54,014 bases of DNA. It comes from Candidatus Margulisiibacteriota bacterium. Lineage in GTDB: Bacteria; Margulisbacteria; Termititenacia; Termititenacales; Termititenacaceae. Location: contig JAISQA010000033.1 in the NCBI GenBank assembly GCA_031274525.1, positions 1 through 54,014 of the forward strand. The letters are read 5' to 3'. The notes under the pieces were generated by a model. It was not told the DNA's origin. It was given only the letters and a program-made list of their open reading frames with translations, and did no database searches. Of the stretch, positions 1 to 54,014 are shown one piece after another. Position numbers and translations under genes: made by a program. Position 1 is the first letter of the stretch; every line of letters begins with the position of its first letter.

Positions 1-335
1 TTCTGGCTGTTACGAACGATGGCGCTAAAATAAATATCGAGGTGCAGCTCTGCAATCTCGGAGATATGGACAGGCGCAGTTTGTTTTACTGGAGCCGGGA
101 GTATGCCAGAGGCATAAAGGCCGGCGAAAATTATTTGAGCCTGCCCAAAGTTATCACGATAAACATTGTTAATTTTGAGTTTATCCCTCTGCCGGAGTTC
201 CAGACCAGTTTTCGTCTGCGGGAAGACCGGTACAGGGACTATGTGCTCACCGATGTGCTGGAAATTCACTTTATCGATATGGTAAAATTCCGGCGGTTAC
301 CGGAAAAGGATATTGGACATAATGATCTACACCGC

Positions 336-396
336 GACCGAGCCTGGCTTCCTATCAGGCGAGGAAGTCCCAGCGAGCAACAAGCGAGCGGAGTGC
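336..396. other. Short insertion with hairpin that breaks the Rpn gene
   Basis: About 61 bases separate the two matching halves of the Rpn protein (NDLHR before, WLVFFDKN after). The length is one more than a multiple of three, which explains the frameshift. The segment holds an inverted repeat, CTTCCT at 348-353 and AGGAAG at 362-367. It may be a small palindromic element or an imperfect local duplication; the ends were placed by protein alignment from memory and are good to a few bases. Confidence 0.45.
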
Positions 397-443
397 TGGC
401 TGGTATTTTTTGATAAGAATACGCCGGAGGAAACTCTAAGGGA

Positions 444-489
444 GATAATGAACATGGACAAGACGATACAGGAAGCGCAGGAGAAGATA
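444..489 (+). repeat. Direct repeat, copy 1 (start of the Rpn C-terminal tail)
   Basis: This 46-base stretch, which encodes the MNMDKTIQEAQ block, recurs at 716-761 with only a few differences. The repeat marks the junction where a second Rpn tail was added. Confidence 0.8.
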
Positions 490-715
490 CGCCGCGTGTC
501 CAGCAGCGAGGCAGATTTGCGGCTGTATGAATTGCGCGAAAAAGGGGAACGGGATTACGCCAGCGGTTTGAATTTTGCCAGGCGGGAAGGCAGGCGCGAG
601 GGGAAGCTGGATGATGCGCGTAGAATGAAAGAACTGGGCATGTCTCTGGAGCAGATTCGACTGGCTACGGACCTCACTCTGGAAGAGATTGAAACCCTGA
701 ACCCATTTGAAAAAA

Positions 716-761
716 GATAATGAACATGGACAAAGCGATACAGGAAGCGCAGAGGAAGATA
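716..761 (+). repeat. Direct repeat, copy 2
   Basis: Near-identical partner of 444-489. The distance between copies is 272 bases. It covers the stop codon of the first tail and the start of the second. Confidence 0.8.
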
Positions 762-998
762 ACATATGTCTCTAACGATGATGAGACTTTGCATGCCTAC
801 CAGATGCGCGAAATAGGGTTAAGTGACTGGAACAGCAGGCTGGGCGATGCCAAACGGGAAGGGCTGAAAGAGGGAGCACAGGAAGGCCGGACTGAAGCCC
901 TCAAAGGCGCCGCGCGGAAAATGCAGGTGCTGGGTCTTTCTCCAGAACAGATCCGGGAGATTACCGGCCTGTCCGCGGCGGAGCTAGAAAGACTATAG
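720..998 (+). pseudogene. Second, tandem Rpn C-terminal tail fragment (92 aa)
   Basis: The fragment begins at an ATG that overlaps the previous stop (TAATG). It encodes MNMDKAIQEAQRKI, a Lys/Glu/Arg-rich helix, and a C-terminal LGLSPEQIREITGLSAAELERL-like segment, which is the usual end of Rpn proteins. No nuclease core is present. It most likely arose by recombination between paralogous rpn genes through the conserved 46-base block, leaving one gene with two tails. Translation through the overlapping stop/start is possible but the product would have no catalytic domain. Confidence 0.65.
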
Positions 999-1048
999 TT
1001 GAGGACGCCACCTCAAAATTGTTCCATTTTTTCCTGACGGCACCGCAG

Positions 1049-2323
1049 CTAGGCCGCCCGCACCAGGCCTTTTTGGGCCGCGGCAAGTAAATTTTTTAAA
1101 GCGTGGCCGCCGAAAATATTGTTTTTCTGTACCACGCGCAGCAGACGCAGCGCCCGCCGGTACTCGCCTTTGATCACGCAGGCCGCGCCCAGATAAAAAT
1201 GCAGCTCCGCCTGAAATTTACCCAATTCCTCCGCCGTGCAGAAAGCAAGGCCGTTCCGGGATTTGGTATAAACCAGATCCAGCATTTTATAGGCATCCGG
1301 CGTTTTCTGTTCCAGCAGCAGGACTTTGCCCAGAGTTAAATAAGGCCGCAGGTCATAGCCATCCTGCAGTCTGCTCAGCCAGGCATAGCAGTATTTTTCG
1401 GCCTGCACATAAAGTTCCTGCTTAATAAGCAGCGCCACAAAATTGGTATATATATAGCTTAACGGGATCAGGCCAAGCTGTTTTTTACCTTTTATATACA
1501 GCTCGATGGTTCTGTCCATATTTTCGATTAAAGCCCTGTCCGTGCAGGTTTCTAAACAGGAATAAGCTCTGGTATAATTAAATTGATTAACTACATCCTC
1601 CGGCTTTTTCCGCAGGGCTTTTTCCGCAATGTTAAAATTACGCAGATACCTGTTGTTGCGGTTGGCATCTTCATAACCATAATGCAGGACCCGCACATTG
1701 CTGTTATAAATTGTCCCTCCGTCTTTTTCGGAGATATGCTCGTGCAGAGCTTTTTTAAATTTAATCTTCCGGTGATTGCGAAAAAGCCGGCCGTGCGTGT
1801 GCACGTCTATGCCATTGAACGGCTGTTTTTGCCAGATCTCTTTTTCCGCGTCCGCCCGGCCGCAATTATAGATCCACGCCGTGTAGACATTTTTCTCTAC
1901 CGGTCCTCCGGCCAGAAATTTCTTGATAGTCCGGGCCGACTGTCTGGTCAGGGCCTCGTCATCGTCCAGCACCAGCACCCAGTCTTTGGTCGCATACTTG
2001 ATAGACTCATTGCGCGCTCTGGCAAAATCGTCGCGCCATTTATAAAAATAAATTTTGTCCGTGTATTTTTTGGCAATAGCCACCGTATTGTCCGTGGAGC
2101 CAGTGTCCACGATGATAATTTCGTCCACGACATTTTTCACCGAATCCAGACACAGCGCCAGATTGGCCGCCGCGTTGCGGACGATCATGCAGAGGGAGAG
2201 CGTGGGCAATTTACCGCCTCTCCGGCGCCGCGCCCGGACTTTAGCTCTGCGGGCAGCTGCGGAAATTTTGGCCGGGTTGCGCTTGTCTTTTTTGGATACA
2301 GTTTTTTTAGTTTTAACAGGCAC
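1049..2323 (-). CDS. Family 2 glycosyltransferase with TPR-like C-terminal half
   Basis: A GT-A fold glycosyltransferase of about 424 residues. After a very basic N-terminal segment (residues 1-38, many Lys/Arg) comes the start of the fold, LSLCMIVRN (42-50). The nucleotide-binding VDTGSTD motif is at 72-78 and the DDDE metal-binding acidic cluster at 120-123. The C-terminal half is rich in short helices of the tetratricopeptide type, as in GT2 proteins that begin SLCMIVKNE. The start is a GTG with GGGGGTAG upstream; a start at Met46 would remove the first strand, so I keep the long form. It stands alone on the minus strand, divergent from the glycan genes at 2410. The sugar donor and acceptor are not predictable. 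Confidence 0.8.
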   Translation of the reverse strand: MPVKTKKTVSKKDKRNPAKISAAARRAKVRARRRRGGKLPTLSLCMIVRNAAANLALCLDSVKNVVDEIIIVDTGSTDNTVAIAKKYTDKIYFYKWRDDFARARNESIKYATKDWVLVLDDDEALTRQSARTIKKFLAGGPVEKNVYTAWIYNCGRADAEKEIWQKQPFNGIDVHTHGRLFRNHRKIKFKKALHEHISEKDGGTIYNSNVRVLHYGYEDANRNNRYLRNFNIAEKALRKKPEDVVNQFNYTRAYSCLETCTDRALIENMDRTIELYIKGKKQLGLIPLSYIYTNFVALLIKQELYVQAEKYCYAWLSRLQDGYDLRPYLTLGKVLLLEQKTPDAYKMLDLVYTKSRNGLAFCTAEELGKFQAELHFYLGAACVIKGEYRRALRLLRVVQKNNIFGGHALKNLLAAAQKGLVRAA

Positions 2324-2373
2324 AGGCTACCCCCAGCAGTAATGACCGTTAAATATTATTATGCGTTACCGCA

Positions 2374-2401
2374 TTGTAAATTTCAAGGCGTGCTGTATAC
2401 T
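2374..2401 (+). promoter_or_regulatory. Sigma70-type promoter giving a near-leaderless transcript
   Basis: TTGTAA (2374-2379), a 16-base spacer, and TATACT (2396-2401). Transcription should start near 2408, two bases before the ATG at 2410, and no Shine-Dalgarno sequence precedes that ATG. This mirrors the promoters at 18821 and 52113. Confidence 0.5.
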
Positions 2402-2409
2402 GACAAACC

Positions 2410-3258
2410 ATGAGCGGACAGGATTATCACATCTATGTAGCCCAGCACCACGACAATAATCCAGTCTATGCTCTTGTGTTTAAAGAAATTATCCTGCTGT
2501 TCCTGCATTCGTTTCACTCTCTGGGCCAAAACTGCAGTTTCACAGTCGATCCGCAGCTGGACAAAAAGCGGATAAATATAATTTTAGGCGCCGCTTTTAT
2601 TTTCCCCGCCGCTAAGTTTCAGGGTTTCCAGTATATTCCTTATCAGCTGGAACAATTAAGCGCCGCGGAAGGCTGGTACAGCAAGTACCCTGAATACAAA
2701 AATATTTTACAAAACGCCCGCGCGGTCTGGGATTATTCCGCCGCCAATATTGATTTTTTACGGGGTGAGGGCATTCCGGCCGGTTATCTGCCTATCGGCT
2801 ATCACGAAAAACTGGAACTTATTCCCCGTGCGGACCAGCAGGACATTGATATTTTATTCTACGGCAGCCTCAACGAGCGGCGCAGAAAAATTCTGATCCA
2901 GCTTATGGATAGAGGGCTCAAGGTTGAGGTGCTGCCCAACATTTATGGAACGCCGCGGGATAAATACATTGCCAGAGCCAAAATCGTGCTGAATATTCAC
3001 TATTATGAAACCAAAATATTTGAATCCGCCAGAATATCTTATCTGCTAAATAATAAAATTCTGGTCATCACCGAAAACTCCGTGGACAATCCCTATCCGG
3101 CAGTCGAGCTCATCAGCGTGCCGTATGAGCAGCTGGTCGAGGAATGTGTCCGGCGGCTGGCCGACTGGAACAGCTCGCTCCAAATCGCCGCCAGTAATTA
3201 CCAGCAGTTCAAAGAAAATTATCCGATGACCGGGTTTCTGGCAAAAGTCCTGATATAA
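2410..3258 (+). CDS. Putative glycosyltransferase, GT-B-like (282 aa)
   Basis: The protein has no clean signature, but its plan suits a GT-B glycosyltransferase. The N-terminal part contains short hydrophobic strands (INIILGAAFIF) and WDYSAANIDFL. The middle has DIDILFYGSLNERR, which resembles the LFYGS-type strand that opens the second Rossmann domain. The end includes ARAKIVLNIHYYET, followed by an acidic residue and SYLLNNKILVITE, the usual region for nucleotide-sugar binding and the switch helix. It begins the plus-strand glycan operon with the methyltransferase 28 bases downstream. A CgeB- or GT1-like relative is likely; specificity is unknown. The start codon has no ribosome-binding site (see promoter at 2374). 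Confidence 0.6.
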   Translation: MSGQDYHIYVAQHHDNNPVYALVFKEIILLFLHSFHSLGQNCSFTVDPQLDKKRINIILGAAFIFPAAKFQGFQYIPYQLEQLSAAEGWYSKYPEYKNILQNARAVWDYSAANIDFLRGEGIPAGYLPIGYHEKLELIPRADQQDIDILFYGSLNERRRKILIQLMDRGLKVEVLPNIYGTPRDKYIARAKIVLNIHYYETKIFESARISYLLNNKILVITENSVDNPYPAVELISVPYEQLVEECVRRLADWNSSLQIAASNYQQFKENYPMTGFLAKVLI

Positions 3259-3286
3259 GCTATAATAAACCTCTCAGGGGGAGCTG

Positions 3287-3757
3287 ATGAGCGAAGCAAA
3301 ATTGCTAAAAGTGGATCTCTGCTGCGGTATCAGAAAACCGGAAGGTTTTGTCGGGGTGGATCATTTTCCCGGAGAGAATGTGGACCTTGTGGCCGATCTA
3401 AATGAGCGTTTCCCTTTTGAAGATAATTCTGTAGACCTGCTGCGGGCGCACGACGCCATCGAACATCTGCCGGACAGAATACACACCATGAATGAAATCT
3501 GGCGTGTCTGTAAACCCGGCGCCACGGCGGATATATTCGTCCCCTCCACCGACGGCCGGGGCGCGTTTCAGGATCCGACGCATGTCAGCTACTGGAACAT
3601 CAATTCTTTCATGTACTATTCGGTAGATTATCCGCAAACTCTGGAACTCTGCCGGAGATACGGCTTTCAGGGCGCGTTCCGGATCAAACAGATTTTTAAT
3701 ATCGGCGACGCCAGCGGCGTGGTGCATGTGCAGGCTGTGCTGGAAGCGGTTAAATAA
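3287..3757 (+). CDS. SAM-dependent methyltransferase, class I type 11 (156 aa)
   Basis: A short class I methyltransferase fold. Motif I is reduced to KVDLCCGIRKPEGFVGVD. The acidic end of strand 2 is VGVDHFPG, VDLVADLNERFPFEDNSVDLLRAHDAIEHL is the classic Methyltransf_11 segment, and EIWRVCKPGATADIFVPS is strand 5. It probably methylates a glycan or nucleotide-sugar intermediate, given its position between glycosyltransferases. The ATG follows a strong AGGGGGAG site. The last 70 bases are repeated almost perfectly at 6181-6250, on the far side of the next two genes. Confidence 0.8.
   Translation: MSEAKLLKVDLCCGIRKPEGFVGVDHFPGENVDLVADLNERFPFEDNSVDLLRAHDAIEHLPDRIHTMNEIWRVCKPGATADIFVPSTDGRGAFQDPTHVSYWNINSFMYYSVDYPQTLELCRRYGFQGAFRIKQIFNIGDASGVVHVQAVLEAVK
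3688..3757 (+). repeat. 70-bp direct repeat, copy 1 (end of methyltransferase gene)
   Basis: The final 70 bases of the methyltransferase gene, including its TAA. The copy at 6181-6250 differs by one base. The two copies bracket the phase-variable glycosyltransferase and the first DUF4143 ATPase. Confidence 0.95.
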
Positions 3758-3773
3758 CCGGCGGGCAAATTCC

Positions 3774-4619
3774 ATGCGCTTGATTTCAATTACAGTCCTA
3801 AAAAATGAAGAAGATATTATCGAATCTTTTGTCAGATACCATGTTAATTTTATGGATCAAATGCTTATGCTGGACACCCACAGCACGGACGCCACTTTAG
3901 ATATATTAGCAAAACTCGCCGCGGAAGGTCTGCCTGTCCGCATCCTGAAAAAACCGCCCGCCGCCGCCTTTGAACAGGCGGAATGGACGAATGAGCTGCT
4001 GGCTCTGGCTGTGGGGCAATATCAGGCGGATATTGTGTTTCCTTTAGACGCGGATGAATTTGTTTTTTCCAGCGGCAAAAACAATAGAGAAACTTTAATT
4101 AAAAATATAGACTTAACTTCTCTCAACGTCTGCGTCTGGCAGACTTATATCCCGCAGCCGAACGACTGCGCTCAAGAACATTTTATTCCTAAAAAAATAA
4201 CAAATATCCGCCGCGCTGCTCTGGAAAGTTTTCACAAAATTATCTGTCCCGCAAATCTGGTCAGAAAATATTCTTTAAAACTAACCGCCGGTAATCATGA
4301 TGCCGTAGCCGCAGGTTCCGGCCAAAACCAGCTGAAATATTACAGGAGCGCTGTCCTAAAAATTGCGCACTACCCGATAAGGTCAGCTAATCAGCTTGCT
4401 AAAAAAATACTGACCGGCTGGCTGGCAAATCTAGCGCGCAGCAACCGCCCCAGCGGGGAGCTCTTTCATCAAAAAATTATTTTTGACAAATTGGCGCAGG
4501 GAGAGGCTGTTACGCCGGAGGATTGTACAGAACTGGCCCTAAGCTATGCCCTGACCAAGCCGGTACCCCCCCCCCGGACAGAATGTATTATGCAGCCCCT
4601 TAAATCTGGAATACTGTAA
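3774..4619 (+). CDS. Phase-variable family 2 glycosyltransferase, OFF-length (truncated) form
   Basis: Starts MRLISITVLKNEEDIIESF, the standard opening of the Glyco_tranf_2_4 group. It then has LMLDTHSTDATLD in place of DxxSxD and FPLDADEFVF as the metal-binding DxD. I use the ATG at 3774, where this motif begins, not the upstream in-frame ATG at 3726 inside the methyltransferase gene. As sequenced the frame runs through a C10 tract (4566-4575) and stops at 4619 after a meaningless tail (281 aa). With C9 (or C12) the frame would continue to the TAA at 4855-4857, adding about 92 residues that end in a coiled-coil-like helix and giving 360 residues. The truncated form keeps the whole GT-A core, so partial activity cannot be excluded. 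Confidence 0.8.
   Translation: MRLISITVLKNEEDIIESFVRYHVNFMDQMLMLDTHSTDATLDILAKLAAEGLPVRILKKPPAAAFEQAEWTNELLALAVGQYQADIVFPLDADEFVFSSGKNNRETLIKNIDLTSLNVCVWQTYIPQPNDCAQEHFIPKKITNIRRAALESFHKIICPANLVRKYSLKLTAGNHDAVAAGSGQNQLKYYRSAVLKIAHYPIRSANQLAKKILTGWLANLARSNRPSGELFHQKIIFDKLAQGEAVTPEDCTELALSYALTKPVPPPRTECIMQPLKSGIL
4566..4575 (+). repeat. C10 homopolymer, slipped-strand switch
   Basis: Ten consecutive C inside the glycosyltransferase gene. Upstream codons begin at positions divisible by three, while the downstream continuation reads in the frame starting at 4579 (one more than a multiple of three). Loss of one C joins them exactly. Confidence 0.85.
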
Positions 4620-4857
4620 GGATTTAATTGTCAAATATTTTCCCGAAAAACAACAGCAATTTTTAACAACTTTTTTACATTACGCTGAAGATCTGGCCTC
4701 TGGACACTCCGCGCTGGGCCGGCAAAATCTGCATTACATAAAGACCATCTCCGCAATTTCCCAAAAATTAAAAGACCGCTTCAACGAGCTGCAGGAAATT
4801 ATTCAGAAAAAAGATTTAGAAATTGAGCGTTTAAAAAATATTATTCCGGGCTTGTAA
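4579..4857 (+). other. Out-of-frame 3' part of the phase-variable glycosyltransferase
   Basis: Open in the frame offset by one base from the upstream gene, with no good start codon of its own. It encodes about 92 residues: NLEYCKDLIVKYFPEKQQQF, a middle part with HYAEDLASGHSALGR, and a C-terminal heptad-like helix (KLKDRFNELQEII, then KDLEIERLKNII). The amphipathic helix suggests oligomerisation or membrane contact. It is translated only when the C tract is 9 or 12 long. Confidence 0.75.
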
Positions 4858-4901
4858 AACTAACCGGGTGACAGCTTACAATGCTCAAGGTGTGAAACCT
4901 C

Positions 4902-4948
4902 TTGCCAGCTTTAACAATATTTACTAAAATGCAACAGCATTGCATTTT
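4902..4948 (+). promoter_or_regulatory. Promoter with palindromic operator for the DUF4143 ATPase gene
   Basis: TTGCCA (4902-4907), a 17-base spacer and TAAAAT (4925-4930) form a reasonable sigma70 promoter. A perfect inverted repeat overlaps the -10 box and start point: AAAATGCAA (4926-4934), spacer CAGCA, TTGCATTTT (4940-4948). The AAAATGCAA half-site resembles the units repeated in front of the second ATPase gene (9193-9299). Autoregulation is my inference. Confidence 0.5.
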
Positions 4949-4960
4949 GGGAAATAAATA

Positions 4961-6175
4961 ATGGATTATAAACCGCGCACCATCAGCAAAGTAATTCTCC
5001 GGGCCTCGGCTAACTTCAAGCTTATCCTGCTGACCGGCATGCGGCAGGTAGGGAAAACCACAACTCTGCTTAATTGCGGCACTAAAAAACGCCAGCACGT
5101 GACACTGGATAATCCCAAAGATTTAGCCCTGGCGCAAAAAGAACCGGAATTTTTCTTCCAGACCTACGAACCGCCGCTGCTGATCGATGAAATACAGCAT
5201 GTACCCTCTTTGTTTCCTTATCTAAAGATGCTGGCGGATAATTCGCCAAAGCGGGGGCTGGTCTGGATGACCGGCTCGCAGCAGTTTGAGTTAATGCAGG
5301 GTATATCCGAAAGTCTGGCCGGCCGCGTAATTATTTTGAATATGCTGGGATTTTCGCTTTACGAACGCGCCGGACTCGGCGCACAGCAAAAACCGTTTCT
5401 GCCCTCCGCGCGTTCGAGCGGAGCTCTAAATAAAAAAAATCTGCGCCAGACCTACAAAATTATCTGGCAGGGCGCGTTCCCGGACATTGTGGATAAACCG
5501 GCCAATCAGTGGGCGGGATTTTATGCGTCTTATGTAAAAACTTATATTGAGCGCGATGTCCGGCGCATAGTAAATATCGGCAATGAGGCAGATTTTCTGA
5601 AATTTTTAAGCGTGCTGGCCGCGCGGACAGCGCAGGAGCTCAATCTGGCTGACACCGCCCGCGACGCAGGTATCGCGCCCAACACCGCCAAAGCCTGGCT
5701 ATCTATTCTTGAGACATCCGGCCTTGTTTATCTTTTGAAGCCCTATTTCAAGAATATTTCTAAACGTTTTATCAAAAGGCCTAAGCTATATTTTATGGAC
5801 ACGGGGCTGTGCGCCTATCTCACGGAATGGAATACGCCGGAAGTGCTGGAAAAAGGCGCGATGAGCGGGGCTATTTTTGAAACTTTTGTCATAACCGAAA
5901 TCATAAAATCTTATCAGCATAACGGGCTGTTCCCCGCGCTTTACTATTATCGAGACAATGTCCAAACTGAAATTGATCTTTTGCTCGCCCAAAACGGCCT
6001 GCTGTATCCTATAGAAATCAAAAAAACTGCCAACCCGTCCAGAAACGACATATCCGCTTTTGAACAGCTGGCTAAAATCGGCGAAAAACCCGGATATGGC
6101 GCGCTGATCTGCCTGACCGACCGCGCCCGCCCGCTTACAGACAAAGCCAGCGCTATATCTATCTGGGATATTTAG
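4961..6175 (+). CDS. AAA_14 / DUF4143 ATPase (404 aa)
   Basis: N-terminal P-loop ATPase with Walker A GMRQVGKTT at 26-34, Walker B LLIDE at 73-77 and the sensor segment WMTGSQQF. A central winged-helix-like part (LADTARDAGIAPNTAKAWLSILE) follows. The C-terminal DUF4143 part contains ALYYYRDNVQTEIDLLL and PIEIKKT, which looks like a PD-(D/E)XK nuclease-fold core (D then E-x-K). Family members are very common in anaerobe genomes, often in many copies, and have no settled function. There is no clear Shine-Dalgarno. It sits between phase-variable glycan genes and within the 70-bp direct repeats. A second copy is at 7952 and a gutted one at 51836. Confidence 0.9.
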   Translation: MDYKPRTISKVILRASANFKLILLTGMRQVGKTTTLLNCGTKKRQHVTLDNPKDLALAQKEPEFFFQTYEPPLLIDEIQHVPSLFPYLKMLADNSPKRGLVWMTGSQQFELMQGISESLAGRVIILNMLGFSLYERAGLGAQQKPFLPSARSSGALNKKNLRQTYKIIWQGAFPDIVDKPANQWAGFYASYVKTYIERDVRRIVNIGNEADFLKFLSVLAARTAQELNLADTARDAGIAPNTAKAWLSILETSGLVYLLKPYFKNISKRFIKRPKLYFMDTGLCAYLTEWNTPEVLEKGAMSGAIFETFVITEIIKSYQHNGLFPALYYYRDNVQTEIDLLLAQNGLLYPIEIKKTANPSRNDISAFEQLAKIGEKPGYGALICLTDRARPLTDKASAISIWDI

Positions 6176-6180
6176 GCCGG

Positions 6181-6250
6181 ACAGATTTTTAATATCGGCG
6201 ACGCCAGCGGCGTGGTGCATGTGCAGGCTGTGCTGGAAGCGGTCAAATAA
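6181..6250 (+). repeat. 70-bp direct repeat, copy 2 (methyltransferase remnant)
   Basis: Matches the last 70 bases of the methyltransferase gene at 3688-3757 with one substitution. It starts six bases after the ATPase stop codon and its last bases overlap the end of the opposite-strand gene at 6243. It encodes the orphan C-terminus FNIGDASGVVHVQAVLEAVK without the rest of the gene. Confidence 0.95.
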
Positions 6251-7138
6251 TTATTTGCTTGCACACTTCCAGAAAATATTCCGCTCTTTTTTGGGAAGTA
6301 TGATACAGCAATAAATGTTCATGTCCTCTCCGGGCAATTTTTTCTACTTCATCAAGATGTTCAAGATAATAAGCCAGCTTATCCTCAAATTCCTCTAAAG
6401 AGGCAAAAGTCACATAACTAACTCCGTCTGTAAAAGGATAGGGAATTTCAATATCCAGTTTCTGGGTAAATAGCATAGCGCGGGCAGCCAGGATTTCCCA
6501 AAATCTAGCGCAGTCATACCCGGAGCCCATCACATTGACCGATATCAGGCTGCGCTGAAGCAATGTTCTATATACGGGATTTATCCTGTACAAACCGGAG
6601 CCGTCATAAACCATTTCCTTTGTATTGCCAGAAATAATCTGCGGATCTTTGCGTGCTTGTAAACGCAAATAAATCGACATACGCAGCGGATTGGCACACA
6701 TGTTGGCAAGAAAGGAAATTTTTATATCTCTGGCAGAGGGACTACCCCCCCCCCCCCCCCGGAAAAACGCTTTTCCGCGCCAAAAGGCAGGGGATAGACG
6801 GTTTTATTTGGGCCGTATAAACGAGAATTATATTCTCTCTTAAAAATCAATCTGGCAGAAATCTCTGGATTTTCCAAAATTTGGAAATCACTGCCATCCA
6901 CATAAACTTTTTGCGGATTAATAATTTTATCCAGCAAATTATATTTTACGCCCTGATTGGAGCCGATAATTATTATATCTGCGTTCTCCGCCTGTTTTAG
7001 CAACTCTTTTTCCGGAAAAGATACGCCATAATTACTATTCTCCGCACAATAAACTTCGTTACCGTTTTGCGTCAGGCCCTCAATCAGTGTGGCTGTAAGA
7101 TAATCATAAATCGGCGTATTGAGATAAACTATTTTCAT
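6243..7138 (-). CDS. Phase-variable CgeB-like glycosyltransferase, OFF (frame broken at a G16 tract)
   Basis: Two abutting minus-strand frames form one gene. Residues 1-126 (7138 to 6761) begin MKIVYLNTPIYDYLTATLIEGL and include ADIIIIGSNQG. The second half (6743 to 6243) holds the C-terminal CgeB/Glyco_trans_1_2 region, with INPVYRTLLQRSLISVNVMG, FWEILAARAMLFTQ and a last helix YHTSQKRAEYFLEVC. They are split by 16 G on the coding strand: as written, translation passes into GGGGGVVPLPEI and stops at 6722. With 17 G (298 aa) or 14 G (297 aa) the halves join. The start has AAGGAG eleven bases upstream. It lies downstream of the glycosyltransferase at 7217 and is probably co-transcribed with it. 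Confidence 0.8.
6745..6760 (-). repeat. G16 homopolymer (C16 on the plus strand), slipped-strand switch
   Basis: Sixteen identical bases inside a coding region. The upstream and downstream frames of the glycosyltransferase join if the tract length leaves remainder 2 on division by three (14 or 17). Exact length is the least reliable part of any assembly at such a tract. Confidence 0.85.
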
Positions 7139-7216
7139 TTCTAGCGCGCTCCTTGAAATGTTGCAAGTATATTTTATGTCAGCCTAATCTGCGGCTCAAG
7201 ACCGGAAGTATTTAAT

Positions 7217-7939
7217 TCAGCCCTGCCGCGCTTCAAACTCTCTGCGCTGACGGCTGATTTCCGGGGCATATACGGTCTGGAATATTCTGCTCTGTTCAGC
7301 ATAATGCGCCAGGCTAGGCACGCCACATTCGTGCAAAGCCCAGGAACAAAGCTGCGCCGGTACAACAGTCCTGTATCCGGCCTTATAAAATTCCAGACAT
7401 TGCGACGCATCATAAAAATGCCAGTCCTGAAATAAATCTTCCCGCCAGAATAAATCATATTGAGTGGCCATTAACAAACCGTCAACGACAATAACTTCTC
7501 TGTACTTTTCCGTGTGTGTGTGTGTGTGTGGGGGGGGGGGGGGATGATTTAATTCACTAAGGAAGCCCCGGTGTGAGTCAATGACACGACCATAAGGATA
7601 TCGGGATTCCCACCAGCAGCCCGATTCCGGCAAATTCTGCGCCCCGATCAGGCCGATTAAACCGATATCCTGTTCGGCAAATAAGCGCAATATTCTTTGC
7701 ATAAAATATGGATAAAAAAGCAAAACATCCTGATGCAAATAAATCTTATACTTAGCATCTGATTCCCGCTGCGCCTGATTGTAGCCGGCGCACATAGACG
7801 CCGCGCCGCGCACCGCCCTATATTCCACTGTCATTTCAGGAGGCGTCGCCAGTAAAGATAAAAAATGCAGACACTTCCGGTAAAGCGCTTCGTTATTAAC
7901 GCAGGTTATGAAACATATTTTATTTTTATCTAAAACCAT
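7217..7939 (-). CDS. StrF-type glycosyltransferase (Glyco_tranf_2_5), phase-variable, ON
   Basis: The protein reads KICFITCVNNEALYRKCL, then AASMCAGYNQA, YLHQDVLL (likely the DxD-type site), IGLIGLIGAQNLPESGCWWES, VVDGLLMATQYDLFWRED, and DWHFYDASQCLEFYKAGY. These are the consecutive blocks of the StrF-like GT-A family. Residues encoded by the mixed repeat (HPPPPPHTHTHTE) fall in the loop before VVDGLLMATQ, a tolerant position. All 240 residues are in frame here, so this gene is ON. Slippage of the G tract, or of the GT tract by a number of units not divisible by three, would break it. It starts 12 bases after the stop of the ATPase at 7952, suggesting co-transcription. Confidence 0.85.
   Translation of the reverse strand: MVLDKNKICFITCVNNEALYRKCLHFLSLLATPPEMTVEYRAVRGAASMCAGYNQAQRESDAKYKIYLHQDVLLFYPYFMQRILRLFAEQDIGLIGLIGAQNLPESGCWWESRYPYGRVIDSHRGFLSELNHPPPPPHTHTHTEKYREVIVVDGLLMATQYDLFWREDLFQDWHFYDASQCLEFYKAGYRTVVPAQLCSWALHECGVPSLAHYAEQSRIFQTVYAPEISRQRREFEARQG
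7512..7543 (-). repeat. Compound microsatellite (GT)9 followed by a G run, in coding sequence
   Basis: Nine GT units (7512-7529) run into a G14 run (7530-7543). Both parts can slip independently, giving two ways to shift the frame of the glycosyltransferase. The present combined length keeps the frame open. Confidence 0.9.
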
Positions 7940-7951
7940 ATTATGTCTAAT

Positions 7952-9163
7952 TCATTCCCACAAATTATTCAAAGGCACAGCGCGCAGGTTGCGGCCAAAA
8001 GGCAGCGTCTGTTCACCGGTGTAAAGCACCAGGCCATAAAATTTCGCGCCGCCTATATTATCCCGAAACCAGCGCAAATGCTTAAAATCGCCGGCGCTAA
8101 CGCTGGAAGAGGCCTTAACCTCTATGCCGGTAAGCCGCCCCCGGTGCTCAATAATAAAATCTATTTCCCGCTGCCGGTTGTCACGATAATGATACAGCGC
8201 GGCGTCCGTGACCAGATCGACCTGCGCGGCCAGCTGATTGTACACAAAAGTTTCCAGCAGTTTCCCGGATTTATCCCCGTCAAACTCTAAACCTTTTAAC
8301 TTCCAATCTAACACCGCGCTCATCAAGCCCGTGTCGGTGACAAATATTTTATCCTGCTTCCCAACCCGGTCGTAACCGGTTTTCAGCCAGGGACGCAGCC
8401 GGTCCAGCAAATATATCTTTTCCAGCACATTTAAATATTCATCCAGAGTCTGTCTGGAAACGGCAAGCCCGGAGCGGATATGAGCCTTATCCATATACCT
8501 GGCGGAAAATTCACAAACAACCGCAAATAGCTGCCTCAGTATATCCTGCCTTTTGATATTAGCGACATACCGCAGGTCTTTTTCAAGCAAAACATCCACA
8601 TAATTACGGTGCCATTTCCGGCGTGCGGCGGGACTTTTAGCCAGAGGCTCCGGAAATCCGCCGTTAAAAGCAATCTCTAAGCTGCGTTTTTTATCAAAAA
8701 ATTTATTAGCGCAAAATTCTTTTCTCTGCAATCTCTTTAAGAAACGCGGCTCATTGCCCAGTATTTCACCGTAAGCAAAAGGCCGCAGTCTGACTTTTTC
8801 TACCCGGCCGGCCAAAGACTCCTGCACGGTCGGCAAGGCGGCAATATCCGCGGAACCGGTTATCAAATACTGTCCGCAGCGCGTATCTTTATCCACCGCC
8901 CTTTTTATCGCCACTATTAATTCCGGCGCTCTTTGTATTTCATCGATCACCAAAGTCCGCCCGGCGTGTTTTATAAATTCTTGCGGGTCAGCATGTGCCG
9001 ATTTCAAAACGGGAAATTCGTCCAGGGTACGGTATTCAAAACCGCTGGCCGACATATAGTCCGCCAAGGTTGTTTTACCGCATTGCCGGGAGCCGGTCAG
9101 CATGGTGACCCGCATGGTTTTGAGCGATTCAATTACTTTATTTTCCAGCCATCTTTTCCTCAT
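7952..9163 (-). CDS. AAA_14 / DUF4143 ATPase, second copy (403 aa)
   Basis: I take the start at the ATG at 9163 (MRKRWLENKVIESL). The longer frame upstream only translates the promoter repeats. Walker A is GSRQCGKTT (24-32), Walker B LVIDEIQ, and the sensor motif YLITGSAD. A central DNA-binding-like segment (SGLAVSRQTLDEYLNVLEKI) follows. The C-terminus has LYHYRDNRQREIDFIIEHRGRLTGIEVKAS, with the same D...E-x-K nuclease-fold pattern as the first copy. It is clearly diverged from the copy at 4961, so this is not a recent duplication. It heads a minus-strand unit with the two phase-variable glycosyltransferases. Confidence 0.9.
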   Translation of the reverse strand: MRKRWLENKVIESLKTMRVTMLTGSRQCGKTTLADYMSASGFEYRTLDEFPVLKSAHADPQEFIKHAGRTLVIDEIQRAPELIVAIKRAVDKDTRCGQYLITGSADIAALPTVQESLAGRVEKVRLRPFAYGEILGNEPRFLKRLQRKEFCANKFFDKKRSLEIAFNGGFPEPLAKSPAARRKWHRNYVDVLLEKDLRYVANIKRQDILRQLFAVVCEFSARYMDKAHIRSGLAVSRQTLDEYLNVLEKIYLLDRLRPWLKTGYDRVGKQDKIFVTDTGLMSAVLDWKLKGLEFDGDKSGKLLETFVYNQLAAQVDLVTDAALYHYRDNRQREIDFIIEHRGRLTGIEVKASSSVSAGDFKHLRWFRDNIGGAKFYGLVLYTGEQTLPFGRNLRAVPLNNLWE

Positions 9164-9167
9164 AATG

Positions 9168-9205
9168 ATTATAATTATATTATCCAATATGCGGCAAAAT
9201 GTAAA
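9168..9205 (-). promoter_or_regulatory. Promoter of the second ATPase gene, built on the first repeat unit
   Basis: On the minus strand TTTACA (9205-9200) is followed, after 17 bases, by TAATAT (9182-9177), giving a leader of about seven bases. An alternative is TTGCCG (9197-9192), an 18-base spacer and TATAAT (9173-9168), giving a leaderless message. Either way the -35 box is part of the 23-bp repeat, and no Shine-Dalgarno is available. Confidence 0.45.
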
Positions 9206-9299
9206 GCAACTACCCGGCAAAATGCAAACTAGCTATGCGGCAAAATGTAAAGTAGACATACGGCAGAATGTAAAGCAGCTGCCCGGCAAAATGTAAGGC
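9193..9299. repeat. Five 23-bp tandem repeats upstream of the DUF4143 ATPase gene
   Basis: The core GGCAAAATGTAAAG (with small changes: GGCAAAATGCAAAC, GGCAGAATGTAAAG) begins at 9193, 9216, 9239, 9262 and 9285, exactly 23 bases apart. That is close to two helical turns, so a bound protein would repeat on one face of the DNA. It lies in a gene-free gap at the ATPase promoter. No spacers vary between units as they would in a CRISPR array. Confidence 0.9.
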
Positions 9300-9302
9300 G
9301 GA

Positions 9303-9761
9303 TTAATTCAACGACTCGTCCTCGCGGATGCGCCAGACGGAGTTTTCTTTGACCAGCACCAGCTGCTCAGCCTTATCCAGAGCGCCTTCTTCGGCCAGCT
9401 CCGGCCACATGATCCGCGCCTGAATCGTCGCGCGGTCTGCCGCGACCAGCTGCACCGTGCCCAGCTTGAAATGCAGCGGCGCCACCGGGAAAGCCTCGAA
9501 ATGCTGGCGGTACTCCGTTTCGGATACTCTGGCTCTGTCCAGCTCGGACAGATACACATACATTCTGTCCGGCGCACCGTCCTGCCAGGCCTGCAGGTAA
9601 TTGCCCGCCGCCTGCCGCACCGCCAGATCTTCGGAAAAAGCCGCCCGCCCGCTGCCAAACCGGCCGGAGTGCGCCAGCGCAAAAACCGCGCCCAGAGACC
9701 CGCCGATCAGACCGAAAATCAGCAGGATTATTAATATTCTCAGCCGGCTGTTATTGCTCAT
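9303..9761 (-). CDS. Hypothetical membrane-anchored protein, NTF2-like (152 aa)
   Basis: One N-terminal membrane segment (LRILIILLIFGLIGGSLGAVFAL, about residues 7-29) is followed by an outside domain of about 120 residues. The pattern AVRQAAGNYLQAWQDGAPDRMYVYLS ... and the final QLVLVKENSVWRIRED resembles the helix-then-sheet plan of NTF2/DUF4878-type domains that often sit behind a membrane anchor. I do not recognise a specific family. It starts directly after the stop of the small membrane ORF at 9762, in what appears to be the tail of the aminotransferase operon. Confidence 0.65.
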   Translation of the reverse strand: MSNNSRLRILIILLIFGLIGGSLGAVFALAHSGRFGSGRAAFSEDLAVRQAAGNYLQAWQDGAPDRMYVYLSELDRARVSETEYRQHFEAFPVAPLHFKLGTVQLVAADRATIQARIMWPELAEEGALDKAEQLVLVKENSVWRIREDESLN

Positions 9762-9863
9762 TTACCGCCCCCTGCGGCTATTCTGCGCACGGTATTTGAG
9801 GTACGGATCCAGACAGTACCAGACCAGCAAAGCAACAATTATTAAAAAAACTAAAATGCGCAC
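9762..9863 (-). CDS. Small membrane protein (33 aa), GTG start
   Basis: Translates as MRILVFLIIVALLVWYCLDP, then a basic end YLKYRAQNSRRGR. One hydrophobic helix followed by Arg/Lys residues implies a single-pass protein with its C-terminus in the cytoplasm. AGGGGTG precedes the GTG, and the stop TAA abuts the ATG of the next gene, the tight spacing expected for translational coupling. The ORF is short and I know of no family, so it is a prediction. Confidence 0.5.
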   Translation of the reverse strand: MRILVFLIIVALLVWYCLDPYLKYRAQNSRRGR

Positions 9864-9962
9864 CAGACACCCCTATCTATATTATTTTATCACGAAATTA
9901 TCCGCTTACATATATATCCGGCTGTCTTCCGCCAGCCGGCGGCCGCCAGTAAAGTCCGGCCA

Positions 9963-10496
9963 TTACCGGGATAATCCCGCGGCATCACGCTGACGGACAA
10001 CTTCATAGAGCAAAAGCGCGGCGGCCACCGAGGCGTTGAGCGAGGTGATCTGCCCGCGCAGCGGTATACGCACAACAAAGTCACAGTAGGTTCTGGTCAG
10101 GCGGGACAGGCCGCGCCCTTCGCCGCCGAGGACCAGCGTGAGTCCGTCCGTGTAATCCGCGGCGCGATAATCCGTGCCGCCGTCGGCTTCCAGTCCGGCG
10201 ATCCAGAGGCCCTCTTTTTTCAGGCGCTGGAGGACTTCATTGATATTGGCCGCCTGCGCCACGGGCACCAGCTCCGCCGCGCCAGTCGAGGTGCGCATTA
10301 CCGTATCATTGAGCTGCACCGAGCGGCGTTTGGGAATTATCACGCCGTGCGCACCGGCGGCCTCGGCCGTGCGCAGTATGGCGCCGAAATTGCGCGGATC
10401 TTCCAGACCGTCAAGCGCCAGCAGAAAAGGTTTTTGGTTCCGGGCGGCGGCAATTTCCAGCAAATCCTGCCAGGCGCAGTACCGGAAAACCATCAC
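9963..10496 (-). CDS. rlmB: SpoU/TrmH-family RNA 2'-O-methyltransferase, RlmB-like, lacking the N-terminal domain
   Basis: The catalytic SPOUT domain is complete. LDGLEDPRNFGAILRTAEAAG is motif 1, VLGGEGRGLSR motif 2 and RIPLRGQITSLNASVAAALLLYE motif 3, forming the SAM-binding knot. RlmB methylates G2251 of 23S rRNA. Standard RlmB is about 240-250 residues with an L30e-like N-terminal RNA-binding domain. Here only about 25 residues precede the catalytic domain, so the product (177 aa) is closer to a minimal enzyme. The ATG overlaps the stop of the aminotransferase gene (ATGA). The assignment to RlmB and not another SpoU enzyme is tentative. Confidence 0.7.
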   Translation of the reverse strand: MMVFRYCAWQDLLEIAAARNQKPFLLALDGLEDPRNFGAILRTAEAAGAHGVIIPKRRSVQLNDTVMRTSTGAAELVPVAQAANINEVLQRLKKEGLWIAGLEADGGTDYRAADYTDGLTLVLGGEGRGLSRLTRTYCDFVVRIPLRGQITSLNASVAAALLLYEVVRQRDAAGLSR

Positions 10497-11677
10497 AGCT
10501 CTCCGGCGGCCCGGTCAAGCAGCGCAAACCCTTTTTCTAATTCGGGAATAGAGGCGGTGACCGGATAGGCCAGACGCACCACTTCTCCGCCGGAGCCGCT
10601 GCTGATAAGCAGCAAGCCCTGCGCCAGAGCCGCCTGACGCAAAGCGCCGCAAATCCCGCCGGAAGCGCAGACCAGCCCGATCATATAACCCAGACCCTGC
10701 CGCCTGATAAAAACCCGCGGATATTTGGCAATAAGCCTGTCGCAGGCTTCTTCCACGGCCTTAATCTTCGCGGGCATCCGCGGCAGCTCTCCGGTCAAAA
10801 TATCCAGTGTCGCCACGCCGGCCGCGCAGGCCACCGGATTACCGGTGTAGGTGCCGCCGTGCGCCGAGGGTTTCCAGGCATCGGAAATTGCTTTTTTCAG
10901 CACGACCGCGCCAAGCGGAAAGCCGGAGGCAATGCCTTTGGCCAGACTCATAATATCCGGTTCCAGATCAAACCATTCCGCGGCAAACATTTTACCGGTG
11001 CGGCCAAAACCGGACTGTACTTCATCAATAATGAGATAGATATTTTTTTCCGAACAGTAAGCCCGCAATTGCCGAATAAACTCCCTGTCCAGCGCGCTGT
11101 AGCCGCCCTCGCCCCTGACCAGCTCGGTAATGACCGCGGCGATATTGCCGTTATTTAATTTCGCGACAGAATCCAGATCCGGCGCGGCGATAAAAGTATG
11201 CGGCAGCAGCTCGCCGTAGCCGTCCGTATAGGATTTTTTGGAAGTGGTGACCGACAGCGCGCCCATAGTCCGGCCGTGAAAACCGCCCTGCAGGGCAATA
11301 ATTCCGCTTTTGCCCGAAACATATTTGGCGGCCTTGAGCGCACCCTCGACCGCTTCCGAGCCGGACTGGGTGAGAAAAAAACGCGCGTCCTTAATCGGCA
11401 CGATCTTTTGCAGTTTTTCCGCCAGCTCGATATTGGCCGAGGCATAGGTCACACCGGCGCAGTTGTGAATCAGTTTTTTGAGCTGCTCCATAGCCGCGCG
11501 CACGACTTCCGGGTGGCAGTGGCCGGTGCCGGTCACGGCAATACCGGAAGCAAAATCCAGATAGGCTTTGCCGTCCAGTCCGTACAGATAAGAGCCGGAC
11601 CCGCGTTCTATTTCCAGCTCGGTAAAATGACTCAAAACTCTGGATAAAACCCGGTCGCTGCGCTCGACTAAATTCAT
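10493..11677 (-). CDS. Class III PLP-dependent aminotransferase (ArgD/GabT-like, 394 aa)
   Basis: Fold type I aminotransferase. Landmarks are YLDFASGIAVTGTGHCHPEV, the phosphate-binding SGSEAVEGALKAAK, the FHGRTMGALS segment, IIDEVQSGFGRTGKM (the Asp binds the pyridine nitrogen) and SLAKGIASGFPLGAV, with the Schiff-base lysine. Length and motifs fit acetylornithine or 4-aminobutyrate aminotransferase. The SGFGRTG wording is shared by both, and no other arginine-pathway gene is nearby, so I leave the substrate open. First gene of the minus-strand operon that continues with the SpoU methyltransferase. Confidence 0.85.
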   Translation of the reverse strand: MNLVERSDRVLSRVLSHFTELEIERGSGSYLYGLDGKAYLDFASGIAVTGTGHCHPEVVRAAMEQLKKLIHNCAGVTYASANIELAEKLQKIVPIKDARFFLTQSGSEAVEGALKAAKYVSGKSGIIALQGGFHGRTMGALSVTTSKKSYTDGYGELLPHTFIAAPDLDSVAKLNNGNIAAVITELVRGEGGYSALDREFIRQLRAYCSEKNIYLIIDEVQSGFGRTGKMFAAEWFDLEPDIMSLAKGIASGFPLGAVVLKKAISDAWKPSAHGGTYTGNPVACAAGVATLDILTGELPRMPAKIKAVEEACDRLIAKYPRVFIRRQGLGYMIGLVCASGGICGALRQAALAQGLLLISSGSGGEVVRLAYPVTASIPELEKGFALLDRAAGEL

Positions 11678-11745
11678 AGCGGAATTTTAGCATATCTCCC
11701 TGTATTTTTTTATGCTACAATTTGCCGTCATTATAAGGGGTAACG

Positions 11746-14097
11746 GTGCAAGAGCTATTCAAGATAAAATGCGCGGATTTAGCCAAAATCAAAAAGCTCC
11801 CGCCGCGGGATCAGGGACATTATCTGCCGTTCAATACTTACCCGCACGGCTGCCCTCTGGGCGGCTTCGGCGCGGGCACAATCGGCCGTTCGCCTTACGG
11901 GGATTTTAATATCTGGCATATTAAGGTCGGCGCGCATATCGCCGAGGAACTCAAGGCCTGCTGTTTTCATGTTTATCAGAAAGACAGCCAAAAAACCTAT
12001 GTCCAGACCCTGACCACCAGACCGTATAAAGACACGGCGCTAAAACATCTTGCCAGACCGTACGCCGCCAGACACGGGCAGTACGCCGCGGCTTACCCCA
12101 AGGCCAAATATGTCTTTGACGATCCCCGGCAGCCAGCCGAGATCACCTGCGAGCAGTATTCGCCGGTACTGCCGCATAATTATAAGGAAACCAGCTATCC
12201 CGTCGCGGTGTTTGAGCATACTGTCCGCAACAAGACCGCCGGTAAAATCGAAGTGGCTCTCTGCTTAAGCTGGGCCAATATGACCGGCTGGAGTTTTGAG
12301 GATCAGCGGCCGGGCGTGCAGGATAACTGGTTTGGTTTCGTCAAAAATAACGCGGACAAGCGGCATACCCTGCACACCCGGAACAATAAAAACCAAAAAT
12401 TAACCGCCATCATTATGGGCGGTTCGACTCCGCTCACCGCCCGCAAAGAAATGGACGGCGAGATCGGCATTGCCGTGCTGGGCGATGCCAGACTGCAGAC
12501 CTCGGCGCAGCAGTATTTTTACCTGCAGGGTACCGGCGAGGAGCTCTACAAAAGTTTTGCCAAAAACGGCACGCTGGACAACCGGCCGCCGCAGCAGCTG
12601 CTGGAACATCAGAATTACGGCGCGGCAGCGGCCGGCAAGGTCATTCTCCAGCCCGGTGAAACACGCAAAATAACTTTTCTGCTGGTCTGGGATCTGCCGG
12701 TGGTGCATTTCGGCGCGGGGACAAATAAATACAAATACTACACGCGTTTTTTTGACCGCAGCGGCCGGAATGCGCTGGCCCTGCTAAAACTCGCCGCGCG
12801 CGATCATCAAAAATGGTCCGGCGCGATCGACAAATGGCAGCAGGAAATTAGCAGCGGCAGCAAAACCGCCCCCCTGCTCCGCACCGAACAGTCCAGACAA
12901 AATTATCTGCAAATGCTCATAAACGAGCTGTATTTTTTAGCGGACGGCGGCAGCTTCTGGGACGCCCGGACCGGCTCTTTCGGCCTGCTGGAATGTTTCG
13001 ATTATCCTTTTTATGAAACGCTGGATGTGCGGTTTTACAGCTCTTTTCCCCTGCTCAAATTCTGGCCGGAAATAGAGCTGAAAATTATGCGTAATTTTGC
13101 CGCCACTATCGCCGTGGCGGACAAACAAATCACGCGTTACCACCTGCACGCCGACAAGCCTGCCCTGCCGCTGCCCAAAAATCCGCAGGCCCGGCTGCTG
13201 TGTGCCGATCAGAAAAAAAAGCGGGGCGCCTGCCCGCACGACCTCGGCTCGCCGAAACAAAATCCCTTTGCCGTGCCGTCCGCCTACACCTGGCAGAACA
13301 CCAATTACTGGAAAGACCTGAACAGTAAATTTATCCTGCTGGTCTACCGGGACTTCGTCTACACCGGCGATAAAAAATTTCTGAAAGACCTGTGGCCGGC
13401 AATGCGGCTGGCGGCGGATTATCTGCACAAAATGGACAGGGACAACGACGGCATACCGGAAAACAGCGGCTATCCCGACCAGACTTATGACAACTGGAGC
13501 ATGCGCGGTGTCTCGGCCTACTGCGGCTCGCTCTGGCTGGCCGCCCTGCGCGCGCTGGCAGACACCGCGCGCGCGCTTGACGACAGCGCGGCCGCCATGC
13601 AATATTCCGCGCTGCTGGCCAAAGCACAGAAAACTTTTGACCAAAAGCTCTGGAACGGCCGGTACTATAATTTCTGCGCCGGCAACACGGACATTATGGC
13701 CGACCAGCTCATCGGACAATGGTACATCGACCTGCTGAAAACCGAGCCAATACTCTCGAATATCAAAATAACCTCCGCGCTGCGGACTATTTACAAATAC
13801 AACTACAAAAGAACCCAGGGCGGCCGCTGGGGCATCCTTTCCGGCAAGACCGCCAGAAATAAAATGACCGCCGCCGAACAGGGGCGTGACGTCTGGGTCG
13901 GCGCCAATTTTGCCCTGTGCAGTCTATTCCTGCATCACGGCCTGCCCCGGGCGGCGGAACAGGTCTTGAACACCCTATCTAAAATAATTTACAGCAAGGG
14001 CTTTTTCTTCCGCACGCCGGAAGGCTGGGACACCGCCGGGCAATTTACGGCAACTATGTATATGCGTCCCAATGCCATCTGGTCTCTGGAATTCTAG
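11746..14097 (+). CDS. Glycoside hydrolase family 116 (GBA2-like beta-glucosidase/xylosidase), 783 aa
   Basis: The N-terminal domain opens with LPFNTYPHGCPLGGFGAGTIGRSPYGDFNIWHI, as in bacterial GH116 and human GBA2. The catalytic (alpha/alpha)6 domain holds LLECFDYPFYETLDVRFYSSFP, where the Glu (about residue 416) aligns with the family nucleophile. The acid/base Asp should lie in PDQTYDNWSMRGVSAYCGSLWLAA. No signal peptide is present, so the enzyme should act in the cytoplasm on imported beta-glucosides or xylosides. Start is a GTG with AAGGGG eight bases upstream. It runs toward the sugar ABC operon on the opposite strand; a shared substrate is inferred from position only. Confidence 0.85.
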   Translation: MQELFKIKCADLAKIKKLPPRDQGHYLPFNTYPHGCPLGGFGAGTIGRSPYGDFNIWHIKVGAHIAEELKACCFHVYQKDSQKTYVQTLTTRPYKDTALKHLARPYAARHGQYAAAYPKAKYVFDDPRQPAEITCEQYSPVLPHNYKETSYPVAVFEHTVRNKTAGKIEVALCLSWANMTGWSFEDQRPGVQDNWFGFVKNNADKRHTLHTRNNKNQKLTAIIMGGSTPLTARKEMDGEIGIAVLGDARLQTSAQQYFYLQGTGEELYKSFAKNGTLDNRPPQQLLEHQNYGAAAAGKVILQPGETRKITFLLVWDLPVVHFGAGTNKYKYYTRFFDRSGRNALALLKLAARDHQKWSGAIDKWQQEISSGSKTAPLLRTEQSRQNYLQMLINELYFLADGGSFWDARTGSFGLLECFDYPFYETLDVRFYSSFPLLKFWPEIELKIMRNFAATIAVADKQITRYHLHADKPALPLPKNPQARLLCADQKKKRGACPHDLGSPKQNPFAVPSAYTWQNTNYWKDLNSKFILLVYRDFVYTGDKKFLKDLWPAMRLAADYLHKMDRDNDGIPENSGYPDQTYDNWSMRGVSAYCGSLWLAALRALADTARALDDSAAAMQYSALLAKAQKTFDQKLWNGRYYNFCAGNTDIMADQLIGQWYIDLLKTEPILSNIKITSALRTIYKYNYKRTQGGRWGILSGKTARNKMTAAEQGRDVWVGANFALCSLFLHHGLPRAAEQVLNTLSKIIYSKGFFFRTPEGWDTAGQFTATMYMRPNAIWSLEF

Positions 14098-14141
14098 CTT
14101 AACAAACTGCCTAATACTTCTGATATTTCGCGCAACGAATA

Positions 14142-16001
14142 TTAATCCTTCACCGCGCCGGAGGTCAGACCGGATACTATCTGTTTTTGCAGCAGAATGA
14201 ACATGATCATCACCGGTACGGTAGCCACGGTCGAGGCGGCCATTAAGAGATCGTAGCGGTTCTGGAAATTGCCTACAAAAAGGCGGATACCGACCGGAAT
14301 AGTCATTGTATGCGGCCCGGTCAAAACCCAGGCAAAAACCAGCTCATCCCAGGCGGTCAGAAAATCATAAATGCCGGTAGCCACAATGCCGGGCATGGAC
14401 AGAGGCAGCGCGATTTTGTAAAAAATCTGGAACGGCGTGCAGCCGTCCAGAGTGGCCGCCTCTTCCAGCGCCACCGGAATAGAAGCGAAGAAACCGCGCA
14501 AAATCCAGATGCTGAATGGCAGGAAAAAGGCTGCGTAAATAAAGATCATGCCGGCAAAAGTGCCCTTGAGCGGAATACCCGTAACCTCGGTGATCTTAAT
14601 AAACATAATATAGACCGGGATCAGCATCATCACGCCGGGGATCATCTGCGTGGACAGCACCGCCGTGCTCAGGAAACGGCTGCCCGGAAAATCAAATCTG
14701 ACCAGCGCATAAGCGGTGATCGTCGCCAAAACCATTGAGAAAAAAGCCGTCAGTCCGCAGATAATAAACGAGTTGCGCACAAAGAGGCCGAAATCGATAT
14801 TGTAAAACAGGTCGATGTAATTCCGCCAGAATATGGTATAGAAAGCCGGCCGATCCACCAGAAAGGTTTTTTCGACAAAGCCGGTTTTGACATTGTACAG
14901 CGCCGAACGGCCGTAGGAAGTCGCAACATAAATTTTCTGGCCGACTATATCCGCAAAAGTCACATCGGCGTGCACATACTGCCCCGGATTGATGAGCTTG
15001 CCTTTTTTATTCACATCATCAAACAGCGGGATCTCCACATCGCGGATCAGCTGTCCGGAATGACTGATCAGCGAAAAGCCGTTGCCGGTGCCCAGGACAA
15101 TAAACTCCGGCCCGACAGTCATATAGCCGATCTGTTCGAAATTATCTTCGGAAACCGTGGTGTAAATATCCCGCAGCACGCCATTCCGGTAAGCGTAAAC
15201 TTTAGAAAAAGAATTCATAAACAAGGTGGCGCTGGCCTGGTCATAACCCAGATAGCGAATATCGGAATTTTCAAAATCCGGATGCTGAATGACCCGCTCC
15301 AGAGCCAGAGCAGCCGTGTTCACCACAGCCACGCCGAGATTGGTGGCGACATACAGCCGGCCGTCATTATAAAAAATATTACCAATAGAAAATTTATCGT
15401 AAAAATCCGTCAACTCATCCAGCAGATTGTAGGTATTGGTCAGCCGCATAGTCTCGGTGTCGTATTCCAGAATAAGGTCATAATTAAGATAACCCAGGGT
15501 CAGCCAGAGGCGCGAGTTCTCCGGATCGAGCGTCAGCAGTGTTTTGGAGATCTTATTGAAATCCAGTTTCCGCCCGGACCATTTGGCCTTGACCCGTTTG
15601 GACGAAAAATTATTTTTGTCGATGCGGATCAAGCCCTTGTCGGCCGAGGACAGCCAGATATAGTGCTCATCCACGGCAAAATTAGTATTGCTGGTCTTGA
15701 AAGTCCGGCGCGCCAGCAGCTTACCGGTGTCCGCGTCCAGATAATTAACCGATCCGTCGCGCGTGCAGACCAGCAGTTTGCTGCCGATTTTTTCGGTCAG
15801 CAGCACATTATTGGCCGCGCGCTGAAAAAAAATCTTGCCCTGCACAATGTCATTATTATTCATAAAAGAATTGAAAAACATCCAGAAAATCGGAAAGAGC
15901 ATAATTAGCAGCGTGGCGTACATCAGCACATTATAAAAGCGGTCCATCACTTTTTTCTTGATATGGTACGGCATGCTCAAAAAATCGCGGATAAAATCCA
16001 T
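14142..16001 (-). CDS. Carbohydrate ABC permease (MalG-type) with a large beta-propeller-like domain inserted in the first external loop (619 aa)
   Basis: The ends are an ordinary MalG-type permease. TM1 spans about residues 22-47. From residue 387 the family resumes with YTIFWRNYIDLF, five more membrane helices, and the EAA loop EEAATLDGCTPFQIFYKIALPLS, which contacts the ATPase. Between them lie about 335 extra residues. These repeat short strand patterns such as LLVCTRDGSVNYLDADTG, YIWLSSADKGLIRID, SRLWLTLGYLNYDLILEYD, GRLYVATNLGVAVVN, FIVLGTGNGFSLIS and KIYVATSYGRSALYN. This is the look of a WD40/PQQ/Kelch-like beta-propeller of about six or seven blades. Topology puts the insert outside, facing the solute-binding protein. 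Usual MalG proteins have 270-300 residues. Confidence 0.85.
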   Translation of the reverse strand: MDFIRDFLSMPYHIKKKVMDRFYNVLMYATLLIMLFPIFWMFFNSFMNNNDIVQGKIFFQRAANNVLLTEKIGSKLLVCTRDGSVNYLDADTGKLLARRTFKTSNTNFAVDEHYIWLSSADKGLIRIDKNNFSSKRVKAKWSGRKLDFNKISKTLLTLDPENSRLWLTLGYLNYDLILEYDTETMRLTNTYNLLDELTDFYDKFSIGNIFYNDGRLYVATNLGVAVVNTAALALERVIQHPDFENSDIRYLGYDQASATLFMNSFSKVYAYRNGVLRDIYTTVSEDNFEQIGYMTVGPEFIVLGTGNGFSLISHSGQLIRDVEIPLFDDVNKKGKLINPGQYVHADVTFADIVGQKIYVATSYGRSALYNVKTGFVEKTFLVDRPAFYTIFWRNYIDLFYNIDFGLFVRNSFIICGLTAFFSMVLATITAYALVRFDFPGSRFLSTAVLSTQMIPGVMMLIPVYIMFIKITEVTGIPLKGTFAGMIFIYAAFFLPFSIWILRGFFASIPVALEEAATLDGCTPFQIFYKIALPLSMPGIVATGIYDFLTAWDELVFAWVLTGPHTMTIPVGIRLFVGNFQNRYDLLMAASTVATVPVMIMFILLQKQIVSGLTSGAVKD

Positions 16002-16004
16002 GGT

Positions 16005-17345
16005 CTAGCCTTCCTCCACGCTGCGGTAAAATTTATACCAGAAATTCACCACGACCATCATGATCAGCATCAGCATCAGCGACAAAGCCGCACCGGTGCC
16101 GAAATTCCAGCTCTGGAAAGAATTGCGGAAAATATTGACCATCATCAAATCGCCCCAGTCGCCGGGGAAGCCCGCGCCGTTGCCGAACATCATGTACACA
16201 ATATTGAACGCATACACATTAAAAATCAGGCCGAACAAAAGCAAAATCGCCCAGACTGGTTTGAGCAGCGGAAAAGTGATATACCAGAATTTACGCCAGC
16301 CGCCAGCGCCGTCAATATCCGCCGCTTCAAAATAATCATTGGAGATGCTCTGCAGCCCGGCCAAAATCATCAGCATCGGGTGCGGCCAGCCGCGCCAGAC
16401 TGTCGGGATCACAATCGCGGCCAGAGTCAGCGGATCGCCCATCAGCCAGAAAGGTTTCTCCGCAGTGACGCCCAGCCAGCCCAGCCAGATATCGATGCGC
16501 AGGATATCGTAAAGGATGATATTGATAATGCCGTTTTCTTTCTGCCACATAAAGCCCCAGAGCATGCCGACCACAAAAGTAGGCACGATCCAGGGAAACA
16601 AAAACAAGCCGCGCAGAATATTCCGGCCTTTGAAAGTACGGTTCAGCATCTGCGCCACGATCATGCCGATAGTCAGGGTGCCAAAAGTCACGATCACCGC
16701 GTAGAAAAAAGTATTGCGCAGGGCTTTTAAGAAACCAAAACCGACCGGCGAGGCCGGATCCCAGAGCCCAAACAGAATGTCTTTGTAATTCTTCAAACCC
16801 ACGAACGGAGCGGCCAGATACTGGCTGAAAGTGAATTGATCGAGCTTGAGCATGGACATCCAGACACCCTGCACCAGCGGCAGCAAATGCAGCATGATCA
16901 GACAAAACACCGCCGGTGAGACAAAAATGTAAGCCAGTTTGTTTTCCCGAAAAGCGCGGTAACGGCTGAAAAACCCGTCAATAGCCCGGAGCAGAATAAC
17001 AGCCAGAATAAGATCGGCCAGCACACAGCCCGTGCCGATAACGATCTTGCCGACCACGCCCCAAACGTCCGCGCCCAGAAAACCGGCCAGCCAAAAACCC
17101 AGCCGGCTGAACACGGCGATGCAGAACACATACCCCAGCATCAGCAGCACCTGAATCAGCGGCTTGTAAGTCCGGCGGTTCCCGGCATAAATCTTATGTG
17201 CGGCGGGAAACTGGGTTTTGATCCGGTACTTGATCTTATATTTGAGTTTGTCCAGATTGGCAAAAAAACTCTGCTCTATATCCAGAACTTTTTGACCGGC
17301 CTCGACTATCTCTTCTCTTATTTCTTTTTTATCTTTCCGGGGCAT
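16005..17345 (-). CDS. Carbohydrate ABC permease (MalF/UgpA-type) with an extended N-terminus (446 aa)
   Basis: The C-terminal 310 residues form a standard sugar permease: AYIFVSPAVFCLIMLHLLPLVQGVWMS starts the family domain, and the EAA loop is YFEAADIDGAGGWRKFWYITFPLLKP. The first 135 residues are additional. They comprise a charged, helical cytoplasmic part (residues 1-55) and two hydrophobic segments near 62-90 and 95-120 (LIQVLLMLGYVFCIAVF, and VVGKIVIGTGCVLADLILAVILL). It partners the propeller-bearing permease, whose start lies three bases after this stop. No ATP-binding subunit is encoded here, so a shared MsmK/UgpC-type ATPase elsewhere is expected. Confidence 0.85.
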   Translation of the reverse strand: MPRKDKKEIREEIVEAGQKVLDIEQSFFANLDKLKYKIKYRIKTQFPAAHKIYAGNRRTYKPLIQVLLMLGYVFCIAVFSRLGFWLAGFLGADVWGVVGKIVIGTGCVLADLILAVILLRAIDGFFSRYRAFRENKLAYIFVSPAVFCLIMLHLLPLVQGVWMSMLKLDQFTFSQYLAAPFVGLKNYKDILFGLWDPASPVGFGFLKALRNTFFYAVIVTFGTLTIGMIVAQMLNRTFKGRNILRGLFLFPWIVPTFVVGMLWGFMWQKENGIINIILYDILRIDIWLGWLGVTAEKPFWLMGDPLTLAAIVIPTVWRGWPHPMLMILAGLQSISNDYFEAADIDGAGGWRKFWYITFPLLKPVWAILLLFGLIFNVYAFNIVYMMFGNGAGFPGDWGDLMMVNIFRNSFQSWNFGTGAALSLMLMLIMMVVVNFWYKFYRSVEEG

Positions 17346-17348
17346 TGC

Positions 17349-18686
17349 CTATTTTCTCTCCAGCATGGAGTCCATTTCATGCTTGGCCGCGTCCAGATGC
17401 TGTTTGAGCTTGAACTGACCAAAACCGTCCGGATCCTTGACCACATCGCTCCACATTAAGCCAAAGCGTCTGGTCAAAACCACCGTCTCGATCGGCCCCC
17501 AGGCCGGTATGCAGGGATAGGCTTTGGACATTTTTACCGCGTCGGAAAAGACATTGCGGAAAGGGTCATTGGTGAAATAAGGATTGTCAAAAGCCGCACG
17601 CTTGGCCGGCAAAAAACCGGTCAACTGCGAATAAGCCACCTGCGCCCGGTCGTCCATGGTCAAATACTGCACGACTTTCCAGGCGGCTTCTTTATTCCGG
17701 GAAGATTTGAAGATCGCCAGATTGCTGCCGCCGCAGAAAGAATAACGGCCTCCGGGGCCCGCCGGATACGGCGCCACGGCAAAATTTTTGGCCACAAAAG
17801 TACCGCCGCCGCCGCCGCGCTCCGGAGGCGTGGTCATGCCTTTAAGCTGATACGGCCCGTCGAAAATCACCGCGTAATGCCCGTTATTGAAATCCGAAGA
17901 GATCTGGCTGCTATTCTGCTCCAGACACTGGATCGGCACAAAACCTTTTTTGATCAGGTCGATGTAAAACAACAGGCCTTTTTGCGCATCGGGGCTGTTC
18001 ACCGTGCTGGAGCGGTAATCGGCAGCCAGCAGCTCGCCGCCGCCCGACCAGACCCAGGGCACAAGATTATGAATGACATTCCAGTCATTCTTGCCGGTAA
18101 TGCCCAGCGGTTCGATTTTTTTATTGTCAATGGTCAGATTGGCGGCCTTGATCTTAGCCAGCGTCTCCTCAAAGTCGCTCCAGGTCGCCACGTCTCTAGC
18201 GGTCAGCCCCAGCCGGCGGAAAACATCCGTGCGGTAAAACATCACGCGCACATCCACGATCCACGGCACCGAGATAACTTCCGGCGAGCCGATAATGCCG
18301 GAAGTGGCCCAGGCCGAATCCACAAAAAGATTTTTGCCGCCGCCGGCCGCGACATTAGCGGAGACATCCTGCATCGCACCCATAGAAGCAACCGCGCCAA
18401 CCCAGGTCGTGCCCAGCTGCACAATATCCGGAGCATCTTTGGAAGTCGCGGCGGTGGTGATCTTCTGCCAGGCCGAACCCCAATCCAGCGAAACGATCTC
18501 GATCTCTATATCCGGATTTTTATTGAGAAAAGGCCGCAGCACCTGCTGCAAATCTTTGACCGGTTCCTGCGAATTGGGCATTATCCACATGGTCAGCTTA
18601 ACCTTGCCGTCAGCTCCGCCGCCGCCGCAACCAAAAAGGCTGAAGCAAATACCCAGTACCAGCAAAATAGAAAATATTTTTTTCAT
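17349..18686 (-). CDS. Sugar ABC transporter solute-binding lipoprotein (445 aa)
   Basis: I choose the ATG at 18686, preceded by GAGGAGAT, over the in-frame upstream start at 18746. This gives a clean lipoprotein signal MKKIFSILLVLGICFSLFGC, with Cys20 as the lipidated residue, then a Gly linker. The mature part is an extracellular solute-binding protein of the SBP_bac_1/8 type: VKLTMWIMPNSQEPVKDLQ, DAPDIVQLGTTWVGAVASMG, and the C-terminal hinge AAWKVVQYLTMDDRAQVAYSQLTGFLPAKR. A GGGGG run (about residue 305) is encoded by a short GCC repeat. First gene of the importer operon; ligand likely an oligosaccharide. Confidence 0.9.
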   Translation of the reverse strand: MKKIFSILLVLGICFSLFGCGGGGADGKVKLTMWIMPNSQEPVKDLQQVLRPFLNKNPDIEIEIVSLDWGSAWQKITTAATSKDAPDIVQLGTTWVGAVASMGAMQDVSANVAAGGGKNLFVDSAWATSGIIGSPEVISVPWIVDVRVMFYRTDVFRRLGLTARDVATWSDFEETLAKIKAANLTIDNKKIEPLGITGKNDWNVIHNLVPWVWSGGGELLAADYRSSTVNSPDAQKGLLFYIDLIKKGFVPIQCLEQNSSQISSDFNNGHYAVIFDGPYQLKGMTTPPERGGGGGTFVAKNFAVAPYPAGPGGRYSFCGGSNLAIFKSSRNKEAAWKVVQYLTMDDRAQVAYSQLTGFLPAKRAAFDNPYFTNDPFRNVFSDAVKMSKAYPCIPAWGPIETVVLTRRFGLMWSDVVKDPDGFGQFKLKQHLDAAKHEMDSMLERK

Positions 18687-18799
18687 CTTCAAAAATCTCC
18701 TCGGCAGGAACGGATCGCGAAGAAACAGATTAAGAGAGTTTAACATTCAGCACGCGGAGCGTAAAGACATCATAAAAGAGGCAGTCGCTTTAGTTTTCC

Positions 18800-18827
18800 A
18801 TATTATCTTGATAAATTGTCTTGACAA
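18800..18827 (-). promoter_or_regulatory. Promoter of the sugar ABC operon
   Basis: Minus strand TTGTCA (18827-18822), spacer 16, TAATAT (18805-18800). The leader to the ATG at 18686 would be about 107 bases. The -35 overlaps the -35 of the divergent brnT promoter, both lying in the palindrome TTGTCTTGACAA (18817-18828 region). Confidence 0.4.
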
Positions 18828-18849
18828 AATATATTGAAAATAATATACT
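18821..18849 (+). promoter_or_regulatory. Consensus sigma70 promoter of brnT-brnA, leaderless
   Basis: TTGACA (18821-18826), a 17-base spacer and TATACT (18844-18849). The expected start point (about 18856) coincides with the GTG start codon of brnT. No Shine-Dalgarno is present between them. Confidence 0.65.
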
Positions 18850-18855
18850 GCTTTA

Positions 18856-19128
18856 GTGAATTTTGAATGGAGTGAGGCAAAAAACCAAAGTAATATAAAA
18901 AAACACGGCATTGACTTTGCGGACGCTTTGTATGTTTTCGCCAATCCTTTACACAAAAAAGTTTTTGACGCGGCGCACAGTCTGACAGAAGAAAGATGGA
19001 AAATTATAGGCAATGTCGGCAAAATTCTGCTTGTAATTGTCACTTATAAGTTGCAAGGCACTGTCCGGATTGTTTCCGCCCGCGCAGCGACCAGAACAGA
19101 AAGGAAAGAATATTATGGCCACAATTAG
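18856..19128 (+). CDS. brnT: BrnT family toxin (90 aa)
   Basis: Starts at a GTG: MNFEWSEAKNQSNIKKHGIDFADALYVF, the exact opening of BrnT RNase toxins, then the SLTEERWKIIG strand and RIVSARAATRTERKEYY end. The Arg and Lys/Glu residues in RIVSARxATxxERxxY are those of the RelE-like active fold. BrnT cleaves RNA and is held inactive by BrnA, and the complex represses its own promoter. The GTG lies at the predicted transcription start. The last 14 bases overlap brnA. Confidence 0.92.
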   Translation: MNFEWSEAKNQSNIKKHGIDFADALYVFANPLHKKVFDAAHSLTEERWKIIGNVGKILLVIVTYKLQGTVRIVSARAATRTERKEYYGHN

Positions 19129-19432
19129 CAAAAAAATCGATATTTCCAGACCAGTGCCGCAAAAAGTAAAAAACCGGGTTATTACCGGTTTAAGCGGACG
19201 AAAAATTGACCTGACCGACCCGGACAATCCTGAACTGACCGTGGCAGAATTAAGAGAAATTGCCGGACAGGCGCGGGCCGGTAAAGAACGGATTATGTTC
19301 TCACTCCGTCTATCTAAAAACACTGTAAAGTGGTGGCAGAATTTAGGACGGGGTTACACCGGCTTGATGACCAAACTTTTAGAGGAAGCTCCCGGTCATC
19401 CAGACTGGATCAAGGCAGCCATTGAAAAATAA
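19115..19432 (+). CDS. brnA: BrnA family antitoxin (105 aa)
   Basis: I use the ATG at 19115 (MATISKKIDISRPVP), preceded by AAAGGAAAG, not the longer frame from 19037. The C-terminal half contains the ribbon-helix-helix pattern ERIMFSLRLSKNTVKWWQNLGRGYTGLMTKLLEE typical of BrnA, with the strand making base contacts in the operator. Slightly longer than classic BrnA because of the basic N-terminal arm. Located immediately downstream of and overlapping its toxin, the normal order for this system. Confidence 0.9.
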   Translation: MATISKKIDISRPVPQKVKNRVITGLSGRKIDLTDPDNPELTVAELREIAGQARAGKERIMFSLRLSKNTVKWWQNLGRGYTGLMTKLLEEAPGHPDWIKAAIEK

Positions 19433-19439
19433 TTTGTAT

Positions 19440-19889
19440 TCAATCCAGCACAAACCGCACCGGGAATCTGACCTGCACAGCCTCCGGCAGACCGCGGAAC
19501 CGCCAGCGTCTGGCGGCGGACAGGGCGGCCTCGTCCAGAGTCCGGTGACCGGAAGAAGCGGTCAGGGACACCTCCTCCACCACTCCGTCCCGATTTATGT
19601 TCAATAAGAGCACGCTTTCGCCCTGCCAGCGGCGCAGCAAAGCCAGCGGCGGATAACGCGGCGGGAGATTGTCCGGAGCGGCATAAGCGGCCAGCTCCGC
19701 GCTGCCCATAACGGCATAAGCCGGCTCAGCCGCAGCGTCCGCAGTGTCAGTGCACAAACCAACCGGCAGCACCGCGCCGCCGGCATTTTGCCCGCAATAG
19801 AAATTATTTAAGTCGAGCTGTCCGGTCAAACAAAACGGCAGGAAGACCAAAAGATGCAGGAGCAGAGACACCCCTAAATATTTCACCAT
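19440..19889 (-). CDS. tonB: TonB-like energy transducer (149 aa)
   Basis: An N-terminal membrane anchor (YLGVSLLLHLLVFLPFCL) is followed by a short spacer with few prolines. The C-terminal TonB domain runs from about residue 75: PPRYPPLALLRRWQGESVLLLNINRDGVV, then ASSGHRTLDEAALSAARRWRF. The spacer is much shorter than in enteric TonB (about 240 residues), suggesting a thin periplasm or a receptor held close. Last gene of the riboswitch-controlled operon. Its stop is seven bases from the convergent brnA stop. Confidence 0.85.
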   Translation of the reverse strand: MVKYLGVSLLLHLLVFLPFCLTGQLDLNNFYCGQNAGGAVLPVGLCTDTADAAAEPAYAVMGSAELAAYAAPDNLPPRYPPLALLRRWQGESVLLLNINRDGVVEEVSLTASSGHRTLDEAALSAARRWRFRGLPEAVQVRFPVRFVLD

Positions 19890-19945
19890 ATAAATCTCCG
19901 TAATAGCCTGAATAAATATTTGCCTACATATCTCTCATAATCTTC

Positions 19946-20257
19946 TCATAACGCAAAATTTACGTTTGTAATATGCTGTTCCTGCAGGCGGTGCAGGACT
20001 TCGCGCACCCGGACAAAAACCACGTCCGGCCTGACCTCGATAAGCACCGGCAGAGAATTTAAAGTATCCAGTCCGGTTATCTTATCCGCGGCAATGACAA
20101 TTTTTTGATATTCTTTGCTATTGCCGTTCTGTCCGGACAGGCCGGCGGGCAGCGCACCGGCCTGAAAAAACGCCGCGCAGACGAAGAACAACAATAATAG
20201 AAAAACCACATCCAGCAACGGCACCAGATCAATATGCGGAGTGGAACGATGTGACAT
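19946..20257 (-). CDS. exbD: ExbD/TolR biopolymer transport protein (103 aa)
   Basis: The correct start is the ATG at 20257, MSHRSTPHIDLVPLLDVVFLLLLFFV, where the conserved Asp of the proton channel lies (LLDVVFLLL). Longer in-frame starts only translate the palindromic element at 20255-20331. One membrane helix is followed by a small periplasmic domain ending VREVLHRLQEQHITNVNFAL. It is shorter than usual (about 135-140). It works with ExbB to energise TonB using the proton gradient. The ATG and its GGAG site are part of the palindrome. Confidence 0.88.
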   Translation of the reverse strand: MSHRSTPHIDLVPLLDVVFLLLLFFVCAAFFQAGALPAGLSGQNGNSKEYQKIVIAADKITGLDTLNSLPVLIEVRPDVVFVRVREVLHRLQEQHITNVNFAL

Positions 20258-20331
20258 CCCGACTCCGCGCGATGTCCGTTCGGATTGCTTCGACGACCGG
20301 GATTGTTCGGTCATCGAGCGGAGCCGGGATG
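20255..20331. repeat. Imperfect palindromic element between exbB and exbD
   Basis: Arms of 20 bases (20255-20274 and 20312-20331) match in 18 positions after inversion, with a 37-base loop. On the minus strand the right end supplies GGAGTCGGGATG, that is, the ribosome-binding site and start codon of exbD. The arm CGGCTCCGCTCGATGACCG resembles the hairpin at 28727-28756. Confidence 0.75.
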
Positions 20332-20351
20332 ACCGGCAGCTATCACTACGC

Positions 20352-20696
20352 TCAGCGTACATTATCGGACTTATGCAGGAAATAATTGTAGAACACCAGA
20401 TCGGTCAGGGCGATCAGCAGTCCGGCCGCGGTCGTGCGCAGAGCCAGAGCGATACCGCCGGCAATAGACTGCATATCCGCCGTCAGGGAATACCCGCCAA
20501 AAGCCTGCATAATCCCCAGCACCGTGCCCAGAATACCCAGCAGCGGCGCGCTAGAGATCAGTGTTGAAAGCAGATAAAGATACTGTTCGGCTTCTCCAGC
20601 GGTATATTTTTTATGCGTCAAAAAAAACACCAGACGCTCCAGAATAACCGCCAGAGAGACCACCGAACACAAACCCAGCAAAACTAAAACGACCAT
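20352..20696 (-). CDS. exbB: ExbB/TolQ-type proton channel protein, short form (114 aa)
   Basis: Three hydrophobic segments are visible: residues 1-26 (VVLVLLGLCSVVSLAVILER), about 45-68 (LISSAPLLGILGTVLGIMQAF, the MotA/TolQ/ExbB signature), and about 78-105 (SIAGGIALALRTTAAGLLIALTDLVFYNYF). The large cytoplasmic loop of standard ExbB (about 200-240 residues) is reduced to about 15 residues. Its ATG overlaps the end of the receptor gene by 13 bases. A minimal channel dedicated to this receptor is plausible. Confidence 0.85.
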   Translation of the reverse strand: MVVLVLLGLCSVVSLAVILERLVFFLTHKKYTAGEAEQYLYLLSTLISSAPLLGILGTVLGIMQAFGGYSLTADMQSIAGGIALALRTTAAGLLIALTDLVFYNYFLHKSDNVR

Positions 20697-22687
20697 TGCG
20701 CTCCCAAAACCGCCGTGCGCAGGTCAGCGGGGGTGTAAAATTCCTGCCAGAAACCACCAGAAAAACCGACCAACATTTTAGTATTATAAACATTGTTAAA
20801 CAAATTATGTACAGATAGATAGATATTTAGACTGTCATCGGGTCTATAACCAATCTTTGCATCCGCAAAATTATACGCCGGTAAGAGGTCATGCCAATTT
20901 ACCACATCCAGATAATAATCTGCGGCATATTGATAGCTGACAAAATTTTGCACAAAATCAAATGTATATTGACCAAAAGCGCAGGTAAACCCCAGGCTAT
21001 ACACCTCTTCTGGTACTTGAGGAATGACTTCATTATCAACGGCTATCGTATCGTATGTATAAGTATTACTATTCCAATTAGAAAAACTACCTTCTAAAAA
21101 ACGGGCTTTGGTAAAATTATAATTACCAAACACCTGTATATTTGCAGCGATTTTTTGTGCGGCATTGAGATTAAAACCAAGTCGGCTGGTTTTCTGAGCA
21201 TTTTGGGGCACATCAACAAAAGCAAGCGAATCATAAACCCCGATAATTTCATCATCCACAATGGTTTCAAAAACATTCCAGCCAAAATTAGTATACTCAT
21301 TCTGCCAGCGTAGACCGGCTGTCTGCGTTTTGGCCAACTCTGCGGTCAAGTCTGGGTTGCTATTAGCGACCCAGGGCGTATCTACAAACAGATTATAAAA
21401 AGTCGGCGCTTTGAAAGCCTCGCCGTAACTGTAATACACCTGCCAATCCGGTAAAAAGTTGTAACCAAGTTCGCCATTGTGCGTGCGTTTAGAAAATTCT
21501 TTTTCTTTTTTCTGTTCAGATTTATTGAAATTATTATTCTGCACATAGTCCACGCTGTCCTCGCGGGCACCGTAACGCCAGTACACCGGCCCCCAGCGGT
21601 CAAAATACTGGATATATGGCGCGTACTCGCCTTTGGTGGCAGTTAAATCAGAAGTGAGCTTATGGTCTACGTCCAGGCCTTTGCTGCGAACATCCGACAG
21701 CCTGTAATCATAACCAAGCGTCAGTTTATTTTTATAAGTTATTTGGCCAAGATAAGAAACTGCGCTTGCTGTATCGTCCACATAACCCGTAAAACTATTG
21801 GAAGCCTTAGAAATAGTTTTAAGTACCGCCGCCCTATTCTGCAAGCCTAAATTTAAAACATAAGACCAATCGTCATTTAATTGGTGAATATACTCCATAT
21901 TCGTCAGATTGGTTTTGGTATCTTGACGGCTGGCTATCGGAGTCTGCAGACGGTTATCATTTATTTCGTCCGCGGTTAATTGCACCGGATAGTGAGCAGA
22001 AGCGTCAGCCTGTTTGTAGTAAAAGTTTAATCGCTGGTTTTCCGTAAAATAGCCCGCCGATCCGGAAAAACGCTGATCCGCATAAGCGGATTTATTCCGG
22101 TAGCCGGTACCGGCGAGATTATCAAAATTCAAATGATAATAAAAATTATCCGCAAAAGTATCGCCGAGAGTAAAACCCTGCCGGCCAAAACCATAAGAAC
22201 CGGCCTCGACCACGACGGATTTTTGCGGAACTTTGCCTGTAACTATATTGATCACTCCGGCAAATGCGCCGGAGCCGTACTGCGCCGAACCCGCGCCGGG
22301 CATAATTTCAATACGTTCGATATTAGCCACAGGGATATTCTGCCAGTAAACATCATTCTCATCCGGTTCATTAACCTTAATACCGTCCACGATCACAACT
22401 GTTTCCTGGCCTTTCGTAAAACCATTCCAGTTCAGCGTCCAGGCAAGCGGACTGCCTGTGCCGTTGCTGTATTTAGCAATGCCGTATTTTTGCAGGACAT
22501 CGGGGACGGTCAGCGCGCCGACGGCCTGAATATCCGCCGAAGTGATAACCTGTGCGGCGCCGTAATAGCCGGTCTGCAGCGAGCCGTCATACAGCCGCTT
22601 GCCGACCACCGTGATACCTGAAGATTCATAGACCTGGGAAAAACCGAGAGAGAGCAACAGAACGCATAGCCAAAAAAACTTTTGCAT
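20684..22687 (-). CDS. btuB: TonB-dependent outer-membrane receptor, BtuB-like (667 aa)
   Basis: I start at the ATG at 22687 after GGAGGAAATC. The signal peptide MQKFFWLCVLLLSLGFS is followed by a TonB-box-like GITVVG. The plug domain has SADIQAVGALTVPDVLQKYG, VIVDGIKVNEP, NIERIEIMPGAGSAQYGSGAFAGVINIVTG. The rest is a beta-barrel of amphipathic strands ending in Phe (LGAQWSF), the outer-membrane insertion signal. Specificity for cobalamin is inferred from the B12 riboswitch directly upstream, not from the barrel. The downstream exbB, exbD and tonB genes make a self-contained uptake unit; BtuCDF are not in this window. Confidence 0.9.
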   Translation of the reverse strand: MQKFFWLCVLLLSLGFSQVYESSGITVVGKRLYDGSLQTGYYGAAQVITSADIQAVGALTVPDVLQKYGIAKYSNGTGSPLAWTLNWNGFTKGQETVVIVDGIKVNEPDENDVYWQNIPVANIERIEIMPGAGSAQYGSGAFAGVINIVTGKVPQKSVVVEAGSYGFGRQGFTLGDTFADNFYYHLNFDNLAGTGYRNKSAYADQRFSGSAGYFTENQRLNFYYKQADASAHYPVQLTADEINDNRLQTPIASRQDTKTNLTNMEYIHQLNDDWSYVLNLGLQNRAAVLKTISKASNSFTGYVDDTASAVSYLGQITYKNKLTLGYDYRLSDVRSKGLDVDHKLTSDLTATKGEYAPYIQYFDRWGPVYWRYGAREDSVDYVQNNNFNKSEQKKEKEFSKRTHNGELGYNFLPDWQVYYSYGEAFKAPTFYNLFVDTPWVANSNPDLTAELAKTQTAGLRWQNEYTNFGWNVFETIVDDEIIGVYDSLAFVDVPQNAQKTSRLGFNLNAAQKIAANIQVFGNYNFTKARFLEGSFSNWNSNTYTYDTIAVDNEVIPQVPEEVYSLGFTCAFGQYTFDFVQNFVSYQYAADYYLDVVNWHDLLPAYNFADAKIGYRPDDSLNIYLSVHNLFNNVYNTKMLVGFSGGFWQEFYTPADLRTAVLGAQWSF

Positions 22688-22710
22688 GATTTCCTCCGCG
22701 GGATGTATTT

Positions 22711-22912
22711 GGCCACCTGAGTATTCCGACTGCACAGGTTTAAAGCGAAATAATTTTATTTTAATTTCGCGAACCTGTTCACGGCTGCGGGACAGCGCTG
22801 GATTTACACCAGACTTTCCTCAAATAGCGTGGAGATAATAACAGCTAAAAATTTAGTTGTAAATCTCCGCCAGCGCCGGGTTGCGGTCTTTGTCCGGGCA
22901 GCTTTGGCGGCT
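22711..22912 (-). promoter_or_regulatory. Cobalamin (B12) riboswitch
   Basis: On the minus strand the leader contains GGAAAGTCTGGTGTAAATCC (22819-22800), then GCTGTCCCGCAGCCGTGA (22797-22780), and the B12-box-like AGTCGGAATACTCAGGTGG (about 22731-22713). These are the conserved blocks of the adenosylcobalamin riboswitch in the right order and spacing. A closing P1 stem can form between GCCGCC (22911-22906) and GGTGGC (22717-22712). It ends about 24 bases before the receptor ATG, so ligand binding probably blocks translation. A possible -10 (TATGAT) lies at 22957-22952. Confidence 0.88.
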
Positions 22913-22986
22913 GGTTGGCATTTTTTTTGCAGTTTTTGACCTGTGTGAAAAATCATAAAAAAATGCCAGGTGAAAGGAGCGCAGAA

Positions 22987-23520
22987 ATGAAAAAAGAAAT
23001 AACTATTGTGCCGGAGGTTATTGAAAACAAGATATTTTTAATCCGCGGAAAAAAGGTAATGCTGGATAATGATCTGGCCGCCCTGTACAGCGTGGAAACT
23101 AAACAATTAAAAAGAGCAGTAAAAAGAAACCTTAAACGGTTTCCTGAAGATTTCATGTTTGAACTTACCAAAAAAGAATTTAAAGTTTTGAGGTGCCATT
23201 TTGGCACCTCAAAAACCAGAGGCGGCAGACAATATGCGCCGTACGCCTTTACAGAACAAGGACTGGCTATGTTGTCCGGTATTTTATCCAGTAACCGCGC
23301 AATCGCTGTCAATATCCAGATCATGCGCACCTTCACAAAACTGCGGGCAATAATACTCACCCACAAAGAATTGCAAAACAAAATCGCGGAAATGGAGAAA
23401 AAATACGATCATCAATTTCAGGCTGTGTTCGAAGCGATTAAACAACTGCTGAGACCGCCTGAGCCGCCGCCCAATCCTAATCGAGGGAAATGGGGTTTCG
23501 TGCCGAATAAAACCAGCTAA
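22987..23520 (+). CDS. ORF6N-domain protein, phage antirepressor-like (177 aa)
   Basis: Start at 22987 after GAAAGGAGCG. The N-terminal ORF6N domain is complete: IENKIFLIRGKKVMLDNDLAALYSVETKQLKRAVKRNLKRFPEDFMFELTKKEF, then GRQYAPYAFTEQGLAMLSGIL and AIAVNIQIMRTF. The end is a coiled-coil-like helix (KELQNKIAEMEKKYDHQFQAVFEAIKQLL) and a Pro-rich tail. Such genes derive from phage antirepressors and are often single in chromosomes; DNA binding is expected. It is divergent from the B12 riboswitch leader. No other phage gene is adjacent. Confidence 0.88.
   Translation: MKKEITIVPEVIENKIFLIRGKKVMLDNDLAALYSVETKQLKRAVKRNLKRFPEDFMFELTKKEFKVLRCHFGTSKTRGGRQYAPYAFTEQGLAMLSGILSSNRAIAVNIQIMRTFTKLRAIILTHKELQNKIAEMEKKYDHQFQAVFEAIKQLLRPPEPPPNPNRGKWGFVPNKTS
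23186..23214. repeat. Perfect 12-bp inverted repeat inside the ORF6N gene
   Basis: TTTTGAGGTGCC (23186-23197) and GGCACCTCAAAA (23203-23214) flank ATTTT. It covers the codons for LRCHFGTSK. Codon choice produces a strong hairpin in the mRNA and a dyad in the DNA. Confidence 0.9.
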
Positions 23521-23668
23521 AGCGCCGAGGGACTGCGGCTAAGCGGATTACTGCATAATCTTTAAATTATTGCTTACACCGAATTTTTCTGCTTTATGCG
23601 GATTGGCTGCAATTTCGCAAATTTACTTGCGATATCCTGGTATAAGAAAAAAAGAAAGGGGCCAGGAT

Positions 23669-24046
23669 ATGCCAAAACTAATTTTAATCTCTTTAATTTT
23701 ACTGGCCTTTGCTCCCGCCTCGATCTCCCGGCTGTATATCGGCGAAAGCGGCGGCCAGCTGATGGCCGGCGTGGACACCAGAATAAAATTCGGCCCGTTC
23801 TTCGTCGGCGGCGATATCAAAACTGTCATCCGTAAAATGGTGTTCAATGAACAGGACAAACTGATCGGCTTCCTGCCGGATCGCACGGATTACAAAACCG
23901 CGGCCGGTATCGCGGTCAACGGCGTGGAGATCGAATACGCGCACACCTGTTATCACCGGGTGATCTCGGACAGCAATTTAAGTTTTTACGCGGATAACAT
24001 TAACCCCGGCGACACGGATACGATCACCGTCAAAATAGCTTTTTAG
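23669..24046 (+). CDS. Small exported protein of unknown function (125 aa)
   Basis: The start is set at the ATG at 23669 (MPKLILISLILLAFAPASIS), a signal peptide, preceded by AGGGGCCAGGAT. The longer frame from 23570 has no support. The remainder is mostly alternating beta strands (LYIGESGGQLMAGVDTRIKFGPFFVGGDIKTVIRKM, then VEIEYAHTCYHRV), about 105 residues with a single Cys. It looks like an exported beta-rich protein. I do not recognise the family. Its stop codon directly abuts the stop of adk on the other strand. Confidence 0.65.
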   Translation: MPKLILISLILLAFAPASISRLYIGESGGQLMAGVDTRIKFGPFFVGGDIKTVIRKMVFNEQDKLIGFLPDRTDYKTAAGIAVNGVEIEYAHTCYHRVISDSNLSFYADNINPGDTDTITVKIAF

Positions 24047-24703
24047 CTATTGCTGCACGCCCGGCTGCTGGAGCACAAAATTCAGCGCATCCTGCGGATT
24101 ATCACTGGCTGCCACTTCTACTAAAAGTTTTTTGGCCTGATAAAAAGCAATGAGCGGCCGGGTCTTCTCCATAAAAGTCGCGTAACGTTTACGGATAGTC
24201 TCTTCTTTGTCATCCTCTCTCTGGATCAGCTGGCCGCCGCAGTCATCACAGACGCCGGAAGCCTTGGGCGGCAGATTGACGAGGTGATACGGCCGGCCGC
24301 ATTGCTGGCAGGAAACCCGGCTGACCAAACGGCGGATCACCCGCTCCAGATCCACGCTAAGATAAAACACCGCGCCCAACGGCCGCTGCAATCCGGCCAG
24401 AATCTCTTCCAGCATTTCCGCCTGCGGTATAGTCCGCGGAAAACCATCCAGCAAAACGCCCGCCTTACAATCCTCCGCACCGAGCCTGTCTTTGATCATC
24501 CGGCCGATCAGCTCATCGGGCACCAGCGCGCCGGAGCTGACATAGCCGTTGAGCTCCTGGCCCAGCGCCGAGCCGGAAGCGATCACCTCCCGCAATAAAT
24601 CACCGGTGGAAATATGCTTGATCTGCAGCGCCGGACAGAGCCCGGCAGCCAGCGTGCCTTTGCCCGCGCCGGGCGCGCCAAGAATTATTAAATCTTTACC
24701 CAT
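24047..24703 (-). CDS. adk: Adenylate kinase (218 aa)
   Basis: P-loop GAPGAGKGT at residues 9-17, AMP site HISTGDLLREVI, LLDGFPRTIPQA, and a long LID with a four-cysteine zinc site (CQQCGRPYH ... CDDCGG), the form typical of Gram-positive and many anaerobic bacteria. Catalyses ATP + AMP to 2 ADP. It follows secY as in the usual spc operon, but map, infA and rpmJ, which normally come next, are not here; the operon ends against the exported-protein gene on the other strand. Confidence 0.96.
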   Translation of the reverse strand: MGKDLIILGAPGAGKGTLAAGLCPALQIKHISTGDLLREVIASGSALGQELNGYVSSGALVPDELIGRMIKDRLGAEDCKAGVLLDGFPRTIPQAEMLEEILAGLQRPLGAVFYLSVDLERVIRRLVSRVSCQQCGRPYHLVNLPPKASGVCDDCGGQLIQREDDKEETIRKRYATFMEKTRPLIAFYQAKKLLVEVAASDNPQDALNFVLQQPGVQQ

Positions 24704-24787
24704 TTTAGCTCCTTGCTGTAGCTTGCAAAAACTATTTTGCGCCCTTTGCCAGAAAGCGCCGGCACGCGAAGCGCGGCCGGGGGCAGG

Positions 24788-26059
24788 TTATCTGATCAAG
24801 CCCTCGTATTTGCTGTTCACGATAACCATATCAATCTGACGCATTAAGTCCAGAGCCACACCGACCATAATCAAAAGCGCCGTGCCGCCCAAACCCATAA
24901 AAGTATATATTCTGGTAATATTGGCCGTGACTGTCGGCAGAATAGTGATAACGGCCAAAAAGGTAGCGCCCAGAAAAGTCAGCTGCGAAATAATTTTATC
25001 CAGATACTGCACGGTCGGCTGGCCGGGACGCACGCCTAAGATAAACCCGCCGTACTTCTGAATATTGTCCGCCAGTTCTTTGGGGTTGAAAGTGATCGCC
25101 GTATAAAAATAAGTAAAGAAAAAAATCAAAAAGGCAAACACCGCCATATACCAGACGCTGCCCGGACTCAGCGCGCCGGCCACCACGGCCAGCACCGGCA
25201 GAAAATTAGCCAGCATGGCCGGGAACATCAGCACCGAGGAAGCAAAGATTATCGGCAGCACACCGCCCTGATTGATCTTCAGCGGAATATAGGTCGCCTG
25301 TCCGCCGTACATTTTATTGCCGACGATTTTTTTAGCGTACTGCACGGGTATCTTGCGCTGGGCATCCTGCACGATCACAATGCCGACCACCACCAGCACC
25401 AGCACCGCAATTAGAAAAAACAGCCCCAGATAAGAGGACGGCGACTGCAAAACTTTCATAGTACTGGAAATATAATTCGGCATGCGGGAAACGATACCGA
25501 CAAAAATAATCAGCGAAGCGCCGTTGCCGATGCCGTTCACAGTGACCAGCTCCGAGATCCACATCAAAAAAGCCGTGCCGCCGACCATAGTCAAAGCCGA
25601 GGTCAGCACAAACCACCAATAAGAAAGATAGCCGGTATTGATCGTGATCAGCTCGGTGTTCAAAAAACTGATCGCGACGGTCAGCCCCTGAAAAAAGCCT
25701 AAGCCCAGCGCCAGATAACGGGTGTACTGGGCAATCTGCCGGCGGCCGGATTCACCCTCCTGCGAAAGTTCTTTCAGCGACGGCAGCACTACCGTCAGGA
25801 GCTGCAAAATAATCGAGGCATTAATGTAGGGAATGATGCCCATCGAAAATATCGAGAAATTGGTCAGCGCGCCGCCGGAAAACAAATCCACAAAACCCAG
25901 GACCCCGTTATTGGCAAACAGGTCGCCCAGGCCCGAAGTGTTGATCCCCGGCAAAGCAATAAAGGTGCCGATGCGCGACACCGCGATCATCGCCAAAGTA
26001 AACAGCAGTTTTTTTCGCAAATCCGGCAGCTGGAAAATGTATTTCAGATTGGACAGCAT
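24788..26059 (-). CDS. secY: Preprotein translocase subunit SecY (423 aa)
   Basis: Ten membrane helices. The start LSNLKYIFQLPDLRKKLLFTLAMIAVSRIGTFIALPGIN is the standard SecY opening. The pore-ring and plug region follow, then the cytoplasmic loop with FNPKELADNIQKYGGFILGVRPGQPT containing the conserved Arg that contacts the ribosome and SecA. Forms the SecYE channel with the short SecE at 50735. Its ATG is adjacent to the rplO stop. Confidence 0.97.
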   Translation of the reverse strand: MLSNLKYIFQLPDLRKKLLFTLAMIAVSRIGTFIALPGINTSGLGDLFANNGVLGFVDLFSGGALTNFSIFSMGIIPYINASIILQLLTVVLPSLKELSQEGESGRRQIAQYTRYLALGLGFFQGLTVAISFLNTELITINTGYLSYWWFVLTSALTMVGGTAFLMWISELVTVNGIGNGASLIIFVGIVSRMPNYISSTMKVLQSPSSYLGLFFLIAVLVLVVVGIVIVQDAQRKIPVQYAKKIVGNKMYGGQATYIPLKINQGGVLPIIFASSVLMFPAMLANFLPVLAVVAGALSPGSVWYMAVFAFLIFFFTYFYTAITFNPKELADNIQKYGGFILGVRPGQPTVQYLDKIISQLTFLGATFLAVITILPTVTANITRIYTFMGLGGTALLIMVGVALDLMRQIDMVIVNSKYEGLIR

Positions 26060-26517
26060 TATTTTACGATCTGCAGAGTCTGCACTGCGCCGCCGGCTTT
26101 TTGCAGTTTCGCTTTGGCCGACTCCGAAAAAGCATGGGCCTGCACGGTCAAAGCGGCCTGCACTTCTCCGCCGCCCAGAACTTTCAGAAATTTCGCGCTT
26201 TTACGCACCACGCCGGCCTCGATCAGCACGGCCAGATTGACCGCTCCGTCTTTAGCCGCGGCCGCCAATTTGCCGACATTTACCACCGTATAAGCGATCC
26301 GGTCAGCCGGACGAAAGCCGCGCAATTTCGGTGTACGTTTGTACAGGGGCTTCTGCCCGCCTTCATGACCGGTATAGACGCCGCCGCCCGCCCGCGAACC
26401 CTGGCCTTTGTGTCCCCGGCCGGCCTGCTGGCCCTGACCGGAAGCATGGCCGCGGCCCAGCCGCTTGCTCGCTCTTCTGGCTCCTCTATCCGGACGCAGT
26501 TCATTTAACCTAACCAT
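26059..26517 (-). CDS. rplO: 50S ribosomal protein L15 (152 aa)
   Basis: N-terminal LNELRPDRGARRASKRLGRGHASGQGQQAGRGHKGQGSRAGGGV is the Gly/Arg/Lys-rich extension that threads into 23S rRNA; the C-terminal globular part follows. It starts five bases after rpsE, so the gene for L30 (rpmD), which normally lies here, is absent. Confidence 0.95.
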   Translation of the reverse strand: MVRLNELRPDRGARRASKRLGRGHASGQGQQAGRGHKGQGSRAGGGVYTGHEGGQKPLYKRTPKLRGFRPADRIAYTVVNVGKLAAAAKDGAVNLAVLIEAGVVRKSAKFLKVLGGGEVQAALTVQAHAFSESAKAKLQKAGGAVQTLQIVK

Positions 26518-26522
26518 TTTCT

Positions 26523-27107
26523 TTACTCCTTATCCGGCACCGGGCCTGCAGACGCGCCCGTATTTGTGTAAATTTTATCGCCGTAAGTGATGCTTCTCTC
26601 ACCGGTATTATAGGTCGAGAGCTTTATGCCGCGCAGGGCCTCGACTGTTTTTTGATCCATTAGACTATTCAAAGCATAAATAGTCGCGCGCGCCGCATTG
26701 ACCGGCGAAGAAGAACCTTTGGATTTGGCCACCACATCCTTGATACCGGCTAATTCCAGCACCGCTCTGACCGCGCCGCCGGCAATAACGCCCGTGCCCT
26801 TGCGCGCCGGCTTGAGAATAACCCGGGAGGCTTCATATTTGCCCTCAATATCGTGCGGGATGGTCGTGCCTAAAAACTTCACATTGATCTGGGCTTTTTT
26901 GGCGGACTCGATGGCCTTGCGAATGGCTTTGGGCACCTCAATAGACTTGCTTACGCCAAAACCCACCTTGCCCTTCAGATCACCGACGACTACGGCCGCG
27001 CGAAAACGCATATTCTTACCGCCCTTGACCACCTTGGTCACGCGGTCTATCGAAATAACCCGCTCCTGCTGATCCGTATTTCTGGCGTTAAAATCTTTTT
27101 CTGACAT
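26523..27107 (-). CDS. rpsE: 30S ribosomal protein S5 (194 aa)
   Basis: Double-stranded-RNA-binding-like N-domain ([45 protein letters not shown]) and C-domain ([44 protein letters not shown]). Slightly longer than usual at both ends. Located between rplR and rplO as in the spc operon. Confidence 0.96.
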
Positions 27108-27174
27108 CTAACTTCTCCTTAATGACTGCCGTCCGGCGGATAAGCCGCCGCCGCTGCAAAATGCTGTCTTTTAC

Positions 27175-27498
27175 TCAAAACTCCAGCCCGGCCACGCGCG
27201 CCGCGTCAGCCAGAGCTTTAATCTTACCGTGATACAAATACCGCCGGCGGTCGAAATTCACTTTTTTCACTCCGGCGGCCACCGCTTTTTGCGCAATAGC
27301 CGTGCCGACTTTTTGGGCGGTCTCGATATTATTTTTATCTTCTTTAGCCGAGACAGTGTAAGCCAGCGTCACCGCTCTGGTGTCATCCACGACCTGCGCG
27401 GTAATATGCCGGATGGACTTGTGCACCGCCAGCCGCGGCCGCTCCGCAGTGCCCAGCACTTTTTTCGCTCTATTCAAGGTTCTTTTTAATCTAGCCAT
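27175..27498 (-). CDS. rplR: 50S ribosomal protein L18 (107 aa)
   Basis: Binds 5S rRNA. Recognised from RPRLAVHKSIRHITAQVVDD, TLAYTVSA, GTAIAQKAVAAGVKKVNFDRRRYLYHGKIKALADAARVAGLEF. The N-terminal basic tail is short. A small CGGCGG/CCGCCG hairpin occupies the gap to rpsE. Confidence 0.96.
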   Translation of the reverse strand: MARLKRTLNRAKKVLGTAERPRLAVHKSIRHITAQVVDDTRAVTLAYTVSAKEDKNNIETAQKVGTAIAQKAVAAGVKKVNFDRRRYLYHGKIKALADAARVAGLEF

Positions 27499-27541
27499 TT
27501 TTTCTTATCTCCTGTTTCAGGCGGACATTTGAGTCACGCCG

Positions 27542-28087
27542 TTACTTCGCGGACTTGCCAGCCTTGCGCGCGATAATCTCATCAGAATAACGGATGCCCT
27601 TGCCTTTGTACGGCTCCGGCCCGCGGATCGCCCGGATATTGGCGGCCACCTGCCCGACCACCTGTTTGTCCGCGCCCTCAATGGTCAGCACATTATTATC
27701 CAGCTTAAAGGTAATGCCGGGCACTTCCTTGAACTCCACGTCATGGGAAAAACCCATTTGAATATTTAAGCCCTTGCCTTTGGCCTGCATACGATAACCC
27801 ACGCCCTCCCAGGTCAGAGCTTTGGTAAAACCGGCCGTCACGCCCTTAACCATATTATTGAGCAGCACGCGGTAAGTGCCGTGCAGGGCGGCGGTCGCCT
27901 TCTCCTCGTCGGTCGGGGCCAAAACCACAGAGTTGTCTTTTTTTTCGATCTTAATGCTCTTGCGAAAATCCTGGCTCAAGGCGCCCTTCGGGCCCTTGAC
28001 CGAGATCTTATAAATCAGCCCGGTATCCTGAATATTCACATCCACACCCTGAGGGATCACCACCGGAGCTTTGCCTATTCTACCCAT
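27542..28087 (-). CDS. rplF: 50S ribosomal protein L6 (181 aa)
   Basis: Two tandem alpha/beta domains: GRIGKAPVVIPQGVDVNIQD at the start, TALHGTYRVLLNNMVKGVTAGFTK in the middle and the C-terminal signature GQVAANIRAIRGPEPYKGKGIRYSDE. Standard length, standard position after rpsH. Confidence 0.97.
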   Translation of the reverse strand: MGRIGKAPVVIPQGVDVNIQDTGLIYKISVKGPKGALSQDFRKSIKIEKKDNSVVLAPTDEEKATAALHGTYRVLLNNMVKGVTAGFTKALTWEGVGYRMQAKGKGLNIQMGFSHDVEFKEVPGITFKLDNNVLTIEGADKQVVGQVAANIRAIRGPEPYKGKGIRYSDEIIARKAGKSAK

Positions 28088-28100
28088 TGTGCCTGTCCTC

Positions 28101-28505
28101 CTACCACATCCGGCAAATCGCTTCGCCGCCGGTTTGTTTCTGGCGGGCTTCTTTGCCGGACAACACGCCTTTAGGCGTGGTCAAAATAATCGCGCCGTAA
28201 CCGTTGCGCACGCGCGGGATCTTATCTTTAGGCAGATACACCCGGCGGCCCGGCTTGCTGATGCGCTCAATATGATTGAGCACTTTTTCACCGGCAGGGC
28301 CGTATTTCAAAGTCACGCGCAAAAAATAATGCGGGGAGTCTTCTTTTTGGTACGACTCCACTGCATTGATAAAGCCCTCGCGCTTCATCACATTAAGCAC
28401 CGCCTGCCGCAGCTTCGAGAAAGGCAGCTCCACCTGCTTAAAGCCGACGGACGAACCGTTGCGGATTATTGTGATCATATCGCCTAAAGAATCGGTCATG
28501 CTCAT
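28101..28505 (-). CDS. rpsH: 30S ribosomal protein S8 (134 aa)
   Basis: DSLGDMITIIRNGSSVGFKQVELPFSKLRQAVLNVMKREGFI at the N-terminus and the C-terminal RNA-binding PKDKIPRVRNGYGAIILTTPKGVLSGKEA. It ends MW without the usual CxVW, but all core parts are there. In many bacteria S8 represses the spc operon; no S8-like target was checked here. Confidence 0.96.
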   Translation of the reverse strand: MSMTDSLGDMITIIRNGSSVGFKQVELPFSKLRQAVLNVMKREGFINAVESYQKEDSPHYFLRVTLKYGPAGEKVLNHIERISKPGRRVYLPKDKIPRVRNGYGAIILTTPKGVLSGKEARQKQTGGEAICRMW

Positions 28506-28521
28506 AATTTTTGCTATCTCC

Positions 28522-28707
28522 TTACCAGCTGGCTTTTCTCACACCGGGGATCTTGCCCTGAGCCGCGTACTCTCTAAAACACACCCGGCAGATGTTAAAG
28601 AAACGAATAAACCCGCGCGGCCGACCGCAAATCTGGCAGCGGTTGTGCTGACGCACGCCGAATTTGGGCTTCCTTTTCGCTTTTTCTTTCATCGAGGTCT
28701 TGGCCAT
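28522..28707 (-). CDS. rpsN: 30S ribosomal protein S14, zinc-binding short form (61 aa)
   Basis: The C+ form of S14, with C24-x2-C27 (RCQIC) and C40-x2-C43 (ICRVC) and the end [18 protein letters not shown]. Length is that of type Z S14. Confidence 0.97.
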
Positions 28708-28726
28708 TATTACTCCTTTTTACTAT

Positions 28727-28800
28727 CCGGTCATTTCGGCTCCGCTTAATGACCGGCTGGATACCAGGCGACTTGTGCCGAGCGAAGTCGGGACAAGTCG
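28727..28800. repeat. Two hairpins in the rplE-rpsN gap
   Basis: First hairpin: CCGGTCATT (28727-28735), 12-base loop TCGGCTCCGCTT, AATGACCGG (28748-28756). Second: CGACTTGT (28769-28776), 16-base loop with GAGCGAAG, ACAAGTCG (28793-28800). Both stems are perfect. They fill the only sizeable gap inside the spc segment. The first loop is nearly the same as the loop at 50998-51009. Confidence 0.85.
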
Positions 28801-28805
28801 AGGCA

Positions 28806-29345
28806 TTATTTTCTAAACGGCATACCCATTTTTTCCAGCAGAAAATAGGCTTCTTTATCCGTCCGGGCGGTGGTGCAGATCGTAATGTCCATGCCGCTTA
28901 ATTTCTGCACATTTTCAAATTTGATCTCCGGAAAAATAATCTGCTCCTGAATACCCAGACTGTAATTGCCGCGGCCGTCAAAAGAGTTTTTCGGCACGCC
29001 GCGGAAGTCGCGGACTTTGGGCAGGGCCAGATTTAAGAGCTTGGTCAAAAAATCGTACATTTTGCGCCGGCGCAGGGTGACCTTGCAGCCAATCGGCAGA
29101 CCTTCTCTCAGTTTGAAATTCGAGATCGCTTTTTTGGATTTGGCGATCACCGGCTTCTGCCCGCTGATCTGCCGCAGCTCTTCCACAAAAGTATCCACGA
29201 TCTTCACGTTCTCCGTGGCCGCGCCAATGCCTCTATTGACCACCACTTTGGTAATTTTAGGCACCATCATCGGATTGGAGTAATTAAACTCCTTCTGCAT
29301 CGCCGGCAGTACTTCGTTTTTATATTTTTCTTTCAAATCCAGCAT
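28806..29345 (-). CDS. rplE: 50S ribosomal protein L5 (179 aa)
   Basis: [38 protein letters not shown] is the L5 opening; [31 protein letters not shown] the central 5S rRNA-binding block; and [27 protein letters not shown] the end. Standard length. Confidence 0.97.
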
Positions 29346-29409
29346 AGTCGCTCTTTTTTCTCCTCTTTAATTTCGGCGTCTAAAACCGGCCGCCGCGCTG
29401 ACCGGACGT

Positions 29410-29718
29410 CTACTTATCTATAACCGCGCCGCATTTTTTACAGAAGCGGACTTTTTGCTCTTTTTCCGTCTTAAAACCCACGCGCACGGCTTTTTTACAG
29501 GACGGACAGACCAGCAACACCCGCGCGGAAACGATCGGCAGAATTTTCTCGATAATGCCGCCTTTATGCTCCTGCGTCGGTTTGGTATGGCGCTTTACTT
29601 TGTTGACGTTGTCCACCAAAATCCGCGTGCCCAGAACTTCCAGCACCTTCTCCTGCCGACCCTTATCTTTGCCGGACATTACCTTTACCAGATCGCCTTT
29701 TTTTATTTTACTTGCCAT
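29410..29718 (-). CDS. rplX: 50S ribosomal protein L24 with C-terminal zinc-knuckle-like motif (102 aa)
   Basis: KOW domain at the N-terminus (KKGDLVKVMSGKDKGRQEKVLEVL) and NVNKVKRHTKPTQEHKGGIIEK. The C-terminus has CPSCKKAVRVGF then FCKKCGAV, two CxxC pairs that should bind zinc, as in the longer bacterial L24 forms. Confidence 0.96.
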   Translation of the reverse strand: MASKIKKGDLVKVMSGKDKGRQEKVLEVLGTRILVDNVNKVKRHTKPTQEHKGGIIEKILPIVSARVLLVCPSCKKAVRVGFKTEKEQKVRFCKKCGAVIDK

Positions 29719-29758
29719 TACTTATAACCTCTTCTTCGCTTACTCTGCCCCGCCGCCG

Positions 29759-30130
29759 CTACAATACTTCCGAGGCGCGCGAGATGATTTTGGCATAACC
29801 TTTGTCCTTAAGCTCTCTGGCCACCGGCCCAAAAATACGCGTGCCTTTAGGCTCTCTGGATTTCGGATCAATGATCACACAGGCATTGTCATCAAAACGC
29901 AGATACGAGCCATCCGGCCGGCGCAGCGGATGTCTGGTGCGCACAATCACAGCTTTATGCACTTCGGCTTTTTTGACAGCCATGCCCACCGAGGCTTTTT
30001 TGACCACCACGGTCACAATCGAACCGACCGTCACTTCTTTTTGATAAGAATTGCCCGGCACATGCATGATCAGCGCTTCACGCGCACCGCTGTTATCCGC
30101 CACCACCATTCTTGATTCTCTCTGCAACAT
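29759..30130 (-). CDS. rplN: 50S ribosomal protein L14 (123 aa)
   Basis: [26 protein letters not shown] at the start, [11 protein letters not shown] in the middle and [29 protein letters not shown] at the end. Typical length; five-stranded barrel protein near the L19 and sarcin-ricin loop contacts. Confidence 0.97.
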
Positions 30131-30168
30131 TTTTAACTCCTCATCCGGCCAATTATAATTGGCGGCTC

Positions 30169-30492
30169 CTACACTTTATCTATATTTTCCAGATTATTTT
30201 CAACTCTGGCTTCCAGCGATTTGGCGGATTTTTTGACGATCTCCACCAGACGCCAGGTCTTGGTCTTGCTCAAGCGGCGCGTCTCCATAATCAACACTTC
30301 GTCGCCGGGCCGGGCAGTATTCTGCTCATCGTGGGCATGGTATTTTTTGCTCACGGTAATGATCTTGCCATAGCGGGGATGCGCTTTTTGCGTGTCCACC
30401 TGCACGACAATAGTCTTACTCATTTTGCTGCTCAAGACCAGACCCTGCCGGACTTTTCTGCGCGTTGTTCTTTTTATTACTGCTTCAGGCAT
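30169..30492 (-). CDS. rpsQ: 30S ribosomal protein S17 with a C-terminal extension (107 aa)
   Basis: OB-fold protein. [43 protein letters not shown], then [24 protein letters not shown] are the S17 core. About 20 extra residues ([21 protein letters not shown]) extend past the usual end. Its start overlaps the rpmC stop by one base. Confidence 0.95.
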
Positions 30493-30881
30493 TATTTACT
30501 TTTCTCCTCTTTTTTAGCTTTGGCCGGCCTGGCTGCGGCTTTTTTCGCCGGCTTTTCCGCTTTGGGCTTTTTAACTTTTTTGGCCTCTTTGGCCTCCTCA
30601 GTCTGCCCGGTCTGTTTATCCGGTTTTACTTCGGTCTTGTCTATTTTTACACCGGCTTTCGGCACGCTCCGCACAGCGGCCAGTCTGTCCGCCGCCGGCA
30701 AAGCGGTAAATACGGTCAGCAGCCGCGCAATCGTTCTGCGGATCTTGCGAAACTCGGAAATATCCTTGTGTTCGCCGCGCAGCAGCTTTTGTTTTTTCTC
30801 AAAGTAATCTTTTTTCAGCTCCGCAACTTTTTTGTAAAGCCCGGCCGCGTCTAACTTTTTTATTTCTTGCAGATCCAGCAT
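30492..30881 (-). CDS. rpmC: 50S ribosomal protein L29 with a long Lys/Ala-rich tail (129 aa)
   Basis: The first 60-65 residues are L29 ([45 protein letters not shown]). The remaining half, from about residue 72, is a low-complexity basic tail ([24 protein letters not shown]). Ordinary L29 has 60-70 residues and lines the peptide exit, so the tail may extend around the tunnel mouth. Confidence 0.93.
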
Positions 30882-30896
30882 TATATTTTCTCCTGT

Positions 30897-31304
30897 TTAT
30901 TCCGCGGACACAAAACGGACTTTGCAGGGCAGCTTATGCCCCGCGGAAGTCAGCGCGTCCTGCGCCGGTTTTTCCGCCAGACCGTTCAGCTCAAACAGCA
31001 CCTTGCCCGCGCGCACTTTAGCTATCCAGAGCGCCGGAGCGCCTTTGCCTTTGCCCATGCGCGAATCGGCCGGACGCTGCGTAACCACATGGTCGGGAAA
31101 CACGCGGATCCAGATCTTGCCGCCTTTGAGTATATGGCGGGTGATCGCCTTGCGCGCCGCTTCGATCTGGCGGCTGGTCAGAGCGCAATTTTCCATGGCC
31201 ATCAGGCCGTACTTGCCAAAAGACACTTTATTGCCGCGCGAAGCCACGCCGCGGTTTTTACCGCGCTGCTGCTTGCGGTATTTCGTGCGCTTAGGCTGCA
31301 GCAT
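30897..31304 (-). CDS. rplP: 50S ribosomal protein L16 (135 aa)
   Basis: MLQPKRTKYRKQQRGKNRG, FGKYGLMAMENCALTSRQIEAARKAITRHI, and RMGKGKGAPALWIAKVRAGKVLFELNG are the family blocks. Overlaps the end of rpsC by 14 bases. Confidence 0.97.
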   Translation of the reverse strand: MLQPKRTKYRKQQRGKNRGVASRGNKVSFGKYGLMAMENCALTSRQIEAARKAITRHILKGGKIWIRVFPDHVVTQRPADSRMGKGKGAPALWIAKVRAGKVLFELNGLAEKPAQDALTSAGHKLPCKVRFVSAE

Positions 31305-31992
31305 TTTCTTTCTCCTCCTCCAGCTCCACGTCCGAGGGCTTCAAATCAACTTTCACGGCTTTGTCGTCCAGAATATCGCCTTTGTACACCCAGACTTTAA
31401 CGCCGATCTTGCCGTAAGTGGTCTGCGCTTCCGCCACGGCATAATCCACATCCGCGCGGAAAGTATGCAGCGGCACGCGCCCCTCTCTGTACCACTCGGT
31501 GCGCGCGATCTCAGCGCCGCCCAAACGGCCGGAGACCATCACCTTGATGCCCTGCGCGCCGGATTTGAGCGCTTTGGTAATCACCTGCTTCATCGCGCGG
31601 CGAAAAGCAATGCGGCGCTCCAGCTGTCCGGCCACATTCTCGGCCAGCAGTATCGCGCAGGTATTGATATTATTCGCCTCGTTGATATTGAACTGCACAT
31701 TTTTGCCCGTCAGCTTGATCAGGCGCTGTTTAAAAGCCTCCGCGTCCTGTCCGCCCTTGCCGATAATCATGCCCGGCCGCGCGGTATAAACATCCACGGT
31801 CACCTGATTTTCCCGGCGTCTGATCACCACGCGGGAAATACCCGCTTTGTTCAACGTGGTTTTGACAAAATCCTCTATCTTCTGGTCTTCCAAAAAGTAT
31901 TTGGGAAAATCTTTTTTGGCAGCGTACCAGACCCTGTCCCATTCCCGGTTCACGCCCAGTCTCAACGAACGGGGGTCTGTCTTATGTCCCAT
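31291..31992 (-). CDS. rpsC: 30S ribosomal protein S3 (233 aa)
   Basis: MGHKTDPRSLRLGVNREWDRVWYA is the start. The KH domain carries TARPGMIIGKGGQDAEAFKQRL (the GxxG loop), and the C-domain GIKVMVSGRLGGAEIARTEWYREGRVPLHTFRADVDYA forms part of the mRNA entry site. Confidence 0.97.
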   Translation of the reverse strand: MGHKTDPRSLRLGVNREWDRVWYAAKKDFPKYFLEDQKIEDFVKTTLNKAGISRVVIRRRENQVTVDVYTARPGMIIGKGGQDAEAFKQRLIKLTGKNVQFNINEANNINTCAILLAENVAGQLERRIAFRRAMKQVITKALKSGAQGIKVMVSGRLGGAEIARTEWYREGRVPLHTFRADVDYAVAEAQTTYGKIGVKVWVYKGDILDDKAVKVDLKPSDVELEEEKENAAA

Positions 31993-31996
31993 CGAA

Positions 31997-32398
31997 CTAT
32001 CTCCCTTCCCGCACGGCTATTTTGATATGCGTGGTGTATTTTTTGATGCGCATGGCGCGGCCCTTGCCGCCAGCGCGCCAGCGCTTGAGCAGAGAGCCGT
32101 TATTGGCCACCGCCTGCGCGACTACCAGCTTATCTCTGGACAGCTGATTGTTATGCTCGGCATTGGCTATCGCCGATTTTAAAACTTTTTCGGCATAGCG
32201 CGCGGCCGACTGCGGCAGAAACCGCAGAATAGTCAGACCCTCCGCGGCTTTTTTACCGCGGATTAGTTTTAAAACCCGTCCAGCTTTGAGCGGCGACATT
32301 CTGACCATTTTCGCTTCCGCGCTGACCAGCACCGCGGCCGGTGCAGCAGAGACGGCAGCTGGAGTTTTAACTTTTTTTATTTTTTGCTCGTCCGTCAT
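31997..32398 (-). CDS. rplV: 50S ribosomal protein L22 with N-terminal extension (133 aa)
   Basis: About 28 Ala/Lys/Val-rich residues precede the normal L22 start ([27 protein letters not shown]). The tunnel-lining hairpin ([22 protein letters not shown]) is intact. ATG overlaps the rpsS stop (ATGA). Confidence 0.95.
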
Positions 32399-32685
32399 TT
32401 CGCCTGTCCTTCGTCTTTTTTCTTGTCCGTGCCGCCGTGCGCGCGGAAAGTGCGCGTGTGGGCAAACTCGCCCAGCTTGTGGCCGACCATATTTTCGGTA
32501 ATATAAATCGGGATATGTTTATTGCCGTTGTGTACCGCTATCGTGTGTCCCACAAAATCCGGAAAAATCGCGGAACGGCGTGACCAGGTCTTGACTAATT
32601 TTTTCTCGCCGGCCGAATTCATTTTCTGGATTCTGGTCAGCAGATGCTCATCACAAAACGGGCCTTTTTTAGCAGAGCGCGACAT
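32395..32685 (-). CDS. rpsS: 30S ribosomal protein S19 (96 aa)
   Basis: [72 protein letters not shown]: the whole family signature, with a charged tail ([13 protein letters not shown]). Confidence 0.97.
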
Positions 32686-32701
32686 TCTTTATTTTCTCCT
32701 T

Positions 32702-33532
32702 TTATTTCTTCTTGCGGCGGATGATCAGCTTCGTCGAGGGCTTTTTCAGCTTGCGGGTCTTTTTGCCCAGCGCCGGTTTGCCCCAGGGGGTCATCGGACC
32801 CGGATGGCCGACCGGAGCACGGCCTTCGCCGCCGCCGTGCGGATGCTCCACCGGATTCATCACCGAACCGCGCACTTCCGGCCGCAGGCCTTTCCAGCGC
32901 GCGCGCCCGGCCTTGCCCAGCTTGATATTGAAATGATCTTCATTAGAAACCGTACCGACTGTCGCGCGGCACTCCAGACGCACCAGCCGCAGCTCCGAGG
33001 ACGGCATACGCAGCACGGCGTAATCGCCTTCTTTGGCCATCAACTGGATAGAAACACCGGCCGAACGCGCCAGTTGAGCGCCCCGTCCGGCGATCAGCTC
33101 GACATTATGCACCACCGTACCCACCGGGATAGATCCCAAAGGCAGAGCATTGCCCGGCTTGATATCCGCGTCCGCGCCGGACTGCAAAATATCATTCACA
33201 CTCAGGCTGCGCGGCGCCAGAATATATCTTTTCTCGCCGTCGGCATAGCTCAAAAGCGCAATGCGGGCCGTGCGGTTGGGATCGTACTCGATCGAAACCA
33301 CTTTCGCCGGAATATTATCTTTGTCCCTTTTGAAATCAATAATCCGGAAAAAATTCTTATTTCCGCCGCCCTTGTGCCGACAGGTGATCTTGCCCTGATT
33401 GTTGCGGCCGGAAGTCTTGCGGGCCGCGGCCAGCAGACTCTTCTCCGGCTTGCTGGCGGTTATTTCTGCAAAATCATAAAGTATCGTGTTACGCGAGGCG
33501 TTATGAATTGATTTTAATTTTTTCAGACCCAT
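32702..33532 (-). CDS. rplB: 50S ribosomal protein L2 (276 aa)
   Basis: Core peptidyl-transferase-centre protein. [50 protein letters not shown], and the invariant end [33 protein letters not shown] with the functional His. Confidence 0.98.
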
Positions 33533-33545
33533 TTTGCTTTATCTC

Positions 33546-33830
33546 CTAAGCTGCCAGCGCGTCGATCTTCTGGCCCTTGACCAGATACACCACCGCTTTT
33601 TTGACATCCTGCTCCTGACCGGAAATACGGCCGTAACGGCGTTTTTTACCGGCGACGATCAGGGTATTTACTTTCGCCACTTTGACATTGTAAATTTTCT
33701 CGACCGCGCTGCGCACCGCGATCTTCGTCGCTTTTTTCTGCACAATAAAAGTGTAAATATTCTTGCCCAGTTCCAGGCTGCTTTTTTCGGTGACGACCGG
33801 CTTGACGATCACGTCATAAACAGAGCTCAT
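33546..33830 (-). CDS. rplW: 50S ribosomal protein L23 (94 aa)
   Basis: VIVKPVVTEKSSLELGKNIYTFIVQKKATKIAVRSAVEKIYNVKVAKVNTLIVAGKKRRYGR. Docking site for trigger factor and SRP at the tunnel exit. Overlaps rplD by four bases. Confidence 0.97.
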   Translation of the reverse strand: MSSVYDVIVKPVVTEKSSLELGKNIYTFIVQKKATKIAVRSAVEKIYNVKVAKVNTLIVAGKKRRYGRISGQEQDVKKAVVYLVKGQKIDALAA

Positions 33831-34447
33831 CCTAAAGCCTCCTCTAATTTCCGTACGGCGGACGCGGTGACAAAAAATTTGTCATACTTGAGCAGATCAT
33901 AGACCGTGATGTTTTTAACATTGGCCGTCTTGATCGTCGGAATATTGCGCCCGGCTTTCACAGCATTGGCGGGCAAAGCTTCATCTACAAACAAAGCTTT
34001 GGCGTCCAGTTTAAAATTTTTGAGCACCGCGGAAAACTCTTTGGTTTTGGGCTGGGTCAGAGCTAAATCTTTCAGCACGATCATATTGGCTTTTTTATCC
34101 GTCAGCGCAGCGCGCAGCGCGGCTTTTTTCATGCTTCTGGTCAGGAAAAAAGCATAATCGCGCGGCTTGGGGCCCATTGAGACACCGCCGCCCGGAAGCA
34201 GAGGAGAGCGGCTGGAGCCCCGGCGGGCATTACCGGTGCCTTTTTGCGAGAACGGTTTTTTGCCGCCGCCGCGCACTTCGGATTTAGTCAGAGTGCTGTG
34301 CGTGCCGGAACGGCCCGTCGCCAGATAACTCAACACGGCCAGATGCAGCAAGCCTTTGTTCACTTTGGCATTGAATACTCTGTCATTGAGCGTCAATGAC
34401 CCCGCGGCCTTACCGGCCAGATCAAATATCTGCACTTCTGTCGCCAT
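33827..34447 (-). CDS. rplD: 50S ribosomal protein L4 (206 aa)
   Basis: The tunnel loop is GTHSTLTKSEVRGGGKKPFSQKGTGNARRGSSRSPLLPGGGVSMGPKPRDYAF; the globular part follows (KKAALRAALTDKKANMIVL). L4 regulates the S10 operon in some bacteria; no leader target was evident. Confidence 0.96.
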   Translation of the reverse strand: MATEVQIFDLAGKAAGSLTLNDRVFNAKVNKGLLHLAVLSYLATGRSGTHSTLTKSEVRGGGKKPFSQKGTGNARRGSSRSPLLPGGGVSMGPKPRDYAFFLTRSMKKAALRAALTDKKANMIVLKDLALTQPKTKEFSAVLKNFKLDAKALFVDEALPANAVKAGRNIPTIKTANVKNITVYDLLKYDKFFVTASAVRKLEEALG

Positions 34448-34458
34448 TTGCCTACCTC

Positions 34459-35115
34459 TTATTGTTTAACAGCTATTTTCCCAGCGTCGTATTCGGCTTT
34501 GCGGTTGCTTACAACAACCAACCCGTTTTTCGGGCCCGGTATAGCGCCGCTGACTAGAATAACATTTTTGTCACTCAAGACTTCTACAACCTTGAGACCA
34601 CGGATTGTAACACGCTCGGTGCCCATGTGTCCAGGCATTTTCGCGCCGAAAGGGATGCGTCCGCCGCGGTCCATAAAACGCTGCGAGCCGGTGATGCGGT
34701 TATTTTTGGAGCCGTGGCTGCGCGGGCCGATCGTAAAACGGTGCCGCTTGATCGCGCCCTGAAATCCTTTGCCGATGCTGGTGCCGGTCACGGCCACCTC
34801 TTCGCCCGCGGCAAAAATCGCGGCATTCAAAACGCTGCCCGCCGGGAGATCCAGCGCATCCGGCACCCGCACTTCGCGGATATATTGGGGGGCTTTTTCC
34901 TGTCCGGCTTTTTTAGCCACGCCCAGCGCGGCTTTGACCGCGTTTTTTCTGGACAGAAAACCCAGCTTCAGCGCCGCATAACCGTCCTTGCCGGTTTTTT
35001 TCTTGGCCTGCAATACCACGCAGGGGCCGCACTCAATGACCGTTACGGCCTGTGCCAGACCATCGTCCGTAAAAACCTGCGTCATGCCAATTTTTCTGCC
35101 TAAAATACTTTTCAT
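34459..35115 (-). CDS. rplC: 50S ribosomal protein L3 (218 aa)
   Basis: I start at the ATG at 35115, MKSILGRKIGMTQVF, preceded by GGAGCGGAAA. In-frame codons further upstream overlap the rpsJ end. The rRNA-contacting loop is GFQGAIKRHRFTIGPRSHGSKNNRITGSQ, followed by the KMPGHMGTERVTIRGL block. Confidence 0.96.
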   Translation of the reverse strand: MKSILGRKIGMTQVFTDDGLAQAVTVIECGPCVVLQAKKKTGKDGYAALKLGFLSRKNAVKAALGVAKKAGQEKAPQYIREVRVPDALDLPAGSVLNAAIFAAGEEVAVTGTSIGKGFQGAIKRHRFTIGPRSHGSKNNRITGSQRFMDRGGRIPFGAKMPGHMGTERVTIRGLKVVEVLSDKNVILVSGAIPGPKNGLVVVSNRKAEYDAGKIAVKQ

Positions 35116-35158
35116 TTTCCGCTCCATTTTTAGACGCCCGTACCGCGCCCCGCACAAA

Positions 35159-35491
35159 TTACAAAACCTTGATCTCAATATCCACGCCGGCCGGCAAATC
35201 GAGTTTGGTCAAAGCGTCTGTCGTGGTGGAGGGCGGATCAATAATATCGATCAGCCGCTTATGGATACGCAAATCAAAATGCTCGCCGGAGTTTTTGTTG
35301 ACGTGCGGCGACTTCAGGACTGTCCATTTCTTAATATCGGTCGGCAGCGGTATCGGCCCGAAAACTTTGGCGCCGGAACGCTGCGCCGTGCTCACGATCT
35401 TGCCGGAAGACTGATCCAGCAGACGGTGATCGAAAGCCTTTAGCTTAATCCGCACCCTTTGATTTGCTTTTATTTTCGTTTTTACAGCCAC
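35159..35491 (-). CDS. rpsJ: 30S ribosomal protein S10 (110 aa)
   Basis: [74 protein letters not shown]. Also the NusE partner in transcription antitermination. Follows fusA directly where tuf is usually found. Confidence 0.97.
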
Positions 35492-35518
35492 AGTATTTTC
35501 CTCGCTTTTATTTGCTTG

Positions 35519-35558
35519 ACCGGGGCAGCCGCACCATGCGGCCGCTGCCCGGCCCGGT
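35519..35558 (-). promoter_or_regulatory. GC-rich stem-loop between fusA and rpsJ
   Basis: ACCGGGGCAGCCGC and GCGGCCGCTGCCCGGCCCGGT form a strong, slightly bulged stem around the loop ACCAT, immediately after the fusA stop. There is no U-run, so it is more likely an RNA processing or stabilising element than a terminator. It stands where tuf would be expected. Confidence 0.6.
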
Positions 35559-37651
35559 TAATTACCTTTGTACTTACTTATAATCGCTTCGGTCACATTC
35601 TTCGGCGCCTCTTCATAATCCGAAAATTCCATAGTATAAGTGCCGCGCCCCTGCGTCTTGCTGCGCAGGTCGGTCGAATAGCCGAACATTTCCGCCAGAG
35701 GCACTTTGGCCTTGATGATCTGCGTGCCGCGTACGGACTCCATGCCTTCAATGCGGCCGCGGCGGCTGCTCAGATCGCCGATCACATCGCCGGAATTGGC
35801 CTCCGGCACCTCGACCTCGACTTTCATCACCGGCTCCAGCAGCACGGGATTGCAGCGCGGCACGCCTTCTTTGATAGCCAGATTGGCGGCCAGCTGGAAA
35901 GCGATATCCGAAGAGTCCACATCGTGATAGGAACCGTCGAACAAAGTAACCTTGACATCGACCAGCGGGAAACCGGCCAGCACGCCGGAAGACAGCGCAT
36001 TCTTGGCGCCCTTGTCCACCGGAGTGATAAATTCGCGCGGCACCACGCCGCCGACAATTTCGTTGACAAATTCGTAACCCTTGCCTTTTTCGTTGGGCTC
36101 GATCCGCAGCCAGACATGACCGTACTGACCGTGGCCGCCGGACTGCTTGATATGTTTGCCTTCCTGCTCGACTGATTTGCGGATCGTCTCGCGGTAAGCC
36201 ACCTGCGGCTTGCCGACATTGGCCTCGACCTTAAACTCCCGGATCAGCCGGTCAACGATAATCTCCAGATGCAGCTCGCCCATGCCGGAAATAATCGTCT
36301 GCTGGGTCTGCTCATCGGTCTTGACCTTGAAAGTCGGATCCTCTTCGGCCAGCTTTTTGAGCGCCTCGCCCATCTTCTCCTGATCGGCTTTGGTCTTGGG
36401 CTCGATAGCCACATCGATCACCGTTTCCGGAACATTGATCGCCTCCAGCATTATACTGTTGCCTTCCGCAGCAATAGTATTGCCGGTAGTCGTGTCTTTC
36501 AGACCGATAACGCCGCAAATATCTCCGGCGTGCACTTCATCCAGCTCTTCGCGTTTGTTCGCGTGCATCAGCACCAGACGGCCGACCCGTTCTTTGACAT
36601 CTTTAGTCGTATTCACCACATAAGAGCCGGATTTCAAAGTGCCGGAGTACACCCGCACATAGGTCAAACGGCCGACAAAAGGATCGGTCGCCACTTTGAA
36701 AGCCAGACCGATAAATTTTTCCTCATCCGCGACTTTTACCTCGCTATTCTCGCCGGTGTCCGTGTTGATGCCGTAGACCGGTTTTTCCAGCGGGGTCGGC
36801 AGAAAGTCGCAAACCGCATCCAGCAGCGGCTGAATGGCCGTGTTTTTGAAAGCAGAGCCGCAGGTCATAATCACAAAATTTGTTTTGATCACGCCTATGC
36901 GCAGGCCTTTGCGCAGCTCCCCGGCCGTCAGGGTCTCGCCGTTCATATATTTTTCCATCAAATCATCGCTCTGCTCGGCGGCAGCCTCGATCAAAATCTC
37001 GCGGTAATGCGGCACTTTGTCGGCCAGCTCGGCCGGGATCTCATCCGAGTATTCCAGCTGCGTGCCTTTTTCGCCTTTATTGTAAATGGCTTTCATATTG
37101 ATCAGATCAAAAACTCCGACAAAATTATCCTCCGCGCCGATCGGCAGCTGAATAGGTATCGGACGGCCGCTTAGTTTTTCTTTGATCTGCTCTTCCACCC
37201 GGTAAAAATCCGCACCGACTCTATCCATCTTATTGACGAACACAATACGCGGCACTTTGTAACGGGTGGCCTGCCGCCAGACGGTCTCGGACTGCGGCTG
37301 CACCGCGCCCACCGCGCAAAATACAGCAACCACGCCGTCCAGCACGCGCAGCGACCGCTCCACCTCGATCGTGAAGTCCACGTGTCCGGGCGTGTCGATG
37401 ATATTGATGCGGTGTTTAATCTGCTCTTTATTCCAAAAACAGGTGGTGGCCGCGGAAGTGATCGTGATGCCGCGCTCCTGTTCCTGCACCATCCAGTCCA
37501 TAGTAGCGGCGCCGTCATGCACTTCGCCGATCTTATGCGACACACCGGTGTAAAACAAAATACGTTCCGTCAAAGTCGTCTTGCCGGCATCAATATGCGC
37601 GGCGATACCAATATTTCTGGTGTCTTTTAGGGCTACCTGTCTGCTGCTCAC
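35558..37651 (-). CDS. fusA: Elongation factor G (697 aa)
   Basis: Translocase GTPase. G1 [10 protein letters not shown], switch region [37 protein letters not shown]; then domains II-V with [25 protein letters not shown] and the end [31 protein letters not shown]. Full length. Third gene of the str segment; tuf is missing downstream. Confidence 0.98.
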
Positions 37652-37668
37652 AAATTTATTGCTCCCGT

Positions 37669-38139
37669 CTAATATCTAAAATGCGCAAAAGCTTTGTTGG
37701 CTTCGGCCATTTTGTGCGTGTCGTCTTTTTTCTTGATCGCGGCGCCGGTGTTATTGAAAGCGTCCAGCACTTCAGCCGAGGCTCTCTCGATCATGCTCTT
37801 GCCTTTGCGCGCCCGGGCCGCGGTGATGAACCAGCGTATAGCCAGCGACTGCGCCCGTTCCGGCCGCACTTCGATCGGCACCTGATAGTTGGCGCCGCCG
37901 ACCCGGCGGGATTTGACTTCCATGACCGGCTTGATGTTATTGATCGCTTCATTGAATACCTCAATGCCGGGCTTCTGGGTTTTTTCCGAAAGCGTGTCGA
38001 TCATCGCGTAAATGATGCGTTCCGCTTTGGAGCGCAGACCCTTGAGCATAATTTTACTGATCGTCTCCGCAACCAGATAGCTGTTGTAAACCGGGTCCGG
38101 AATTCTTTCCCGCTTGACTGCTCTATTTCTTCTCGACAT
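37669..38139 (-). CDS. rpsG: 30S ribosomal protein S7 (156 aa)
   Basis: [59 protein letters not shown] and [45 protein letters not shown] are the standard S7 blocks. It organises the 3' major domain of 16S rRNA. Confidence 0.98.
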
Positions 38140-38150
38140 TTATCTGCTCC

Positions 38151-38534
38151 CTATTTCTTTTCCGGCTTTGGCCGCTTGGCTCCATACTTGGAGCGCCCCT
38201 GCCGCCGTTTATCGACACCCAGCGTGTCCAGCGCGCCGCGCAGAATATGATAACGCACACCGGGCAGGTCTTTGACCCGGCCGCCGCGGATCATCACAAT
38301 AGAGTGCTCCTGCAGATTGTGGCCCTCGCCCGGAATATACGCGGTGACTTCTTCTTTATTGGATAAAACCACGCGCGCGACTTTACGCAGGGCCGAATTG
38401 GGTTTTTTGGGCGTCTGGGTCTTGACCACCACGCATACACCGCGCCTCTGCGCACAGGAGGCCAGCGCCGGTGATTTGGTCTTCGCTATATTTTTACGGC
38501 GGCCTTGCTTAATCAGCTGATTTATGGTTGACAT
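38151..38534 (-). CDS. rpsL: 30S ribosomal protein S12 (127 aa)
   Basis: [40 protein letters not shown] (with the Lys that decides streptomycin sensitivity in TPKKPNSA), [29 protein letters not shown]. First gene of the str-S10-spc supercluster; AAGGAG precedes the ATG. Confidence 0.98.
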
Positions 38535-38611
38535 TTAGCTCCTTCTTTCCAAAATTCTCGTCAAACGGCACACAAATACCCTTTAGCCGGCACACGGCAA
38601 AAAGGGCGGTA

Positions 38612-38641
38612 ATTATAAGGGAGCCGGGGCGAATGTGTCAA
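38612..38641 (-). promoter_or_regulatory. Promoter of the str-S10-spc supercluster
   Basis: Minus strand TTGACA (38641-38636), spacer of 18, TATAAT (38617-38612): both boxes are perfect consensus. The start point would be near 38605, leaving a leader of about 70 bases to rpsL. I see no other comparable promoter before the ribosomal genes down to adk. Confidence 0.75.
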
Positions 38642-38662
38642 TAGAATGTTCGCTGCCCCGGG

Positions 38663-39493
38663 TTACGCCATCTTTATAATGTAAATCACTGTATAATACG
38701 CAGGCACCGTATCAATGGTAAACGCCATGCCGGAGCCTGTGGCATTGGTTGATTTGTCGTGCAGATTGAGTGTATGCGTATGGGTTGTGCTGTACACCGT
38801 CGATTTGCCGTTTAGATTGAGCGTATGCGTATGGGTCGCGTTATCCGTTGATTTACCGTTTAGATTAAGCGTATGGCTGTGCGATGTATTGTCATTTGTA
38901 GATTTACCATTTAAATTTACAGTATGACTATGGGTATTATCACCCGTTACTGTCCAGGTGCTTCCGGCATTTTTGCCGTTTAAATTACCTCTGCTGGCTC
39001 CTTGAGAATCATAATAACCATGATTGTGCGTATTTTCACTGGTCGTGATGTTTTCATTCTTAAAACTATGGCTATGCGAACCGCCAGTAATACTAATATC
39101 TTCATTTTTCAAGTTATGATCATGCGACCCGCCGGTAATACTAATATTTTCATCTTGTAAGTTATGATTATGCGAACCACCGGTAATGCTGATGTCTTCA
39201 TCCTTTAAGGTATGGGCATGTGCGGGCAGGTTAATCTCCTGCAAGGTAAGGCTCTGGCTGTCCGCGCCATCCGTACTGCCGGAGCTTTCCGCACCACGCA
39301 AAAATTTATTGACCAAATCCGGCGTATACTCATTACCCACCGGCTGCCCGTTACAAATGTACCAGATCTGCTTAAACGCCGCGCTGGCGCTGTTCCAAGC
39401 CGCGGTGGTGTAGGTCAATATCGTGCCCTTAGGGAAAAAAGTTAAATTATTGATGTCGGACGCCAGCAGCGGCTGGCCTGTTTCTATTACCAT
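38663..39493 (-). CDS. Phage tail-collar-like fibre protein with HxH repeats (276 aa)
   Basis: The N-terminal 85 residues match the tail-collar/short-fibre plan: FPKGTILTYTTAAWNSASAAFKQIWYICNGQPV ... YTPDLVNKFLRGAESSGSTDGADSQSL. The shaft follows with HxH pairs at residues 92, 108, 124, 140 and 156 (exact 16-residue period), then 188, 205, 221 and 238. Their units read ISITGGSHxHxL and later THTHTLNLNGKST. The end VPAYYTVIYIIKMA is the usual fibre terminus. In phage fibres such HxH sites bind iron in a trimeric shaft. No other phage genes flank it. AGGAGGG precedes the ATG. It probably encodes an orphan surface or tailocin fibre. Confidence 0.8.
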   Translation of the reverse strand: MVIETGQPLLASDINNLTFFPKGTILTYTTAAWNSASAAFKQIWYICNGQPVGNEYTPDLVNKFLRGAESSGSTDGADSQSLTLQEINLPAHAHTLKDEDISITGGSHNHNLQDENISITGGSHDHNLKNEDISITGGSHSHSFKNENITTSENTHNHGYYDSQGASRGNLNGKNAGSTWTVTGDNTHSHTVNLNGKSTNDNTSHSHTLNLNGKSTDNATHTHTLNLNGKSTVYSTTHTHTLNLHDKSTNATGSGMAFTIDTVPAYYTVIYIIKMA

Positions 39494-39539
39494 AAAACCC
39501 TCCTTTTTTTATTTCAAACTTTAGGGATTATAGCATATT

Positions 39540-39580
39540 TTATGGATAAAATGAATTATATTTATTCATTTTATCCATAA
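39540..39580. promoter_or_regulatory. Perfect 16-bp palindrome between tail-fibre gene and XRE regulator
   Basis: TTATGGATAAAATGAA (39540-39555), nine-base spacer, TTCATTTTATCCATAA (39565-39580). A third half-site, TATGGATAAAA, covers the start codon of the XRE gene at 39629-39639. The arrangement suggests an operator for the regulator encoded next to it, controlling both divergent genes. Confidence 0.7.
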
Positions 39581-39629
39581 GACAATTCAAAAAAGCCGGA
39601 TAGACTTATTTCACAAGGCGGTAACAAAT

Positions 39630-40001
39630 ATGGATAAAACCAGCGTCGCAAAGGAATTAAAAGCGCTGATCAGCAGCGAGTTAAAACGGATCCGTAAAGA
39701 AAAAGGCCTCACGCTGGAAGCCATGGCCGACCAGGCCGGACTGGAATACACTTCTTTTTACCGCATCTACAGCGGCGGCAATCTGCCCAAACTGATAACG
39801 CTCCTGCAAATAAGCCGGGCTTACGCCATACCTATGGAATACTGGTTTAAGGATATCGAAAATTTTGGGACGGCTAAAAAGGCCGGCTTACAGCAGAAAC
39901 TGGCCGATCTTGATCTCCTGCAAACGCTTAACAGGCTTGACGCCAGCGCTAAAGAGGTTATCTCTAAAATGCTGAAAAGCTACGTGAAAAAACAAAATTA
40001 G
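39630..40001 (+). CDS. XRE-family helix-turn-helix regulator (123 aa)
   Basis: Cro/C1-type HTH at residues 16-70: LKRIRKEKGLTLEAMADQAGLEYTSFYRIYSGGNLPKLITLLQISRAYAIPMEYWF. A helical C-terminal part (LQQKLADLDLLQTLNRLDASAKEVISKML) probably mediates dimerisation. Ribosome site AAGGCGG lies nine bases before the ATG. It is divergent from the tail-fibre gene and shares the palindrome at 39540; it is a probable local repressor. Confidence 0.9.
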   Translation: MDKTSVAKELKALISSELKRIRKEKGLTLEAMADQAGLEYTSFYRIYSGGNLPKLITLLQISRAYAIPMEYWFKDIENFGTAKKAGLQQKLADLDLLQTLNRLDASAKEVISKMLKSYVKKQN

Positions 40002-40227
40002 GCCCGGTAGGCCTGTAAAATTAACCGCGCACATTGCCCAAGCGCCAGCGTAATAAATATTTTGCATCTCGCGCCTATGCGCGAGATACGGCTTCGCGGG
40101 AGCGGAATATCCCGCTCGCCAGCCTGTGTGCGCCGTGGTATTTCACAGCGCAGCCGCGCGAATATTCTCTTTTTCCCCTCAAAGAAAGTGACAGGTAAAA
40201 TAGCTAAGGGTGTTAAGTTCGAGCCAA
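40002..40227. other. Non-coding gap with hairpins between XRE gene and rpoC
   Basis: No convincing ORF on either strand. It holds the perfect hairpin TCTCGCGC (40067-40074), CTAT, GCGCGAGA (40079-40086), and a second GAGCGG/CCGCTC inverted pair just downstream. Neither has a T-run, so they are structural repeats and not terminators. Confidence 0.6.
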
Positions 40228-40262
40228 AATAAAAGACTCCTTGCGGAGCCTTTTATTTTTTT
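40228..40262. terminator. Bidirectional rho-independent terminator
   Basis: AATAAAAGACTCC (40228-40240), loop TTGC, GGAGCCTTTTATT (40245-40257), followed by TTTTTTT on the plus strand and TTTTATTTT on the minus strand. It closes the rpoBC operon (rpoC stop at 40283) and also the XRE gene from the other side. Confidence 0.8.
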
Positions 40263-40282
40263 AGGCCGGTGATATTCCCCGG

Positions 40283-44473
<4,191 letters not shown>

Positions 44474-44518
44474 TTATTCCTCCTATTTTAATTAGGGTCA
44501 CCGGGCCAAGCCGGGACG

Positions 44519-47728
<3,210 letters not shown>

Positions 47729-47771
47729 TAGCGTGCCTCCTAAATTACATACTAAAACGCATACGCCGACG

Positions 47772-47809
47772 CCCCGAACCTTTACTTAAAAAAATGTAAA
47801 AGTTCAGGG
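47772..47809 (-). promoter_or_regulatory. Stem-loop between rplL and rpoB
   Basis: Coding-strand arms CCCTGAACTTTTAC (47809-47796) and GTAAAGGTTCGGGG (47785-47772) pair along 14 positions with two G-U or mismatched pairs. The loop is AT-rich. It sits exactly where many bacteria have an attenuator or RNase III site that lowers rpoBC relative to rplJL expression. Confidence 0.65.
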
Positions 47810-47831
47810 TATCCGCGCTTAAAAACAATCA

Positions 47832-48221
47832 CTACTTAATCTCAACCTTAGCGCCTTCTTTTTCCAGCTTTTCCTTGATCGCTTTAGCTTCTTCCGCGCT
47901 CACGCCTTCTTTCACAGGCTTCGGCGCTCCGTCCACCACATCCTTGGCTTCTTTGAGGCCCAAACCGGTGATCTCCCGCAGAACCTTCAGCACCTGGATT
48001 TTTTTGTCTCCGGCGCTGGCCAGAATGACATTGACAGTAGAAGAAGCGGCAGCCTCAGCCCCGCCGGCGGCAGCCACAGGAGCCGCGGCCACAGCCACAG
48101 GAGCGGCAGCGGTCACGCCAAATTTTTCTTCCAGAGCTTTCACCAAACCATTCAGCTCCAGCACAGAAAGTTTTTCCACCTTATCGATAATCTCTTGAGC
48201 GACTACAGTTACTTCTGCCAT
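47832..48221 (-). CDS. rplL: 50S ribosomal protein L7/L12 (129 aa)
   Basis: Start set at the ATG at 48221 ([36 protein letters not shown]). The GTG at 48233 lies inside the Shine-Dalgarno GAGGAGG. N-terminal dimer domain, Ala-rich hinge, and the C-terminal factor-binding domain ([57 protein letters not shown]). Confidence 0.97.
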
Positions 48222-48276
48222 AATTAAATTCACCTCCTCGTAAATAAATAGTTTATTTTAGCGCTGCGGCTTTTTC

Positions 48277-48798
48277 TTACGCCGCTTTTTCCAGCTTGCC
48301 TTTTATTTCGTTCAGCCCGTACACTAATTTGCGCAGCGGCCCTTGCAGCACATTGACCAGGCCGGTGATCGGCGATTGCAGCAGGTATACCAGTCTGGAC
48401 AGCAGCTCCTCGCGTCCCGGCAGAGAGGCCAATTCTTTAACCGCGTCTGCGCTGATGATCTGCTTCTGAAAAACGCCGCCCTTGACAGCCACCGCCTCAT
48501 TGGTCTTACAGAATTCAGCCAGCGCTTTGGCCGGAGCGATCGGCTCTTTGGCAAAAATATACGCGGTAGGGCCGGTCAATTGTTTTTCATCATAAGCGAT
48601 ATTCAAATCCTTAAACGCAATCGACACCAGATTGTTTTTGTACACGCAGTATTCGGCCCGCGCAGAGCGCAGTTTGCGGCGCAGAGCACGGTCGTCCGCC
48701 ACAGTCAGTTTATTGTATCTGGAAAACAGCACAAGATCCGCATCCGCAATTTTTTGCTTGATCTCCTCAACCAGCACTTTCTTGCTCTCTTTGACCAT
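48277..48798 (-). CDS. rplJ: 50S ribosomal protein L10 (173 aa)
   Basis: Stalk base protein: KKVLVEEIKQKIADADLVLFSRYNKLTVADDRALRRKLRSARAEYCVYKNNLVSIA, then the C-terminal helix that carries L7/L12 dimers. Only 62 bases separate it from rplA, so no long L10-binding leader is present. Confidence 0.95.
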   Translation of the reverse strand: MVKESKKVLVEEIKQKIADADLVLFSRYNKLTVADDRALRRKLRSARAEYCVYKNNLVSIAFKDLNIAYDEKQLTGPTAYIFAKEPIAPAKALAEFCKTNEAVAVKGGVFQKQIISADAVKELASLPGREELLSRLVYLLQSPITGLVNVLQGPLRKLVYGLNEIKGKLEKAA

Positions 48799-48860
48799 TA
48801 CCGTACACTCCTCCGCAGGACTTATGCTCCGTCTCCCGGAGCCGCCGGCTTCTCTGGATC

Positions 48861-49547
48861 TTAGTTAACGCTCACGACCACTTTCACGCCCGGCCCCATA
48901 GTCGGCGCCAGATAAATACCCTTGACATAAACGCCTTTCAGCGTCGAAGGTTTGGCTTTGAGTATGGCTTCATACAGCACGTCATAATTCGTCTTTAACT
49001 GTTCGGCCGAAAAAGATTTCTTGCCGATGATCGTATGGATCACTCCGGATTTGTCCGATTTGTACTCGACTTTGCCGGCTTTCTGTTCGTTGATCGCTCT
49101 GGTCACATCATTAACCACCGTGCCGGCTTTAGGCGTCGGCATCAGGCCTTTGCGTCCCAGAATTTTGCCGAGTTTGGCGACTTTGGGCATCATGTCCGGC
49201 GTGGCCAGCAGCACGTCAAAATCCGTAAAGCCGCCGTTGATTTTCTCGACCAGATCGTCCGCGCCGACAAAATCCGCTCCGGCTTTTTCCGCCTGCTTGA
49301 GATTGTCGCCGTTGGTGATGATCGCCACGGTGACTTTTTTACCCAGACCAGCCGGCATCGCCACAGCGCCGCGCACCATCTGCTCGCCTTTTTTCGGGTC
49401 AATGCCCAGCACAAAAGTCGCTTCAATGGTCTCGTCAAATTTAGCAATACCCAGCTCGCGGACTTTGCCCAGCGCCTCGTCCAGCGGCCAGGCCTCCCGG
49501 CCTTTGACCAGCTCTAATTTTGCGTTGTATTTTTTACCATGCGCCAT
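48861..49547 (-). CDS. rplA: 50S ribosomal protein L1 (228 aa)
   Basis: KFDETIEATFVLGIDPKKGEQMVRGAVAMPAGLGKKVTVAI and the invariant GRKGLMPTPKAGTVVNDVTRAI. Forms the mobile stalk at the E site. Confidence 0.97.
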   Translation of the reverse strand: MAHGKKYNAKLELVKGREAWPLDEALGKVRELGIAKFDETIEATFVLGIDPKKGEQMVRGAVAMPAGLGKKVTVAIITNGDNLKQAEKAGADFVGADDLVEKINGGFTDFDVLLATPDMMPKVAKLGKILGRKGLMPTPKAGTVVNDVTRAINEQKAGKVEYKSDKSGVIHTIIGKKSFSAEQLKTNYDVLYEAILKAKPSTLKGVYVKGIYLAPTMGPGVKVVVSVN

Positions 49548-49559
49548 TTTTATTCTCCC

Positions 49560-50018
49560 TTAATCAATAACATCCACGCCCATAGAGCGGCAGGTGCCGG
49601 CAATGACCGTGACCGCGTCTTCCGGGGTATAACAGTTCAGGCCGTCCATTTTTTGTTTGGCGATCTCCAGCAGTTTTGCTCTGGTGATCTGGCCGATCTT
49701 GTTTTTATTCGGCACCGCGGAGCCTTTGGGCACATTCAGGGCTTTCTTGATCAGCACCGAAGCGGGCGGCGATTTCAGCTTAAAGGTAAAGGTGCGGTCG
49801 CTGAAAACCGAGATCTCGACCGGGATCGTCTGCCCGGCCTTGTCCTTGGTCTGATCATTGTAGGCCTTGCAAAAATCCATAATATTCAGGCCGTGCTGGC
49901 CCAGCGCCGGGCCTACCGGCGGCGCAGGATTGGCTTTGCCGGCTTCGATCTGCAATTTGACTATGGCCACCAATTGCTTAGCGCCGCCCGGTTTGCCGCC
50001 TTTTTTCTGTTCGCCCAT
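49560..50018 (-). CDS. rplK: 50S ribosomal protein L11 (152 aa)
   Basis: [64 protein letters not shown], and [26 protein letters not shown]. Slight N-terminal lengthening ([15 protein letters not shown]). Confidence 0.97.
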
Positions 50019-50051
50019 AATACTGGTTCCTCTCTTTATTTTTGTTCAGCG

Positions 50052-50708
50052 CTACGCATTTTTCTCGATCTGGTTAAAATCCAGCTCCATTGGCGTGGAG
50101 CGGCCAAAAATCGAGATCATTACTTTTACTTTGCCGCGCTCGGCCAAAATCTCTTTGATCTCGCCGACATAGCCGCGGAAAGGCCCGGAAATAACTTTGA
50201 CGCTTTCATTCACTTCAAAATCAATCTCCGTGCGCGGCTGCACATCCTCGCCGGTCTGATTGAGAATACGCTGCATATCTTTTTCCGGCACAGGCTCCGG
50301 AAAACCGGCGCCGACAAATTTGGACACGCCGTTGATCCGGCGGATCTGGTACCAGGCCTCGTCGTCTTTTTCCATATTAATGAAAACATAGCCCGGATAC
50401 ATCATCCGGCGGTGCTCTTTGCGCTTGTTATTTTTTACCTCTATAACATCCTCTTCCGGTATTAAGACTTTATGCACTCTGTCCTGCAGATTAAATTCTT
50501 TTATTTTCTGCTCGATCGCCGTGCAGACTTTTTTTTCGTAGCCGGTGAAGACGTGCAGAATAAACCAGTCGCCCTGGAGTTCGGCCAGCGGGATAGGCTC
50601 CACAGCAGGCTGCGGGCTGGTCAGCGCGGAAGTATCCACCGGAACATCCGCAGCCGGCGCCGCAGCGCTGTCTTCTATTATATTTTCGGTCACTTCTCCG
50701 TCAGTCAC
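50052..50708 (-). CDS. nusG: Transcription antitermination/termination factor NusG, extended N-terminus (218 aa)
   Basis: NGN domain from about residue 45 (DWFILHVFTGYEKKVCTAIEQKIKEF, then MMYPGYVFINMEKDDEAWYQIRRINGVSKFVGAGFPEPV) and a C-terminal KOW domain (ESVKVISGPFRGYVGEIKEILAERGKVKVMISIFGRSTPMELDFNQIEK). The 44 residues before NGN are acidic and Ala/Pro-rich, longer than in E. coli NusG (181 aa). Normal place between secE and rplK. Confidence 0.96.
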   Translation of the reverse strand: MTDGEVTENIIEDSAAAPAADVPVDTSALTSPQPAVEPIPLAELQGDWFILHVFTGYEKKVCTAIEQKIKEFNLQDRVHKVLIPEEDVIEVKNNKRKEHRRMMYPGYVFINMEKDDEAWYQIRRINGVSKFVGAGFPEPVPEKDMQRILNQTGEDVQPRTEIDFEVNESVKVISGPFRGYVGEIKEILAERGKVKVMISIFGRSTPMELDFNQIEKNA

Positions 50709-50734
50709 TTTTTACCAATCCTCTATCTTTATAA

Positions 50735-50896
50735 TTACCTAAACAACAAGGCGCCCAGGATCAAATCCAGCGCAAAGGTAAACAGGGTCATCAGCGCCAC
50801 GATCAAAAAAACCACCACGGTTATCTGCCAGACCCGCGCCGGAGCCGGCCAGTCTACTTTTTTCATCTCTGTTTTCAAGTCGGCTAAAAAAGCCAT
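50735..50896 (-). CDS. secE: Preprotein translocase subunit SecE, short form (53 aa)
   Basis: Translates as MAFLADLKTEMKKVDWPAPA, RVWQITVVVFLIVALMTLFT, FALDLILGALLFR. The amphipathic helix with KKVxWP and the single membrane helix are the essential SecE core. It lies between tRNA-Trp and nusG, as in most bacteria, with GGAGAGAA upstream of the ATG. Confidence 0.95.
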   Translation of the reverse strand: MAFLADLKTEMKKVDWPAPARVWQITVVVFLIVALMTLFTFALDLILGALLFR

Positions 50897-50918
50897 TTAT
50901 TCTCTCCATAATATACCC

Positions 50919-50958
50919 TGCGGCCGGCACGCCTGCGCGCGTAAAGTAATCCGCGCTT
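50919..50958. repeat. 40-bp direct repeat, copy 1, between secE and tRNA-Trp
   Basis: Forty bases beginning TGCGGCCGGCACGCC recur at 51041-51080 with one mismatch. Copy 2 ends at the tRNA CCA end. Confidence 0.9.
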
Positions 50959-50990
50959 ACGTCACCCGCTTTAGCGAGCTCGTAGGTCTC

Positions 50991-51016
50991 ACTTAACTTC
51001 GCTCCGCTTGTTAAGT
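50991..51016. repeat. Hairpin with 12-base GCTCCGCTT-type loop
   Basis: ACTTAAC (50991-50997), loop TTCGCTCCGCTT (50998-51009), GTTAAGT (51010-51016). The loop matches that at 28736-28747 in 10 of 12 positions while the stems are unrelated. Confidence 0.8.
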
Positions 51017-51040
51017 TCGACTGGCAGGCCGTCCGCCTTT

Positions 51041-51080
51041 TGCGGCCGGCACGCCTGCGCGCGTAAGGTAATCCGCGCTT
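51041..51080. repeat. 40-bp direct repeat, copy 2, abutting tRNA-Trp
   Basis: Partner of 50919-50958. Its last base is the first plus-strand base of the tRNA gene complement (the 3' CCA). Confidence 0.9.
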
Positions 51081-51155
51081 GGCAGGCGAGACAGGAATCG
51101 AACCTGCAACCTACGGTTTTGGAGACCGCCACTCTACCAGTTGAGCTACTCGCCT
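51080..51155 (-). tRNA. trnW: tRNA-Trp (anticodon CCA)
   Basis: 76 bases including encoded CCA. Acceptor stem AGGCGAG pairs with CTCGCCT, with G as discriminator base, correct for Trp. D arm AGCTCAACTGGTAGAGT; anticodon arm GGTCTCCAAAACC with CCA; T arm GCAGGTTCGAATCCTGT. Position between rpmG and secE is typical. Confidence 0.97.
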
Positions 51156-51174
51156 GTGCTCTCCAAAACAAAAC

Positions 51175-51324
51175 TTATTTTGTTTCCTTATGCGGAGTAT
51201 GCTTCTTATCCCACTTGCAATACTTCTTCAGCGTTATACGCTCCGGATTATTTTTCTTTTCTTTCGTCGTAACATAATTCCGGCGCTTGCAAACTTCACA
51301 TTCCAGAGTAATTATTTCTCTCAT
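51175..51324 (-). CDS. rpmG: 50S ribosomal protein L33 (49 aa)
   Basis: Translates as [49 protein letters not shown]. The first CxxC is present (CEVC); the second is reduced to a single Cys ([11 protein letters not shown]), so zinc binding may be altered or use His. First gene of the rpmG-trnW-secE-nusG-rplKAJL-rpoBC string. Confidence 0.95.
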
Positions 51325-51379
51325 TTTTTACCAAACCTACCGCTTTTTTTACCCATTCTAACACACAAAAAGGACGCTT

Positions 51380-51408
51380 ATTTAACTATACCTGTATATT
51401 TATGTCAA
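51380..51408 (-). promoter_or_regulatory. Promoter upstream of rpmG
   Basis: Minus strand TTGACA (51408-51403), 17-base spacer, TTAAAT (51385-51380); predicted start near 51373, about 50 bases before rpmG. Confidence 0.5.
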
Positions 51409-51573
51409 TAGAGTGTATGAGCTACGCACAAATGAGACTTAGTTAGAGTATTCAATCCAAAAATCCAGCGTGGTCATATTGCCCGGGGATTTATGTACCC
51501 GTTTGGTATTAAACCAGATCAAGTGCTTAATAAACTTAGCATTAAATTCCTGCAAACAGAAATCATCCTGCGG

Positions 51574-51741
51574 CCGGAAATTAGACACTGCACCTGCCGC
51601 GCGTCCCGCCGGTTATTCAAAGCACTGCCCGATCATCAACTGCACACCGTGTCCGCCCATTGCGGCTACGAATTAAAAAACCAGCACAACGCCCTTGCGG
51701 ACGCGGAAGCCTGCGCGGGGATTGCGCAGATGGTGTTTTAG
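51574..51741 (+). pseudogene. 3' remnant of a DnaQ-like 3'-5' exonuclease gene
   Basis: The frame reads HCTCRASRRLFKALPDHQLHTVSAHCGYELKNQHNALADAEACAGIAQMVF, which is the end of a DEDDh exonuclease of the DNA polymerase III epsilon type. HNALADAEACA holds the Exo III His and Asp. Nothing upstream resembles the first two motifs, so only about 55 residues survive. Confidence 0.75.
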
Positions 51742-51765
51742 CTGCAAAGTGTTGCTTTTTTCCAT

Positions 51766-51809
51766 AAAAATGATATTATAATAGCAAAATTATCATGAAA
51801 AATGATATT
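51766..51809. repeat. Repeated AAAATGATATT elements before the DUF4143 remnant
   Basis: AAAAATGATATT occurs at 51766 and 51798, with the inverted-like AAAATTATCAT between them (51787-51797). Placement before a DUF4143 gene start echoes the arrangements at 4926 and 9193. Confidence 0.55.
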
Positions 51810-51835
51810 TATAATATTATTTTTAGGAGAATGTC

Positions 51836-52073
51836 ATGATACGGAGAGATTTAGCCGGAACAATAGACCGCTGGCTGTTTAGTGTAGGAGTACGATGGAC
51901 AGTTTGCCGGTTATGAATTTAAGTATCACAAAGCCTCAGCCAAGCCCGTCAGGAATTTTCTGGCTCAATATACGCCGTCCAGCGTGCAGGTCATCAACAA
52001 AACCAACTGGGCGGAATTTTTGGGCGGCACGGCGGATAAAAAACAGCCCGGGCATTTAAAGCCTGCGCGGTGA
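51836..52073 (+). pseudogene. Gutted AAA_14/DUF4143 ATPase gene
   Basis: The start MIRRDLAGTIDRWLFS (51836, after TAGGAGA) is the usual N-terminus of these ATPases. In another frame from 51903 the sequence continues FAGYEFKYHKASAKPVRNFL and VINKTNWAEFLGG, the usual C-terminus. About 1 kb including the P-loop and nuclease-fold core has been lost, along with the frame. This is a third family member in the window. Confidence 0.75.
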
Positions 52074-52112
52074 GCGCACTGAGGGTGTCTGACCTCAACG
52101 AGAGCGTCGCCT

Positions 52113-52142
52113 ATTGACACCCGGGTTATACCCGGGTTATAC
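52113..52142 (+). promoter_or_regulatory. Promoter and operator of the mazEF-type operon, leaderless
   Basis: TTGACA (52113-52118), 18-base spacer, TATACT (52137-52142). The start point should fall at or one base before the ATG at 52150, and no Shine-Dalgarno is present. The spacer and -10 contain two tandem copies of CCCGGGTTATAC, each with the palindrome CCCGGG, a probable antitoxin operator. Confidence 0.65.
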
Positions 52143-52149
52143 TTTTGTT

Positions 52150-52392
52150 ATGAAAACAGCCATATCCTTGCCCGATAGTCTATATCATGAAGCTGAGCAC
52201 GCCGCGCGCTTTCTGAATATTCCGCGCAGCAGGTTGTATACGCTGGCCTTAACGGAATACCTCACCAATCACGCCAATAGTCCGCAAAATATTACCAAGC
52301 GGCTGGACGCGGTGTATGCACAGACGAGCCCCGAAACCCTGTCTGCCGGACTGGAAGCGGCCAGAAAATTGACCAAAAATGATGCGTGGTGA
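52150..52392 (+). CDS. MazE-like ribbon-helix-helix antitoxin (80 aa)
   Basis: MKTAISLPDSLYHEAEHAARFLNIPRSRLYTLALTEYLTNH is a ribbon-helix-helix DNA-binding domain of the kind paired with MazF; the C-terminal part should wrap the toxin. The ATG at 52150 is chosen over 52114 because the latter is upstream of the promoter's expected start. Overlaps the toxin gene by 14 bases. Confidence 0.9.
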   Translation: MKTAISLPDSLYHEAEHAARFLNIPRSRLYTLALTEYLTNHANSPQNITKRLDAVYAQTSPETLSAGLEAARKLTKNDAW

Positions 52393-52720
52393 GATTTGGT
52401 GGGCGGACTTAGGTCTGCCGTTCGGCAGCGAAACGGGATTCAAGAGACCCGTGTTAATTCTGCAAAACGACGCTTTTAACCGCAGCAGGATCAATACCGT
52501 AGTGGTCGTGCCGTTTACTACCAACCTTGCGCTGGCAGATGCTCCCGGTAATGTTTATGCCGCAAAAACGGCAACTAAACTGCCAAAAGATTCCGTGGTT
52601 GTGGTGTCACAGGTAGTTGCTATCGACAAAAAACGTCTGATCAAAAAACGCTCCAGATTGACAGAAACGCTGCTGGCTGAAGTAGAAACCGGTCTGCTGC
52701 TAACGCTGGGGATTGCTTAA
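52379..52720 (+). CDS. mazF: MazF/PemK-type endoribonuclease toxin (113 aa)
   Basis: MRGEIWWADLGLPFGSETGFKRPVLILQNDAFNRSRINTVVVVPFTTN carries the family's WWADL, G-x-E and RPV(L/V)I(L)QND motifs, with the catalytic Arg and the later Thr/Ser in FTTN. Sequence-specific mRNA interferase neutralised by the upstream antitoxin. Two ATG codons in a row at 52379 and 52382 are possible starts. Confidence 0.92.
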   Translation: MMRGEIWWADLGLPFGSETGFKRPVLILQNDAFNRSRINTVVVVPFTTNLALADAPGNVYAAKTATKLPKDSVVVVSQVVAIDKKRLIKKRSRLTETLLAEVETGLLLTLGIA

Positions 52721-52847
52721 AATATCCGCAAGGTCAAATCGGAATTGATCGCACGAAAACCTGCCGCGATATAGTTAATTATTCTTTAATCATCGGCAGG
52801 CGTATCGCTGTTTTGTAAAACCTAAAATTTTTCTGTTCGCCTTTATA
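52721..52847. other. Non-coding gap between mazF and the convergent tail protein gene
   Basis: I find no ORF, strong hairpin or T-run in this stretch; nothing to annotate. Confidence 0.5.
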
Positions 52848-53480
52848 TTACACCATTCTGGCGAGGCGAAATCCGAAGTTGTGGTAGGGCATGTTAGGGA
52901 AGTTGACGTTCATACTGCTGTCGCGGTTAGGAGTGCCATAATTGAGCATATTTGGATAATCACAACTGATCAAGTAATACTCATAAGTACGATGATCACC
53001 ATAATTAAACCATACCCATTCACGCTGAGAATGATATTCCAGTTTGCCATCAAAATAAGAGTGCTGCCATTCATCAATTTCCGGTAGGCGGTAAACTTTT
53101 TTCCTGTCCATAGCGTATATTAGCTGATAAAGGAGGCAATGTTCATCATCAATACTGGTGGTATAACCAAAGTCGTTCATTTCGGCCTTTACTGCAGCCG
53201 GAACATCTGAGGCAGAGTGCGTTTGCCTAACACACGTTCTAACGGCCTCATACCAGGTAATTTTAGTCGATGTCAAAGAACTTGATATCCAAAGCGTTCC
53301 ACGCATCAACTTTTGAATGGCATCCCGTACGGCCTTGGCCGAGGGATACTGGGCATCGGTGGACGAAGCGGATAGACTGGTGGTTTTGTTGCTGACGTCT
53401 TCTTTCCTGTCCAGCGCAGCTTCCATGTCGCTGGCGTTCACCTGGTTTCCCGCGGCTATTCCTGAATATTTTTCTGCCAT
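52848..53480 (-). CDS. Tail-fibre-like protein with C-type-lectin/SUMF1-like C-terminus (210 aa)
   Basis: I start at the ATG at 53480 (MAEKYSGIAAGNQVNASDME). The N-terminal module ALDRKEDVSNKTTSLSASSTDAQYPSAKAVRDAI is typical of tail-fibre and baseplate-attached proteins. The C-terminal 150 residues look like a CLec/formylglycine-enzyme fold: ITWYEAVRTCVRQ, VYRLPEIDEWQHSYF, EWVWFNYGD, and the end FGFRLARMV. Before that end the sequence is rich in Asn, Tyr and Ser (NYGTPNRDSSMNVNFPNMPYHN), many encoded AAC, as in targets of diversity-generating retroelements. No reverse transcriptase is in the window. Confidence 0.7.
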   Translation of the reverse strand: MAEKYSGIAAGNQVNASDMEAALDRKEDVSNKTTSLSASSTDAQYPSAKAVRDAIQKLMRGTLWISSSLTSTKITWYEAVRTCVRQTHSASDVPAAVKAEMNDFGYTTSIDDEHCLLYQLIYAMDRKKVYRLPEIDEWQHSYFDGKLEYHSQREWVWFNYGDHRTYEYYLISCDYPNMLNYGTPNRDSSMNVNFPNMPYHNFGFRLARMV

Positions 53481-53573
53481 AATGCACCATCTCCCTCTCA
53501 ATATAGATTGAAATCCAGCCGGAACATCGGGGGCAGATTGCGTTTGCCCAACACACGTTCTAACGGACTCATA

Positions 53574-53756
53574 CTAGGTAATGCTAGCTTGAATAGCATC
53601 CCATACGGCTTTGGCCGAGGGATACTGGGCATCGGTGGACGAACCGGATAGACTGGTGGTTTTGTTGCTGACGTCTTCTTTCCTGTCCAGCGCGGCTTCC
53701 ACGTCGCTGGCTTTCAGCCATTTTCCTGTAGCTATCCCTGAATATTTTTCTGCCAT
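53574..53756 (-). pseudogene. Truncated tandem copy of the tail-fibre-like gene (60 aa)
   Basis: MAEKYSGIATGKWLKASDVEAALDRKEDVSNKTTSLSGSSTDAQYPSAKAVWDAIQASIT repeats the N-terminal module of the neighbouring gene and stops before the lectin-like domain. The 72 bases after it match an internal part of the full gene (about 53199-53265), and the upstream 50 bases match those of the full gene 276 bases away. It is a tandem duplication that lost its 3' part. Confidence 0.75.
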
Positions 53757-53902
53757 AATGCACCATCTCCCTCTCAATATAGATTGAAATCCAGCCGGAA
53801 TAAAAAATACGTCCTAGGGCGGCAAACCGCAGTTAGCTAACTTTTTACGAAGTTCAGTGAAAAATTGTACCTGACAAAAACCGTTTTTTGTGCTTACTTT
53901 AG

Positions 53903-54014
53903 TTGTGAGTTGTGAGTTGTGAGTTGTGAGTTGTGAGTTGTGAGTTGTGAGTTGTGAGTTGTGAGTTGTGAGTTGTGAGTTGTGAGTTGTGAGTTGTGAG
54001 TTGTGAGTTGTGAG
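53903..54014 (+). repeat. 7-bp tandem satellite, 16 units to the window end
   Basis: TTGTGAG is repeated 16 times without error from 53903 to the last base. The array is not closed inside the window, so its true length is unknown. Confidence 0.98.

Follow-up and report, generated by a model that had tools for sequence, protein, structure and literature searches.

The stretch of DNA analysed here, referred to as the window, is 54,014 nucleotides long and makes up the entire contig C66 of a 1.6 Mb genome (G000; 92 contigs, 92.4% complete). The genome is taken to belong to the family Termititenacaceae (the Candidatus Termititenax family) of the phylum Candidatus Margulisiibacteriota. Members of this family live in termite guts, attached to protists or spirochetes, and are not vertebrate pathogens. 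Three glycosyltransferase genes near the left end of the window, here called GT1, GT2 and GT3, carry long simple-sequence tracts within their coding regions. These genes and their neighbours are arranged as follows.

1049–2323, minus strand: GT2-family glycosyltransferase without a tract (Pfam)
2410–3258, plus strand: conserved neighbour with no Pfam match; orthologues in the sister genomes G004 and G006, order kept
3287–3757, plus strand: SAM-dependent methyltransferase; a 75% identical orthologue adjoins GT3 in G004
3774–4619, plus strand: GT1 pre-tract frame, GT2-family glycosyltransferase (PF13704); frame lost at the C10 tract, stop at 4619
4566–4575, plus strand: C10 tract in GT1 (run scan)
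4576–4857, plus strand: GT1 tail, open for 93 codons in the +1 frame and resembling the C-terminal end of a G010 homologue that has no tract
4961–6175, plus strand: AAA_14-DUF4143 ATPase between GT1 and GT2 (Pfam)
6181–6250, plus strand: 70-bp direct copy of the methyltransferase 3' end (3688–3757), with one mismatch
6243–6743, minus strand: second half of GT2, past the tract, open over 166 codons in another frame; Glyco_trans_1_2, PF13524 (frames, Pfam)
6745–6760, minus strand: G16 tract on the GT2 coding strand (C16 on the plus strand; run scan)
6722–7138, minus strand: GT2 pre-tract frame, the N-terminal half, 126 amino acids ahead of the tract (frame reading)
7217–7939, minus strand: GT3, intact in-frame glycosyltransferase, PF13712 (Pfam, frame reading)
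7512–7543, minus strand: compound tract in GT3, (GT)9G14 on the plus strand and C14(AC)9 on the coding strand, encoding ..HPPPPPHTHTHT..

The first of the three genes, GT1, extends for 264 codons before its tract, and the original frame stops 13 codons past C10. The pre-tract part matches PF13704 above the curated cut-off (E=1.2e-13, residues 10–102). A homologue in another genome of the phylum, G010, is continuous and lacks the tract; it shares 40% identity with pre-tract GT1, and its C-terminus is similar to the displaced GT1 tail (local score 72, against 25.5 ± 4.7 for shuffled sequences, with 0 of 2000 as high). Consequently, the tract lies inside one ancestral gene. The frameshift removes only the 93-residue tail, and the out-of-frame product retains the PF13704 catalytic domain (GT-A). 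The initial annotation had proposed up to eight ON/OFF combinations; since the "off" product of GT1 keeps an intact catalytic domain, a clean ON/OFF at this gene, and with it the full set of eight, is uncertain.

GT2 reads from 7138 on the minus strand, and the original frame ends at 6722, past G16. The post-tract half matches PF13524 above the curated cut-off (E=1.2e-15), and the chance of an open frame as long as its 166 codons is about 3e-4. As assembled, GT2 is predicted to be off, its donor-binding domain being lost, and the loss of PF13524 suggests that switching would yield a changed product.

GT3, in turn, is open through C14(AC)9 and reads as on in the assembled sequence, with a PF13712 match across the gene above the curated cut-off (E=4.2e-74). 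Its protein matches Candidatus Termititenax persephonae (G004) at 57% identity, and the orthologue in a second sister species, G006, is 62% identical. Neither orthologue contains the tract, which adds six residues (the HPPPPPHTHTHT region) in a loop; the GT3 switch thus shows no long-term conservation. No sequence match to GT3 was found among solved structures. The AlphaFold model is moderate (pLDDT 72.5), and the tract loop falls within an unreliable segment (100–144) of very low confidence, which is compatible with a tolerated flexible loop. Overall, tract positions and lengths agree with the initial annotation, and Pfam assigns all three genes to glycosyltransferases. Frame reading likewise recovers the remainder of GT1 and GT2 in another frame past the tract and an open frame in GT3.

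The three tracts are not chance runs. Apart from them, the longest runs in the window are 6 for G/C and 8 for A/T. Run lengths are bimodal in 138 kb of the same genome, a sample that consists of the window plus 14 tract loci and is therefore biased towards tracts: it contains 331 G/C runs of length 4, 61 of length 5 and 6 of length 6, none is 7 or 8 long, and 18 have lengths of 9–16. A first-order model of the 1.6 Mb genome predicts roughly 3 G/C runs of at least 10 and about 0.01 of at least 14, versus 2 of the latter in the window alone; runs of at least 12 are far above chance expectation. Each of the three genes therefore combines a longer-than-chance coding-region repeat, whose unit is no multiple of three, with coding sequence that resumes past the tract, in another frame for GT1 and GT2 and in frame for GT3. 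This combination is expected of a translational phase-variable gene.

The local gene order provides information on the history of the region. In G004, the order is conserved protein, methyltransferase, GT3, p9303, trmH and argD, and G006 is similar, with a 32-residue GT1 fragment beside GT3. In the window, GT1, the AAA_14-DUF4143 ATPase and GT2 sit between the methyltransferase and GT3, and the 70-bp copies at 3688–3757 and 6181–6250 mark an inserted block spanning GT1 and the ATPase. At the opposite end of the contig (53901–54014) lies an (AGTTGTG)16 heptamer array. An identical array opens contig C30 of the same genome in the same orientation (positions 57–133, L255), so the two contigs are probably neighbours broken at the repeat. 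The array is located 400 nt upstream of a gene (52848–53501, minus strand) whose protein resembles the TAALNTKEQV..SSSTDDQYPSAKAV family and which has no G/C tract; relatives of this family in G004 (L196, L217, L219) have C tracts upstream.

Apart from the fragment in G006, no close relative of GT1 or GT2 was found in the seven sister genomes. Both genes are accessory and currently out of frame, as would be expected of decaying pseudogenes, recently inactivated, in which long tracts chanced to grow. However, the tract is the sole lesion in each of them, and the downstream frames are open and either coding-like or homologous. Random decay, moreover, is not expected to give three close genes with one type of tract, nor the family-wide pattern described below. 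A pseudogene origin of GT1 and GT2 is accordingly regarded as unlikely.

The initial annotation had described the three genes as an island. They do not stand in isolation, as they form part of a genome-wide and family-wide set of tracts. The genome itself contains 14 tracts of G≥10, and the seven sister genomes contain 5–40 each. The density in the eight family genomes is 5–27 per Mb (median 12.2), versus a median of 0.9 and a maximum of 5.6 per Mb in 30 genomes from elsewhere in the phylum. Runs of A≥10 are rare in the family (0–4 per genome), which rules out general homopolymer growth. Loss of MutS can likewise be dismissed as the cause of the tracts, since the protein is complete (domains I–V).

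Nearly all tracts of the family were inspected together with their flanking sequence. Within genes, the hosts in the present genome include the three window glycosyltransferases and a rhamnosyltransferase; glycosyltransferase genes account for 4 of the 7 confident intragenic cases. Hosts in relatives include UDP-galactopyranose mutase (GLF), FkbM methyltransferases, and GT2, GT4 and GT32-like genes. An HsdS specificity gene (L185, G002:C102) has its two target-recognition domains separated by C15, is in frame as assembled, and may confer a phase-variable methylome. At L033 (G000:C15, tract 3524–3539), an HTH_3 N-terminal part and a Bro-N part lie in different frames across C16. A tract at the junction of TetR and outer-membrane efflux (OEP) sequences occurs in two species, with lengths of 15 (out of frame) and 12 (in frame). 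Between genes, tracts are found upstream of GT11, GT2, GT32-like and FkbM genes and of large lipoprotein families. In G004, four paralogous genes in a row (L216, contig C40) each have C11–C12 located 42–52 nt upstream (tracts at 2040, 4509, 6347 and 8018). With ten or more long-tract loci and a bias towards surface functions, the genome of the window has the features of what is termed a phasome.

Homopolymers are error-prone, and it could be argued that the tracts of the window reflect assembly or sequencing error, the true lengths being in frame and fixed. A few runs at contig ends in the family (up to C77) are clear artefacts. However, a one-base error does not create a 16-base tract, and a hypermutable tract persists even where its exact length is wrong. 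Tracts also occur inside the contigs of eight separate assemblies, and at orthologous positions their lengths differ between family species while the flanks are intact. An explanation by error is therefore considered very unlikely. An indirect sign of tract instability is that a contig ends within 80 bp of 56 of the 177 tracts of at least 10, compared with an expected 1.7%; these breaks fit reads disagreeing in length, although amplification or sequencing stutter could equally cause them.

Upstream tracts are directional. A gene starts no more than 350 nt from 71 of the tracts; C lies on the sense strand of that gene in 58 of these and on the other strand in 13 (p about 6e-8, a value inflated by paralogues). 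Two classes of upstream tract can be distinguished. In the first, recognized by eye in G003, G004, G006, G007 and the present genome, the tract lies ahead of lipoprotein genes and occupies a promoter spacer, TTGACT-xx-[C]n-xx-TATAAT. The spacer on contig C26 of the present genome reads TTGACT-CG-C11-AGC-TATAAT (16 bp), and that in G003 reads TTGACT-AA-C14-T-TATAAT (17 bp). A tract between the −35 and −10 boxes, about 16–18 bp apart, is the arrangement expected for promoter-spacer phase variation; it is present at these loci and not at the three window genes. Poly-C tracts in promoter spacers, of the porA/opc type, are likewise familiar from Neisseria. In the second class, a promoter and a ribosome site precede a short leader ORF, for example ATGAATAATTATTACTTAACAGTTA[C]n, whose copies differ by synonymous changes and stand before non-homologous genes. 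The encoded peptides follow the consensus M-x-N-x-[YC]-L-T-V-T-PPP, MKKFLNLRSVN-PPP and others, and poly-C provides the ninth or later codons. Some of the tracts are immediately followed by a hairpin, TTTTTGGCGTA..TACGCCAAAAA; stems of at least 9 bp occur at 15 of 131 tracts, compared with 2 after shuffling. This palindrome was not found within the window. The loci are listed below.

Poly-C between TTGACT-like and TATAAT-like boxes: L036 (G000:C26), L132, L135, L140, L154 (upstream of a GT32-like gene), L171, L202, L239
Leader-ORF loci, among others: L034 (G000:C23), L136, L138, L176, L184, L204, L125, L159, L131
Hairpin TTTTTGGCGTA..TACGCCAAAAA next to C tracts, among others: L031, L172, L198, L200, L204, L217–L219, L221

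Fusion of every leader ORF with the gene behind it in one of the tract phases was considered and mostly rejected, as long fusions arise in only about six cases. Since most leader ORFs fuse in no phase, a role in attenuation or coupling is a proposal only. Leader ORF, poly-C and frequent hairpin could tentatively be viewed as a recurrent cassette placed ahead of many surface or secreted-type genes that are not related to one another. It would act as a phase-variable attenuator, in contrast to a simple switch of frame or promoter: the length of the tract would set where leader translation ends and hence downstream expression, and the glycosyltransferase genes of the window would represent the translational branch of the same system. 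The cassette is not known to match any described system, and a leader-ORF class with a following hairpin is not known from Neisseria. The leader-ORF cassettes are the most novel lead of the analysis.

The directionality of upstream tracts also bears on whether they could have grown neutrally, driven by mutational bias or inefficient repair and not by selection for switching. Intergenic tracts are numerous and tract density varies strongly among sister genomes, in agreement with neutral growth. On the other hand, MutS is complete, A/T runs are unexpanded, upstream tracts are oriented and lie within promoter spacers or leader ORFs, and glycosyltransferase genes make up 4 of the 7 intragenic cases given above. 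Neutral growth is quite unlikely to account for this pattern.

The best explanation, and a probable one, is that the three adjacent glycosyltransferase genes are slipped-strand contingency loci within a family-wide tract system. Polymerase slippage in the G/C tracts, and in GT3 also in the AC repeats, would add or remove bases. The shifted frame would cause individual cells to make or lack the full enzyme, and surface-glycan types would be mixed across the population. GT1, as assembled, would be expected to produce an intact GT-A domain with a replaced tail. At the level of the family, the system would combine intragenic translational switches with promoter-spacer switches and with tracts that lie in short leader ORFs. 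Slippage in living cells, the resulting change in glycans and any benefit from it are inferred from this arrangement, and the antigenic or phage-evasion role suggested by the initial annotation may be one such benefit. The annotation was right in kind in describing slipped-strand phase-variable glycosyltransferases, and the family-wide data strengthen that description; it was too clean with regard to GT1 and too narrow in describing an island.

No report of phase variation in Margulisbacteria or Termititenax was found in the literature searched. What is new is the place, a bacterial family for which that literature has no such report; the proposed switch itself is of a known type. All family members sampled have tract-rich genomes, and the family consists of uncultured symbionts that seem not to be pathogens. 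If the explanation is correct, this would suggest that attachment to protists or spirochetes that change as partners, or pressure from phages in the gut of termites, selects for the same bet-hedging as animal immunity does.

The putative switches of the window would work in the manner of the contingency loci, translational and based on G/C tracts, that are known from Campylobacter, Neisseria and Helicobacter (PMC6321876, PMC5084427, PMC8295292). Campylobacter jejuni possesses homopolymeric G/C-tract contingency loci and shares with the present family long G/C tracts within and between genes, a bias towards surface glycans and many loci per genome (PMC6321876, PMC8355987). In contrast to C. jejuni, the present case concerns an organism of an unrelated lineage (Margulisiibacteriota) that is not a known pathogen, in which MutS is present and tracts also occur in promoter spacers and leader ORFs. 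In Haemophilus and Helicobacter, simple repeats similarly switch the frame of glycosyltransferase genes and of genes for lipopolysaccharide, but the repeats of Haemophilus, unlike the tracts described here, are mainly tetranucleotides (PMC2651432, PMC8295292); no relationship of these sequences to GT1–GT3 emerged from the analysis. Translational tracts are also a feature shared with the phase-variable genes of Neisseria (PMC5084427, PMC5320596).
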